Source of the DNA: Parietichytrium sp. I65-24A
Lineage: Eukaryota > Sar > Bigyra > Thraustochytrida > Thraustochytriidae
DNA: 64,000 bases
Assembly: GCA_012862575.1 (NCBI GenBank)
Contig: BLSF01000036.1
Coordinates: 62,001 to 126,000, forward strand
Direction: 5' to 3'
Position 1 is the first letter of the stretch. Each line of letters opens with the position of its first letter. The position numbers were made by a program, and so were the translations under genes. A model generated the notes under the pieces. It ran no database searches and was not told the DNA's origin. It saw only the letters and a list, made by a program, of their open reading frames with translations. Positions 1 through 64,000 of the stretch are shown here, piece after piece.

Positions 1-2791
1 TCCACACCGCGTACGAATGTACAGACAGCGCAACAGCCGCACCTGGTAGCCACCGCGCCATTCTATCTGTCGTGCATGCTGCTTTCACCATCTTAACTAA
101 AGAGTCCATCGAATCCCTGTTCGGCATCGAACTCGTCCGCTCTCGTCCCGCGGTCGCGGCCTCGCCCATACTACGCCACCCCGCCCACGCGGAGCGGACA
201 CTCTCTTGTCCACCGCTTGCACCTTTCTTTGCTTCTATCGCTCTTAATTTCTCTCCCCTCTCCTCGCGCTCTCGACCCTTCTTTCCCACTTGTGTCTCGC
301 CCTCGACGTATTGAGAAAGCACGTTGGACCTCTCCGTTTTGCGCGTTGGTTGGTTGATTGGTTGGTTGGTTAGTTGGTTGGTTGGCCGGTCGGAGAAGCT
401 GGATCCCTTGCTGGCTAGCTGGCTAGCTGGCTGGCGACTTGCGCAGATAACCAGGCAGGCGTCCTCCTCGCGCTTCCCTTCGCTCTGTTGCGTGTTGGGT
501 GTTGCGTGTTGGGTGTTGCGTGTTGGCTGTTTCCTATGCCAAGTGCCAAGTGCCAAGTGCCAATTGCACTATCGCCGCAATCGCCGCAATCGCCGCTGTC
601 TTCTGTCTTCTGTCTCTTGTTGTCTCTTGTTGTTTTCTGTCTTTTGGTTATTTTATTCTTCGCCTACTTTGCCTTGTGAAGAATGAATGAGTGAATAGAG
701 CGAATGAATGAATGAATGAGTGAGAGTGAATGATGATAATTAGTTAGAACATTCATTCACAGTCAATTCTTGACAGTGATGCTACAGTTCTACAGTTGTC
801 ATTATTTGAGAGGTAAATGCAGTATGTAGAGTAGTAGAGAGTGGTAGTAGTGGGGAGTGTGGACTACACTTGGCCAGGCGGCCTATAGTCCAAAGTGGTG
901 TGGAGCTCATAGGGCGGGGGGTAGCAGTAGTGCTACTGGAGAGGAGTTATGATTCACTCCTATCTATATCGCTATAGAGAGTCTAGTCGCGAAGGGTTTA
1001 AAAAGTGTCTCGCGGGTTAGTTGTTTACCATAGCACAGAATAGTGGACTCCGCGCCCTTCCCGCTACTGACCGAAGATAGTCCGCCATAAGAGTGGTGCG
1101 CGGATGAGGTGGTAGCCGCAATTAGCGAAATGTGGGTTTTATAGTGGAGTCCGTAGGAGTAGGCTATCTAGCTGATAGTAGCAAAGATGTTTAGTTAGTA
1201 AGAGTCAGCGATCATGTGTGTTGGGGTCTTGGGGGGCTATCCTGATTCTACAGCTGGCTACAGTCTGTAGGCCTTTATGTAAAAGTAGCTTCTCCCCTAT
1301 CGTACGAGATTCTACGGTTCGTCTACTCACATATTGAATATTGATCCAAGTTTGTTGTCTTGTTGATTGATTCTGAGATTGAATGTTCAGAACCGTCGTT
1401 CAAAAACCCTCCCATTGATATTCTGAATTCTAAATCGTGTAGTTCTGTAATTCCGTTGCGCCCAATTGAAGCGCCGAGCCTTGCGAATCTCTTCGCATGC
1501 CTTTGCATACTTTGCATATCTCGGTAAACTTTCGGCCACACACAGCTTTCTAGACTAGCTCTAGTATTAGCAGGGTTCTAGGCTGGCTATCTTCTATAGG
1601 AATTTTGTAGTAGCACAAGCTTCTGTGAGTACCCAGAGCACACTCACACTATGCATGTTCTTGATTAGTTGTGGCCAAGTGGCCGCTCCAAAACAGATGA
1701 TCATGATGGTTGATTTCTCGACCTCTGATGGAATAGAGGATAGACAGTCAGAGATCATTGGCGCACACGAGCGCAAAGATGGTCGATGGTTGGCCGGCTG
1801 TGATTGCTGTGATCTTCGAGTATCTGGCTCATCTGGACTCGCCGATTGATTGTCGATGAAATCAGGGATTTTTGAATGTATTTTCTTATCTATCTCGTCA
1901 AAAGGATCTCGCGGAGATCCTTCGGCAAAACTGTTGTGCGCTTCTCAGTTCTGCTGTCGCGGTTTGGTAGGTGATGTTCTATACTTGCGTGGGATTTGTT
2001 CGTGAAAAATGTGAAGACGCAAAGGTCGTCGGATGACGACATTCACATTTCGACCATAACCGCGTCAGCGCCGAGTCCATCGATCGAAGCAACATACACG
2101 TGCAAAGAGAAGAGATGAACCGGCTAGGTCGTGACCCACGACCCACACAAGGGCCGCGTGGCTGGCTGGTAAGCAGGCGCGATGGCTGACATGGCTGACA
2201 TGGATGAAATGGAAACAACAGAGTAGCCAGCCTCGTTCATGGTCACACTCAAAGACATTGCACCGCACTGACTGTGTGATACTGGCTCATCATGGCGCTC
2301 ATCCAGCCGATGAATTTAACTAACAAACAAATCATCATCCATCAATCCTCGCTGAGGTGGAGTCGCGCAGGAGTGCGAACCGAAATCCTGCTTTAATAGG
2401 CGAATGGCGAATGGCAAATGGCATCTTCCCCGGCACGCTCTAAGGTTCGGCAGTCAACGTTCAACTTGAATGTGGATGGTGAAACGGTGAGTCACCGTGG
2501 ACGCGAGAAGAAGACGCACAAGTTCGAATGCAAAGAAAAAGAAAGGAAAAAGACACAAACCATACGAATCCATGCGAACAACAATTCAGAAGCATCTTCA
2601 GAATTCAGCAAATCTGCGCAAGGAACAGTGGAAGAGTTCTTGCGGCAGGGTGTGTCGTGTGTAGTGTGTTCTGAGGGGTAGTTTGTGTTGGGCGGACTCA
2701 TCGATAGCCAATGAGACGACGCTGACAACGCACGTGGCCTTGGGCAGGAAAGAAGGATAGCCCTTGCCCAGCACTCGATCATTGGGTTTGC
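1..2791. other. Intergenic region at left edge, no supported gene
   Basis: No reading frame here looks like a conserved protein; the frames present are short and low in complexity. Bases 1-300 are GC-rich and pyrimidine-rich on the + strand, as upstream of minus-strand genes elsewhere in this window, so they may be the promoter side of a minus-strand gene lying to the left (inference). Bases 345-600 are tandem repeats. About 820-1320 is a stretch rich in TpA, CTA and TAG. The remainder up to the first gene is unremarkable. Confidence 0.6.
345..600. repeat. Cluster of short tandem repeats
   Basis: Several different arrays follow one another: (TTGG)n at about 345-389, (GGCTAGCT)n at about 411-432, a 14-15 bp unit GTTGCGTGTTGGGT at about 488-527, a 7 bp unit GTGCCAA at about 536-563, and a 9 bp unit ATCGCCGCA at about 571-595. 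They do not share a unit and are most simply explained by slippage in non-coding DNA. Confidence 0.85.
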
Positions 2792-3802
2792 ATGCGCCTG
2801 GGCGGTACGGCGGATACTGAAGCCGCGGAGATGGGGTCAGAAAAGACGACGGACGTGGTCCTGGTAGAGCTGTCGAGGCCGACCAGCCTGGTCAAGTCCG
2901 GGTGGTTTGAGGCAGGCAGCGACGCGCAGTTGGAGACTGTTTCGTGGGTGGTCAACTCGAAGGTTCTTGTTGGCGCTGTGAAGCGCGCGCGTAAAAAGCT
3001 GTTCGTGTGCTTCTCCGGAGAGCGCACCGATGCCGCGGATTCGTTCATCCGAGCACAGATGCCCATGCTTTACAACGAGCTCTGGGACGCGGCTTTGGAG
3101 TGCGACAATGTGCAGCTTGACGCCGTGTTTCTCTTCGAATCGTGTGTGTCGTTCCTTGCGAGCGAGAGCGCTGAGACGGTTCAGCTAGTTGTCACTGTGG
3201 GGCCAAATGTGGATTCAGCTGCATCAACGACAACCGCAATCCATGCCGCTCGCTCCAAGGTCGCTGTGGAGACGTGTGAGGCGGATCTGCAAGAGGAGCT
3301 CTTTGGCGTGAGCTATGTTCTCTACGACAATCCACGGGAGTCCCTGCCGAGCTTTGGAACAATCGCAATCGGCGGAACTTTTGACCACTTTCACAATGGA
3401 CACAAGAAGATTTTGGCGATTGCTAGCTCATTGTGTTCCACCGAACTAATTATTGGAGTCACGGACACCGCGATGCTGAAGGGTAAAAAGCATGGAGAGC
3501 TCATTGAAACTCTCGAACAGCGCAAAAAGCACGTGCAAGGCTTTCTTGGCGCAGTCGCCCCGTCCTCGCTGCGCTGCTCTATCTTTACAATCGAGGATGT
3601 CTGGGGTCCGACGGTCTCCATTGAGGACATTGACGCAATTGTGGTTTCCACTGAAGTCTTGAAAGGTGCAAGACTAATCAATGAGGAACGAGCCAAACGA
3701 GGATTTGCTCCTCTACAAGTTATTGCTGTTGCTCGCTCGAACGCTTTTACATTGTCTTCCACATTTGTGCGTCGCTTGCAGAGTCCGTCTTCAGCAATGT
3801 AG
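2792..3802 (+). CDS. PPAT: Phosphopantetheine adenylyltransferase (eukaryotic PPAT, coenzyme A synthesis)
   Basis: Predicted 336 aa protein that transfers AMP from ATP to 4'-phosphopantetheine, giving dephospho-CoA. The C-terminal half is a nucleotidyltransferase domain starting with GGTFDHFHNGHK at about residues 193-204, the HxGH-type ATP-binding signature. It ends with the eukaryotic PPAT block STEVLKGARLINEERAKRG and a late SSTFVRR motif. It resembles yeast Cab4 and the PPAT half of animal COASY. No dephospho-CoA kinase domain follows, so that last step must be encoded elsewhere. The N-terminal 180 residues are poorly conserved, as in other eukaryotic PPATs. The ATG at 2792 is the first in frame; the ATG at 2831 (MGSEK) is a good alternative. 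The frame is uninterrupted and no intron is needed. It converges on the next gene across 441 bp. Confidence 0.9.
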   Translation: MRLGGTADTEAAEMGSEKTTDVVLVELSRPTSLVKSGWFEAGSDAQLETVSWVVNSKVLVGAVKRARKKLFVCFSGERTDAADSFIRAQMPMLYNELWDAALECDNVQLDAVFLFESCVSFLASESAETVQLVVTVGPNVDSAASTTTAIHAARSKVAVETCEADLQEELFGVSYVLYDNPRESLPSFGTIAIGGTFDHFHNGHKKILAIASSLCSTELIIGVTDTAMLKGKKHGELIETLEQRKKHVQGFLGAVAPSSLRCSIFTIEDVWGPTVSIEDIDAIVVSTEVLKGARLINEERAKRGFAPLQVIAVARSNAFTLSSTFVRRLQSPSSAM

Positions 3803-4243
3803 CTTACTTTTACGTATTTGAATCCAGACTTTTGGCAGACCACGCTTCCCTTGACGCAGTTGTTCGGAGTCAGTTATCTCGTCAATTTCCAAGAGAATGA
3901 CCTTAGCTGAAAGAGACTCCTCATTCCTATTCATTTTCAGGGAAGGGGTTGTCCTCATCATGTCTCGTCTGGAACTTATTCTTGTGTCTGCACCAAATTT
4001 TGCGTAAACCAATTAGGAGTTTAAAAAAGGAAAAGGGATCAGTATTCAGTTAGAGCTGACAGTGTTATTCGTCTTTCGCTCGTAAAATGAATTTGTGCAT
4101 CTATTTGGGTAGGTCAACGTCAAATGGAGCATGCAATTCAGTAAGTACCGGTGTCTGCTGTGTACACCGAACGTCTGTGCGCTCTTTTTTTGTAGCCGTG
4201 ACCGGCGGGACTCGTGGCCACATTGGCTTCTAAAGATCAAAAA
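3803..4243. other. Convergent 3' spacer
   Basis: This 441 bp spacer lies between two gene 3' ends. I see no coding signal or RNA gene. It probably holds both 3' UTRs. Confidence 0.6.
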
Positions 4244-6477
4244 TTAGTCGTGGTGCTCTTTGCACGTTTGAATGAGCTGGTCAAGCGCATCCATCATCTG
4301 CTCTTCGCCGTGCTTGAGAAATAAATTTTTGAGATCCTCCTGCAGAGCAAGGTTTTGCCCGATTCGAACATGAAGTGAGTGGCTAAGCTCTACGTGAGGA
4401 TCTTGACTCGCAGATTTGAGCTGCCCAAATCGAAATGTGCTCCTGAACGCCTCCTCTGCGCGCTGCTTTTGTCGCAAGAGCAGAGCCATTGGGGCGAGTC
4501 TCGCCGCATCTCCCTCTGCGGCGTCTGGACTCTTGTCACCATCGTGAGGGTCGTCGTGGCGGGATTTCGGAAGTATTTCGCGACGCGAGTGGTTGTTGGG
4601 TGTGGACTCCAGGCCTAAAGAATTCAAATACTTGCTGTCCAACTCGTTCTCCTTGGCGAGACGGTGCCATACGTCATGTGTAATGACCTGAAGCACACAA
4701 GCTGCGAGACAAAGAGACACAACTGTGTAGCTGGGAAGCCTAAGAAAGGCAGGGATGATGAGAGCAATGGAGAGAGCGAATTTCCAGGCATACGTGAACA
4801 CTTTAAGGTTCCGGATTTGACGGGGCAGTTCCACAAATTCACTCTTGAAGCCTCTGTGAAGAATGCTGCCACACCACACGAAAATCAAGAGTATGGAGGT
4901 TGAACAGCATAAGAACCATGAGTATCGACCTAATGCTTCGCCGCTGTCGGTTGTCTTCCTGAGCTCCTCCTTAAGGCCGATTCCGACGTTGATGATAAGA
5001 CATGATTCGATTGGTTGGATTAGCAGCCAAACAAAACCGCGGCGAATAGACTGATGCAAAGCATGCCCGTGTGCTTTGAACGGCTGTGAAGAGTAGTACA
5101 GAACCCGGAGAGCGGCCATGAGAAGGTATGCTGGGATAAAAGTGGCGTACCTCTCTGCCTTTTGGTCAAAGTGAACCAAGATCAACTGCATAACGCCTTC
5201 GCCCAACATGAGCATTTTCCATTCACCCAACCTGTGGACGCAATACTCAATATGCATTGGAACTGCGTATTCTTGAAAATTTTTGCGCAAGCCATAGTTG
5301 AAAAGGCTAAGAACCTCATGCAACAATTGGAGCAGCGTTGCACCAAAGAGCGCTGCAAGCGCACCGATTGCAGATACGTCAAAGTACACCAACAGGAAAG
5401 CTGCTATCAAGGGCATCAAGCCCAATATCAGTTCTATAGAGAAGGTGCGTGCTTGGCGATAAACGATAGCTTTGTCTCCATACACCCATAACTCAACCCA
5501 CCGCATCAGATGAAAGGCTTGGTGAATAATTTTGAATATGCAAAAGCCCTGAAGTTGTCCGTTACTGAGATCCTCGATCTCATTCATGCTTACAGGGAAA
5601 TGGCCAGCGATGAGAGCCACCCCCAGAAATTCGAAAATGTCCAGAATTTTGTGAAGAATATCAGAGCTGTTGAACCTGCTCGAATAGTGCAGTTTCAAGC
5701 TCCAGCATTCATATATAGACGAAAACAAAGTGTAGTAGTACCATAGGCCAATCCATGCCCCTCGGGCAAGGATGTCAGAGAGAAGAGTTCCAGCTTGGAA
5801 AGCGACACTGCGGCGAAAGTGAGTTCATTAGTGCAAACAGATCTAGAAAGCTGAATCGTATTTCCTTCCTCTCCTCCAAAAGTGGCAACTTACCCAACAT
5901 AGATGACATCAAAGAATAGATCACTCCAGTTTACTTGGTGAGACTTTTGTTCTTCTCCCCATGCGTGCGTAGATCTCGGAATATGATAAAGCCCGCTCCC
6001 AAGTCCTTGCCTCCTTTTGATGATGCGCGAGTACTCCAAAAGAGAGGCTCGAATGTCTTCCACAAATGCAGGGTCTAGCACGCCGATTCGCCTCGCGGTA
6101 TCCGTCGACACACTTCTCGCTCGCCCAAACGATCGTCTGAGGAACGACCGGTGCTTTCTTGTCACGTTTTCGTCCCCATTATCGCTTTGAGTTTCGCGAT
6201 CATCCTCACCGTCTATCTCGAACTCCACCCCAGCGCCAGCATGCTCGCTCCGCGACAGTGACGTTGTCCGTGAGAAAACCTGCGAAGCGCTTCTCTGCAA
6301 TACTCTTTCAGAGTCGGAGGATCGCGAGCTCTTCCTCATGTCCGATGCACGGCGCTCAGCCCGCAGCTCGTCTTGGTCATCCGTCTCAGCTTCTTTGGGG
6401 TCTTCCACGTGAACCGCAACCTGATCGGAGGCGTCTGGTTCTGTGCGCGATCCCACGAAGGACATGCGCAACCTCAT
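4244..6477 (-). CDS. LtrA-family multi-pass membrane protein
   Basis: Two exons: 6477-5894 and 5807-4244, giving 715 aa. The 86 nt intron (5808-5893) has a GTAAGT donor and a TTTCGCCGCAG acceptor. Splicing restores the family hallmark at about residues 180-200: VNWSDLFFDVIYVG continues into VAFQAGTLLSD. Low temperature requirement A proteins are polytopic membrane proteins of uncertain transport or stress function. The first 180 residues are a Ser/Arg/Asp/Glu-rich hydrophilic head, probably cytosolic. Many hydrophobic helices follow, then a charged C-terminal tail with likely coiled-coil character. The length exceeds bacterial LtrA (about 400 aa), as is usual for protist members. The ATG at 6477 is the first; the ATG at 6465 (MSFVG) is an alternative. 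The leader is GA-rich on the sense strand. The family is secure; the substrate is unknown. Confidence 0.85.
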
Positions 6478-8036
6478 CTTTCACCAATTACCACCCCTTC
6501 CGTCCGCACATGGACAGAGTCGTCGTCAGACTTTTCACGTCTCACACTTGCCGCTCTCTCTCTCGCTCTCTGCGTCGCTCCTTTCACGGGTCGGTATGCA
6601 ACCTTGAGCCAATTTCTTCACGGTAACTTCGGTGTGGAGTCGTTTCCCAGGCTGCAGGCTGCTATCGCTGGGAGAGCGTGCCAAAACGTGCAAAAACCGA
6701 CTGGTCAGCCAGCTCTTCAACTCTACACTTGGCGCTTTCGCTGTTTTTTCTGGACAGAGACAATCGCCTCGCAGTCCGTTCACAGATACACAGCCGCAAC
6801 CTCGCGTATCTCCCGTAGCGTGAGCGCCAGCGGTTGCGCTGGTGCGTCACGAGCAACAAACGTTTCCCATTTGCCCCATTTCCCACTGCCACTGCTATGC
6901 TCTATCTCACGCTATCGCTCTCTCACCACTTCCAAACTCCACTCTTCAGCTCCTAGTCGCAGAAGGCTTCTTGGCTACAGCATGCTAGAGCAAGGCATTT
7001 ATTGCGCGATAGAAAGTTACACATTTTGGACTGCCCGCCGCACGAGGTGTGTGCAAGCTGCAGGCTCTTCTTCTATGCGCAAGTGTACTACGTGTCGCAT
7101 TGCCCGCATTGTCCGCAGAGACAAAGAGAGAAAGAGGGAGAAAGCATGAGAAAGCGCGTTGAAGGGTGGCGAGGTGAGGCAGGGCCGGGTCCTTCTGCAG
7201 TATTCCCGTAGTGCGAAGACTTGCTCGCTGCAAAGTCTGCAAAGTGCGCGAACGAACGGGGCGGGGCGCTCCTTGCTTTCATTTAGTTGATTGAAACTGC
7301 ATCTTGTGGGTTTACGTTTGCTCATTTGCTCATTTGCTTGTTTGTTTGTTTGTTTGCGAGTTCGTTTCCTTTCCTGGCCAGGATGGCGTCAGCTTTCGAC
7401 CTCTTTGTGTTTGTGTTTTTGTCTTTTGTCTTTTCTCGAGCTCTTGGTTGTTTTTGACCAAGAGAGAGCTTTGTTGTGTGCGGCACGTGTTTTAAGATTA
7501 ACTACGGGGAAGGATATGCCATGCTAGCAAAACAACTGGTGTGGTAGGAGAGCGTATTGACTCTGTAGAGTCAGATTGTCACTCTAGCGACTGGTATAGT
7601 TGGTCATACTATTCACGTGTTTTATTCTTATATAGAGTAAAGCACTAACTCTGAGTATCGCTTGTAGTGTATCTTCTTGTAGCAGTAGCGGTAAGCAGTG
7701 CTACCCTAGTCTCGTAAAGCTGAAAGATATTTCTTCGTGGTCGACAAACTTTCTTCCTTCAAATTTGACATAATTCATTTTGATTGATTGTGAAAGTTGG
7801 AAACCAATGAATGAGGAAACCATTTGCTGTTTCTGTTTCTATTTCTGTTTCCGAGTGTAATGCGCTGTGTTGCATTGCATTGCATTGTTTTGTTTTTGTC
7901 GATTGGACGAGGACGAGGGCGGTGACAGCGACAGCGGCGCGAGAGAGCACGCTCGAGAAGGATTCGTATGAAAGCGACGCGAATCTTGAGCTGTAGCCGC
8001 AGACCGGGGGCGAGGCTGATCGCAGAGCGACCAAGA
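6478..8036. other. Divergent promoter spacer between the LtrA gene and PCMT1
   Basis: No supported gene. Both gene-proximal flanks are purine-rich on their own sense strand. Bases 7308-7360 hold CATTTGCT and TTTG repeats. About 7490-7740 is a TpA/TAG-rich core. Short overlapping reading frames exist on both strands but show no family features. Confidence 0.6.
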
Positions 8037-8723
8037 ATGGCGTGGATGTGCAGCGCCAGCTCGAACGCGGGGCTGGTGGGCAAGTTGAAGCTCGCCGAGC
8101 TGCTGAGTGGGCAACGAACGGAAAGCGCGATGATGGCCACGGACAGGAGACACTATGTACCGGACGTGGACTCTGCGTACGAGGACTCGCCGCAGGCGAT
8201 TGGCTTCGGCGCGACGATCTCGGCGCCGCACATGCATTGCTGCGCGTTGGATCTTCTCGCGCCGGCGCTTGAAACGAAAGGGTGCAAGGTCCTCGATGTG
8301 GGCTGCGGAAGCGGGTACCTAACTGCATGCTTTTATCGTCTCACGGCGGAACAAGAAGGCAAGGTTTTTGGGATCGATTACTTGGAGCCGCTCGTCAAGT
8401 TGACCGAGAAAAACATTGAACGAGACGATGTAGAGATCCTACGTGGAACACGGCGGGTGGAGCTCCTGGCCACCGATGGCTGGAAGGGCCTTTCTGAGCA
8501 CGCGCCGTTTCATGCAATCCACGTGGGAGCTGCCGCAGAATCTGTACCGGAGCCCTTGTTGACGCAGCTTGCTCGAGGCGGACGCATGGTCATCCCAGTG
8601 GGTCCGCAGCACGGGGATCAAGTTTTGCTGTTGATCCAAAAGGCAGTTGACAGCGAAAACGTCCAGCAGAAGGTCATCTCGGGAGTTCGCTACGTGCCCT
8701 TGGTTCGAGCTACTGGAACGTGA
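8037..8723 (+). CDS. PCMT1: Protein-L-isoaspartate(D-aspartate) O-methyltransferase
   Basis: Predicted 228 aa enzyme that methylates isoaspartyl residues in aged proteins using S-adenosylmethionine, starting their repair. Nearly the whole protein aligns by eye with animal PCMT1. The N-terminus MAWM is followed by a LVGKLK helix, then MMATDRRHYVP and DSPQAIGFGATISAPHMH (substrate side). The SAM-binding motif I, VLDVGCGSGYLTACF, lies near residues 85-99. HVGAAAESVP and GGRMVIPVGP come later, and the protein ends YVPL. The frame stays open upstream to 7968, but the ATG at 8037 gives the family's usual MAW start and length (about 227 aa), so I chose it. Single exon, cytosolic. It converges on the actin-bundling-like gene across 440 bp. 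Confidence 0.97.
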   Translation: MAWMCSASSNAGLVGKLKLAELLSGQRTESAMMATDRRHYVPDVDSAYEDSPQAIGFGATISAPHMHCCALDLLAPALETKGCKVLDVGCGSGYLTACFYRLTAEQEGKVFGIDYLEPLVKLTEKNIERDDVEILRGTRRVELLATDGWKGLSEHAPFHAIHVGAAAESVPEPLLTQLARGGRMVIPVGPQHGDQVLLLIQKAVDSENVQQKVISGVRYVPLVRATGT

Positions 8724-9163
8724 AGAGCTGTATAAAAAAATGTAAATCCATTTGTTTTAATTCTTGATAATGACCCATGCCAGAGAGACATTTCTTTAGA
8801 TGGTTTGTTGTGCTGGCAGGCTCCTAGAGTTCAATTTTTTCAGTGCCGATTGTGGTGGGATTGTAAATCTTTTTGGGTGTTGCTGTAGCAACGCAAGTGT
8901 TCCAATATGTTCCTCTGTGGTGCCGTCGCACGCTCGGCGAATCAAACCGAGCGAGCGAAGACAATTAAAAAGTTCAAGAAACGCACCAAAAGACAAGCAA
9001 TTGCCAACAGCGTGGTTGACGTTGCTTGATTGTCCTCGTGCGCGGTCAATGGTGGAGCCCAGGTGGCAAGTGTCTTCCAAAAACAACAAAAACAATTAGC
9101 CATTCCACCAGGGCTGTTCGAGAAGAGTCCACCAAAGGCTTTGTCGAGGACAGCGCCTGCAAC
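8724..9163. other. Convergent 3' spacer
   Basis: This 440 bp spacer contains overlapping 99-codon open frames on both strands (8796-9099). Neither resembles a known family, and the overlap suggests chance open frames within the 3' UTRs. Confidence 0.5.
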
Positions 9164-10924
9164 TTAGGAGCGTCTGAAGCTCAAGCGGATGCTCTTGCGT
9201 GGCGCAAGCTTTGCAAGCTGCTTCTGGGACATGAACTGCTTGGCGTGCTCAAGCTCGCGCTCCATGAACCAAAGGCGGCCGCGTCCGGCGTTGCGGAACT
9301 TGTCCTTGACCTTCTCGAGGGACTCCTTTGCCTTCTGGAATGCCTCGACCGAGCTGTCGACAGCAGCCTCGCTTGCCTTGCGGCTCTCTACAGCCTCGGC
9401 GCGAGCTGCCTCTGCCTCCTGAGCAGCTGCATCACTTGCCTCGCGCTTGGCGATAGCGTCAGCCTCCTCGGCATCGGCCTTTTCGCGAGCAGCGACGGCG
9501 GCCTCGCGGGCCTCCACTGCCTTCTGGCGTGCAGCCTCAGCAGCCTTGCGAGCAGCTTCCTGCTTTGCGCGGGTGCTCTCAGCGGCCTTGCGAGCCTTGA
9601 GGGCTGATGCGTGGCTCTTCTCGGCAGCCTTGCGGGTGGTCTCAGCCTCCTTACGAGCCTCGACTGCAGCAGCACGGGTGGTCTCAGCCTCCTCGCGAGC
9701 AGCTACTGCCTCAGCGCGCTGCTTCTCAGCCTCTTCGCGAGCCTCCTTGAATGGCTTGCGAGCGCGCTCTGCCTCAGCACGTGCAAGGGCTGCAGCCTGG
9801 GTCGCCTTTTCCTGGCGGCGGACGTAGGCCTCCTGGTTGATCTTGGCGGTGCGCAGGCTGGTTGGGTCCTGGGCCTTGAGCTGGGCGAGCTCGTGCTTGG
9901 CCTTGTTGCACTTGACAGGGCCGAGGGAGGTGTTCTCGCCGATGGCAGCGAGCTCCTCCATCTTGGCGTGGTAGGCATCCTCCTCAGCGCGGAGCTCTGC
10001 GAGCACCTTCTCGAGAGCGTCCTGAGCCTTGCGCTCCTCAGCCTCTGCAGCGGCAGCGACGGCTTCTGCCTTGGCGAACTCCTTCTCAGCGGCGTTAGCA
10101 GCAGCTTCAGCCTCCTTGGCCTCGGCCTCCTCGCGCTTGGCTTCAGCCTCGGCGGCAACGGCGGCGTTCTCAGCGGCGACTGCCTTCTCCTCTGCTGCGA
10201 TGGCTGCGTCCTTTTCGGCGGAAGCCTTCTCCTCCTCAGCAACGGCGACCTCCTCAGCAGCGACAGCCTTCTCCTCAGCTGCGCGCTCCTGGTTCTCCTT
10301 CTCGACGGCCTGGGCCTCAGCCTTCAGGGCTGCGTCTTCGGACTTCTTGGCAGCAGCGGCGGACTTCTTGGCATCGGACTCTGCACTCTTGGCTGCAGCG
10401 AGGGCAGCCTTGGCGTCAGCCTCAGCCTGCTTTGCTGCTTCCTCGTTCTCCTTGGCGATCTCGGCCTTCTTCTGGCAGTCGGCGAGGGCTACCTGAGCCT
10501 GCTCAAGGAGCTCGGCGGCTTGGTCGAGCTCGCCGTTGTCGTCGCCCTGCTCGGACTTTGCGTTAGCGAGCACGCGCCAGTCCTCCTTGAAGAGGTAGAG
10601 GAGGAACTCGTGGAGGCACACGAAGCGGTTAAAGTCAACGTCGATCTCTTTCATGACCTCGCGCATCTCCTTGACGGTGAGGGTCTTGCCCTGCTTCTCC
10701 AAGAGGCGATGGGCGAGCACCTCGTCCAACTCGCATCCTTCATTGCCCTTTGGGTCGAGTTCAATGCAGTCCTGCATCCAGGTCCACACCTTCTCTGCCT
10801 CCTTCTTGTTGGCGCCGAAGGTTGGGCCCTTGGCCCAGAAAGCGTTGAGGAACCATACGGCCTGCTCCTTGTAGGTGACTTTGCCGAGCGCCTTGAACTT
10901 TTCGAGGTCCTCCTTGACAGACAT
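9164..10924 (-). CDS. Calcium-regulated actin-bundling-like protein with long Ala/Glu coiled coil
   Basis: Predicted 586 aa single-exon protein. Residues 1-130 form a compact domain with FKALGKVTYKEQAVWFLNAFW, a helix ending LLEKQGKTLTVKEMREV, and an EF-hand-like loop EIDVDFNRFVCLHEFL at about 93-108. This layout recalls the domain of Dictyostelium 34-kDa calcium-regulated actin-bundling protein and its protist relatives (recognition from memory). Residues 133 to about 550 are an Ala/Glu/Lys/Arg heptad-like coiled coil built from repeats such as EEKAVAAEE and KAAESTRAK. The tail is basic (RKSIRLSFRRS). The family normally has a much shorter coil, so this is an elongated form, perhaps a cytoskeletal spacer or cross-linker. 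Strong Ala/Glu codon bias leaves a very long open frame on the opposite strand, which I treat as a shadow. Confidence 0.6.
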   Translation of the reverse strand: MSVKEDLEKFKALGKVTYKEQAVWFLNAFWAKGPTFGANKKEAEKVWTWMQDCIELDPKGNEGCELDEVLAHRLLEKQGKTLTVKEMREVMKEIDVDFNRFVCLHEFLLYLFKEDWRVLANAKSEQGDDNGELDQAAELLEQAQVALADCQKKAEIAKENEEAAKQAEADAKAALAAAKSAESDAKKSAAAAKKSEDAALKAEAQAVEKENQERAAEEKAVAAEEVAVAEEEKASAEKDAAIAAEEKAVAAENAAVAAEAEAKREEAEAKEAEAAANAAEKEFAKAEAVAAAAEAEERKAQDALEKVLAELRAEEDAYHAKMEELAAIGENTSLGPVKCNKAKHELAQLKAQDPTSLRTAKINQEAYVRRQEKATQAAALARAEAERARKPFKEAREEAEKQRAEAVAAREEAETTRAAAVEARKEAETTRKAAEKSHASALKARKAAESTRAKQEAARKAAEAARQKAVEAREAAVAAREKADAEEADAIAKREASDAAAQEAEAARAEAVESRKASEAAVDSSVEAFQKAKESLEKVKDKFRNAGRGRLWFMERELEHAKQFMSQKQLAKLAPRKSIRLSFRRS

Positions 10925-13712
10925 TTTGACGGTTTTGTTGGCGGTTTAGTGTGGCTGCGACTCGAGTTTGCGGTCTGTGCTGTGGGCTGCCAACCTGCAA
11001 CTGACTGCGCTCCTGCGAGTGTCTTGGCTTATTCCCTTTGGGGTCTGTCTGGGTCTCCAACTCTCCTTGCTTGCGATTGCCGGCCTCTCTCCCTTCCCTC
11101 CCCTTGCTACTACAATCCTCTCTCTCTCTGTGTGTCTCTCTCTCTCTCTCTCTCTCTTCTCTCTGTGTGTGTCTATAGACGTCTCCTCGGTCACACACCC
11201 TGCTTGCTAGTGCAATCGACCTCTCTTTTTCCTTTGTTTGCTTTGTTTACTTTTTTTTTTGCTAGACGAGGGTACGGCGCATGTGCATACGCTATGTATA
11301 ATGAGAGAAGGTGGAGGGAGAAAAAGAGAGAAAAAGAGAGATGAGGTAGAAGACGGATATAGGGAGGGAGGGAGGGAGGGAGAGGGAGAGTGGAGTGTTT
11401 TTCGCTGCCGAGATGTTCAATTGATCAAAACTTTTCTTTTGCTCATTCCTTCCTCCCTCTCTCCCTCTCTCCCTCTCTCCCGCCTTCTCCCTCTCCCTCT
11501 CTCCCTTGTAGCAGTTCAGGTGTGTGCTCGTGTCTAGCGGTGTGGTAGGCGGCGGCGGTGGGCACGGGTGAGAGTGGGTGGCCCGGCCGATAGGAAGGAA
11601 AGGAAGGCTATGAGTGGGTCGTGCGCATCCCTTTCCTTCCATGCGCCGAGACTATCTATCTATTCATGTTGATTGTTTAATGAAAAGCTGGGAAGTGATC
11701 AATCTAACTGAATCTAAGAACAGAACAAATCAATCACAGCTCACTCATCCATCTCATCCCGGCACAATGAGGACGATGAGACATGATGAGACTGATTTCA
11801 ATTTCAACTTGATGAGACACATTGTTTTTTACACGCGATAACAACGCCTGAATTCGAAAATTCATGGGCGCAAGTCCTTCCAGGCTCCCAGTTCCAAGTT
11901 TATTTTCGGTTTGATTTAATTCCTCAAAATCAATTGATGAACGACCTTTTCTCGTGCTCCGTTTTCTCTGTGTCGACCGTGGACTGCGATGACTACGCTG
12001 AGACCAGTACTAGTGCACAGCGCAGGTCTCCTGGACTAAGCCCACTTGTTCTCTCTATCTCTCTCTCTCTCTCGCTCTCCCCTCTCTTTTCGCAAGGCAA
12101 CTCTGGGCAAAGAAACAGAAAAGCAAACAAGAAAAGAGAGGAAATGTGGAGGCAATGAGAAACAAAGAGAGAGGGAGAGAGAGAGAGAGAGAGGAGCTGG
12201 TAGTGAGCGAAAGAGTGAGTGAGAGTTGGGAGTCTTGGGAGCGTGTGTGCGTGCGTGCGTAGAATGTGTGCGCAGGTGCTAGCACTCTGGTGCCTGAGAC
12301 GTAGACACTAGGGACACCTGCTGGCGCGTGTGAGGAGAGGGTGTTAGGGTGGTAGAAATCATCTAGTATTGAAGTGTATTGACCGCATGGCAGTTGGCAG
12401 TTGATGGTTCTGAGTAAAGTTCTGCCCACCCACTCGACAAGAACATCATACTACCGCTCAGAGAGGAAGGATGCAATACATAGAAAGAGGTGTTCTTTCG
12501 GTTTTTTCTTCCAAGCTGTCCTGTTATTTGTACAGTTTTAATTCACAATCGACTGTAAAAGCCTGCACGCATAGGTTTTGAAAATTACAATACACACCAT
12601 TAGCAGGCTAGCTAGCACTAGTACTCGCCGCACAAAAGTCAACCATAGGCAACCCGCTGAGTATCGAGTAGCACACCGGTGCGGTTGGCTTAGCAAGTCG
12701 TAGGCTCCTTGACTGATCGATTTAGCCAGGATCGCACTGAAAATCGCGAAACTTACAACTTGCGAAAGGAGTTGAGACTCGTTGCACATAAGTTGAAGGC
12801 ATTGTGACGGTGATCTGTGATCTATGGTCTGTGATCGTTTATGCATACAGTAGGAATGGGAATGAATGTTCGTGGTGGAAGGAGGAGAGGCAATGAATCG
12901 TTCACTGTCAATCGAATTCCACAGACTTTTGTTTCCCCTTAGCGACTGAATGAATGAAGGAATGGGTGAATGAATATCCGATGCATCATGTCATGATTAA
13001 TTTAATTTGCGGGATGAAAGGGCTGCTTGGCTGCGCTCTGCCCGAGTACTTGGTATGTAGGCCAGAACAGACAGACGGACAGACGTGGAGAGCGCGACGT
13101 GTGGAGGGGTCTCCAGAGCTGTTCCTCAAGTCGAATCAGGGCAATCTCAAACGTTGCAATTCAGGAATCAGAACCGGTGTGTCCTTGAGAATGTCCGCTG
13201 ATATCCGGTACTGAGTACTGTGAGTGCAGTGCAAATGAAAAACTAACAAGTCCAAGTGCAAGGATGAGCAAGGAGTGCAACTCGCAAGGAAAAAGCGACG
13301 ACGCAAGTTATTTGAAGCCGAGATCCCAGTCGTGAAGTCACGCTGACAACTGCGCAGAAAGGTGGACAAGAACAAGATCTGACAGACAAAAAGAGATCCG
13401 AGGAAAGTGGCAAAGCCAAAGCCCCACTTGAGAGCTATTTCGAGCGGCCAAAAAAAAAGGTCTTACAAGCAGCTGCACATCTGCGCAGGATCTGGTCGAC
13501 ACAAACCTGCATCGACTCAGTACGGACTGGGAGTATTGGCAGCCGGGCTGGACTGGTAGGGTGCCCCTGTCTTCGATGGGTGGTGCTGTTGGAGGTCTTC
13601 TGCGCGATGTGAGGTGTGCCACAGTGTGCTAGGCGTCAAAAAGCAGATGCAAGTTGATGGAGCCTAGTGCGCAAGAGTGAATGGATGGTCGGTGGAGGCT
13701 TCCATAGCTCCA

Positions 13713-13742
13713 ATCTGCGTCTGCGTCTGCGTCTGCGTCTGT
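13713..13742. repeat. Hexanucleotide (GTCTGC)n array
   Basis: About five near-perfect copies of the unit CTGCGT/GTCTGC lie in tandem. The array is non-coding and slippage-type. Confidence 0.85.
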
Positions 13743-16700
13743 GCATGTTCAATGAAAGAAATGAAAGAAGAGAAGAATCAGAGTGTGTCATTTGCACTTG
13801 GAAGACCGGCTGACGCCGGCTGCACGATTGTGTCCGCCATTGCAAATTTCATCACTTGCATCACTTGCTGCACTCCTGTGCCGATGTACTGTTGTGAGCG
13901 ATCGGGTGGAATGGAGCAAAACTATGCACGACATACGTCAGCCGACAGGTCATTCGACGGGAAGGATCGCAAAAGATCGTTGTTATCTTTCGCTGTCTTG
14001 GCTTCAGCCAAGCGTACAAGTCGTTGTTACCGGTACCGGTACGGAATCCACTCCTACGAGATGCAGTGCGGCCCATCCATTCGTCCAACAGGGAGGATCG
14101 ATGATTCAATGGAGTTGTGGCAAGAATCAACAATCACAATCAACAGTCAAAAACGAGCGGACCACTGAAGACACGCTTGAAAGACTTGTGTGCTGCAAGA
14201 ATTGTGACAAAGAAAGATCTCCACCATTCTCAAGAGAATACTTTCCAAGCGGCTTTTGAAGTTTTCCCTTTTCGAAAGAACAGAATTTACAATGGTGGAA
14301 GAAGACGATGAGAAAAGCTGAGAAAAGGGAAGGAAGCAGGCTTCTACTACTCACAACTCTCACTCTGAAAGGAGAACATGACAAAGGTACTAGCTAGTAG
14401 TACTGGAAAGGGTGTGCAAAGCTATTGAGCAGTGTAGGTACTACACTGTGAGTATTTCGAGTGGGAACAACTTGCCGCAAGAAAAGTCTCTGGTTACGCA
14501 AACCTGCCATTTCAGAGCCAGCTACCTCCACCAATGCTTGATCTGAGTAACGAGAATTCGAAGCTTTAAACATCTCTAAACTATAAATTCTGAATTCTGA
14601 ATACGACGCCACGCCGGAAAAAGAAAGCTTTGTCCCCAAGTGTCTCCCTGGAAACTCACTCGTCCTCCTTGCCCTTCTCGCTCGCTCCAAGCACTTCAAG
14701 CAACAAGCAACAGCCAATCATTGCTCTTTCGTGTGGTACTAGTACTCGTACAGAGCAGACCTGGTGTTCTCCGTCGGTAGGCTCCATTGCTCATCTGACA
14801 GCGCATCACAACTGCACAGCTTTGGTATCAGGACAGTAGAAGTCAAATCAGGCACAAAGCCTCAGTGTGCGATTAAACTACTACAACTCCGTCACACTAT
14901 TAAAAAAATAAATAAAAAGTAAAAACAAAACAAAAACAGAAGATCGACTCACAGTCAATCGACAGCAACCAGCTCCATTGCCCTAGATTTATCCTTATTG
15001 GGGCACAGGCGTTATATAAAGTGCTCCACTCATGTTCCTCATGCCAGCGATCGAGATAGATACGCAAGAATCACTGATCGCAATGTCACGCCTGGCACAT
15101 TCCACATAATGAAACAAGGAAAAAAGAAAGAAAAGAAAGAAAGAAAGAAAAGCATTGCTTGGTCACCAAAATCTTGAGAGAGAAACGAGGACAACCAAGA
15201 AGGCTAGCGCTCTTTCTCGATGTGATGAATGGCCATGGTCTGTGGTCTGGTCTTGGACGTGCGCTGGAGGCACGGGCGTGAAATTGACAGTGAGTCGAGA
15301 ATAAAGAATGAGGAGACACGGCGCGAGATGGCACTGTCATGGTCACAGACTATCGTTCTTTTCGTTCTATTCGTACCTCCAGATTGCTTAAAAGGGAGTT
15401 AGAAGTGCTCTCCCAGTCAATGAAGATGGGCAGACGAAAGAATGCGATTCAAGATTGTTGGAATGATGTCTCTCTTTACACCTCCCACGAGAGGCCAGGC
15501 GCGTTAGATTGATACCACTGAATGCGTCTCTCAGACCAAACCAAATCACCTGTGCCGTAAACCTGCTTTCTCCGCGTTCTCCTCTTTCCGACGACACACT
15601 GCGACACCAAGTCTTCTCGGTAAGTTTATCACTGAAGGACACCAAACTGAGTCGCGCATTCCCTTGCCCACGCGTTTCCACGCTCTCCATTCCATTCCAT
15701 TCCTCTCCATTCTCACAAATTTAGCCCTCTCCAGTAGGACTCAATACCGCAAATATCTAATATGCCGCTTTACTACCAATATCGAATCGAGCAGACCTCA
15801 GTACTATACTTTCGCTTAACCAGCCGCTGGCATACAGACTGTGTGTCACTAGGATTGACGCTATCCCTGTCCCGAGGGACCGCTGGCTCGTGGGAAACCG
15901 TAAGACCCGTCTAGACGTTTTCTCGATCGCTCGAGGAAAGGTGTGCGAGAGGAAACTATAAGGTCGCTAAGACCAGGAAGACGAAGAAATGGGCGAGGGA
16001 AGTGGTTCTGAATTGGGCACGCGTCAGGTGCCGGGAATGGAACGTACTTTCAAAATTCAAATGTCTATGTGAAGGCGAGGTACTTTCTTTCTTCTTCCTT
16101 CCTTACTTGTTTATTTATTTACATATCTCTCCACGCGCAAAGCGTGGGCTGCGGGAGCGAAGCGAGGGAGAGTGGCCGGGAGCAGTGGAAGGAAAGGGAA
16201 ATGTTCCGAGCACAGCGTAAGTGTTCAAGTGAGTGTCGGGGTGTTTAAACTCGCTGAAATCTGGTGCCTTTTGGACCTCAGCATCTGGGCTGCCACCGTT
16301 TGCCCCGGCCCTTGAAAGTATTACTCAGAGGTCAATGAACATTTCACGTTTGCGCGGGATTCCCTGCAAGGGGTGGTGCGTCTACTCGCTTCTCTCTTTG
16401 CTGACGCCACTCCTCTGTTCCAAAAGTGATTCCCAATTCTGAGCGGGTTCCAAATGGGTTCTTTGGCAGATTTCCTAATCGAGTTCTTCAAGAAAAAGAA
16501 GGCTTCTTTGCTTCTTTGTTCGTTTTGCTCACGAACTCAAATGAACTCTGACAAAGGAACAACGAATTGTGTTTGTTAGTCTGAGGAATCGTTCTTTTTG
16601 TTCCCACTTTCTGATAGTACGTGAATACTACAATACCGGTAATGCTTTTGTGCCGGTCCGTTAACTGAACCCTTAGATAGCTAAAACAATAGTATTATAA

Positions 16701-17565
16701 TCGGGAGGGTGACTAAAAATTGTGCCTATACGACTTCTACACCTTTTTTGAATAATCTTCCCCAGTAGCCATAGTACCCACTGCGCCTTAATAAATATTG
16801 TTGCTCGGATTCTGAAGCAATAGCGTTCCGCAGTGGTGCGCTCAGAGCTCATCTGCTTCATCCTACAACAATATCCTAACCAGCCTTAGAGTTTTCGGCC
16901 TTGCATCGCATTTTTTCCCTTCTTTCCGTCCATCTCCGAATTGCCTTGACATTCACAGTCAGTCAACTTGGATGTATTTCCGTCCAGAGAGTCCAGAGGG
17001 AGGATCATCCTCCGACATTGTTCATGACTGTGAAATCAAAACACCATGTACTTTTCAAGAACACGTTTCATATAATTTCCCCCCCAAAGCTCGCAATACC
17101 CGTAGGATCCCGCTAACCTCCTTGCCCCACCCACCACCACCACACACAGCCATTGCTCACTCACACTACTTATCCACTCTTTAGCATCCCACTAAGCGTT
17201 CCCACTGACCAAACCTAGTGTTCCAATCACCTTGAGTACAGGGGTCCTCCAAGTCGTAAAACTCCTTAACCATCCATTAGCATCCCCTATCCCCATTCTA
17301 AGTATCGGGGAGTACCCGGTCGCTAGAGCAGGCTATCCTTCGACTGTAAGTTATATAGGTGGTTAAGCTATAACGTCCTAAGGCTATTGTAAGTGGAGAA
17401 GGAGGCATAGGGGCGTAGTTAGCGTAATTGGTGGGGTTGAGAGAGGTGAGAGAGTGGAGGCAATTGACAGTCAATCGATTGATTGATTGATTGATTCATT
17501 CGCTGTCATTGTTGTCATTGTTCAATCAGTTCACTCACTGTCAATGAAATCGATCGATGGATGAG

Positions 17566-17567
17566 TC

Positions 17568-17600
<33 letters not shown>

Positions 17601-17716
17601 CACGACAACAACAACAACAACGAGAAGGAGAACAAGATCCACGAGTACAGAGTACAGAGGACAGAGGACAGAGGACAGAGGACAGAGGACAGAGGACAGA
17701 GGACAGAGGACAGAGG
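17566..17716. repeat. (CAA)n followed by 7-bp (ACAGAGG)n minisatellite
   Basis: A CAA triplet run with a few CGA/CCA interruptions (about 17567-17620) is followed by an uninterrupted run of about eight or nine copies of ACAGAGG (about 17653-17716). It lies 300-450 bp upstream of the B56-like gene start. A (TTGA)n tract lies just upstream at 17474-17496. Confidence 0.9.
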
Positions 17717-18016
17717 AGCACATAGGAGCGGGCACAAGGTGACACTCGCTCGCAAGCGGTCGTCAGTGTGCACGTTGCTTCCTGCGCCAGTAGGCAGTAG
17801 GCAGTGGGCAGGGAGACGATTTGTGGGAGGGAGGAGGAACGGGTCTCCCTCGCGAAGAGCCTTGCTGGAGAGTCATAGCTTGTGGCGCGGCAGAAGGGAA
17901 GAAAGCTGGTGTTGGTTGCCAAGTCGGTGGTTCGGGCGTTGTGATTGAGCAAAGTGGTTGCTCAAGTGGGCTGCACGCATAATACTGCGTATACGTGCTA
18001 AGAACTGTGGGGGAGA

Positions 18017-19552
18017 ATGGTGTTGACGGTGAGGTATAACAAGCGGCGGATGAGGCGGTCCAGGGCGCGGTCGTCTTCATGGACGGCTGCCCATGCGAGC
18101 TCCGAAGGGGGCGAGGACCTATTGAAGATTCTGGCTATGGCGGCCGAGTCGGAAGCGCTCTTGGGCAAGAAGAGGCAGTTTAAAGGCGGCGCAGGGCCAA
18201 GGGGAAAGAAGAGGTCGCTCTCCAGCCCGCAGTTTACGCAACAAATTGGCGAAGATGCTCATCAACAGCAGCAACAGACTCTCCTGGCGCATCAGCAGCA
18301 GCAACTGCCACACGGGGTTCGTGCGACAATCTCGAAACGGTCGCGTTCGTTCACCGAGGCCAGGGACGGCGGCGATGTAGACATGGTAGCAGATGCGGCG
18401 TATGGGTTCCTCTTTCCAAATGAGGTAGGAGAGCCTGGCTCCATGGGAGAGTCTCGCGGAGGAAGCGTGAAAGCAGTCCTGCACAGGGCACTCTCTGTCA
18501 CTTCTCCACGTCAAAGCTGCCCCATCATGATGGACCTCGACTCCGAGGGCGTTGATTTGTGGTTTGCTTCTAGCTTGCTGCGCCCAGTAGTGGTGTCGCA
18601 AATTGTAGAGTATGCCATGTCGAGCATGGAGGAACACGTCGAGGCTGGCGGGGATCTACAAGAAGGCATCTTTGTGGATATTCCTGAGCTATTGCTGTAT
18701 TCTTCCATGGTACAGCGCTTCCCTGCTGCTCGCGACCTGTTTGCCAATTCTCTACTGATGCTCGTTAGCGACTACGGAGCACTTGGCTGCCAGCGCCAGC
18801 CACGCACTCTTGAATCGGTGTCTGCCAATGCCAAACAAGCTCTGCGACTAAAATTGGTTTTGGAGCTTTTCCAAGACATCTTGCGCGCTAGCCATCGGGC
18901 GCTCGGCCGTCCTCGACAAAACTCTCTCCCTTGCTTTTTGGACAGTACGCATGCCACGGCGCTGATGATTCCAAGCACGAAAGCTATCGTGCACGCCGAC
19001 CCAGAGCTTGGCGACTGTGAAGAGTTCAACGACCGCCAGCAGATGGAGATATTGTTTGCGCTCTTCTTTTCACTTCTGAAGCGAGGCAAGCGACTGACTC
19101 AAGCCGGCGTGAACGTTGACCTGGTTCGTCCTCTGAACAGTTGCTTTGCAAAGCTGTTTAGTTGCGCCTCACACGACATCATCACCGATTCGGTCATGTA
19201 TCGTATGCTTCGTGCATGGCCTGGAATTCAGGACCCAGCCACCCTCTTGTACTTGGAGCTGGCGGACACTTATTTGCATCTCTGCGAGCCTGCGGTGGCA
19301 GCAGCTTCTCCGGTATTCGGGAGACTTCTCCACCGCCTCAACTCCTCGCTATCATCTACCAACAGTCAGTACGTGCGGCGCACTGTGGCGCTTCTGGGTG
19401 CACCACATGTAATCATGAATTTTATTGGCAGAGACGCTGTAGTCTTGAAAACTACATCTTCGGCTCTGTACAACACCTCGCGTGGCCACTGGTGCAGCAT
19501 TGTTCGAGAGAGTGCAGAGGAGGTTTTTGATTCTCTCCTCGACTATGCATAG
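18017..19552 (+). CDS. Divergent PP2A B56 (B')-like regulatory subunit, tentative
   Basis: Predicted 511 aa single-exon protein. The N-terminal 130 residues are basic and low-complexity, with Arg/Ser stretches, two poly-Gln patches (HQQQQQ and HQQQQ) and KKR- and KRSRS-type possible nuclear signals. Residues from about 195 to the end look all-helical. The last 90 residues match the end of the B56 HEAT-like fold in order: LLHRLNSSLSSTNSQYVRRT resembles the LxxCLSSPHFQVAERA helix, SSALYNTSRGHWCSIVRES resembles PALYRNSKxHWNxTVHGL, and DSLLDY follows. B56 subunits direct protein phosphatase 2A to its substrates. The middle is too divergent to align confidently by eye, so it may instead be a distant HEAT-repeat relative. 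The start is the first in-frame ATG of the open frame. It converges on the DRAM-like gene. Confidence 0.5.
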   Translation: MVLTVRYNKRRMRRSRARSSSWTAAHASSEGGEDLLKILAMAAESEALLGKKRQFKGGAGPRGKKRSLSSPQFTQQIGEDAHQQQQQTLLAHQQQQLPHGVRATISKRSRSFTEARDGGDVDMVADAAYGFLFPNEVGEPGSMGESRGGSVKAVLHRALSVTSPRQSCPIMMDLDSEGVDLWFASSLLRPVVVSQIVEYAMSSMEEHVEAGGDLQEGIFVDIPELLLYSSMVQRFPAARDLFANSLLMLVSDYGALGCQRQPRTLESVSANAKQALRLKLVLELFQDILRASHRALGRPRQNSLPCFLDSTHATALMIPSTKAIVHADPELGDCEEFNDRQQMEILFALFFSLLKRGKRLTQAGVNVDLVRPLNSCFAKLFSCASHDIITDSVMYRMLRAWPGIQDPATLLYLELADTYLHLCEPAVAAASPVFGRLLHRLNSSLSSTNSQYVRRTVALLGAPHVIMNFIGRDAVVLKTTSSALYNTSRGHWCSIVRESAEEVFDSLLDYA

Positions 19553-20099
19553 CGGTTCAATCGGCGGTTTGTTGCTTATTACTTTTTTATTTTATTGAGA
19601 GACACCTTTTATCAGTATTATCAGAGTGGAGCGAGTTGGCTCGTTCCGTCGATCAGCAGTCATGGCCCACACATGCTCTGGGATTTGGCGACCAGTCGTG
19701 GGTCAGGCGAGGAATCGAAAACTCACATCACAAGATCGTGACGATTCTAATAGAATGTAGTATTTATCTGCCGCCAAAAGAGGCGGCTCCTTCCTACTCG
19801 CTCTAATTCATTTGAAGAGCGAGTTTTGGAAACGGAAAAAAAGGGTTCGTGCTATTTTTGGTGTCGCACCTGCAACCACATACATACAAATAACAATTAA
19901 AAAAAAGGGTTGGTTGCGGATGCGCAAGTAGATGCGAAAAGCTGAGCATGCATTGATCGATATATCAACAATTATAAATGCAATACAGAAAATAAATATG
20001 AATAAATAGATACTGGATATGGATGTTTTTTTTCTCCCACCCCAGACAAAATCCCGCTTTTGCGAGCCGAGGAAGGTACATGGAAGTGTGGCAATACAC
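19553..20099. other. Convergent 3' spacer
   Basis: This 547 bp, AT-rich spacer includes A and T runs near 19880-20040. I see no coding signal. It probably contains both 3' UTRs. Confidence 0.6.
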
Positions 20100-21618
20100 T
20101 CATTGGGAATTCTTCAAAAGCACTATTTGAATGTTTGCCAGCTGCGCCCGGAATAGATCAGGAACCAGGATAAGAAAAGAGAGCACCGAGAGGGCATCCA
20201 GCCACTCCAAACCAGCCTTGATGCTCTGAATGGTCGGGTTCTTATCGAATGTGAGCCAGCGCGCCTTTCCAACGAATGAGCCAAGCATTGCAAGAGTAGA
20301 CAGAGTGAGGGTTGTCTGGCCACCAAATCGTGTGCTAGCGGAGTGGACAGACTTGAGACTCCACAGGGTTTGCACAAAAAGCGCCATGTAGACATCGGTC
20401 AGAGTAAAGAAAAGTCCTGCGTTACTGAAATGCAGTACTTTATTCTCCGTCTCTGACACCACCATGACTTGGCTCAAGCATAAGCTGCTAATCACCGAAA
20501 TGATCCCCAGCGAATTTGCAAGAGAAGTGCTCTTGAAAGAAGTTCTGTAGACTATCCAGAACATACCGTAGAACAACGTCAAGAACGTCGTCCCGATAAT
20601 TCCTGCCCATCGGCTGATATAGTTTCCTGGGGGCCAGACGAACGTATCGCTTATGAAAGGAAAATGCGTTTTATCCAGAGTGTCGAAGACGGCCGAGGTT
20701 ACCAAGCAGGCAAGCAGAGTTCCGAAGGCGTAACGCAGAGCAATTTCAATAGTTTTGTTGCCGTCCATGCTCCAGGCAATCGTGCGCGTTTCTTCTTCTT
20801 CTTCTTCTTCACCTGACAGAAGCGGTTGCTCGCTGTCAGATGTAGCACCAACTTGAACGAGAGCGACGCTGAACGGCTGACCGACTTGCCTTGTGTAGCT
20901 CTTCGTCCACGTGATGATTGCAAGGACATCACACCATTCCATCAGTGCGAGAGAGGGGATTGACGAGGCCGAGGCAGTCAAGGCTTTGGCCGCTTCGTCG
21001 GAGAAACGAAGCTTGCACAGCACGCTCACCACCACGCAAGTGGCTCGGAGGTACCACAATTTGGACGCGCCGGACTCTCGGCTAAGAATTATAAGCATGT
21101 AAACATCGTACAAGGCAAAAAAGCTCAGAGCGGCAGTATAGTGTACTGTCGTGTTACCCCTGCACTCTGGTGCCGCAGCCGCGCTACACACCGCGCCAAC
21201 AACGGAAAGGCAAAATACCCCCACCATTGCCATGAAGAGCAAACAGGTGTTCCAGGTCCCCCCAGTATTATCTCCCCGACTCTGGTCCTTGGCTTGGTCT
21301 CCAAAAAAGATTATATATTGCACCAAATAGAGGCCAACGCACCCCACCCCGATGGTCCAGCGAGAGATGAAGTTGCCTGGCTCATAGTCCCACGTCGTTG
21401 ATAGCCTACGTTCGTTCCCAACGCATTCAAACAACTTGAGAATCAGATTTGAAAGTCGCCCCAACGAATCCTTATTCTCACAAAACTTACGTTGGCAGAA
21501 ACGCCGGCCCGTCTGCCTGCAGGCAAAATACCGCGTACGCGGCGAGGAAGGCGTGCTCAAACAGTTGCGACAGGCGCAGGGCGAACGTTGCCGCCGACAC
21601 CTCGGCGAGCACCTTCAT
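20100..21618 (-). CDS. Tandem Frag1/DRAM/Sfk1-type membrane protein
   Basis: Two exons: 21618-21491 and 21405-20100, giving 477 aa. The 85 nt intron (21406-21490) has a GTAAGT donor and an AACGTAG acceptor. Splicing creates FLPTLSTTWDYEPGNFISRW at about residues 40-59. A second copy of the same block, HFPFISDTFVWPPGNYISRW, lies at about 290-309. In Frag1/DRAM/Sfk1 proteins this segment follows the first transmembrane helix, and the family has about six helices. Here two such units are fused, each with its own YDVYM- or TDVYM-type later helix, joined by an acidic linker with a Glu run (about 241-249). Relatives act in lysosomal/autophagy membranes or lipid distribution; the role here is unknown. 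I chose the ATG at 21618 (MKVLAEVS) because TM1 starts soon after; the frame is open further upstream. Confidence 0.75.
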
Positions 21619-21709
21619 TACGTCCGTCCTTCTCTTCTCACACTCGTGTGCTACCTTTCTCTCCTCGCTCTCTATGCGCTGCGTTTCACCGTCACCCGAC
21701 CACAACGAG

Positions 21710-21721
21710 GTACTCGAGTAC
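21710..21721. promoter_or_regulatory. GTAC-type palindrome near the DRAM-like gene start
   Basis: The 12 bp sequence GTACTCGAGTAC is a perfect inverted repeat 92 bp upstream of the minus-strand ATG at 21618. The same core recurs upstream of other genes in the window. A protein-binding site is an inference. Confidence 0.35.
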
Positions 21722-24700
21722 TCAAGTAACGTTAAATAACGTTGACGTTGTGTTCAAGTTTCAAAGTTTTCGTGCGCTTCAACAGCTTCCTGACTGGTAA
21801 GAATTTTCTTCGACACGGCGTGTATAGTACTGGGTATCATATAATGAATATAATGATGCAGACCAGGTCCAAACGTAGAAGAAGACTTTTCGAAAGCTCT
21901 TCAAGGAGAAACTTAAACGCCGCGAGAGAGTACAAGAGTATTTGATCTCTGAAAAAGCGATGGTTTCGAAATGCAGCTCACGTGCCCGGACGGATCGTTG
22001 TCGCAGAGTGCGTGACTCATTGGCCTGCTTGAACCAGGTCGCTCGGGCTCCCGGTCTCATTAGTCTCGTTCGCATTTTTTATATTAAGTAATTCAAGCGC
22101 ATGCTCCGCGAGATGCGCTTAACAGTACATTGGCGGTCGTCAGACGAACTTGCTATGTGCAGCATTTCCTTGCAAAGTTTTCTCAGCACCGGCAGCGCTG
22201 TTGAAAACATCTTCGTCGTCGGTTCTGGCTGTTTTTTAACCGGGAGAGAGCGGAGAAACTCATGATGACAGTGCTCAAAATGGCGCTCAACGCCCCCATT
22301 TACAATAGAGGGAAAATTTGGTCCTTAACTTTAGAAGGGGGCATGGGGCGCTCAAATGTAGGGCTAGGTTTGAGCGAAGCGTTCCTCAGGAATCGCGAAA
22401 AGGGCGAGGGAGCCCTTCTATGTTCGTTGAATTGCGCGGGGTCTTGTGCGACCAGGTCCGGGAATTGCGAGTTGGGCTACTCCGACAACAAATTGGACCA
22501 GCCATGCTTATAAGAGTCTTCACTACTGCCCAGTAGCAGGGCCAGGTGGTCTCGCACAACTTAGTACCAATTAAATCGGGTGATAGGCCTCCTGTGCTCA
22601 CCAATGCACGCTTGGAACGCGGTACCATCACCGGTACGTAATTTGCGCTACAACCTCACAGCCGTTTCGCCGCGAATGAAGAGAACAAGGTGACAAAGGC
22701 GAGCGAAGGGGGGCAAAGTTCTGTAATAATTGCACATGGCATCACTTCTTGGACTGGTCAGGGATTCTCAAACTTTGAAAGCGAGCGTGTTCTCTCTGCT
22801 TGGCAGTGTAGTCAGTGCCAGAGTTGTCAGTTTTGATTTGTCAGAGTCAGGAGTGCGGAGGAACTTGCCTTGTCCGAATGGCTGTATCCAACACACTTTT
22901 GCTGGAAAAGTGCTTCGTCGCAATGACTGTGTGTTCGAAGTCACTGAAGCTTTTGTTGTCCTGAATTCTGAGGACTCATGAAGCATAGAAGCAGTTGCTG
23001 CTGGCTTTCTTACCTGCAACGCGTCGGAGTTGACTATGCGTTTCCTTAGAGTCCTTTCTGCCCATCTCACGCCTGCTCGCGACAGCCGCACGTTGCTCGG
23101 GTATCAGCGTTCCGGGTAGTGACGTGCTATATGGCGCTCGGAAGGAAGATGGACTTTTCTGACGTTGGCGGTGATAGAGACGGACAGACACACGATTTGG
23201 AGAACGAAGAAACTTTTTTTTCATCCTCTCTGTTCTGAATCCTGGAAGCCGCAAGTAAGCTAAAAAATCATCCGTCCCTCCCCCTTTTGTGCAGTCAGAT
23301 GCACGCCGTTGGGAGCGGTTTCACCCACTCGCGAGCACTTGCCGGCAGTTCTTTTCGACTCCAAGATACTATTGGTACGAGTACTATACTCTGCAACAAT
23401 AATGGGAAACTGAGGAAACTGAAAACATTACCTGAAGCACTAGAGATAGTATAGGGGAGAATGAGGGCACCCAATCATACCGAACCCTCAGAGGGTTGAA
23501 CTTGCGGATGCGAGTGCTGAGATGAGTACCGGGTACTAACGGAGTTTGTAATAGTTTAAATACGTGCAAGAACAGTTTCCTCGTCATATCTTCCACGTCA
23601 GTTGCGAAAAACCAGAGCACAAATTCGAACCTCAGTGTCAGTAGTGTCAGTAGTGTCAGTGTAACTTGTTCCAGTCCCGAAATCCCCTAGCGCTGCACTA
23701 TTCCCCTACTTCTAGAGAGCGACATGTAAGCGTGAGAAACACTCCTACTCTTTCCATCCCTCCTCCTCTCACCTTCCGCCTTTCTTTCTCCTTGACTGTT
23801 TTTCTCTTGGGAGAACACGGGGGCTACGAGCCTCACTACATGTCCGCCCGGCCCTGCACTAAGCGCAACGAGGCAGTCCAGAGTTGCAAGCCCGCGACCG
23901 CCAGCTGGTAATTCGCTCGTTGGTGTCCTCCCTGCAGCGCTCGAAAGAGATAAATAAAAAGAAGAAAGCGAAGAACATTGAAAGCGTGAAGCGGAAGTGG
24001 CGGAACGACGTGTTCTCTCTTGAGAGAGGAAGCTGGATTGTACCGTGGAATTGCTGTGGTTAGAGAGTCGCGCTCCTCACAAGGCCGTACACAGCTCTTT
24101 CCGATTCTCTCCCTCACAGCAAGCCACCTTTCATAGCGAAATTGATAGTCAGCCACTACCACTCTGTCCTTCTCTGTACGTCTCCCATGCTTTGCTACCC
24201 GACAGTGAGCTGTGCTTCCAATCCAGTTATGTTAAATCCTAGCGGGGACAATGGAGACGGCTCTACACAGGGCAGAAAAAGCCAAGACTCTACCCTTCTA
24301 GCCTTTATATTGAGAGTCGTCCGCATCGCAATTGGGTGCGAACAGAAAGAAATCATGCGGAAACAACAGAATCCCAGCCGCACTTATCAGATTCCTAGTG
24401 TAGAAGCTAGTCCTTACCTGGCAACTTTTCCGCAAGGTGCTACAGCGCTCTACTCAAGGTCTGTAAAAGATACGCCATGTGTCACCAGTAGTCCTATCCG
24501 AAGAGCTAGACGTGCATAGTCACTAAACCATCAGGGTATAATAACAGTCCTAAGGAAGGCTGTTTGATCGCTGATTAGACATTTCGATATGACAAAGTAA
24601 GGGTCAAATTTCGGCCCAGATAGTGCTCGACAGAGATTATGGACACCAGTAGCAAGGCATTAGGACACTCTGGCGCAGTAAGACTACCCACTTTTATGAG

Positions 24701-25298
24701 CAACTCACACTGAGTATCACCGAGTGCGACTCAGCGCAACCCTATAATGGTTGACTAAGTAATGGATAGGACGGTTTAAAAACTGCAATCTTCTATCGGA
24801 GGAGGGAGGGAAAAGGAAGGAAGAGGGAAGAGAGAAAGAAAGAGAAAAGACTTTTCACTACCCGGCTTAGACTCGTCCCTATCAAAACCGCTGACCAAGT
24901 TCAGAACACCAGATCGCCGCACGGAGAGGAGATACGGATACTCAGTACATCTACCTATCTATCTCTCTATCTATAGGTTCACCGAGCCAAAAAAGTAGTC
25001 CTGAAAGAGCTCTTCGCTAACGTCAGCTACCCCTAGTGTTTCAGAGGCACTCTCACGCCTCTCAGCCTCTCAGCTTAGCCATTGCTAAGGCCGTCTCCTC
25101 CGTGGTGTACGACTCGGCGTAACAAGTAGCTAGGCGCCGTACTGGCCCGACCGACAGATTGAGAAAAGCTTTCACTTTTCAATGATGAATTCTGAATGAC
25201 CTGAGTAGTCGAGATAGTCGAGTCTCAACTCCGGTTGAGCGGCCAACACCAAAAGCTGAATCGGAGTCACCCGAAGCAATACTCTGACCACCACCACG

Positions 25299-25305
25299 GC
25301 AGCAG

Positions 25306-25336
<31 letters not shown>
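25299..25336. repeat. (CAGCAA)n / CAG-CAA array
   Basis: Alternating CAG and CAA triplets make about twelve repeats, 300 bp upstream of the CCT-domain gene. Read as codons the array would be poly-Gln, so an unrecognised upstream exon is possible, but no splice sites link it convincingly to the downstream frame. Confidence 0.8.
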
Positions 25337-25337
<1 letters not shown>

Positions 25338-25639
25338 GAGTGAGGAGGAGGAATTGGAAGAGGAGGCACGGCGTATTGAAAACGCGTCAAGGAAGTTTCC
25401 AGTGTCGAGGGACGGGACAGTGAGACAGGGCTCACGCAGTTGATCGCGGGAGAGACGGGTTAGGCGGGATCGCGCGAGACAGGTTAGCTAGCTGAGGCCA
25501 ACGGTGCGGTTGGGCGAGGAGGCTAGGGACGTGAAACGGGATAGCAGGGTGAGGAGTCGAAGGAGGCTAGGCGCTTGAAGCCAGCGCGCTAGCTTGGAAA
25601 TTATTGTGGGCGTCTGTGACGATACAAGCGGCACTCAAC

Positions 25640-26251
25640 ATGGCTATGATGGATACAAACGAGGCTGCCAAGGCACTGTTCTTTTTACAGACAAGTCCTG
25701 TGATCACTAGTTCGCACCTCAAGAATGGCAGGTTCTCCAAGCTGGATCTTGGGGGGTCCACTTTGTCCAAGTCTGACATGGATTGCGAGCGGTCCGTGAG
25801 CATCTCACCGCATTGCGATAACCTGCGCCCTGGACCTGCTTTGCTCGCGCTTTTGGACTTGAATAAGCTCTGCCAGCAATCTTCGGACGCCGGGTACTCA
25901 CCAACCGATTGTGGGAGCTCACCTTCTTCCAGCCCAAAGAGCACCAGGCCTACCAGCTTTTCTTTGGATTTTGGCACTCGGGACCGCTCTGAAAGCGTCG
26001 CTGCAGTGGAGAAGCGCTTCTCGAGTGATGCCATGTCCATCAGCCAGTCAAAGATCGGCCACTACTCGCGGGACGAGAGAAGGCGACTCATTGACCGTTT
26101 CTTGCAGAAGCGGAACCGCCGCATATGGCGCAAGCGCGTCAAGTACGACGTCCGCAAGTCTTTTGCAGACTCGCGGCTTCGCGTGAAAGGCCGTTTCGTC
26201 CGCAAGGAAGACGAAGATCAGCTTCGGGAGCTGCTGATCCTCAGCTTCTAA
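25640..26251 (+). CDS. CCT-domain protein (CONSTANS/TOC1-type motif)
   Basis: Predicted 203 aa protein with a C-terminal CCT motif at about residues 143-187. The line starts ERRRLIDRFLQKRNRRIWRK and continues VKYDVRKSFADSRLRVKGRF, then VRKEDE. The invariant features of the motif (basic first half, then RKxxAxxRxRxKGRF) are all present. In plants CCT domains mediate nuclear import and protein or DNA contacts in light, clock and flowering regulators; algal and stramenopile versions are mostly uncharacterised. The rest is Ser-rich and probably disordered, with no B-box, GATA or receiver domain. The frame is open upstream to 25604, but the first ATG is at 25640; ATGs at 25646 and 25649 are alternatives. 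Single exon, probably nuclear. An additional upstream exon cannot be excluded. Confidence 0.85.
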   Translation: MAMMDTNEAAKALFFLQTSPVITSSHLKNGRFSKLDLGGSTLSKSDMDCERSVSISPHCDNLRPGPALLALLDLNKLCQQSSDAGYSPTDCGSSPSSSPKSTRPTSFSLDFGTRDRSESVAAVEKRFSSDAMSISQSKIGHYSRDERRRLIDRFLQKRNRRIWRKRVKYDVRKSFADSRLRVKGRFVRKEDEDQLRELLILSF

Positions 26252-28876
26252 AACCTTTCACGTGCGTGCGTGCGTGCATGCATGCGGAGTGGACACATCG
26301 ACAGTCAGACAACAGTTAGCAGCTATTTTATTACCATATTTGTTCTTGCGCGGGTTCAGAGGCTCTATTGCATCGTGCTCGGCATGAACACCCCCCCTTT
26401 CAGCTTCTTTCGTTCCTAGTATATTTAAACCCCCAAAAGTAAACAAGGAAGGTTTCTGCCATCTACCTCATTTCACAGTCGATCCGCCGCACAGCTGTGC
26501 CCCAAAGCGTCGGATCTTTGGAATTTGGGTCTATATTATTTGTACCACTGATAACCTCTCAGGAACATGTACCGGTTCCACCCCACACTACCCACGACGA
26601 CTTCCGAACCTTTGGTGTGTCCGCGTTCAGCTAAAAGGGTCTTCGCTTCCTTTTCTTAGGTTTTTTCAACTGGCTCTTTGTTCTAATCAAGATCACACTG
26701 ATCTTGACGACTGTGGACCATCAAGATCTGCGCAGACGTTAGGCTAGAACGGTAGTCCGCCTGCGTCCTTCTGTTTGGAAGATATGGGGAACGACATGTC
26801 GGGAATTGAACGCCTCCAGCCTTCCAGACCTTCCACTCCTTTCGCCCTTCAAGCTGGTGTAGCTTGGCGGTGACTTCGTATTGCGATTTGGGGAGGATGG
26901 CAAGAACCAAGCCGATTTGAGCGGGGTCGGGAGTTTGCTTTGTGAGTGTCCCGGATACAAATGTGCTCGTTGACACTTTTTCCGAGCGACATTACTGCAC
27001 TTCGCACCAGAGGTATCAATCTTTGACATCTCAAAATCCACCAATTGCGGGGCGAGATCAGCTTTGAATGATGGCAAGCAGTCAGAATTCAGAGTTTCGT
27101 GCTCTCAATCCATCCTGTGAGGTGAGCTTCCGCTTGGAACAGCTTATCCGAAGCTCCGAATTCGCCGACTTGAAAGCGGCTTCTCCCTCCCCAGTTGCTA
27201 GAAGGCTACCAAAGAGCTGAAGCGCACAAGATAAGCTTATTGACCGTGATTCGACACGTTCAGGAAATTGTACTGCGCGAAATCATTTCAGTGTGACTGT
27301 CAACGAAGATCCCGAAACTATTTTGAACATACTAGAGTCGGGTACTCCTTCGTGTACGAGACCAAGGGTAGGCGTTACTATAGATATTTATACGGCGCTT
27401 CCTTTAGAAACGCTTGGTAGCACGGCTAGACAAAAGTGCGAATGAGCTGTCCTTCAACTTCCCTCAGGAGCACCGACTGTCAGTCGCAGGTTGGGAAGAG
27501 TTTTTTGTTTGTCCACCCATTCCGCATCATTCCACCCAGAGAAACTTTTTTGCTATCTTTCGCTTCCTCCCCACTGCTCACACTACCCACCACCGCCTAA
27601 ACCTCCGATCGTGACCGTGACACTGCGACAGGTAACGGATACTGCTCCTATAGTTTTATGTACCTTAGCATATAAGCCCTTCGTTCGGACGCATCGCCAG
27701 TTGATCGTCCAAAGCAGCGGAGCTTTAAAAAGTTCAATGTTTTCGAGAAAGGCAAGTTCGTCGGGGAAGAAGTACACAAAGCATCAACCGTCGAATGCTT
27801 TGTATATGGCAAAACTCGAAGGAGAAACAAAGTGTTGGTGACCGTTTGGTTTTAACGGAAGAGAATGGATTTCTCGTACAAGACTGTAATTAGACGAAAG
27901 GAATGGAATAATGATTTGACTTTGTCTTATAACAGCTCCACACGACATCGTACGTCGGGTAGTCAGTTCGTTATAAAATGTACCGCAACTATAGTCTAAT
28001 GTCCCTTCCTCCGTATCTCGAGGAATTAGTCTTTACTCTAGAAAAAGCTTAATAGCCCTCTAAGTAGTCGCTCGATATTCTGTGGAAGTACCGTATCATT
28101 AATTAGATTAATCCATAGGAAACTCACTCTTGTTCTCAGACCGCCTCCAATTTTCCCAGTGTGCACCTTTCCAAATTTCACTCTTCCTCAAAAGAGCGAA
28201 CCCTCACAGACTACACAATACATTTCACTGCACATCGCCAAATCTTATGTTTGTGAGGAAGGCGTTAGCAGTCACAGAGTCCCATGCGCGCTCCTATCCC
28301 TATCAATAGTGTATCTTTGAAGCGGCGAGAAGGCTTAATACAGCACCGCTCCTTTAGCTTTAGCTGCATGAATCCCCTCATTTTATCGTACAGCTAGTGT
28401 TCTCACTGGCTGACGGGTACCCCTCCAGGGAGAAGGAAGTAGGTGGTGAGCCGCAAAGATTGGAAAACAGCTTTGTGAGGTGCAACTCGAGCGGGGGAAA
28501 TTCCTAGTGGTCTGATATCATGACTCCACGAACTCTTTGGAAACTTCAATTCTCCGTTCTCAAAGCATTCCATGCACCAATTGGACGTGGGACAATGAAA
28601 ACTGCATCCGCCAATAAAAGAACAGAGCGCTGAAAAGGAAAAGATGTTTTTGGCCCGCGCAATTTTTTAAATTTTCAAAAACTTCCAAAAACATCCCACA
28701 TTCAATCCAAAGACTGAATGAAACAGGGTTTTCCAAAACCAAGCACAGAAAAACAAGGCTCGTGCGACTTGTGAACTACCTCCAGCTACCTCCTTCCGCT
28801 AACCTCCGTGGTCCACTCGCAGTCTCACTCACCCCGGTGCTACTGGCCACCTACTCATCTCCCTAGTCACCGTCGC

Positions 28877-28916
<40 letters not shown>

Positions 28917-29340
28917 GGAGGAAGGAGGGCAAGGAGGGAGGAGGCAGGAGGAGGAGGGATGCCTAGGGAAAACAAAGTTTGTACACGAGCCACGAGGTTT
29001 CAACCAAAAGCAAGAGAGCGCGAAAGGTGAAAGGTGAAAGGCGAAAGGCGAAAGTGGAAAGCGGAGCCATAACATTATAGCAGAATCCGCCGCACGCTCT
29101 TCCTCGCGGCTTTGGTGGGACGAGCGAGTCAAGACAGTTCGGATTTGCTCTTCAAAGTCCGGCGCTGACGCGGAGTTTTCTGGGGGTTTGTTGGCTGCTG
29201 GGACCCAGGATAAGGACGAAGAGAGGAAGAAGAGGGTTGGTTCATCCCACGCGGCACCGTCTTGGTGGAATTGAAGCATCGCGAGTGCAGGAGAGAGGGG
29301 AATCGATATTGTGGAGAGGTGCATTGGCTCGAGACTGGCC
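26252..29340. other. 3.1 kb spacer, no supported gene
   Basis: This is the only spacer here between two genes on the same strand. I looked for a minus-strand gene and found only short frames without family features (for example 26683-26976). (CGTG)n lies at 26263-26284. About 27230-28500 is TpA-rich. (GA)n and a 7 bp minisatellite occur near 28879-29064 in the presumed leader of the next gene. Confidence 0.5.
28879..29064. repeat. (GA)n tract and GAAAGGY minisatellite
   Basis: (GA)n covers about 28879-28912. GGA/GGAGG-rich sequence follows, then about five copies of the 7 bp unit GAAAGGT or GAAAGGC at about 29021-29050, followed by decayed copies to 29064. All are purine-rich on the strand of the downstream gene. 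Confidence 0.85.
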
Positions 29341-32118
29341 ATGCTCCGGGGGCTCCGTGCGGTGCTCCCGGCACGCGACGAACGGAGATGGAATGGTCTT
29401 GTGTGGAAGCTTTTGGTTGTACTCGTCGCAACGCTTTGTAGGAGCAGCTGCGGGGCGCAGATCAATGATGAGGACAAGGCAACCTACATGGAGTTTATTC
29501 AGGGGCTGGATGGTGATTTGCCCCACTTCTTCGTGCTTTACTGCGGGCGAAGTTATTTTGAAAATCCTTGCAGCTGTAATGAAGAAGGGCGGTCTGTAGT
29601 GTGCAATGAAGACGGCAGAATCACAGATATTATTCTGCCAGACAATAGGCTTTTTGGAACCTTGGATCTGGATGTCTTGAGAAAGTTTCCAGAATTGAAA
29701 GTTCTGTACCTTCCGAGCACCCTGGATGAGGACTCCAAAATCGACAAGAATGTCCTTGACAGCAGTTGGAGGGGGGCACCTCCGCCTTGCACTGATGTAC
29801 AGGAGTGTCTCTCCGGCGTCTGGTCGTGCTCTTTTGAAAACAGCCGATTTTCCTATTGCGTACCCACCGCACAACCAACAGCAAAGCCTACCCCGACAGA
29901 ATCTACTCTCACACCAACCACAGCGACACCGACCACGGGAGCACCAACGCGGCAGCCAACTTCGGCGTCACCAACTCGCCAGCCAACTACGTTTCCAACG
30001 AGGTCGCCAACTCAGCTCCCGACAGCGTCGCCCATCGTTGTAAGCCCTTCAAAGCAACCGACAGCGTTCCCTACCAAGTCACCGACTCAAACTGTCACGG
30101 AGGCGCCTTCGCCTTTGATGACATTGTCGCCAACACGCTCACCAACCCGGGGCCCAACTGCTTCCGACGAATCCTTGAGCCCAACAAATGCGCCTACATC
30201 TGCGCCAAGTGGCACACCAACAACCTCACCTACACTTGCACCAAGTGCAGCCCCGACGGAGGTCAACACGCCCGCCCCAACATCAGAGGAGACAAATGCT
30301 CCCACATCAGGTCCCTCACTGTCTCCTACCGTTTTGCCAACGTTTAAGCCAACACCGAGCCCCACGCAGGGCCCGACAGGAGCGCCAACGACTACTCCAA
30401 CCCAGAGCCCCTCTAGCGCAGCCCCTTCGGTCGCGCCCACTCAGACGCCAACGCAGACACACGCTCCAACAGACGAGGGTGAGACCTTCTCGCCAACCGC
30501 AACACCAACCTTGATGCCATCAGGAGCCCCAACATCGTCACCAACACCTTCACCCACATCTCCGACCGCTGCTCCTCAGGCTGGACTGCCTCCGATGCCC
30601 CCATCTCGTAGTCCAAGCATTGCGCCGTCAAGAAGTCCCACACCCGCCCCAACGCTTGCGCCTCTGGCCGACCAGGATCTCACGGCCTGGGCCGAGCTGT
30701 ACGATGCATTAGGAGGGGATGATTGGGTGTCTTGTGCGACTCGCACGGATCCATGCGGTGATTCGTCATGCTCTAAGTCTAATTCTCCCGAGCGCTACGT
30801 CACCTGTGCGTCCGTGTCGTCTTCGAGGAGGGCACTCCAAGACGAGTCAAACGTGCGCATCACCGCAATCTCCCTTCCAAATAATAATATGGCTGGAGAA
30901 GTGCCTTTGGAAACATTGGATAAATTCCAAGCCATCGAATACCTCGACCTATCAGGAAACAGCATCACAGGAAGTGAAGATGCCTTTGGATGTGTGGATG
31001 CACAGGTGTGTTTTAGTTCCAACGTTGAGTGCCAGATCCCAGACATGTGTGGTGAGGCCATTCCGGCTGGAGGCAGGGACGGAAGCTCTTACTGGGGGCC
31101 TCCAGATCTCGGGTATTATTACGACCTCAGTGTTGTGGTTGGCGAGTCTGTTGTATTTACGTATGAAGTGGATGCGAGCAACGTGTATAGCTTACCTTCC
31201 AAGAAACAGCTGCAAGCATGTGATTTCACAGATGCAATTTTGCTGGCCGCGTCGAATGAAGGCGTGGACGGGTTCCGCCTCCCCATCACGGAAGACATGT
31301 ACGGTCATGACCTCTTTTTGACCTCATCTTTGCCTGAACCCGAGCATACTGCCTGCCTCATGGGCCAGCGTTTGACTATTAGAGTGAACGGAACGAGACC
31401 TAGCGCTGCACCCACGGCCACCCCAACCGCGACAGAGGAAAATGCATTCAGATTATGGATGATCCTTGTCATCGTCCTCTCTGTCGCTATCTTCTTGACT
31501 TGCCTTTGCCTGCTCTGCATGTTCTTTCGCACAAAGAGCGTGCCATCAGAGAGCGAGGCTCCGAAGGATCTCGAAGATGGTGTGGAGAAAGATGAGGATG
31601 AAGAGTTGGGCGGCGGACACCGAAAATTGAGGAGGCAGTCGACTTCAAGCGTGGCCTTCCAGCCACAAGACTCTCCAACTGGGAAAAGCCCAGTTGGATA
31701 CTCACCTCTTGGCTCTCCTTCGTCTGCGAGGAGCAAATTTTCTGGTTCTGAAGACGAGGTCAAGTTTGACACCGATGATTTCGATGTTGACGCTACGGAA
31801 GCAGAACAGAAGCGAGAGCTCGCAAGAAATCCAGGCCTTCGAAAGGCGCGCCAGGAGGCTGGCAAAATGGCCAAAAGCGGTGCCGAGAAGGACCTGGAGA
31901 CACTGGACTCTATTCTTGAGTGTGCCAAGATTAGCAACCGAAAGGGTCTTTTTGAAGAGAATCAAATGGATCGTGAGGCTGTTGTTTTTGCCACCGATAA
32001 AGAGCTTGAAGAGATGCGCTTATCCGTAGGAGAGCGGGCTCGACTCTTAGCTGTTACAAAACCAATCCGCGACGCGCTTCAAGAGGATGATTTGCGCACC
32101 TCAACCGAGGATTCCTAA
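29341..32118 (+). CDS. LRR and Pro/Thr-repeat single-pass receptor with cytoplasmic SAM-like domain
   Basis: Predicted 925 aa single-exon surface protein. A signal sequence (about residues 23-41, WKLLVVLVATLCRSSCG) is followed by a Cys-containing LRR-like region with ITDIILPDNRLFGTLDLDVL. Residues of about 177-440 are a Pro/Thr/Ser stalk of PTxxPT units (for example TPTQSPSSAAPS), likely O-glycosylated. Next comes a plant-type LRR cap (about 444-575): LYDALGGDDWVSC, TDPCGDSSC, then ITAISLPNNNMAGEVP and IEYLDLSGNSITG. A transmembrane helix (about 704-728) is followed by an acidic, Ser-rich tail and a terminal helix bundle (about 847-917) containing LETLDSILECAKI and DKELEEMRLSVGERARLL, which reads as a SAM domain. 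The first ATG is at 29341; the frame itself is open slightly upstream. A role as adhesion or signalling receptor is inferred. Confidence 0.72.
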   Translation: MLRGLRAVLPARDERRWNGLVWKLLVVLVATLCRSSCGAQINDEDKATYMEFIQGLDGDLPHFFVLYCGRSYFENPCSCNEEGRSVVCNEDGRITDIILPDNRLFGTLDLDVLRKFPELKVLYLPSTLDEDSKIDKNVLDSSWRGAPPPCTDVQECLSGVWSCSFENSRFSYCVPTAQPTAKPTPTESTLTPTTATPTTGAPTRQPTSASPTRQPTTFPTRSPTQLPTASPIVVSPSKQPTAFPTKSPTQTVTEAPSPLMTLSPTRSPTRGPTASDESLSPTNAPTSAPSGTPTTSPTLAPSAAPTEVNTPAPTSEETNAPTSGPSLSPTVLPTFKPTPSPTQGPTGAPTTTPTQSPSSAAPSVAPTQTPTQTHAPTDEGETFSPTATPTLMPSGAPTSSPTPSPTSPTAAPQAGLPPMPPSRSPSIAPSRSPTPAPTLAPLADQDLTAWAELYDALGGDDWVSCATRTDPCGDSSCSKSNSPERYVTCASVSSSRRALQDESNVRITAISLPNNNMAGEVPLETLDKFQAIEYLDLSGNSITGSEDAFGCVDAQVCFSSNVECQIPDMCGEAIPAGGRDGSSYWGPPDLGYYYDLSVVVGESVVFTYEVDASNVYSLPSKKQLQACDFTDAILLAASNEGVDGFRLPITEDMYGHDLFLTSSLPEPEHTACLMGQRLTIRVNGTRPSAAPTATPTATEENAFRLWMILVIVLSVAIFLTCLCLLCMFFRTKSVPSESEAPKDLEDGVEKDEDEELGGGHRKLRRQSTSSVAFQPQDSPTGKSPVGYSPLGSPSSARSKFSGSEDEVKFDTDDFDVDATEAEQKRELARNPGLRKARQEAGKMAKSGAEKDLETLDSILECAKISNRKGLFEENQMDREAVVFATDKELEEMRLSVGERARLLAVTKPIRDALQEDDLRTSTEDS

Positions 32119-33002
32119 CTGTGAATCCGACTTTTTGACAATTTTGAAGGACGGTCAACACGTCGTCCATTTAAGAAGAACCGTGATGATTCTTTTCTAC
32201 ATTTAATGAGATTCTAATTCACAAGAATACGTTTTCAGTGATGACACTCTATGTTCTCTCTTCGTCAAACGAGCCTTTGCGTTGCGTACGGCTGTCCAAA
32301 GTTTGTGGTAAATAGACCAGCTTTGGTACGTCATCGTCGTGTACACACGCTACCTTGCGTTGCAGCGGCCAATAAAAGCACTGCAAATCCCTGAAATGAA
32401 AGTGAGCGTATGTTGGTGCAAATGATATATATCTCTTTGTAATTTCGAAAATTTGATAGATATGATGTTGCAACACAGGTGGGGGTCGGCCGTGTTGTGG
32501 AGATGCGAGTACGTTTCAAATGCAAGTGAGTTTGCTCGTTCACCAAAATGTGAGCTCGAAACGAGTTGTGCATGCAGAGCACAGCCGCGAGTCAAACTGT
32601 AAAACCTTTTAACTCACAGGCTCGCTGCAGCACATTCGCCATCTTCCAAACACACATCCTTCCGCAACAATTATGTTGTTCAAGTTCAAACGGTATTCTC
32701 TCAGCCTCAGGATCTCAACCACAAAAAGCTACGACAAGTCCATAGGACGATTTGCAAGCCAATCCCTTTTCCAAAGGTCAACTATACGTCATCAATCCTT
32801 GCACTCAATCTACATGGAGCGGCATCATTCTTCCCAAGGCACCCGTGACCGACCACCTAAAGTCAATAGACTATTATTCACCTGCTCGCAACGCGAAGAA
32901 AAGTGAAACTAATTCCGGCAAAAGCGCCACCAATTATGCTCCCAGCGACAGCATTCAAGCAATTGCCAGGAGCACGCTGCGACGCCATGCCTCTTCTTCC
33001 AA
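32119..33002. other. Convergent 3' spacer
   Basis: This 884 bp spacer is the longest convergent one here. Open frames at 32673-33006 overlap each other in different frames and lack family features. The sequence is AT-rich with TATA-like words near 32430-32465. No RNA gene was recognised. Confidence 0.5.
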
Positions 33003-33929
33003 TTAAGCCTGGGCGACCGACGGCTCTGGCTGGCCAGATCCGTAACGGTCGCTATGCGTGCTTGACGGGTATTGGTCAAGCTCGATGGGCTTGAACATCG
33101 GATTACCTCTGCGCTCCCGCAAAATAAGGCGGCCCACCGCACAGCAGGTAAACACCACGAGAACGCTAAGAATCACAATGAGGGCAATAATGCCAGCAGA
33201 GAGCTGTGTGCCACTGCTCTCGTTGTCCACGTCCTCGTAGACGCGAGCGCAACTGAAAATGTTGCCGTCATCTGAGGTGCAAAACTTTTGGTTTGCACAC
33301 GCTCGGTACATGGCGTCGCAGTAATCGCCACGAATAGGCATCTTGTACATTTCCCACTCGTTCTTGTCTTCATCAGTGATGCTGTCATACTCGTGAGGAG
33401 CATACTTGCGGAACAAGCCCGCATTCACATCGCACTCGTAGAAGCAGGCCTCTTGAACGAAGAAGCGCTCGCACTCTTGCGAGAGAGGCCCGCAACGGTC
33501 CCAATGGTACTCTGGGCCGTACGCCTCCTTGAGCACCTGCGCAGAAGCCACCGTCTCTTGCTTGCAGCATGCTTTGTTCTCCCACGGGTGGCACTCCGTA
33601 AACTTGTTGTCCTCGGTGTGCGGGGTCTCGTGGTGGAGATACTGCAAGTGGCACACTGAGGTGTCATTGTAAGCTGCGTCGTGCAGGCCTTTCTCCATCC
33701 TCTTGGCAGTCACCGCGTCATTCGGGTTTTCATCCGTGAACCACCACATCGTGTATGCTAGCTCGTAGTTCGGGTCGTCGGTCGGCGTGTACACGAAGGC
33801 GTCGCCCCACATGGTGTTGCAGAGGTCTTCGCCGTCGGTGTAGATCTCCGCGAAGGTGTGGCACTCTGGCTCTTCCGTGGCCATGGCTGCGCTGGCGCAG
33901 AGGGCTCCAATGATCGTCGCGCGCATCAT
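33003..33929 (-). CDS. Folate-receptor-family type I membrane protein
   Basis: Predicted 308 aa single-exon protein. It begins with a signal peptide (MMRATIIGALCASAAMA) and has a Cys-rich ectodomain. The folate receptor signature is clear: CHPWENKACCKQET near residue 111, then YHWDRCGPLSQECERFF and VQEACFYECDVNAG, matching the CSPWxxxACC, FNWNHCG and CxRHFxQDxCLYECSPNLG blocks of vertebrate folate receptors and related riboflavin-binding proteins. Vertebrate receptors end in a GPI anchor; here a helix at about 243-268 (AGIIALIVILSVLVVFTCC) and a 40-residue cytoplasmic tail follow. The ligand may be folate, another pterin or flavin, or a sterol-type ligand as in other family branches; this cannot be decided. 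The ATG at 33929 was chosen because it opens a clean signal peptide; in-frame sequence upstream is strongly basic. Confidence 0.85.
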   Translation of the reverse strand: MMRATIIGALCASAAMATEEPECHTFAEIYTDGEDLCNTMWGDAFVYTPTDDPNYELAYTMWWFTDENPNDAVTAKRMEKGLHDAAYNDTSVCHLQYLHHETPHTEDNKFTECHPWENKACCKQETVASAQVLKEAYGPEYHWDRCGPLSQECERFFVQEACFYECDVNAGLFRKYAPHEYDSITDEDKNEWEMYKMPIRGDYCDAMYRACANQKFCTSDDGNIFSCARVYEDVDNESSGTQLSAGIIALIVILSVLVVFTCCAVGRLILRERRGNPMFKPIELDQYPSSTHSDRYGSGQPEPSVAQA

Positions 33930-34202
33930 CTTCGCTCGTTGCTTTGAGACTCCCGTTGCTGCTCTCCTCCTGCCTGCTCGCATTCGGGGTCTGCCCATGA
34001 CCACTACTCAGTCAGTAAAACAATCTTTCCAATCACATGAATTCATTATTGACAGGCAGTAAATGCCACTAAGATCCACAATTTCCTACTATGGTATTCT
34101 CGACTCTCACAATTCTCACGCGTCCTTCTTCTTACTAACTCCTGATCGAGTTCGTGATGTGCCCACATACTCCCTCACTCAAGAGAAAAAAAGCGTGTCT
34201 GT

Positions 34203-34212
34203 CACCACCACC

Positions 34213-34244
<32 letters not shown>

Positions 34245-34266
34245 CATCTTCTTCTTCTTCTTCTTG
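34203..34266. repeat. (CAT)n/(CTT)n compound triplet repeat
   Basis: CAC/CAT triplets run into CTT triplets over about 63 bp in non-coding DNA. The array is slippage-type and flanked by ordinary sequence. Confidence 0.9.
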
Positions 34267-35050
34267 ATCATCACCTCGATCTCACTGGCACGGAACTGAT
34301 CTAAAACCGTGTGCAAGAGCAACTGGTTTGTGCCAGCCAGAATGCGTGCCAGATTGATGGAATGAGTGCTTCAATCTCAACTTTCTTCTGCTGAGTACTG
34401 ACTCACATCATCGTGCACCAAAGAGCACCACCCTCGTGACATTTCGATGAAGATTACAAATTTTGAAAAGTAAAACTTTAAAACTTGAAACTCGCGGTCA
34501 GATCTCCTCCCTTCTTGAGTCTCACTCGTGGTTGGTTGTCCAACCACCACTCCCTTCCTTCCATCATCCTCTTCGTCACACACGACAACATGATGTCTCG
34601 ACAACACACAAAACACACATCTGTTCTCTGGTAGCTCGAGTACTAATAGTTCATGTACCAACTAAGTGTCACAAGCTCGGGACGTGCCCCTATTATTCTT
34701 TTACACCCGCTTCGTCCGACACTCACAAAGGGCGTCCGTCGGTGGAGCACACCGTAATGAACTAGGATTCACTGGCAGACAAACATGGACGCGTTTTGCG
34801 GTGGCGGACGTTCAAGTTGGCGGGCGTTGGCGGACTAGGCTTCTCGATTGCGCCACGCCAATTACGTCTATCGTTTGGAGTTGTTTCTTGTGAGAATACT
34901 GTGCTGTTATTAATGAATTCCACCGACGCAGCACGCAGGCTGGTAACTATGAAACCGACTCCTCTACCTTGAGATGCGTGTGCCCAGCCAGCAGCGCTCA
35001 GAGAATTCAGCTTCTGAGTTTCGCCCGCCTTTCGAGGTACACGCAGTTTT

Positions 35051-35066
35051 CGGTACTCGAGTACCG
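35051..35066. promoter_or_regulatory. 16-bp GTAC-type palindrome upstream of the 360 aa gene
   Basis: CGGTACTCGAGTACCG is a perfect 16 bp inverted repeat, 308 bp upstream of the ATG at 35374. Its inner 12 bp are identical to the palindrome at 21710-21721. A shared binding site is an inference. Confidence 0.4.
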
Positions 35067-35373
35067 ATCGCAAACCTGTGTCACGTGGTTCTCAACACCA
35101 CCGTGACACCAACCAACGCAACTGATCAGACGACGCTGGAGCAAAACAGCGTGCGTCTACGACCATCAGTAGAATGACAGGTGCATGTGTATCTTTGTAT
35201 CTTGGACGTTTGTGCGCTAATCAAGTTGGGCTCTATAGAATCGCGCTCTTGTTGGAAGGAAAGAGAGCGCCGATGATGCACCTCAGGAGACGGGTCACCG
35301 GCCACCGGTCAACAGCGGCAGCGCGTCTCGTGTGAGATCAAAACTTGGCCTCAGCGCCAACGAGTAGAGAGAA

Positions 35374-36456
35374 ATGGAGGACGCTCGAGCGAGAGTGGTT
35401 CGAGCTGTGACCAAGGAGCTCCTCATGCAACAAGGCAACTTGGCAGGGACAAGTAAAGAGGCGTTGATGCAAGTTGTCCGCTCGTGTGCCCAAGTGGGGC
35501 GAAAGCTTGAGCTGCAGCTGTTTCTTGAGTTCGAGCGGCGGAGCGGAATTAAAGCAGATTTCGAAAAGTGGGCAATGGAAGGGGAAGGCAGGGAGCTCTT
35601 GATGGGGATCGTTAGCGAGCATGCGAACAACAAAGCCTCCGAAGAAACGGCCAAAAACAGCGCAAAGAGCTTCATGTCACACTTGTGGCATGATCTCAAC
35701 AGTATGTTTCAAAGAATGAATGATCCAAGCCCAGACAAGCCGGCTCTCGACAAAGAGGAAATGGTTGCTTTCGGCGTGCAAGCATCGCGTGCTGTTGGCG
35801 ACGACGGGATGGTGTTCGTCGTTGACGCCAATGCTAAAACGATTTCTGATGGAGTCATCTATGAGACCAGCTTGGTGAAAGACGTCTATGGGTGCTCTGT
35901 CACAAGCCTCTTCGAGCGGATTCCGGCACACTACTTTCCGGTCCTCAAAGCAGGGATCTTGCTGATGAGAACAATGAGACGTGGATACGTCTGCCGAGCG
36001 AGCTCCAAGCCATTTGTTTTCCAGACTCAAATTGAGGATCCTTTCGGTCTGGTGATTCATCTAAACATTGCCATCACCTCGCACCTCACAAGCGCTGACC
36101 GTCTGTGCTTTGTGGTGAGGACGTGGCCCTCGCTCTCCGAGCTGGGCAACTTTAGCGTTGACCCAAATGCTACCGCGTCCACCATCCATCTCTTCCGGAT
36201 CGACCAGGAGGAAGAGCCTTGTGCATGTGAAAGCGAAAGGATGAACAAGTCTGCACAATCGAAAAAGAGACCTCTCGGCCCCATAGAGCCCATCATGCTT
36301 CCGGAAAAGCTGAATAAGCGAGCTCGAGCAGCGTGTACAAATAGTCTCGACAATCTCCAGCTCTTCCACCTCCCGGAGCAACAAAGTCTTATCGACTCTC
36401 TGCTCCAAGAACAGCCTGCCGGAGATGTGTTGCGAGAGCTAGACGGCCTCTGGTAG
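35374..36456 (+). CDS. Uncharacterised 360 aa protein, possibly nuclear
   Basis: Predicted single-exon protein of 360 aa that I do not recognise. Residues 1-120 are helical and charged. A central block (about 125-275) with alternating strands and helices (for example DGMVFVVDANAK, then VTSLFERIPAHYFPVLKAG) has the feel of a PAS-like sensor fold, but no defining motif is present. The C-terminus is low-complexity, contains KKRPLGP and KLNKRARAA (possible nuclear localisation signals), and ends in an amphipathic stretch. The uninterrupted frame, the purine-rich leader (GAGTAGAGAGAA just before the ATG) and its place in the alternating gene order argue that it is real. It converges with the kinase gene, with only 128 bp between the stop codons. 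Confidence 0.7.
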   Translation: MEDARARVVRAVTKELLMQQGNLAGTSKEALMQVVRSCAQVGRKLELQLFLEFERRSGIKADFEKWAMEGEGRELLMGIVSEHANNKASEETAKNSAKSFMSHLWHDLNSMFQRMNDPSPDKPALDKEEMVAFGVQASRAVGDDGMVFVVDANAKTISDGVIYETSLVKDVYGCSVTSLFERIPAHYFPVLKAGILLMRTMRRGYVCRASSKPFVFQTQIEDPFGLVIHLNIAITSHLTSADRLCFVVRTWPSLSELGNFSVDPNATASTIHLFRIDQEEEPCACESERMNKSAQSKKRPLGPIEPIMLPEKLNKRARAACTNSLDNLQLFHLPEQQSLIDSLLQEQPAGDVLRELDGLW

Positions 36457-36584
36457 TCTCATCGCCTCCTTTTGTTGCATATCATATAAATCGAACCCTT
36501 GTTCGGGTCTGTAGATGCTATTTGTTTTGTTGTAAACGTGTACGTAAATTTCCCGCATTGTAGATTTTGTTTAAAAGATATTCG

Positions 36585-38912
36585 TCACATAATTAAGCAC
36601 ATCCCGTCCCTCCGCTTTTTGTCAGCAACAGTGGAGTCAAAGTCTACCTGGCAATCGATGAGCTCTTCGAAAAGGGTTTCCGGTCGCACATACTCTATAG
36701 ACTTGAAAATCTTGCGATGTTTCTCATCAGTCATTGCGAGTGACTTGCGTCTCTCGCGATATGTGGCCTCGCCTTCCCACTCCGCCTCCTGAAATTCTGC
36801 ATTCACTGCATTCGGCGCAGGCTTAAATGGCGGGGGAAGATGTCTTTTTTCAAGCTTTTCCCAATCAATGCCTTTGAAGAACGGGTGCCGCATGATCTCC
36901 CGGACCCCTTCTGACCCGCATCCGATGCGAGTCGCGGGGTCGTGGTGAAGCAAACGCTCAATGAGATCCTTTGCTTCGGAAGTAAGGCCAAGAAGAGGTT
37001 TCATTTCGTATTTGGCGCTCTTGCGACGCTTGCGCATCTCTGCGCGGTTTCTGTCAAGCGACTGAACTGCGCCCTCTGTCCATCTGATTCTTCCGGCAAT
37101 CATATTTCGAATAAGCGCACGATGGGATCTCTTTGGACCTCGGGAAAATGGAAGCTTCCCGAGGCAATAAAATTGGTGCAGTATCACACCAAACGCAAAC
37201 CAGTCCACGGACTTGCCGTAATTTTTATATCGCGGAAGCTCTGGGTCCGTATCTGGTAGCGGCTTTTCCGACTCCATAATGGACGCACGGAACTTTTGCC
37301 GCTGTAGCTCCTCAAAGTCGTTTGGGGCAACGTCGACTGGCACAACAACGGACTTCCTTTGCTGCATTGCAGTGGACGGCTCTAGAATGTTGACTGCGTT
37401 AGGGTCGAGGTCATTTGCTTGTGGATCTTTTGCTGTGCCGCGCCTTGCCGACCGCTCTTGACCTTCCACCTCAACTTTGCTGCTCCTCCAACCAAGGTTT
37501 CTCATAGAGGTTTGGAATGCAGATATGATGCTCGTTCTCGTGCTACCCCTTCGCACATCGCTTTTTGATCTCGAGGTCCTGCGATCCCAGCAAGGGCCTA
37601 AATACATCTCAGGAGCGATATATCCCGGGGTGCCGCAACACTGCTCGTGTCTTATCTCGCTCTCCTCGTCAGACGTCACACTCAAGCCGAAATCTGTGAT
37701 GCAGACATAGCCTTCTGAGTCCAGCAGGGCGTTGGATGGCTTGAGGTCGCGGTGGATCACGTTTCGAGAGTGGAGATATGCGATACCGAGGACGAGACAT
37801 GCGGCCCAAAATTGTGCAATGTCGTTCCTAATCACCGTCATTCTTTTGAGGTGGTACTTAAGCTCTCCACCCGTCAAAATATCCAAGAGAAAGTACACGC
37901 TCGTGTCATCCGTAAATACCTGATGCAGTCTCGAGCAAAACACGTAATTACATTTGCGCAGGATTTTCACCTCGTTCAGCACTGTATTCACGCGATTTTT
38001 AGAGATGATCTTAATTTTTGACATTTCCTTGAGGGCATACAGGGCACCAGTATCGAGAACCCGGACGGCGTGGACCTTCCCAAATCCACCTTCTCCAAGC
38101 ACCCGGAGACGGTCAAAATCCGAAGTGTTCCTAGGCTTCCGAGCGTAGTTTTCGAAGCGGGAGAGCACCGCGCCAAACTGTGAATCGATGAAACCGGGGA
38201 TGTACGTGTCCATCTTCTCCATGGCGAATGCCACGGATGTTGTGAATCTCTCTTGTAACAAGTTTATTGGCTTCTCGTCCACCGCATCCTCATCCAGCTC
38301 AGGATCCATATCGGCCATATCTTCGACGTCACTTTCGTAGTGTTCATCTCCTTTGAGGCTTCGTGCAGAGGTTGGTGAAAGAGGAGCGTTTCTTTTTACA
38401 TCGTCGAAGAGCGTATCGCCGCAAGTTTCGATGGCGCTCCTGGCAGAAAGCTGCCGCTGTGAGCTGAAGGTGCCATTTCGAACATTCTCCTCGGACTGGG
38501 AGAGAGCATGTCTTAGAGCTTCGCCCTCCTTCTCAATTAACTCCTTGTCGAACTTGTCCCCTTTCCGCGCGAGATAGAATTGAGATTCTGGTGTAAAGTA
38601 CAGCTTTATTATCCTGCGGAGCTCGATGTTCCTCCTATTGCACTCCGGGAGCTCCCAACATCCTTGCGCGGCCTCGTAGAATATGAGCAGGTTCAAGACT
38701 CCCTCCTTCTTTAAGTATCGCCAAAATAAGCTGCGCTTCACGCCATTTCTGAGAATATCCGCGGCGGTCAAACTCTCCTTGAGTAACTTTGCGAGGTTGT
38801 TGAGGTTGCTCTCCGTGAGCTCTCGCTTTGTTTTTAGAATAGAAAACTCGCACACGTGCACCTGTGCTTCTGCGTACCTCCTGTCCTCGACAACCTGGTT
38901 GAGGAGATTCAT
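36585..38912 (-). CDS. RGS-domain AGC protein kinase with C-terminal CaaX box (GRK-like)
   Basis: Predicted 775 aa single-exon kinase. An RGS-like helical domain (about residues 42-120, LFWRYLKKEGVLNLLIFYEA) precedes an AGC-type kinase domain. Landmarks are LGEGGFGKV (about 271), ALKEM lysine (about 294), HRDLKPSN (about 384), DFGLS (about 405), GTPGYIAPEM (about 429) and VDWFAFGV (about 566). An insert of roughly 130 residues, Ser/Arg-rich, separates the APE motif from VDW. A C-terminal AGC tail follows, and the protein ends CLIM, a CaaX box predicting farnesylation and membrane attachment. RGS plus AGC kinase is the layout of G-protein-coupled receptor kinases, and vertebrate GRK1 and GRK7 also end in CaaX boxes. 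A role in desensitising receptors is inferred. Acidic and Ser-rich sequence links the two domains. Confidence 0.88.
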   Translation of the reverse strand: MNLLNQVVEDRRYAEAQVHVCEFSILKTKRELTESNLNNLAKLLKESLTAADILRNGVKRSLFWRYLKKEGVLNLLIFYEAAQGCWELPECNRRNIELRRIIKLYFTPESQFYLARKGDKFDKELIEKEGEALRHALSQSEENVRNGTFSSQRQLSARSAIETCGDTLFDDVKRNAPLSPTSARSLKGDEHYESDVEDMADMDPELDEDAVDEKPINLLQERFTTSVAFAMEKMDTYIPGFIDSQFGAVLSRFENYARKPRNTSDFDRLRVLGEGGFGKVHAVRVLDTGALYALKEMSKIKIISKNRVNTVLNEVKILRKCNYVFCSRLHQVFTDDTSVYFLLDILTGGELKYHLKRMTVIRNDIAQFWAACLVLGIAYLHSRNVIHRDLKPSNALLDSEGYVCITDFGLSVTSDEESEIRHEQCCGTPGYIAPEMYLGPCWDRRTSRSKSDVRRGSTRTSIISAFQTSMRNLGWRSSKVEVEGQERSARRGTAKDPQANDLDPNAVNILEPSTAMQQRKSVVVPVDVAPNDFEELQRQKFRASIMESEKPLPDTDPELPRYKNYGKSVDWFAFGVILHQFYCLGKLPFSRGPKRSHRALIRNMIAGRIRWTEGAVQSLDRNRAEMRKRRKSAKYEMKPLLGLTSEAKDLIERLLHHDPATRIGCGSEGVREIMRHPFFKGIDWEKLEKRHLPPPFKPAPNAVNAEFQEAEWEGEATYRERRKSLAMTDEKHRKIFKSIEYVRPETLFEELIDCQVDFDSTVADKKRRDGMCLIM

Positions 38913-41035
38913 GATTCCGTCTTCTCAACTGACGCTGACCAGGCCTGAATGCGCGCTCGCTTGCGAGGTTCCAGTTCCCGAGCGGCTCGGATGCCAACAG
39001 GAACTTTTACACGCAGTGCGCGAGCCAGAGCGACTTGCTCCGCTCCTGCCTTGTCTTCTTTTCTCGTCTCTTCCTGACTTGTGCCACTTCGCCCTACTGC
39101 TGCTGTCTCTTTGGCAACTTTTTCCACCGTAGAAAAGAATGTAATTACAAGCTGGCTTGCACACGGAGCGAGCCACGCCTCTAATAGCGCATGCTAAGTG
39201 CCACTTTCAAAGTTTCCAGCTTTGCCTGCCGGATAAATTCGCTTTATTTCGTACCCGTTTCACTTTCTGTCTCCAGTGATCGCGTGAAACAACTAGGCAA
39301 ACGTACCGCCCATTCATTGAGGAGTTGGGGCGGAGTCCAACTCGAAAGAGACGTGCCTCGTTACTCCATCAACTGCTTGCCTTCTCGTCACAAGACTATT
39401 GGCCGCTTCTCTGCTCGGACGCTGGCGGGAAATGCATTCCGATTTCCTTTTTCTTTCGGTGCTCGTTGATATTTGCCCGCGGCAGAACTCATTTTCGAGC
39501 CATCAACATAAGAACATCCTAAATGCTGAATTCATCATGATGATAAGTTATCATGACGATGATGATGATGATGATCGGAAATCTTTCAACGGATAGATAC
39601 TCTTTGTGCGCCAAGTACTCCAAAACGGCTAAAGCCCCTCGAAAAACGCTCTTGTCAGGACAACCCTTCTATCCTTTTCTAGGCAGATTAACATAACAAA
39701 TACCTATGTTTTATACTATAAGTGTGTTGAATGACGTTAGCTAGTTGTTAAGCTTAATTATACTAATGGAAAGTGACGCACTAAAGTATGCGCTACTGAA
39801 GGTTATGTTGACTGGAAAGAACAAGGAGCAGCTCTCTGGGCTATCTTACCACCATCCATCTCGAGTCTATTCCGAATATAAGACTCACTAACAAAGCACT
39901 GAGCACCCTTCTCCCGTCATTCTTATCCATCCGTTCAAGATCTACAATAAGAAAACACCTACTCAGAACCCTGGCCCCGTCAGTACGAGGAAGTCCAGAA
40001 TGAGAAACCCTGGTTAATTAGCGATTCCCTGGATACTCTTATCAACCTTGATCGCTGGCAGCGTAGTACAGAGATAGACCTCTTTATCTGAGTAGGACAG
40101 CCACATCAGAGTCTATGCAAAGATAATCCCTTCCTCACAGTACTAGTACACTAGAAACCATGGAACCTTAGATTGACCTACCGAAAAGGATAGAGAAAAA
40201 GATAGCAGACTAAAGAAGAGCCCTGATTCCTAGGTTTGTGTGGCTGGCGACTGGCTTCGTCCTTTGACCAGCCCTATTCACTCTTGCCACTCAACAATCG
40301 ACTAGTAGCATAGTGCCTCCACTGCACCCAGCCTATCACTCGCTAACGAACGTTATAATTCGAGCAAAGATATGCGTGGCAGGTAGTGAGCGTTATGAAA
40401 CTTCTAGACAGCCCACTGTAGCGTAGCTCTCACTCAGCGCAAAGAGTAGGAGGTCTGGAAGGAGACGGAGAGAGAAGAGAGAGAAGGGAGAGAGAAGAAA
40501 GAGAGAGAGAGAGACAGGAGGAGGACACAGAGCATTGAGTGGACGCGGTCGTTCATCCCCACACATTCACAGATTGACAGATTGACAGATTGACAGATTG
40601 ACAGATTGACAGTCACGTTGCGGCACATCTCTCCCTCCACACATCGCCCGTGTATCCATCCATCCATCCATCCATATCCATCCGTCCGTCCACTCATTTG
40701 TGGCTCGGACCACTCACTCACTCACTCACTCACTCACTCTCACTCCCTCACTCACAGACTCGGTCGAGTAACTCGCTGAGAGCTTGCGCCGCTGAGTGTG
40801 GCGGGCCGTGGTGCACAGTATCTGTGTGATTGTCATTTCTGTCTTTGTCCTCTGTCCTTTTTGTCATTCTCTCACTCTCTCTCCCTCTGAGGGCAGACTC
40901 ACTCGTCCACATCCCATTGGACGACCGGGTGATCGATTTGTATTCTCAGCCAAACAGGCATTGGCCGACCCGCCCGAAGAGGCAGGCAGGCGGTGGTGGT
41001 AGGCGGACGCACGAGTCGCGAAAGAGGACGGCAAG
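38913..41035. other. Divergent promoter spacer between kinase and NAA15
   Basis: No supported gene in 2.1 kb. About 39600-40430 is a well-defined TpA/TAG-rich core without simple repeats. Simple repeats fill 39555-39574 (GAT) and 40471-40750. The strand of the purine-rich leader switches on either side of the core. Confidence 0.6.
40471..40750. repeat. Cluster of short tandem arrays upstream of NAA15
   Basis: (GA)n lies at 40471-40516, about five copies of the 8 bp unit AGATTGAC at 40571-40612, (CCAT)n at about 40656-40677, and (CACT)n at about 40710-40742. The units differ, so these are separate slippage events. Confidence 0.85.
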
Positions 41036-44000
41036 ATGGCCAAAGTCGAAACAGACCCGAGCCAGACGCTCCCGCCAAAGGACCAAAGCGCTTTCAGGTC
41101 GCTGGCGAAACTGCAAGAGCAAAAGCAGTACAAAAAGTGCCTCAAGACCGCAGAGAGCATCCTCAAGAGCAACCCGAACCATGGCGAGACCATCTCGTTC
41201 AAGGCGCTGACGCTCAATTCGCTGGGCAAGAAGGATGAGGCCATCCAGCTAGCAAAACTTGGTCTGATGAAGACAAAGATGAAGAGCAACGTGTCGTGGC
41301 ATGTGCTCGGTCTTATTTACAGGTCCGACAGGAACTATCCCGAGGCGATCAAGTGCTATCGCAAGGCGCTTAGCTTGCAAGACAGTCCACAGGTGCAGCG
41401 CGACCTCGGGATTCTTCAGATCCAGATCCGGGATCTCAAAGGATACTGTGAAAGCAGGAGGCAGCTTTTGATGAAGCGCTCTGAACTTCGTGGGAACTGG
41501 GTTGGGTTCTGGTACGTTTTTTTCTTTCTTTCTTGGGGGCGGGGGCTGATTTGGATTCGGTTTGTGGTTTGGCGGGAAAGGAGTGGGTTGGTAGATACGT
41601 GGTCTTATCTTTTGCACGGCTCGATCGAAGATCAATAGAAAGCTCTTTTTTAAAACCTCCCACTTTCGTTGATTCAAAGCGTAGCCAAGAGAATAGAGTC
41701 GGTATGGTCGCGACTGCATTTGCGTTGCTACCCATGCAAGTCGCATTACCCAACTGGCCAACATATCTACACCACGGTCTTGAGTCTCTGTTGTTTGCGG
41801 TCAACGAGTATTTCTAACTTTAAATCGTGTTTGTTGGTTAACAGCATCGCTCATCATGCTTGTGGGAATCAGAAGCTTGCCCTCTCTCTCTTGGACACCA
41901 TCATTACTACGATGCAACCAAACGACAGAGAGGCTTACGAGCAGAGTGAGATCTTTCTTTACAAGCTCCTGCTTATGGAGGAGATGGAAGCATACGAAGC
42001 CGCTCTGCTGTTCATGGAAGCCTATGGCGACAGAATTCTAGACAAGAATGGCTTAAAGGAGAGGAAGGGCCGCATTCTTCTCAAGCTCGGCAGATTTGAT
42101 GCTGCAAAGGAAGTTTACTTGGATTTGCACGCAACCAATGCCGAGTGCTACGAGTATCATCGGGGAATTCAGGTACGTTCTCACTCAAAACAAACTTGGT
42201 AGCTTTTTACATGTACGGGAAACACCGCGACCTACTCTGCCACGGCTACTCGATTTTCAATATCGAAGTAAGCTGCCATGTTGTCGCGAATAAAGATGTG
42301 TTAGTACTAACGCGCTCTCCGCAAGGTGCGGTTGGTGACTCTATTCCTAGCACGACATTTTTTTGATCCCGCGTTATGATATCCCCGTCATGTTTTCGGC
42401 ACTGGGTTGCATTTGACTGTTGCTAACAAATACATTTGCTTCTTGTTACGTGAGCAGGCATGTATCCTTGGAACGAATGAGGGCATTCAAGAAATGACAG
42501 GGTGCGAGCTCCCTATTGAGATGGAAGGGTAAGTTATATACGAACGCGAAACCGTCTCGTTGGCCGAGTTGTCAGTGATGAAAGCATTTTCGTTGGAGGT
42601 CGCACTATTTGTCCTGGAACCACGAGTACGTGGAAGAACCCTCTGGGAGCCTAGTAGCATCACCAAAGACCAAAGAATGCGTCCGTTGGCGCCGTCTGAG
42701 GCAAATCTTTCAACGGAATACGGTCTTCCCGCGATGTCTTTTGCAAATCTTCAAAGCGAGGCTTACAGTCGATTTTTTATGTCTCACAGTCTGAAGGAAG
42801 AGGAAAAGGCCCAAATTCTTGAGTTTTACAACAATGCGCCAGCTCGCTTGCCATTTTCTTATCGGAGAATACCCCTTGACTTTGCGGTCGGGGATGACCT
42901 TAAAAAGCGTGCCGATTCCTTTTTGCGTTATGGTCTACGCAAAGGAATCCCTTCTCTTTTCTCCACGCTCCGCCCAATTTACAAGAACGCGGTCGGGAAG
43001 AGGTCCAATAACTACTTCGACAAGGATGGCCATCACACGATCCCTCCATCTGTAGTTGAGGACGCCAAGGCTCGCGTTCAGGTTTTTGGGGACATCATGC
43101 AGTCATACATCGCTGAGCTCCGGAAGAGTGGGTTTCTTCCTGGTGAGAGCGGCGAGAAGGAGGCTCCCACGGTGCTTTTGTGGTGCCTCTTCTTTATGGC
43201 GCAGCATGAAGATATGGTCGGCAATCTGGTACGTTAAATATTCTTGCTTCTATAAATCAGCAGTGGTGGGTCAAGTGTGCGCTTTCTGCTTTCCCTTGAA
43301 GATTAGCATTTATTTGCAGAAACTCGAATACCGACTTTTTCTGTGAGGAAAAATTATCGTGTCTGAGGATAGAACTTGCCGAAGGATGGCATTGAACAGG
43401 GGCTTGCACGATTCGTCTGTCCGCTTGATGAGATAACTATGCAAACATCACAGACCTGTTCTGAATGACAGTGATGCGAACTTGCAAATACAATCTGATG
43501 GATCGATGCAGGTATACATCAAATCAAGCCCCGTCTCTTTAAAGCTGTCCATCGTGACTTCCCATCACTGATCCTTTGGGCTGGTTGTAACAATTCTAAC
43601 TTTGTTCTGTCGAAAATGTGTGATCACGCCTTCAGGATTCCGCTTTGAGCTTGATCAATGAAGCAATCGACCATACACCCACGCTTGTGGACTTGTACCA
43701 TGTAAGTTCACCTTTTTTGGCCCGTGTACGTGGTTGCGCATGTGTTCGAAAGGCTCTCCGTCTCGCTTGGACTTGATGTTTATTTCAAAATTCTTATTCT
43801 ACACCTTTGGAGTGGGGATTCCGCCGAGTTTCTCCCATGAAATCATCTTTGAACTGATCCAATGAGATACCAAAATACGAGACACGCAGCCAACTGCCTC
43901 GCTCGAGTTCAAATCTTCAAATTCGTGTGCGGGGTTCTATTTTCTGTGCTGCAAGAACAACAGTCGTACAGTGCACAACTACACGGGTCTGTGTTTCCTT

Positions 44001-45407
44001 TGTTTCAAACTCGTGCTAATGTCTGTACACACTTAATTTGTATTTTTCTCACAGGTGAAAGGAAGGATTCTCAAGCACGCCGGGGACCTGCTGAATGCTG
44101 CAGATGCTTTGGAGAAGGGAAGGACTTTGGATCTTGCTGACAAGTGGATTAACAGCAAGTCTGCGAAGTTCCAACTCCGTGCAGGACTCATCGAGAAGGG
44201 AGAAAGCGTTGTCTCCCTGTTTACAAAGCATGAAGGTGACAGCCGTGGCTACTTGATGGAAATGCAGTGCATGTGGTTTGAGATCGAGGCAGGCAAGGCA
44301 TTCTACGATGCTGGAAACTTGGGCACGGCTCTCAAATTTTTCACGAGCGTTCAGAAGCACTTCGACGACTTTGTTGATGACCAGTTGGACTTCCACAGTT
44401 ATTGTCTCCGCAAGATGACTCTCTGTTCTTATGTTGGTCTCTTGCGCATGGAGAAGAGCATGCTTAATCACAAGTTCTTTGCTCAAGCTGCACACCACGC
44501 CATTACTTGCTATCTTCACATTAATGACAATATTGCAGAGTTCAAGACCGCGGGTGAAGAGGAAGGCGAGCCTGACTACTCCAAGATGTCCGCCGCTGAG
44601 AAGAAAATGGCCAAGCTGAAGGCCCGCAAAGCAGAGCAGAAGCGCAAGAAGGAGGCCTCCGAGAAGGAAGATTCAAAGAAAGGGTCGGGATCAGGACAGG
44701 CCAAAAAGCGCGGTGGCAGTGACGATGATCCGGACGGCGAGAAGCTTTTAGAGTCCACTGTTGCGGATCCTCTCAAGGCTGCACGAGAGCTGATGGAAAA
44801 GGTCAACCGTTATGCGCCATTGAACTTGCAGACTCATTTGGACACTTTTGAGGTTCAAATGCGCCGAGGTAAATATCTTCAGGCTATCCGTGCGCTGTAC
44901 AGGGGAGCTCGGCTTTTCCGTGGCTCTGAGGGACTCGAGCACCCTGAAATTTTCTCCAGGTTGGTTCCGTTCCTAAAGTTTGTTAGCGATGGCAAGGTTT
45001 CGCATACCGCTTGGACCGTGGGCGGCAAGCAGGAGATGGTGATTTCCTCGGCAGCCAGAGAGGTGATCAACAAGGTCGCTGAAGATTTGGCTGTGAAGGG
45101 CTCTCCAGTGGAACTTGCCAAAAAGTATTTCGAGAAGCACTCTAGCGACGCTGATCTCGAATACCGCATGGCCGCTTGCAAAGCTGTTATCCTCGTGGAT
45201 CCTGCAAGCAAGGATAGTTACATGAAGTCTCTGATGGACGTTCCTTCTGACGCTCGGTATGAGAAGCTCTCCAAGGTGAAAACTTTCATGAAGTCTTTCG
45301 GTTGCTCTGAGGCTCAGTTGAAAGAATACGAGTCCAAGTTGCAAGCCAAGTTTCCTCTTGCTGGACGTGCTGTAGAACCAAGCCCGAAGATGGAAACTGA
45401 GGAATAA
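41036..45407 (+). CDS. NAA15: N-alpha-acetyltransferase 15, NatA auxiliary subunit (six exons)
   Basis: Six exons: 41036-41511, 41845-42172, 42458-42528, 42790-43228, 43636-43701 and 44055-45407, giving 910 aa (Arabidopsis NAA15 is about 897). NAA15 is the TPR scaffold that anchors catalytic NAA10 and the ribosome in the NatA co-translational acetylase. Recognisable blocks follow the family order: TPR start LPPKDQSAFRSLAKLQEQKQYKK, YRIPLDF-type (SYRRIPLDF), TVLLWCLFFMAQHED, HTPTLVDLYHVKGRILKHAGD (across introns 4-5), INSKSAKFQLRAGL, EMQCMWFEIEAG, DFHSYCLRKMTL, a Lys-rich linker and a C-terminal helical region. Donors are GTACGT or GTAAGT. The exon 4 acceptor (TCTCACAG, 42790) is the least certain; other in-phase AGs lie upstream. 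All five introns (333, 285, 261, 407, 353 nt) are long for this window and carry snoRNA-like structures. Confidence 0.95.
41618..41763 (+). ncRNA. Candidate H/ACA snoRNA in NAA15 intron 1 (snR46-like)
   Basis: 5' hairpin: lower stem GGCT 41618-41621 with AGCC 41683-41686; pocket strands 41622-41630 and 41674-41682 (9 nt each); upper stem ATCAA/TTGAT and GAAAG/CTTTC. Box H is AGAGAA at 41688-41693, 14 nt below the upper stem, as the family requires. 3' hairpin: GCGACTGCAT/ATGC-a-AGTCGC (41710-41744), 16 nt before ACA at 41761-41763. The 5' pocket (ATCGAAG left, TCAAA right) complements LSU rRNA UUUGA-UN-CUUCGAU in the peptidyl-transferase region. Counting along the remembered yeast 25S sequence, the selected U is psi2865, the site of yeast snR46. 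The right-hand lower stem of hairpin 2 is ambiguous. Confidence 0.7.
42226..42360 (+). ncRNA. Candidate H/ACA snoRNA in NAA15 intron 2
   Basis: Two hairpins. Hairpin 1: lower stem CGCGAC (42226-42231) with GTCGCG (42283-42288) and an upper stem around GCTACTCGAT/ATCGAAGTAAGC (42245-42273). The hinge reads ATAAAG (42290-42295), one base off the ANANNA box H and 14 nt below the upper stem. Hairpin 2: GTGTTAG (42298-42304) with CTAGCAC (42347-42353), an inner CCGCA/TGCGG stem, and ACA at 42355-42357 one base after the stem. I could not match either pocket to an rRNA site from memory, and the upper stem of hairpin 2 is irregular. Confidence 0.5.
42569..42704 (+). ncRNA. Candidate box C/D snoRNA in NAA15 intron 3
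   Basis: Box C GTGATGA (42575-42581) is perfect. Box D CTGA lies at 42696-42699. A 5 bp terminal stem TTGTC (42569-42573) pairs with GGCAA (42700-42704, including one G-U pair). At 136 nt it is long for the class. No guide was matched to rRNA by eye. If real, it requires exon 4 of NAA15 to start after 42704, which fits the best acceptor at 42790. Confidence 0.42.
43419..43503 (+). ncRNA. Box C/D snoRNA in NAA15 intron 4 (snR56/U25-like)
   Basis: Box C TTGATGA (43425-43431, one mismatch to RTGATGA), box D' CTGA (43461-43464), box C' GTGATGC (43471-43477) and box D CTGA (43495-43498) occur in the right order. A short terminal stem GTCC/GGAT (43419-43422/43500-43503) closes it. Immediately upstream of D' the 15 nt CATCACAGACCTGTT (43446-43460) are exactly complementary to the universally conserved 18S segment AACAGGTCTGTGATG. 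The fifth base before D' (C43456) pairs with the first G of AGGTC, the nucleotide methylated as yeast G1428 (snR56) and human G1490 (U25), site numbers from memory. It is expected to guide 2'-O-methylation there after release from the intron. Confidence 0.82.
43767..43862 (+). ncRNA. Candidate box C/D snoRNA in NAA15 intron 5
   Basis: A perfect 5 bp terminal stem TTGGA (43767-43771) / TCCAA (43858-43862) directly brackets a box C-like TTGATGT (43773-43779, two mismatches to consensus) and box D CTGA (43854-43857). Inside, CTTATTCTACAC (43793-43804) is complementary for 12 nt to LSU rRNA GTGTAGAATAAG (yeast 25S sequence from memory). The following CTTT could be a degenerate D' box. A second possible guide next to box D has only about 8 nt of 18S complementarity. 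The 96 nt length is normal for the class. Confidence 0.55.
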
Positions 45408-45467
45408 GTTTCACAATTTCTAATGTAATTTTTATACAGGTAATAAGTTTTCGAACAATACTTCGTC

Positions 45468-46889
45468 TTAAACTTTCAGGGCGTAGCCGTGCATTTTCCC
45501 CAATTCTGCCAAAGAGAACAACAGCGCACAGATAAAGAGGGCATAGAAGATGGGTTCTCCACCGAAAACAAAATCCTTAACCCATGTGAGCAGTGTGCTT
45601 TTGCGTTCTTCTGATGGGTCCTGGAGGTCGGAGACGTACACCAGGCTGATTAAGCCTTGGACCGGCCCATGGATTGCAAAAATTGTCAAGGCGTTTCGCC
45701 CTGCATTCTCAAATCGCGCTTGAATCACTTTGCCAAACCTGTAAGCGACAAATAATTTAGACGTCGGTAGTGGCGGCTCTTGCTCACCTAAAGTTTGCAA
45801 TCCAACGAGTATTAGGGTGCCGGTTCCGGCGGTGAACAGGGAATAGCTTGGCGAATAGAGCTGCTTGTTGAACGGGATGATCAGGACATGAAGCGCATAT
45901 CCGGCGCAGCAGACTAGAAGAGAAATTAAAACCACCACCACTCGCTTTCTTCCACGCGAGAGGAGAGTGCTCATGGCTCGAAAGCCAAAATAGGCAGATG
46001 AGATTGAGAGAATTGAGGTGAGAAAGCCTTCGGGGTCGTACATGTGTGCAAAGCACCACGCTTCAACCGTCGACTTGGAATTCAAGCAAGCAGTCATCCT
46101 TTGAGAAAACCACATGCCCAAGTGATCCTGTCCGAAAAACAGGCGATCGAGATGACCAGAAGCTGTGCACTTCGGCGTAGAAACGTGACCACGAGTGTCG
46201 CATTGCACCAGAAAATGTTCGTTTCGTGGGAGCTTTTGGGAGAGAGTCCACTCCTCGTTCGGGCCCCAAGTCGACGTCCAGGTAGGCACATGCAGTCCAT
46301 AGGTGATTCCGACGGCAGTTGCAAAAATGAGGAAATGACACACCATCGACAGCATCTTCTGGAACCGCGGCTGTGACATCTTGGTGCATAGAAACTCGAC
46401 CGTGCTTGCGGCTGCAAGCACGAACCCAATTCGGTTCAATATGCCACAGAACCGCAGCCTTTTCAAATTAAATCCAAACGGATAAGATCCTTCGAAGCCG
46501 TTCCCTCCCTGCAAAAGCAGTCCTAGAGCATAGAGTTTGAAGCACCTCTTGCAAGTTCTAGCGCAAGATTGGCCAGAGATTCCGGGCCCTTTGGCCGAGC
46601 ATCGCAGCGACGCGCCAGCAATTACTAGGAACCAGGGCATCACAAAATCGGCGAGATGAATGCCGTCCCATGCGCAATGACCAATCCAGTTGGCGTGCTC
46701 ATCCCCGCACACATCCACGAAGACCATCAGCCAAACGCACATACCCCGGAACACATCCAGCGCTCCATCCCTGACCCCTTGCCCCTGTGCATTAGCGTTG
46801 TCCCCGGCCACTTGACCCTCCTCGCTGCAGCGGCTCTCCCTCTCCCGGTTCAACAATGTCTCCTCTTCAGCTCTCTCACTCTCTTCCAT
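45468..46889 (-). CDS. HGSNAT-like membrane acyltransferase (heparan-alpha-glucosaminide N-acetyltransferase family)
   Basis: Predicted 473 aa single-exon polytopic protein. After an acidic, hydrophilic head (about 40 residues) the family signature appears: ALDVFRGMCVWLMVFVDV, then GHCAWDGIHLADFVMPWFLVIAG. The His before CAWDG (about residue 72) matches the proposed acetyl-carrying His of human HGSNAT. RLRFCGILNRIGFVLAA is the second family block. About ten hydrophobic helices follow. Mammalian HGSNAT moves acetyl from cytosolic acetyl-CoA across the lysosomal membrane to glucosamine of heparan sulfate. Protist and plant members lack heparan sulfate, so the acceptor sugar here is unknown. The N-terminal luminal region of human HGSNAT is absent, as in plant homologues. 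Only 60 bp separate its stop from the NAA15 stop. Confidence 0.83.
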   Translation of the reverse strand: MEESERAEEETLLNRERESRCSEEGQVAGDNANAQGQGVRDGALDVFRGMCVWLMVFVDVCGDEHANWIGHCAWDGIHLADFVMPWFLVIAGASLRCSAKGPGISGQSCARTCKRCFKLYALGLLLQGGNGFEGSYPFGFNLKRLRFCGILNRIGFVLAAASTVEFLCTKMSQPRFQKMLSMVCHFLIFATAVGITYGLHVPTWTSTWGPNEEWTLSQKLPRNEHFLVQCDTRGHVSTPKCTASGHLDRLFFGQDHLGMWFSQRMTACLNSKSTVEAWCFAHMYDPEGFLTSILSISSAYFGFRAMSTLLSRGRKRVVVVLISLLVCCAGYALHVLIIPFNKQLYSPSYSLFTAGTGTLILVGLQTLGEQEPPLPTSKLFVAYRFGKVIQARFENAGRNALTIFAIHGPVQGLISLVYVSDLQDPSEERKSTLLTWVKDFVFGGEPIFYALFICALLFSLAELGKMHGYALKV

Positions 46890-48527
46890 CCCAGCTTACA
46901 CACTGTCCCTCTCTCTTCCTCATCAGTCTCATCAGTCTCTCTTCCAATCTTCCATGAAGTTATTCTTTCACCACGTATCGAAGGAGGAGAAAGAAATTAC
47001 TTTGCAAAGTTGTTTTGAGATTTCGATTGTGATTCCGTAATAGCAGGGAAGGAAGACCTTCTTTTCCTCTGATATCTGATGTCGCTCGTTGGCTGGGCGG
47101 TTGCTGCTTTCGCTGTGATACCCAAACTACAAAGGGCGAGTATGGCGAAGGGCAACTTTGGTGTCGGACATGTCCGTGCACAAGTACTAGGTACCGGTAA
47201 CGAAAGAGAGTGCCACAGTGTGAATTGGACAGTTCATTAGCCGAAAATGATTCTTGTTGATGTGTCTTCCCTCTTCGACTGCAGAAGGGCAGCGGAGTCT
47301 GCGTTTGTTCAACAATTGAAATCAAATATTGATATTGATGAACATGAAGTGAACAACAAAGCCAACGACGCGCACCTCTACCCTTCCCCCTTCATCTTTC
47401 CTCCTTTCCGTCCCACCGACACCTCTCCATTATAATATATAGCTCGTACTCTTCTACCCAGACAGCAACCAAAGATAGCCAGTTACTCAAACTACCCGGT
47501 GCTAATTCCTACGCGTCAAAATTGGTCAGTTTTCAAGAGTTGATCACTTCGTCGTCTGGACTTGGTTTTTATTTGTTTTGCTGATTTACGCAGTCACTGA
47601 TTAAGCGGAGCCACGAAGTGCAGCGCAAACAAGCCCTATTGGAAGGTAGGGTGGACAGGTGGACACTGATCGTCGATGAGATCAATGAGAACGCTTTTGG
47701 CTTGTATGGGAGTATTGGAAAAAAAGGAACGGCGAGCTGTGAACTCGATGCACTGACATATGCGTACAGTCCATCCTAGTAAGGTACAATGTTCAAGAGT
47801 CAAATACAAAGAGGAAGGAGGAGATTCTGGTTGTAAAGTTTCGCGCAAGACAAAACTGCGAGTCGAATTGCGAAGAGAAGAAGAGAAAAGAAGAGAGAAA
47901 AAGAGAGCGTGCAATACTAATACTATCACATGCTTCTCTTTATACTCAAAAGTCACGGTTGTTTTTGCGGAAAGTTCGCCTCGTCGTTTTCCTTATCGCT
48001 AACTGATAAAACAAGTCATGTCAGCCTAGGTTGGCTTGCACATTTTGGAAGCGTTAAAAAAATTGCGGTCTGCAGCGGCCGATGGATCGTTCTAGCCCCA
48101 TTTCTTTGTCGACCGCATCGAGTTCTTCTCGCTCGCTCAATTGCTACTCGCTCGTGCTTGGAATGTCTTGAGTCCTGCCTGACCGTGAGTGAGTGACGCC
48201 GCTAGTGTGTACCAGGTACCCTCCTCACTCACTCACTTCACTCACTCACTGCCCAGCTACGGCACTGCCACGTGCAAAGACTGGCCTAGCTGAGTTGCAA
48301 AAGCACAGAGTACCTACTGGTACACCGAGAGAGACGCTACGTCCTTACGTTACTAAGTGCTCCGCCGTTTCGTCGCATGAGATCAGAGGGACCAGCCCAG
48401 AGCGAAAGCGCGTCCCAGTTGCGTTTGGTCAAACCCCGAACAAGCTGAGTGCCAGGAAAAAGCGCTGGCCTGCGCCGTCTCGTGCTCCGAGCACTTTGCC
48501 TGAATTCTGTACTGAAGCCCAGACGAT
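46890..48527. other. Divergent promoter spacer
   Basis: No supported gene in 1.6 kb. It is pyrimidine-rich next to the HGSNAT-like start. GTAC-type palindromes are clustered at 47184-47199, 48209-48219 (GTACC-a-GGTAC) and 48310-48323 (GTACC-tact-GGTAC). A TpA-rich patch lies near 47430-47510, a GA/GAA tract at about 47873-47907, and (CACT)n at 48226-48250. Confidence 0.6.
48209..48323. promoter_or_regulatory. Pair of GTACC/GGTAC inverted repeats
   Basis: Two inverted repeats with identical 5 bp arms, GTACC...GGTAC, occur at 48209-48219 (1 nt spacer) and 48310-48323 (4 nt spacer), 205-319 bp upstream of the next ATG at 48528. Repetition of the same arms suggests a paired binding site; this is an inference. 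Confidence 0.35.
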
Positions 48528-49142
48528 ATGGGGTCGTTGCTGGGCAAGGAGTACCAGCCGAGAGTGCAGGTGGGCGAGGACACAAGAGTGCACGTGGTGC
48601 TCTCGCTGACGGACGGGGAGCTGCACTTCCCGGATGGGTGCTCTCAAGATGCCGCCTCGGACCGCCTAAGGTCTGTGTTCGCGGACGATGTGTGGCAAGA
48701 TGTGATGAAACACTTCCGCACTCTTCATGCAGGTGATGTGGACGAGCAAAAGTTTGTGGTTGTGAAAGCTCTCCGCGAACTTCATCCTCACCTCGAGTAT
48801 CGGATCTCTGTTCGAAAGTCGCAGGCGAGGATCATCATTACCTCCAATAGAAGACCTCGGTCTCTTTCCAGCAACGAGATCAACAACAAGTCTGACGGAC
48901 ACATGCAGAATCACTTAAAGCAGGTTCTTTCGGAAAGCAAGTCCCCGCGAAGCGACAAGGTAAAAAAATACTCAACTGCTGGGACCAGAACGGCAACAGA
49001 AGCGGCAACTGCAGAGAAGCTGGCGTCCAGCCTTTCGAGGAAGCACGCTTCTGCCGACTACACACTTCGGAAAGCTGCCGAGTCTGCCGACGAGGAGCCC
49101 GTTCCCAAGCCAATCAAACTACAGCTTCCTGCTGTGGTGTGA
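48528..49142 (+). CDS. Uncharacterised 204 aa protein
   Basis: Single-exon predicted protein that I do not recognise. It starts MGSLLGKEY, giving a Gly at position 2 that could allow N-myristoylation, although the downstream residues are not ideal. Residues 1-105 look folded, with alternating strands and helices (for example RVHVVLSLTDGELHFPDG, then QKFVVVKALRELHPHLEYRI). The rest is Ser/Lys/Ala-rich and probably disordered or helical. The in-frame stop, the absence of overlap with other plausible genes and the alternating gene order support it. It converges with UROS across 361 bp. Function unknown. Confidence 0.6.
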   Translation: MGSLLGKEYQPRVQVGEDTRVHVVLSLTDGELHFPDGCSQDAASDRLRSVFADDVWQDVMKHFRTLHAGDVDEQKFVVVKALRELHPHLEYRISVRKSQARIIITSNRRPRSLSSNEINNKSDGHMQNHLKQVLSESKSPRSDKVKKYSTAGTRTATEAATAEKLASSLSRKHASADYTLRKAAESADEEPVPKPIKLQLPAVV

Positions 49143-49503
49143 TTTTTCACTCGGTTGGCATTAGAGCCCGACGGAGCCTTTTTGGCGTAGCTTACGTGTG
49201 ACTTGTTTGCACTCACTGTCAGCACCTCTGTGGTAGCGTTGGAAGTAAATTCAGAATTCAGATGGAGACGAATGAATGGATTAGTCTGTTAACGAGCAGT
49301 CGGCCAAGTCGGTAGTGCTCGAAAACGACTGCGCGAACTCTGTGAAAGCTCGGACCATGTTAAACTCGCTTTCCAGACTGCTAGGTTGTGATCGTTCTTT
49401 TGAGAATATTGGCCGAGATGATGTGGTAGTCACGCCCCAGCTCTATGTATGTTTTCTCCTCCTACAATGGAACATTTTAGCTTCTAGCTTATCCTAGTTT
49501 ACA
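49143..49503. other. Convergent 3' spacer
   Basis: This 361 bp spacer lies between two stop codons. A short plus-strand frame (49315-49497) shows no family feature. Nothing else was seen. Confidence 0.55.
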
Positions 49504-50322
49504 TTAATTTTCATTGGCCGCACTCTTCTGGCTCTCCCTCTCCGACGTCGACAAAGTGTCCAAAACTGACAAGATCCCCTCGGGGGAGGGCTCTGGTGCG
49601 ACCTTGTACTCTTCCACACCAATTTCCGCGAGAGCTTTTGCCGTGGTCTTTCCAATCGCTATTGTGCGAATTCCATTGAGGGATGCTCCGGAAGCGAAAA
49701 AGCTGCGCACTCCGCTTGGACTAAAGAAGACGCACCAACGCTCACCATCGCTCTCTTCTGTGAATTCCTGTTCGAGCTTTAATGAGTTGATCTCTACTGT
49801 CTCGTATACCTGTATTTCCTCAAACGGTATTCCCGCAGCCTTCAATCCTTCGGGTATGGTCTCGTGCCGGATATTTCCGCAAACAAACAGCGATGACATG
49901 ACATTATCAGCTTCGGAATGATGCAGGGTCTGAATTACTGGGAGTAGCACTGCAGCAGACCCGGCCTCCTTCCCTTCTGCCTTCAGTCCCGCCCGTTCCA
50001 ACTTGTCCGCAGTCGCTTTTCCGACTGCCAGCCATCGCAGGCGCTCTGGAGGTAGCATACCCTCTTTCGCCAGCTCTGTAACACAATCCGCCACAACCTG
50101 TGCAGCTCGTGGGCTCGTCACCAGGACTGAGAGCAGCCCAAATTCATCTTTGGCCACAAACTCTGAACGCAGTCGCTGGGCCAGCCTATCGACACCAGCC
50201 GGCAGCTGCTGCGTCTCGATGACGGGGCAAAACCACACTCGCGTGTCTGGCCCTGACAGCCTCGAAGAATACTTGTCGTCCGCGGACTTGAGCAGCAAGA
50301 TCTTGTGCTTCATAGCCTCCAT
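49504..50322 (-). CDS. UROS: Uroporphyrinogen-III synthase
   Basis: Predicted 272 aa single-exon enzyme that closes hydroxymethylbilane with inversion of ring D, the fourth step of haem synthesis. The two-lobed HemD fold is seen in family order: KILLLKSADDKYSSRL at the start, LLSVLVTSPRAAQVVADC (matching animal FTSPRAVEAAE), RWLAVGKATADKLERAGL, a central LFVCGNIRHETIPEGLK followed by VYETVEIN, then WCVFFSPSGVRSFF and TIAIGKTTAKALAEIGV near the end, and PSPEGILSVLD. These follow the eukaryotic (cytosolic UROS) pattern closely. No long N-terminal targeting peptide is present, so cytosolic location is likely; a plastid form would need one. The start MEAMKHK has a second Met at residue 4. It is divergent from the CLC gene with a 1.26 kb shared spacer. 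Confidence 0.88.
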   Translation of the reverse strand: MEAMKHKILLLKSADDKYSSRLSGPDTRVWFCPVIETQQLPAGVDRLAQRLRSEFVAKDEFGLLSVLVTSPRAAQVVADCVTELAKEGMLPPERLRWLAVGKATADKLERAGLKAEGKEAGSAAVLLPVIQTLHHSEADNVMSSLFVCGNIRHETIPEGLKAAGIPFEEIQVYETVEINSLKLEQEFTEESDGERWCVFFSPSGVRSFFASGASLNGIRTIAIGKTTAKALAEIGVEEYKVAPEPSPEGILSVLDTLSTSERESQKSAANEN

Positions 50323-51584
50323 ACAACTCTCGGGAGCTCAGCCCTCCCACGCTATGCTCTTCTGTCTCTGCTATTCGACTTCTTCGACAGCACAGACCTG
50401 CTGACCGGAACAGTCTCGTCAACCAACGGCCGCCACGCCTCGTTCTAGGATACAGTATCGCGCGCTTGCGAGGTGGAGCAGGAGCACGGGGGAAAATGAA
50501 CATACAAAGCATAAGTATAAGAGAGGGAGGGAGTAAACTTGTTTTTTCGCGCAGCCCAGAGCCGGGACTGCAGCAGTCAGTGCAGTAAGTACAGTACGGG
50601 GAGAGCCGGATTGTGAGAAAGTGGGCCAAAGCGATACCAACGGTGACTCGGAGTGCAACGCTAGAACGCCATAACGTGAACAGATGTGAACAGCCAACTG
50701 GCTCAAAACGTTGTCAACTTCCCCCTCCCCTCCACAATCTCTGTAAGGTCCACACCGTGACGCCTGAAAGCAGGAGTCGCAAGATGTGCTGTGCACTGGA
50801 ACGACTTTCCGCGAAATTGGTGTTGTGGGCTGCGAATTTGCGACTTCCACCGCATGCTTCATGCGAAGCTTTACTGTTTACATTTAACATCTCTCATTTC
50901 AATGAACATTCCCTTCCCCTCGTTTCATTCAGTGAACACTCACTCTCAGTACGGACAGAACGTTATCTGGCTTTCGAGGAAAGCTGACTTTCGTCAACTG
51001 CGAATGCAACTCACGCTCGCGAGACCAAACTGTTGTTGAACCAGGACACTCGAAAACGAACGCAGCCCAAAAGGCCAATCGAACATAATCAAACTCAGTA
51101 TTCAGAAATTCACAGTCAGACGCAGAGTTAATGATAGAGATCGCTGTCCGTAGCACGTTAAAGATCCTCTGAGTGTTACGGTAGAGAAATGTAGAGAAGA
51201 GAGAAATCATTGCCACGAGCCAGGAGGGTGAGAAGGGCAGAGGCTCTGTGTGGGCGGCAAGATACGAGAGCGCAGAACAGAACAGAAAAGGCAAGTAAGT
51301 ATACATACACACGTACATACAGGGGCGGGTTTGCAGCCGAATTTTGCTCGTGAGCCAGTGTCCTCGCGTCCCGCTCACAGGTTCGAGAAGGCGGTGTGGG
51401 CCGTGCTCCGACGCTGACGTCCCTGCAAGGACGAGGGAGGGTGAGTCTGTGAAAGTTGCAATTTGCTCCGGATTTGGCCAACTTGAACGCGTATCTCGGA
51501 CGCTGGAAAGCAAGACAGACCAAAAATTGAAATTCGAGAAGGACTGAGCAACGGCGAGCGGATATACGCAAAAGCGGAGCGGTC
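50323..51584. other. Divergent promoter spacer between UROS and the CLC gene
   Basis: No supported gene in 1.26 kb. It is pyrimidine-rich near UROS and purine-rich near the CLC start, that is, purine-rich on each sense strand. Overlapping short frames on both strands show no family resemblance. Confidence 0.6.
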
Positions 51585-54500
51585 ATGGAAGACGAAGCCG
51601 ACGTAGAGGCCCAGCAGGGCCAGCAGCGGGGATCGAATGGACGCGCGAAAGCAAGTCTCACGCAGCCTCTGCTTCCCCGGAGACCGTCGTTTCACAAGGG
51701 AAGCCAAAGCTTCAAGCTGCGCGAAGCCGAGCATGCCCGGAGAAACATGGGCTGCGTAGAGCGGCTTGTGAACAAAATGAAAGCTCATTGGAGCTCGCTG
51801 CGGACGCCCAACAGAGAAGAAGGGCTTGACTTTGACGTGTCGGAAAACAAACTGTACAAGCAGCGGCTCAATGAGCTCATGGAACACGTGGAGAAGTCGT
51901 ACATGGGAATCGAACTCATGAAGTGGCTCACAGGATTTCTGACGGCAATAATTGTCTCGTGTTTGGCCGTGGTAGTGGACGTGTGCGTGCGCACTCTGGC
52001 TGATCACAAGTGGGAGACAGTGCGCGACAAACTCCATGAGCTCAAGGTTCATCATGCCTTTGGTATTTACCTGGGACTGAACTGTCTTTTTGTCGGAATT
52101 GCCACTCTGCTAGTTGCCTTCCTTGACCTCAAAGCCAAAGGAAGTGGGATTCCCGAGATCAAAAGCTTTCTCAACGGAAGAAAAATCCACCGCGTTATTT
52201 CCATCCGCACATTGTTCTCAAAGCTTGCAGGGGTCATTCTTAGCGTCAGCGGGTCTATGGTCCTCGGTAAGGAGGGTCCGATGATGCACTGCGGTGCAGT
52301 TGTTGGAGCGATTCTCTCCCAGGGGCGCGACGAGCTCTCTAGCTTCGGGTTCCGCATGCTTGCGTTTCGCAGCGACTATGAAAAGCGCACCTTTGTCTCC
52401 ATTGGATGTGCATGCGGAGTCGCTGCAGCGTTTTCCGCCCCGATTGGCGGTGTTCTCTTTGTCATTGAGGAAGCAGCCTCATATTGGTCCGTCAAGCTGA
52501 CCTGGCTCACCTTCTTCGCTACCATGACGTGCGCCGCTTTTGTAGATTTGATCATCTCTGGAGTAAACGATAACGCAGAGTGGGGCCTCATGTCCCAATC
52601 CTCTGTGATCTCGTTTGGAAGCTTCGAGGGTGCTAGCAGGGACGACTGTTACCCCTCCCAGGTGCCTTATCGCTTTCTGCAGATTCCAATTTTCGTGCTG
52701 ATGGGGGCTGTCGGCGGCCTAGCCGGTGCCCTTTTCAACTACTCCAATTTGAAGTTGAGCCGCTGGCGCCAAAAAAATGTGGTGGACCCCCGTGTGCGGG
52801 CGCTCGAAACACTCGCAGTTTGTTTTTTCACGTCAGGATGTTTTTTCGGCTTCTCCTATCTCTTCCCATGCCGCCCAAAGTCTTCTGCAGAATACATTGA
52901 CTGGGATTCGCAGTCCAAGCTCGACCCGATGGCGAACTGCAGTTCACTGAAGCCACTTGGCAATTTATGTCACGACGAAAACCACATCAATGATCTCGAA
53001 TCCTTGATATTGACTTCCATGGACTCCACAGTCAAGCAACTTTTCCACAGCCGTCTTGTATACAACTACGCCGCTCTCGCTATTGCTGGATTCACGCTCT
53101 TTTTTATCGCTTGTGTTACCTACGGCACCAGCATTCCAAGTGGGCTTTTTGTGCCGGCAATCGTTATTGGATCCACCGGTGGCCGCATTGTTGGGCAAAT
53201 GCTCTGGGAGATGGAGGACACTACCTACTTTCGCCAAACCATCGGTCAAATTGACCCAGGCACCTTTGCTCTTCTTGGAGCGGCCGCAATGCTTGGTGGG
53301 ATTACTCGCATGACAATATCCATTGTTGTGATTTTGATGGAAACCACGAACAATATCACATACGCAATTCCGATCATGATCACCATCATGTCAGCGAAAG
53401 TTGTTGGAGATATTTTCACCACTGGACTCTATGACATGCACATCGAGCTGCAGTCCATCAAATTTATCCACGATGATCCGCCTGAGCTCTCTCACAAGGT
53501 CCAGGTGCGCGACGTCATGGTGAAGCAGCCTGTAGTATTTAATCTGTTTGAGCGTGTATCGGATGTGCTGGAGGTGCTTCAAAACTGCTCGCATAACGGC
53601 TTTCCCGTGGTGTCGAATTTGGACGTGAACGACCAGCTCGGCAGCCCGACCCTCAACGAAACTATGATGAGTGGATACAAGAGCAATGAAGAGATCCAAG
53701 ATGAGAATTGCAACATCGAAAATCGCGAGAGCAAGCATTCTTCCTACAATTCTCGCGGACTCGTGCCGCTCACCTCCATGAGAAGTATCGACTCCCATTA
53801 CGAAGGCTTGCTCAACTCCTCCGTTGTAGAGGACTTGCTACAACAAGCTCAGCCGGGTAGCAAGGCTGAGGGGGGCAAGCGGAAGAAGAAGCGTCGTTCG
53901 AGGCTCCGATCTATGCAGAATGCGCTCCCTGATCTTGACGAAGAGAAAGGTTACGGTGTATTTGAAGGTACTATTTTGCGAAGCGAGCTCCTCATCCTTA
54001 TTTTTGAAAAGGTGTTTTTGAACGACAACGAGCCGTTGATGGACATGATGAAGAAGAAGGATGCAGCAATTCATTGGCGCGAGTTCTACAAGCATTATCC
54101 TCGCAGTCCGAGTATTGCGGACGCTGTCTGCAGACTTTCTCCAGAAGACTTTGACAAGGTCCTTGACCTGAGACCATACCTCAATTCGAGTGCTCTCTCT
54201 GTACATCACTCGGTCTACATGACCAGGGTCCACCAACTTTTCAGGCACCTTGGCCTTCGGCACTTGACGATTGTAAATACCTTGAACCAAGTAGTTGGCA
54301 TTGTTACGAGAGACCAGCTCCATCACGAATCTTATGAGGACGTTGTTGCTGTGAAGAGGGCGAGGCGTCTGGCAGCCGCCGCACAAATTGTTCCGAGAGA
54401 CGACGGGGCTGCAATGAGCACGGGCCTGCCAAGTCCAATCCGTGATGATAGCCTCCTTGACATTGGTACCGTTGACAGGCCGCTACCTTCTTTAAACATT

Positions 54501-54797
54501 GGCGAGTATTTTACCGATACTGAGGTTGTTGATGAGGAGGAGAGCAGCGGCGAGGAGGACAGCCAAGCAAGCCAAGCCGAAGAGCTTGTCGCGATGCCTC
54601 GCCGTGTCGTCAACTCTTGGATGACCTTGGAGCGGCGTCGCAGTCGGGCCAACATTTCTGACTTTCATTTTAGCGACTCAAATATTGGATTGACAGGCGC
54701 TGACGGTCCGCGACTCTATTCCGAAAGTGATCCAGAAGCAGAGCGGAGGCTATCCGAGAACCGAGAATCCTCGGCTAGTTCGTACAATATGCGCTGA
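51585..54797 (+). CDS. CLC-type chloride/proton exchanger, CLC-6/7-like, with two CBS domains
   Basis: Predicted 1070 aa single-exon transporter, probably of endomembranes. The chloride-binding motifs are intact: GSGIPEIKSFLNG (about 186), GKEGPMMHCGAVVG with the gating Glu (about 228) and GLFVPAIVIG (about 519). The internal Glu of FVIEEAASYW (about 293) matches the proton glutamate that marks exchangers rather than channels. EEAASYW and the preceding region resemble CLC-7 and CLC-6. The N-terminal tail has a QPLLPRR sequence similar to the dileucine sorting region of CLC-7, although without the usual acidic residue. CBS1 begins near 640 (VRDVMVKQPVVF) and CBS2 near 862 (LNSSALSVHHSVYM through VVGIVTRDQL). 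A long Ser/acidic linker of about 150 residues separates the CBS domains. The C-terminal 140 residues are acidic and Ser-rich. It should acidify or chloride-load endosomal or vacuolar compartments. Confidence 0.95.
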   Translation: MEDEADVEAQQGQQRGSNGRAKASLTQPLLPRRPSFHKGSQSFKLREAEHARRNMGCVERLVNKMKAHWSSLRTPNREEGLDFDVSENKLYKQRLNELMEHVEKSYMGIELMKWLTGFLTAIIVSCLAVVVDVCVRTLADHKWETVRDKLHELKVHHAFGIYLGLNCLFVGIATLLVAFLDLKAKGSGIPEIKSFLNGRKIHRVISIRTLFSKLAGVILSVSGSMVLGKEGPMMHCGAVVGAILSQGRDELSSFGFRMLAFRSDYEKRTFVSIGCACGVAAAFSAPIGGVLFVIEEAASYWSVKLTWLTFFATMTCAAFVDLIISGVNDNAEWGLMSQSSVISFGSFEGASRDDCYPSQVPYRFLQIPIFVLMGAVGGLAGALFNYSNLKLSRWRQKNVVDPRVRALETLAVCFFTSGCFFGFSYLFPCRPKSSAEYIDWDSQSKLDPMANCSSLKPLGNLCHDENHINDLESLILTSMDSTVKQLFHSRLVYNYAALAIAGFTLFFIACVTYGTSIPSGLFVPAIVIGSTGGRIVGQMLWEMEDTTYFRQTIGQIDPGTFALLGAAAMLGGITRMTISIVVILMETTNNITYAIPIMITIMSAKVVGDIFTTGLYDMHIELQSIKFIHDDPPELSHKVQVRDVMVKQPVVFNLFERVSDVLEVLQNCSHNGFPVVSNLDVNDQLGSPTLNETMMSGYKSNEEIQDENCNIENRESKHSSYNSRGLVPLTSMRSIDSHYEGLLNSSVVEDLLQQAQPGSKAEGGKRKKKRRSRLRSMQNALPDLDEEKGYGVFEGTILRSELLILIFEKVFLNDNEPLMDMMKKKDAAIHWREFYKHYPRSPSIADAVCRLSPEDFDKVLDLRPYLNSSALSVHHSVYMTRVHQLFRHLGLRHLTIVNTLNQVVGIVTRDQLHHESYEDVVAVKRARRLAAAAQIVPRDDGAAMSTGLPSPIRDDSLLDIGTVDRPLPSLNIGEYFTDTEVVDEEESSGEEDSQASQAEELVAMPRRVVNSWMTLERRRSRANISDFHFSDSNIGLTGADGPRLYSESDPEAERRLSENRESSASSYNMR

Positions 54798-54981
54798 AGC
54801 AGTCCAGATGACATCTGAAGCCTAGTCGACAGCAACAGGATATCCTTGCCCCGTTTGGCCCGGCAAGCGCTCCTCAGTTAAAGTGCGCTTTATCTTTTTA
54901 GGGTCGAGACCTTTAATCGTTTATTTTTCAGCATTTTTGACATTACTTTTCTAAAGTTCAGAATTCGAAGAGGAAGATTGG

Positions 54982-55332
54982 CTACTTCTTTTTCTTCCCG
55001 CTTGCCTTGGGTTTCGGGGGAGCAGGGACCTTCGGAATTGCGCCGTCTGGAATCTCATCCCCGACCATCCAGAATTTTCTGTCGCGCAAAAAGTTGCAGT
55101 AACCAGGCACAATCGCTCTGTGCTGCTTGTCGAGCTGGTACTTGAGCAGATTGATGGTTGGCTTGGGCTGCTCACCCTCGCGAGGCGCCTTGTCTGGCAG
55201 CACATCAAATGACGCTTTCCGGTAGAGAAGAGTCATTTGCCCATGTTGAGGAGGCAGGTCCACCACTGCGTTCTGCACTTCCGGAGGCTTGCCTGCCCCG
55301 CCGCTCTTGCCGCCCTTCTTCTTCTTCGCCAT
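54982..55332 (-). CDS. Small Lys-tipped protein of unknown function, 116 aa
   Basis: Single-exon frame with unusual lysine-rich ends: it begins MAKKKKGGKSGG and ends KASGKKKK. The middle 80 residues look folded, with LPPQHGQMTLLYRKASFDVLP and an aromatic-rich VPGYCNFLRDRKFWMVGDE. I do not recognise the family. Basic tails at both ends could bind RNA, microtubules or membranes; none of this is shown. Its stop lies 184 bp from the CLC stop. The leader is pyrimidine-rich on the + strand, as for other minus-strand genes here, which supports a real gene. Confidence 0.62.
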   Translation of the reverse strand: MAKKKKGGKSGGAGKPPEVQNAVVDLPPQHGQMTLLYRKASFDVLPDKAPREGEQPKPTINLLKYQLDKQHRAIVPGYCNFLRDRKFWMVGDEIPDGAIPKVPAPPKPKASGKKKK

Positions 55333-56741
55333 CTCTCTTGCCCTCGCTCTCTACTCTGCCTTCGCTGGAAACCGCTTTGACCGGGACGGGCACGTGTCTC
55401 CGTGAACAAGGATGAGAATGCGATGCCGTCAGGACTCGGCCTAGGTTGCCATTAAACACTCCACATTATTCTCAACTCACAATTCACAACTCGCACTGTC
55501 TGTGAGCATACTTTTAGTCACTCCTTGAGCACGAGCCAACCAATCGTAGCAGAGTGCGCAGCATTCTTATTGCATTTCCCAATGGTCCCCCACTCCATTT
55601 GCTTCGCGCTGACTTGGAAGCTTTAGCCCTGGTCGTGAACTGACTTAATACATGCGAACGGATCTCCGTAAGGTTTAAAGTAGCGAGGTGGTATCGATTT
55701 GGCATTCTGTCAGTCTGTCTGGCTGACTGGCTGGCTAGTCACTTGTGAATTCGTTGCCAATTGATCTCGCGGCGCTCAAGGGAACTAACTGAGATCACGG
55801 CCAAGTTGGCAAGTGGTGAACAGTCCGGGTGTATTGGTCGCTCTTGCACTGTGCCAAGAGTTATTGCTCTGTCCCATTCATTCCTTCCCGCTCGATCGTA
55901 TGAACGCTTGCCTGTTCACTGCTGTTCACCACCACTCCTTGTCATATCCTCGGGTGCTGCATTCTTGACCTCTTGCTCGTAGCAAAGTTGCCAAAGTTGT
56001 TCGAAGGAAGAACGTTCACGAATGCGAAGAGCGCCGAGGCTTCAGGTGTTGGGCTCAGCCTTTGTTCAATGATGAATGTTGCGACCAGTGCTCTAGTTGT
56101 CGATCCTCTACTTTATCAGTCTTTGCGCTTCTATTTCCTGCCAGAAATTGCACTAAACGAAGTGAGACAACCCACTGTTAGCCAAACTAGAATGTTTTGA
56201 CTGCGTATTGAACGCTTCTGTCCCCTAAGAGGCATTGGCTTCGAAAGAGCTTTCGAGCCAGACTTGCTGCCTCCAAAAACACGTCTATTGATAAACACGC
56301 ATTAAGGCCAGCCGGGCATCATCTCAATCAACATACCACACTGGTTTTGAAGCTCCAAACTTGTCAGCGTCATCCTCACGATACATCATTGGAACCAATT
56401 GGAACCATGGGAGCCAATGGCACCAATGGAACCAGTGGAACCAACGATGCTGTTTGGCTTGCAAACGCTGCTCTGCGCCCAACAGCAGAAACCAATAAGT
56501 ACGCTCTCTTTCCACTCGGCATGCTCGCAAGCGTGATGTATTTCTCATTCCCGGAGCTTCGCGGTTCACCTTTTCCGCGGCTGACGGAAGGACACCTCGT
56601 GCTTTTGCAGTCTTGCGCTACACCAAAGGGTCATAAAGATAGAATACGCTATCAACGCCTTACGAGTCAACACTCGCGAGCCCGACAGCGCTCTTTGCTC
56701 GCGCGCAGAAGGTACTTGTCAAAGAGCGAGCGCTGGGCAGG
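55333..56741. other. Divergent promoter spacer
   Basis: No supported gene in 1.4 kb. A 9-bp minisatellite lies at about 56388-56447. The frame crossing it (56347-56748) encodes GTNGTSGTN by virtue of the repeat only, has no relatives I know, and runs over the zinc-finger gene start, so it was not called. Confidence 0.55.
56388..56447. repeat. 9-bp GGAACCAAT minisatellite
   Basis: About six diverged copies of a 9 bp unit, GGAACCAAT / GGCACCAAT / GGAACCAGT, lie in tandem roughly 300 bp upstream of the CCCH gene. The unit length being a multiple of three keeps a Gly-Thr-Asn frame open by chance. Confidence 0.8.
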
Positions 56742-58123
56742 ATGGTGAAGGCGAAAAAGCAGGTGAGTGGCTGCGAAAAATGGTCTGTGCGTGGGAATCT
56801 CGAAAACTGACGAGTACGGAGTCGCTGGTGCTCGACGGCTTGAACAGCAAATGCCGCCGTGCTTGTACGGGACGGCGTGCACCAGAAAGGGCTGTGCATA
56901 CACCCATCCCGTAAGTTTTGCTGCGGCTCAGAGGAGGAAGATTCAAGGCGTTGGCTGGGATACTGACTGTGGCCAGCGCTCAGAAAAAACACACTGTGAA
57001 TGAAGATGTAATCTGCATCCCATATCTCACATATTCTTGCTCGTTCGGAAGAAGGTGCCGCAATAAACACGTGGATGATGAGCAGCGCGAGATCCTCATT
57101 GCCAAATTCGCCTCAAAGCCTTGCAGATTTGGAAGAAATTGCCAAACTGCAAACTGCTTGTACATGCATCCGAAACTTCCGGCGGAGGAATCAGTGGGAA
57201 GGGAATACGGGCTAGAAGATGCTGGGGCTTCCATGCAAGATAGAGATGAGAGGCTTCGCCGGCAGGAAGAGCAAAAGCGGGCCTATGACGAGATGCTGAA
57301 GGCGCACCAGCAGAAAATGGCTGCACTATCTATCGCCGGCCAGAGCAATGAGGAACACAATTTTGAGGAGAGTGTGTATGAGACGCCATCCACGTGGGAA
57401 AGCGCGACCTACACAATACCAACTTTTAGCCAGGGCCAGGATGAACACGGACAGGGCTACGGGATCTATCAGGTCTCTGGATTTGGAGCTGCGTCTCCAT
57501 GGGGCCCTCCAAGTGCTCCGATGCAATCCACGCAACCTGCATTTAATGTGGAGGAATATATGCCAACTCCGTTCGAGGCAATCCAAGACCTGTCCGAAGG
57601 AAGCGGAAAGACATTGCAAGAACAGCCAACGTTACCGCAAACTATGGCCGACAGGCTCAAACAAGTTGCACAACTACCGACTCCCACTCCAGCGGGCTCA
57701 CTGGCTGGCAAAGAATCTGCGTCCTCGGCCCCCAAGGACTTTATTGCGATTCCGCAAGAACTTTGGACGGACACGCTGCGCAGAAACCCTCTCACGTTCA
57801 GCATAAAGGATCCAATGGAACGCTATAGCGAGGTGAATCGCTCATCCCCGGTCGGGGTGATCGATTTGCACTTTCAGACGAGGCTCACTGTAGACGATGT
57901 CCTCGATAAAGTCTTACCTAAAGCCGCTGTGTTCGAAAGCTCTGAGGACGGCTCTTACGGCTGGACTTGGGTCGTCACAGGTACTGGTCACCACACTACA
58001 CAACGTTTGCGGAAATTGTATGATGTTGTGCAAGAATACCTCGATCATCATGGGTACCACTACAAAATCGGCAAAGACGCACAAGGCTACTTTGGGGCGT
58101 TTTATGTCAAGATAATGCGGTAG
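56742..58123 (+). CDS. Triple CCCH zinc-finger protein with C-terminal Smr-like domain
   Basis: Three exons: 56742-56762, 56848-56910 and 56984-58123, giving 407 aa. The introns (85 and 73 nt) have GTGAGT and GTAAGT donors. Exon 1 encodes only MVKAKKQ; exon 2 adds finger 1, CLYGTACTRKGCAYTH (C-x5-C-x4-C-x3-H). After the second intron come finger 2, CIPYLTYSCSFGRRCRNKH (C-x7-C-x5-C-x3-H), and finger 3, CRFGRNCQTANCLYMH (C-x5-C-x4-C-x3-H), a Nab2/ZC3H14-like spacing suited to poly(A) or other single-stranded RNA. A charged helix and a Pro/Gln/Ser-rich middle follow. The last 95 residues (VIDLHFQTRLTVDDVL, then VVTGTGHHTTQ and YLDHHGYHY) read as an Smr domain, a nuclease-like fold in RNA and DNA metabolism. 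RNA turnover or quality control is inferred. Confidence 0.85.
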
Positions 58124-58269
58124 GCGGCGAGCGCAAATTCTCTTGCAGACCCATGATTGTGACCAAAGATTGATCTTGTTGAGGACTTGAGCGCTATAAG
58201 ATTTAAATACGAAATGAAGAGAGAGTGGTTTCAAAACAGCTTTTTCTATAATTGGGTGAGCAGAGCATT

Positions 58270-58977
58270 TCATGACTGTTCCGTCAAGAAATTGTGGTAA
58301 TAGTCAAGGACCCTTTGGGGCACGGTTGGTGAGGAGGTTTTTGACAGCTCCTCAATCATATTTATTAGAGCGGCTCGTTTTTCGAGCAAGACCTCCCTCT
58401 TTTCGCTCTCGTCCGGTTGCTTGGTCTTACCAGCTGAACCTGTGAGCTCTTCTGATGTCAAATTTACAATGCCCTGAATCTGATCCAGGAATGACGACTT
58501 GGAATGGCTATCGCGAAGTTCTCTCAATTCCGTAGCGCCTTGAAATAGAGCACGAACAGCTTTTGAGCGGTTTTGCCCGGAACTACTCCGACCCTTCCTT
58601 GTATAAGCGTGGAACTGAGCAGAACTTTGTTGGCTCTGATTCCATTCATTGCGTGCTTTTAATTTTTGAAGGGATGCCTTTTGTGAGCGAGTCGTGAGCC
58701 CCAGCTCTGAAAAATGCTCTAGTGTAGATAGAAAATTAATTGCCGTCTTTGGCTTGTCCTCAATCAAGTCCGCATCAAACAGTGGTAAGCTGCCTTCTTT
58801 CTGCAGTTTACTTGAGGAGAATGGCCGCACAGGGGCCTGTCCATCTTTATCCGCAACCCGAGAGGGCTCCTTATTGGCTTCGCAACTATCAACCACGGTG
58901 TCCTTCTCCTCGTCTACCTCGTCTTCCTCAAAGTCGGATGCGAACTCTTCGTCGCTGCCATCCTTCCCGGCACCCAT
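58270..58977 (-). CDS. Acidic 235 aa protein of unknown function
   Basis: Single-exon frame starting at the ATG at 58977 (MGAGKDGSDEEFASDFEEDE); the frame is open upstream to 59091 without another ATG. Residues 1-65 are very acidic. The rest is charged and mostly helical, with SQKASLQKLKARNEW, then AVRALFQGATELRELRD and a Leu/Ile-rich region ending VLDYYHNFLTEQS. I do not recognise a domain. The composition suggests a nuclear or chromatin-associated adaptor, but this is speculation. It converges with the CCCH gene across 146 bp. Confidence 0.6.
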   Translation of the reverse strand: MGAGKDGSDEEFASDFEEDEVDEEKDTVVDSCEANKEPSRVADKDGQAPVRPFSSSKLQKEGSLPLFDADLIEDKPKTAINFLSTLEHFSELGLTTRSQKASLQKLKARNEWNQSQQSSAQFHAYTRKGRSSSGQNRSKAVRALFQGATELRELRDSHSKSSFLDQIQGIVNLTSEELTGSAGKTKQPDESEKREVLLEKRAALINMIEELSKTSSPTVPQRVLDYYHNFLTEQS

Positions 58978-60226
58978 CCTTTCAAGGAGCGCCAATCTCG
59001 ACGTCAAGCCAGTTGGTCTCTCTCGCAGCACCACCAGTACCACCAGCTCCTTCACTGGCTCGCTGTCGCTCTGGCCGCAGTGCCCGAACACCAGCCTTAG
59101 AAGTGGGCTCGCGGCAAGAGCAAACCACGTGAGTAATCATTGATTATTCTTTGCCGAAGCGGATTTCTTTTCAGAGTGTAGCTCAGAGGCGTGGTATCAT
59201 TATCATCTACGTTTTAGCATCGAATGATCTGTTTCTCAGAGTTTCAGAGCTAGAGCTATGCGTTTCAAACATTCCATGCTTGCGGTACGGATGTACCCCG
59301 GACTCCTTTCTCGCGGTGCAGAGTTTCTTCATGTCAGAAGTCGCCTCAACTGAATCATCAAAACGCTTTCCATCACTCATACGATACAGATCTTGCCAAA
59401 TACATTCGCAGTCAACAAAACTTCTCGTTGCTCCGTTACAAGCTCTCCCATTTGCGGCGACCTGCCCATCACATTGGCTTTTGAACTTTGAACTCGGAAC
59501 TTTATTCGTGAAAAGTCAACTCTGAACGGATTCATTTCCAAAGCAATGCACTGCAATGCAATACAATGCAATCGCTATGGCTACTATCTACTTTAAACTT
59601 TAATCTCCCTCCTACGTCAAACCGCGGGAGGTTCTAAAGTTAATGAATCACTGACAAAGACTATCTCATCTAGTACTATTGAGTGCGTTAAACAGTCCTA
59701 CGCCACATTCGTCTCGAGAGACTCACCCCGCCTTAATAATACTTAACACCTCCTTAGCCGCTTTTGTGACGGACGAAAACAAAGCACCTTCGCAGACGGG
59801 TAATACATCTTATCCTAAACAGTAGCGTCAAGGACACGAGAGTGCAACATCGGGGTCGAGCGGTTCTTATAGTTTAGGTTATCAAGTGCTAGTCGGTACG
59901 TCAAGCTCCCTCCATGAGAACTAGTAGAACTTAGTCTGTGAACATTTTCTTGTGAGTTTGTGAGTGAGAGAAAGAAAGAAAGAGTCAGTCGTTTCGAACT
60001 CGCAATTCTGCGAAGTCTGCGAGGACGGGCAAGGTTTGTTACGTTGCAAAAGTAAAAGTACGGACAGCTAGTGAAAGCGATATAGGTTGCATGCGGAGTG
60101 TCGCGACGCGGAGAGAAGTTGGGTCCCCAAGCAGCGGCGCGGCGAATGTGTAGCCAGCTCTGAGCTCTGAGCGCGGGCCACGGGAGAAGGAGAGTAGATC
60201 AGAGTTCGAGATTGCGGTTTGGAGGG
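58978..60226. other. Divergent promoter spacer
   Basis: No supported gene in 1.25 kb. About 59580-59940 is a TpA/TAG-rich core. A GAAA tract lies at 59965-59985, and purine-rich sequence leads into the next gene. Confidence 0.6.
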
Positions 60227-60535
60227 ATGGAGGTCGAGACGCCAAGCTTGGATCTCGAGAATGGGGTGACAGGGAGCCCAACGGTGCCGCCTTTCACGGA
60301 ACAGGAGCTTGCACAGTCTCAGAATCGGGTGTTTATGTTTTTTGCTTTGCTCGTGTTGTCGACCTCCTTCGCGGTCGTTATTTTTGTTAGAAGGTACTTT
60401 AACGTGCCCACGGATGCGTCGAACTCAAAGTATGTGGCCGCGAGAAACAGCGTAGATGCCGAAGATACAGATTTGGAGGATCCTATCGTCCCTGTTAATG
60501 AGAGCGAAGATGCTGCGCTGGGCTCCCAACTTTAG
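60227..60535 (+). CDS. Small single-pass membrane protein, 102 aa
   Basis: Starts at ATG 60227 (MEVETPSLDLENG); upstream in-frame sequence has no ATG. One hydrophobic helix (about residues 36-55, FMFFALLVLSTSFAVVIFV) is followed by RRYF, so the C-terminal side is probably cytosolic by the positive-inside rule. Both flanks are acidic and Ser/Thr-rich. No family recognised. The strongly purine-rich leader (GGGAGAAGGAGAGTAGATCAG) is typical of gene starts in this window. It could also be an accessory subunit or a small adaptor; the function is unknown. Confidence 0.58.
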   Translation: MEVETPSLDLENGVTGSPTVPPFTEQELAQSQNRVFMFFALLVLSTSFAVVIFVRRYFNVPTDASNSKYVAARNSVDAEDTDLEDPIVPVNESEDAALGSQL

Positions 60536-60857
60536 TGCGCCATTTTGGAACACTTTCTGAGACGACAAGAACTCACTTGACAGTGGATTACGCTCTCGTC
60601 TGGGGCCTGGATATTGAAAATGCTTGCTTCCTCTCTGATCACGATCACGATCACGCACGCCTTTGCTTGTGTTTGTATTGCCTTGAACTACCTGTGTATT
60701 CATACAAATTAATTTTTCTGTTCTGAAAACTTCTCTATAGAATCGATCCTGAGTGTGTTTTGACGCGTAATAATTTTAAAAGGAAACGACTTGGCCGCTT
60801 TACTCGGACTTCGAAGCGCTATACATAGTTTGCGTGGTCAAGTATCCAGGTGCATTT
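60536..60857. other. Convergent 3' spacer
   Basis: This 322 bp spacer between two stop codons is AT-rich in its second half. No gene seen. Confidence 0.55.
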
Positions 60858-61640
60858 TTACAACAGCAAGCTTGCGAGCTTGTCAACATCTTCACCGGGA
60901 ACTTCGTGAGCCTCCCTCAAGAGCCCAATAATTTCCTGTGCAGTATGCATCTCGCTTTTCGAGAGAAAGGCCTTCTCCACAGGGAACCGCGAAACAGTAG
61001 CTAATTTGTTGCAAAAGTCGAGGACCTGCGTAGCAAGATTTTGAAGGATGTCGTGATCAGCATTGTTCTTCCCACAAAACTGGCCCTCAAGGCCCTTCTT
61101 CACTACAGCCAATACACCACCAAGGTCATTCAACTCCATCTTGAAGACCTGTGCAAGGTCCATTTGCAGCAGCATCGCAAACCTTTCGCCATCAAGAGTT
61201 TTCTCGCTTCTCCATAACCGTTCAAACTCGACCAGGTTCTGCGGGATTCGCATAGGTGGCCCAATGCCTCCTTCTGAGCTTTCCGATGGGTCCTCTCGTC
61301 CGCCACCCTTTTGCGCGGCCGCTATGGACTTGGCCCTGGCTAAGAGCTGTTGCGTTCTCGATGAGTTGGTGCCAGACATTCGAGCTGTAGACAGCTTGTT
61401 CAGAGCCACACCTTCGCGAGCGGACGGTTTTCCCAAGAACTCCATTTCCTTCGAGGACAGGGCTTTCTGCCCGTCTTGCGCGCACGCCACTAGGTGCCTA
61501 AACTCGTCATAAGAACGAGCGGTCAAAACGCTCCTCTTCTTCATCTCGTCCACTGCTTTTCGTGTCTCATCCTGCTGTACTGCACTCTGCAGTTCACGCC
61601 GCAGTGCCTTCTCGTCTATTCTGCCTTCTGCGCTGAGCAT
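60858..61640 (-). CDS. CCDC103: CCDC103 / dynein axonemal assembly factor 19
   Basis: Predicted 260 aa single-exon protein. The N-terminal helix IDEKALRRELQSAVQQDE, then RSVLTARSYDEFRHLVACA, matches human CCDC103 (ALEKELQAALTADE, then VASYEEFRGIVLASH). After a Ser/Gly-rich linker, residues of about 135-245 match its RPAP3_C-like domain: FERLWRSEKTLDGERFAMLLQM, then LATVSRFPVEKAFLSKSE. CCDC103 is needed for outer dynein arm attachment to ciliary doublets, and mutations in it cause ciliary dyskinesia. Its presence implies motile flagella. It is divergent from CCDC40, 1.07 kb away, which suggests shared flagellar-gene control. Similarity is moderate, so identification rests on order of motifs and length. 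Confidence 0.8.
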   Translation of the reverse strand: MLSAEGRIDEKALRRELQSAVQQDETRKAVDEMKKRSVLTARSYDEFRHLVACAQDGQKALSSKEMEFLGKPSAREGVALNKLSTARMSGTNSSRTQQLLARAKSIAAAQKGGGREDPSESSEGGIGPPMRIPQNLVEFERLWRSEKTLDGERFAMLLQMDLAQVFKMELNDLGGVLAVVKKGLEGQFCGKNNADHDILQNLATQVLDFCNKLATVSRFPVEKAFLSKSEMHTAQEIIGLLREAHEVPGEDVDKLASLLL

Positions 61641-61702
61641 CCTCTCGCTGTTTTTCCCGCGTTCACCCGTACGTTACCCCTCTATCTTCTCTTTTCCACT
61701 CG

Positions 61703-61733
<31 letters not shown>

Positions 61734-61737
61734 GTTG

Positions 61738-61780
<43 letters not shown>

Positions 61781-62707
61781 GAACTCCTCTCCAATCCCAC
61801 TTTGCCGAGGCCATTCTCGTACTACTGTTTGCCATAGTTAACTGATAGTAATGTTACGACCGTCAATTATAGTACAGTTGGTAGACATTCGGACCTTATG
61901 AAAGCAATAATAGATACTATAAACGAGGGTGGAGATAGGTGGTATACGAGTAGCTACTTGAATGCTATGTGCGTTGCTAAGAGACTTTAGCGTTGGAAAA
62001 GCGCGTTCGAAAGAATAGATGTTTGATCGAGAACAGAGAGTAGCTCCTTGGTGTCCGGCAACGGATCTCTGCTCTCGCCACTGGGCGACTGGTTGCTGCT
62101 GGTTCATGCAATGATTTCGATTCGTGGATTTCCTGTTTGGTCGAAAGTCAAATATGATTGCGATGGCGAGCTCGTCAGAACGCCTTTGAACGTGCTGAGA
62201 AAGAAATCTGGAAACGTTTGAGAGAGTCCGGTTTCGTGTTCTTGCATCTCCCACGACCGGAGCAAACTGCCACCACGATACATGAGCTGGCCAGGCATCA
62301 AGGTCGCATGCTCCCTCGCTGGAAGCTGGCGAGAACAAGCTGTCATAGTCAGCATCAGCAAGACGTTTACATGCTCCACTGACGGGATACGGCCAAGTAC
62401 TTGGCTCCCTAAATTAACACTCACCGCAGTGGCAGGTGACAAGTGACAACCTAAGCCAAAGTAAACGGACAAAAAGAGTCCTCACTCGGTGCCTCTTTGA
62501 CTCCCCAGCTTGGACAAGCAACGCGTTTTTGCGCTGTGTTGCAGGCATTGCGAGCTTGTCAGCGTTCGCAATTTGGAGCTCTCTCGCGAGGCAGTCAGTC
62601 CTCTGTCGCAGGCGGAATCGACCGCAACTCTGCACGGCGAGCCTGATAGACAACAACTCGCGCAGCCCACGGTGAGCGGAGCGGCACTGTCTTTTGCAGG
62701 GAGGAAA
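61641..62707. other. Divergent spacer between two ciliary genes
   Basis: This 1.07 kb spacer is the shortest divergent one. (GTT)n lies at 61701-61781 near the CCDC103 start. About 61840-61990 is TpA-rich (CTATA, TAGTA, ATAGT words). No gene supported. It probably holds a bidirectional promoter for CCDC103 and CCDC40. Confidence 0.6.
61701..61781. repeat. (GTT)n triplet repeat
   Basis: About 26 GTT triplets with one GTGTTGT interruption lie 60-140 bp upstream of the CCDC103 start. On its sense strand this reads (AAC)n. Confidence 0.9.
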
Positions 62708-64000
62708 ATGGCGGACGATATCGAGTATGTCGCTGGCGAGCCGGACTCTCCAAGCTCTGCTTCGGACGACGAAATGGACGCGAGGAACACCACAGGAAAT
62801 TTTGCCACTGAAGACGATGCGGAGGAAGCCGTGCGGGCCATTGGCCAGACGCCAATGCTTGAGAGCGTGCAAAAGATGCTCAAGGAGCAGCAGAGCAAAG
62901 AGCTTCGCGAAAAGCAACTATATTTCACCGAGCTGGAAGATGACCTCAAAAGCAGCAGCAAATCAAGAGAAGGGCTCGGCGTCCAGCTATACAACCTTCA
63001 GCAGCAACTCGCGAATGCACAGCTCAAGCTCGAGGAAAGTCACCAAAAGTTCCAAGAGGTAACGCAGCTCAGGGTAACTTCGGAGGACGATGCTCGAGAA
63101 AGGAAGAAGCTCTTGGAGGCATTTGTAAAAGAGGCAAAGGTGGCCCAGGACAAATTGAAGACCGCAAAGCAAGAGGAGAATGAAGTGAAGCAAGCCGTCA
63201 AGCAAGTGGAGGCATTTCTAGAGGAGACTCGGGGTGAAATCGCGGTTATGCGTCGTGCCACTCACAAGACGGAGGAGGCAGTCGCAGAATTGGAGAAGAA
63301 GAAGGCTCAACAAGATTTGTTTATTGATCAAAAGGTTGAGCGTCTTGCTCAGCTCCAGGAGGAGATTGCCCTCATTGAAGCACAGCGCATGTCTCAGAAA
63401 ACAGAGACAGATATGGCGGAGAAAACGCTCCGCGAAGCCACTAAGGAAATGAGCTCCACAATTGTCGAGAAACGCCAAGTCGTTGCGCAATGGAACAGCA
63501 CGCTGATTGCGCTTTCCAAGCGAGACGAGGCTTACCAGTCCATGTTGGATGCCATCAAAGAAAAGCAGGAAGAGAAGCGCACAATAGTTAGTGAGATCGA
63601 GGGGTACCGGAAGAGTGCAGCCGAAGTACAAAGAGAAAGTGAGCTTCTCGTGGAGCGCAAGATCCGTCAGGAGCATGCACTCAAGCAGGTCGAGGAGAGC
63701 TTAGTCCAGCATGAACGAGCATATGGAAAATTGTCCGAGCGATTCTCTCTATCCAAAAAGGCGTTGGAGCAGCAGGACCTGGAGGCACGAAAGCTGAAAG
63801 GTGAACTGGGAAGCGTCACAAACAAGCTTAAATCATTGCAAAACCAAGTTCAGGTGGTTGATCGGAACCGTCATGCGCTTGAGCTCGAGTCGGCATCTTT
63901 GGTAAATGATCGCATCACAGCGACGAAAGCAACCAAAAACATGGGTCGCGAAGCAAGCAAGATTCAGAAGCAGGTGCAGTCCAAGGAGCTGGAACTTGCA
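62708..64000 (+). CDS. CCDC40: CCDC40 / FAP172, axonemal 96-nm ruler subunit, 5' part
   Basis: The open frame runs from ATG 62708 to the window edge (431 codons shown, no stop). After an acidic N-terminus (MADDIEYVAGEPDSPSSASD) the protein is continuous coiled coil. The order of blocks matches animal CCDC40: EGLGVQLYNLQQQLANAQLK resembles QELGVNLYEVQQHLVHLQK, DLFIDQKVERLAQLQEEIAL resembles [20 protein letters not shown], FEAQ-type LIEAQRMSQ follows, and STIVEKRQVVAQWNSTLIAL then KRDEAYQSML resembles SVEKRRIMQQWASSL then KHRDEAHRAVL. With CCDC39 it forms the ruler that sets the 96-nm repeat along doublet microtubules for radial spokes and inner dynein arms. No intron is seen in the part shown. 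The remainder, about half the protein, lies outside the window. Confidence 0.9.
   Translation, partial: MADDIEYVAGEPDSPSSASDDEMDARNTTGNFATEDDAEEAVRAIGQTPMLESVQKMLKEQQSKELREKQLYFTELEDDLKSSSKSREGLGVQLYNLQQQLANAQLKLEESHQKFQEVTQLRVTSEDDARERKKLLEAFVKEAKVAQDKLKTAKQEENEVKQAVKQVEAFLEETRGEIAVMRRATHKTEEAVAELEKKKAQQDLFIDQKVERLAQLQEEIALIEAQRMSQKTETDMAEKTLREATKEMSSTIVEKRQVVAQWNSTLIALSKRDEAYQSMLDAIKEKQEEKRTIVSEIEGYRKSAAEVQRESELLVERKIRQEHALKQVEESLVQHERAYGKLSERFSLSKKALEQQDLEARKLKGELGSVTNKLKSLQNQVQVVDRNRHALELESASLVNDRITATKATKNMGREASKIQKQVQSKELELA

Follow-up and report, generated by a model that had tools for sequence, protein, structure and literature searches.

Published tables list the 18S rRNA methylation sites Gm1428 for the guide snR56, Gm1490 for U25 and Gm1431 for AtsnoR19 (PMC8817022), the yeast site being printed as Gm1427 in a further report, in which U25/snR56/snoR19 stands among the targets of the ancestral C/D snoRNAs of LECA (PMC3511168); counterparts of the site are described in Entamoeba and T. 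brucei (PMC3542256). Yeast snR56 is coded M, and U25 and PFS10 of Plasmodium are coded I, in PMC2656528. In vertebrates, UHG, which is described as lacking coding potential, hosts U22 and U25-U31 (PMC7277114), and this agrees with the first-pass annotation of the DNA studied here, in which the known vertebrate host of U25 was given as non-coding. It has also been argued that snoRNAs did not reside in introns ancestrally and that they change places between genes of broad expression (PMC3511168).

Here we describe an element in intron 4 of NAA15 from Parietichytrium sp. I65-24A, found in a window of 64,000 nucleotides (the whole stretch of DNA that was analysed). From its sequence, we read it with a probability of roughly 0.9 as an intron-encoded, apparently single-copy gene for a box C/D guide RNA of the U25/snR56/snoR19 type, which would guide methylation of 18S rRNA. 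As listed in Table 1, the forward strand carries, between 43425 and 43498, box C (UUGAUGA), box D' (CUGA), box C' (GUGAUGC) and box D (CUGA) in this order, and the interval 43419-43503 contains the whole series including the guide, as had been claimed for the four boxes on first inspection. The boxes typical of the C/D class, whose RNAs measure about 60-100 nt, are all present, with C near the predicted 5' end, D near the predicted 3' end and the D' and C' boxes internal, and the distance from box C to box D is 63 nt. Box C has one departure from RUGAUGA (U for R), and box C' departs from its consensus at the last position. The interval is not covered by any frame that runs from stop to stop over at least 80 aa; one antisense frame is open through its 28 codons, which we take as chance.

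Table 1. Features of the NAA15-intron element, its host intron and the U14 gene of the same genome (window positions unless a locus is named).
Feature	Position	Strand	Remark
NAA15 intron 4, 407 nt, GTACGT...CTTCAG	43229..43635	+	exons join in frame
Predicted C/D snoRNA, U25/snR56 type	43421..43500	+	mature ends guessed; RF01188 alignment
Box C, UUGAUGA	43425..43431	+	core UGAUGA 43426-43431
D' guide, 15 nt, letters CATCACAGACCTGTT	43446..43460	+	complement of 18S AACAGGUCUGUGAUG
Box D', CUGA	43461..43464	+	abuts guide 3' end
Box C', GUGAUGC	43471..43477	+	core GUGAUG 43471-43476
Second spacer preceding box D	43478..43494	+	without rRNA target match in the sequences compared
Box D, CUGA	43495..43498	+	sequence
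Span with possible external stem, arms ~43405-43414 and 43500-43510	43405..43510	+	duplex calculation
U14 (SNORD14, RF00016), first intron of a gene of the Cpn60 family	L027 1501-1612	-	45.6 bits

Many C/D snoRNAs lack a terminal stem joining their ends or have an external stem in its place. In the NAA15 intron, an external stem of 10 bp (duplex -12.4 kcal/mol), which might aid processing, was the strongest of the 13 C..D pairs tested in the window; pairs drawn at random from the window with this geometry were as strong in 2049 of 20000 cases, and flank shuffles in 432 of 5000. Because this background test is not significant, the stem was dropped as support and is left out of the case.

When compared with the guides described elsewhere, the element resembles snR56 (RF01188, clan CL00049; S. 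cerevisiae 18S Gm1428) in its D' guide, its target register, its box order, its similar length and its end-to-end alignment to the model, but it has a longer spacer between box C and the guide and a shorter second half, and it scores 29.5 bits against a gathering cut-off of 54 bits, which is an annotation rule and not a biological feature. With U25/SNORD25 (RF00054; human Gm1490) it shares the target and the intronic location, whereas the hosts differ, the vertebrate host being the non-coding UHG and NAA15 being protein-coding (PMC7277114). PFS10 of Plasmodium (18S Gm1674, equivalent to yeast Gm1428) is alike in its predicted target and in its location within an intron of a protein-coding gene, but its host belongs to the RPL5 family (with the intron location in P. 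falciparum), and in some Plasmodium species it is placed downstream of the last exon (PMC2656528). The Neurospora snoRNAs CD19 and CD41 are likewise intronic and are listed beside snR56/U25, and their D' guides for 18S Gm1423 measure 13 and 12 nt; they differ in that two isoforms are present, that CD41 has a second target by way of box D, and that the guide in the NAA15 intron is 15 nt long (PMC2780460). In Dictyostelium, CD1 (Gm1506) guides the equivalent position, but is listed as also guiding a U61-type site (PMC8817022).

The first-pass annotation had proposed that the 15 nt just before D' are complementary to 18S rRNA, and this was borne out on the S. cerevisiae 18S (1800 nt, as expected) as well as on the eukaryotic SSU rRNA consensus of Rfam (RF01960), since guide 43446-43460 is an exact 15-nt complement of 18S AACAGGTCTGTGATG, a strongly conserved segment, and the consensus at the target reads AaCAGgUCUGUGAUG. 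C43456, the fifth nucleotide from D', faces the target G, which is G1428 on the S. cerevisiae 18S. The further claim that the five-nucleotide rule selects yeast G1428 and human G1490 holds for the register on the yeast sequence, and Gm1428 and Gm1490 are the positions that the published tables list.

The 15-mer occurs once in the 42.5-Mb assembly, as the reverse strand of the NAA15-intron element. A search of the same 42.5 Mb for the organism's own 18S target, using a 24-nt context with up to three mismatches, gave no match, and the only parts of the nuclear 18S gene that a pattern search of the assembly recovered were 3' ends (loci L003 and L004); the SSU at L005 is bacterial-type and organelle-like. 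At L003 (1-1670), which lies at a contig end, the 18S 3' end is joined to unrelated sequence that is retrotransposon-polyprotein-like by eye, and at L004 (1349-1700) it is joined to unrelated sequence with N near the junction; these pieces are either assembly breaks or inserted rDNA. A short 28S-like stretch at about 1480-1530 of L028 (minus strand) agrees with a 24-letter 28S string at 23 positions and extends perhaps over ~40 nt by eye; in the rest of L028, no LSU family of Rfam matched up to E 0.5.

With partial rDNA present elsewhere in the assembly (L003, L004 and the 28S-like stretch of L028), the guide might itself be an antisense rRNA fragment or an inserted piece of rDNA. The complementarity ends near the guide edges, however, with AAA upstream where 18S needs GGG and CUGA downstream where yeast 18S needs AUU (the Rfam SSU consensus, with a weakly conserved g downstream, would allow two more pairs), and no rRNA family reaches its gathering cut-off in the window; such an origin is extremely improbable. 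With respect to a second guide, 43477-43494 is complementary to yeast 18S over 7 nt at most, and complementary matches to L003, L004 and L028 were also at most 7 nt. An 8-nt same-sense match of the second spacer in L003 falls outside the 18S part of that locus.

A bare 15-mer that complements one or another rRNA position is, by simple calculation, no rarity in DNA of 64 kb, and the element could in principle be a chance arrangement of short intron motifs. A scan of the window on both strands for CTGA directly preceded by an 18S complement gave two places of at least 11 nt. The first is the NAA15-intron element, with 15 nt, preceded by box C and followed by a further CTGA, and the other has 11 nt and is without boxes. 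When the whole window was dinucleotide-shuffled 300 times and compared with the S. cerevisiae 18S, the longest complement abutting CTGA was 14 nt (2 of 300) and none reached 15 nt; when box C and a second CTGA were required as well, 298 of the 300 shuffles had no complement of at least 10 nt and the remaining two reached 10. The pattern of box C, an 11-nt guide and D' matched once in the window and in none of 100 shuffles. In the 42.5-Mb assembly, ACAGACCTGTNCTGA was found exactly once, at the NAA15-intron element, and with up to one mismatch at 15 places, compared with 13 for a reversed control pattern. The same pattern of box C, guide and D' also occurs at four places in a collection of prokaryote contigs, all in bacterial MAG records and two of them (L023 and L024) apparently near-identical to each other, which we read as chance or coding sequence; in viral contigs, there were no matches for the guide, the 18S segment or the C-guide-D' pattern, and no confirmed NAA15 relative. 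These four places and the weak Rfam E-values speak for chance, but the guide length was not reached in any of the 300 shuffles with or without the boxes, and the target is a known conserved methylation position in exact register, so that a chance arrangement is very unlikely. The case for a guide RNA gene rests on guide, register and boxes jointly and not on Rfam scores.

At gathering cut-offs, Rfam gave no match in the window. In a search of 43234-43640, RF01188 (snR56) aligned with E 0.029 over positions 1-84 of its 84-position model; the next match in this stretch was snoU61 at another place (E 0.089), and DdR1 (RF01559) aligned to the same interval and guide with 17.9 bits (E 0.8). Of nine weak Rfam matches in the intron, five in its first half (snoU61, snoR77Y, SNORD38, snR78 and Afu_300) were rejected; the three of them with printed alignments show box-like letters without a matching guide, as judged by eye. 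In a scan of the whole window with 4227 families, snR56 had E 4.5 and the highest bit score (29.5) among the listed C/D families, followed by snoR125 with 25.5, and lower E-values were obtained elsewhere in the window for snoR125 (0.1), SNORD26 (1.4), sR52 (1.6) and sR2 (2.0). Over the 42.5-Mb assembly, in which 62 of 4031 first-look candidates were scored, the NAA15-intron element was the first of 11 places reported for RF01188 (23.8 bits, E 0.0015, model 6-58), and the second place had E 0.06. Since 8 of 14 prokaryote control genomes, searched up to E 10, also gave sub-threshold places for RF01188, only its top rank and margin carry weight. RF00054 (SNORD25), with 66 of 1817 candidates scored, did not list the element at E up to 1, the sole place listed at that limit being elsewhere, without the guide (24.8 bits, E 0.13). 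The Rfam search with SNORD25 and snR56, which the first-pass annotation had put forward as a check, thus stood in part: snR56 aligns end to end and ranks first in the assembly, but the score is below gathering and SNORD25 does not list the element.

Elsewhere in the window, a GA/CT-rich inverted repeat at 11320-11510, which folds to -89.5 kcal/mol, draws most of the window's 52 weak Rfam matches, largely those of miRNA families; it is probably low-complexity sequence and not a miRNA gene.

U14 of the same genome served as a control. Its gene (Table 1) was found with E 3.7e-7, below its own gathering score of 64, and aligns over long stretches of the family consensus including UCGCAGUU and CUUCCUUGGAUGUCUGA; of 14 prokaryote controls searched up to E 1, 6 have sub-threshold places for RF00016. 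The U14 gene has the orientation of its host and lies in a first intron of 319 nt, with the exons reading LADAVQVTLGPKGRNVVIEQS across the joint and the second exon matching Cpn60_TCP1; by our own reading, the host gene is HSP60. The box C of this U14 is UUGAUGA, and the distance from the end of its box D to the intron end is 125 nt (137 nt in the NAA15 intron). The element thus shares with a well-supported snoRNA, U14, each of three traits: a score below the cut-off, a U in box C and a location in a protein-gene intron. The cut-off missed by the NAA15-intron element says little, because U14 also misses its own, with the same box C and in a protein-gene intron, which suggests that Rfam cut-offs are too strict for this genome. 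A higher rate of false negatives in protist and fungal species is described for an Rfam-based method (PMC12309372), and U14 copies are described in introns of hsc70, also a chaperone gene, in human, mouse and rat (PMC7277114).

The same comparison bears on whether the element is a decayed or silent snoRNA pseudogene, with the functional gene for this site elsewhere. Such a reading could draw on the departure of box C at R, on the external stem that is not significant, and on the occurrence of duplicates, as with the two Neurospora isoforms CD19 and CD41 (PMC2780460). All boxes and the 15-nt guide are present, however, and the box C is that of the genome's U14; a second exact ACAGACCTGTNCTGA was not found in the assembly, the next RF01188 place is that with E 0.06 (62 of 4031 scored), and the SNORD25 place is without the guide (66 of 1817 scored). 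We therefore consider a pseudogene unlikely and a functional guide RNA gene the preferred reading.

The element lies inside intron 4 on the sense strand of NAA15, with 197 nt from the 5' splice site to the box C core and 137 nt from the end of box D to the end of the intron. The ORFs 42533-43237 and 44037-45407 match PF12569 (NatA_aux_su) with E 7.7e-22 and 6.5e-92, respectively, and the downstream ORF, the only one compared, matches NAA15/NAT1 chains of PDB. Across 43229-43635, the joint is in frame, with ...AQHEDMVGNL before the intron and DSALSLINEAIDHTPTLVDLYH after it; the same joint, AQHEDMVGNL/DSALSLINEAID, runs on into VKGRILKHAGD. Exons 1-3 of NAA15 join in frame, and four AG candidates keep the frame at the start of exon 4; the intron count makes 43229-43635 intron 4. 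The location within NAA15 intron 4 given in the first-pass annotation was confirmed in this way, by PF12569 ORFs on both sides and by the in-frame exon joint.

In the literature searched for NAA15 or NARG1 together with snoRNAs, no report of a snoRNA host gene was found, as judged by listings and the starts of abstracts, and a search for thraustochytrid snoRNAs or oomycete box C/D snoRNAs likewise found none. Only as far as this literature reaches, NAA15 as a snoRNA host is a new case. An 18S guide inside the gene for a ribosome-bound N-terminal acetyltransferase subunit could be thought to couple supply, one promoter setting both ribosome production and co-translational acetylation and the placement being conserved in the lineage; we regard this as quite unlikely.

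A further element in the window, on the minus strand at 32640-32744, resembles a TPP riboswitch (32.2 bits against a cut-off of 54.3; E 0.02 over the whole window and 1.2e-4 in a 401-base search), with the parts GCUGAGA and UUGAAC...UAAU...GCG...GGA present. It is located downstream of an ORF of the folate-receptor family (33003-34007, minus strand; PF03024, E 3.2e-34), at a distance of about 260 nt from the stop of this ORF. Because the algal gene ATS1 is described as bearing a riboswitch and as having similarity to the folate-receptor Pfam family PF03024 (PMC4260697), ORF and element together resemble a gene of the ATS1 type that has its riboswitch on the 3' side.

Overall, the reading of the NAA15-intron element as an intronic snoRNA of the U25/snR56 type, first proposed on inspection of the letters, is supported by computed properties of the DNA: boxes and register, strand and intron boundaries, the shuffle statistics and the rank within the assembly. 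In the formation of C/D snoRNPs, the intron is spliced, debranched and trimmed to a core bound by SNU13, NOP56, NOP58 and fibrillarin. The NAA15 pre-mRNA would carry the snoRNA transcript, and intron 4 would be released by splicing, debranched and trimmed by exonucleases to the C/D snoRNP core, to which SNU13, NOP56, NOP58 and fibrillarin would bind. The D' element would then guide fibrillarin to 2'-O-methylate the 18S G facing C43456, the equivalent of yeast G1428 and human G1490.

The type of guide is well known and ancient, and only its host gene is unusual; knowledge of the mechanism is unchanged by the NAA15-intron element. Since such guides are ancient and their hosts change between lineages, the element would be a known type of RNA in a further host, and NAA15 would be one more host for a guide whose hosts depend on the lineage, which fits the view of snoRNA mobility set out in PMC3511168. 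Together, the NAA15 element and U14 suggest that introns of ordinary protein-coding genes house C/D snoRNAs in this genome, and an rRNA methylation that is widely shared now has a candidate guide in this eukaryote.
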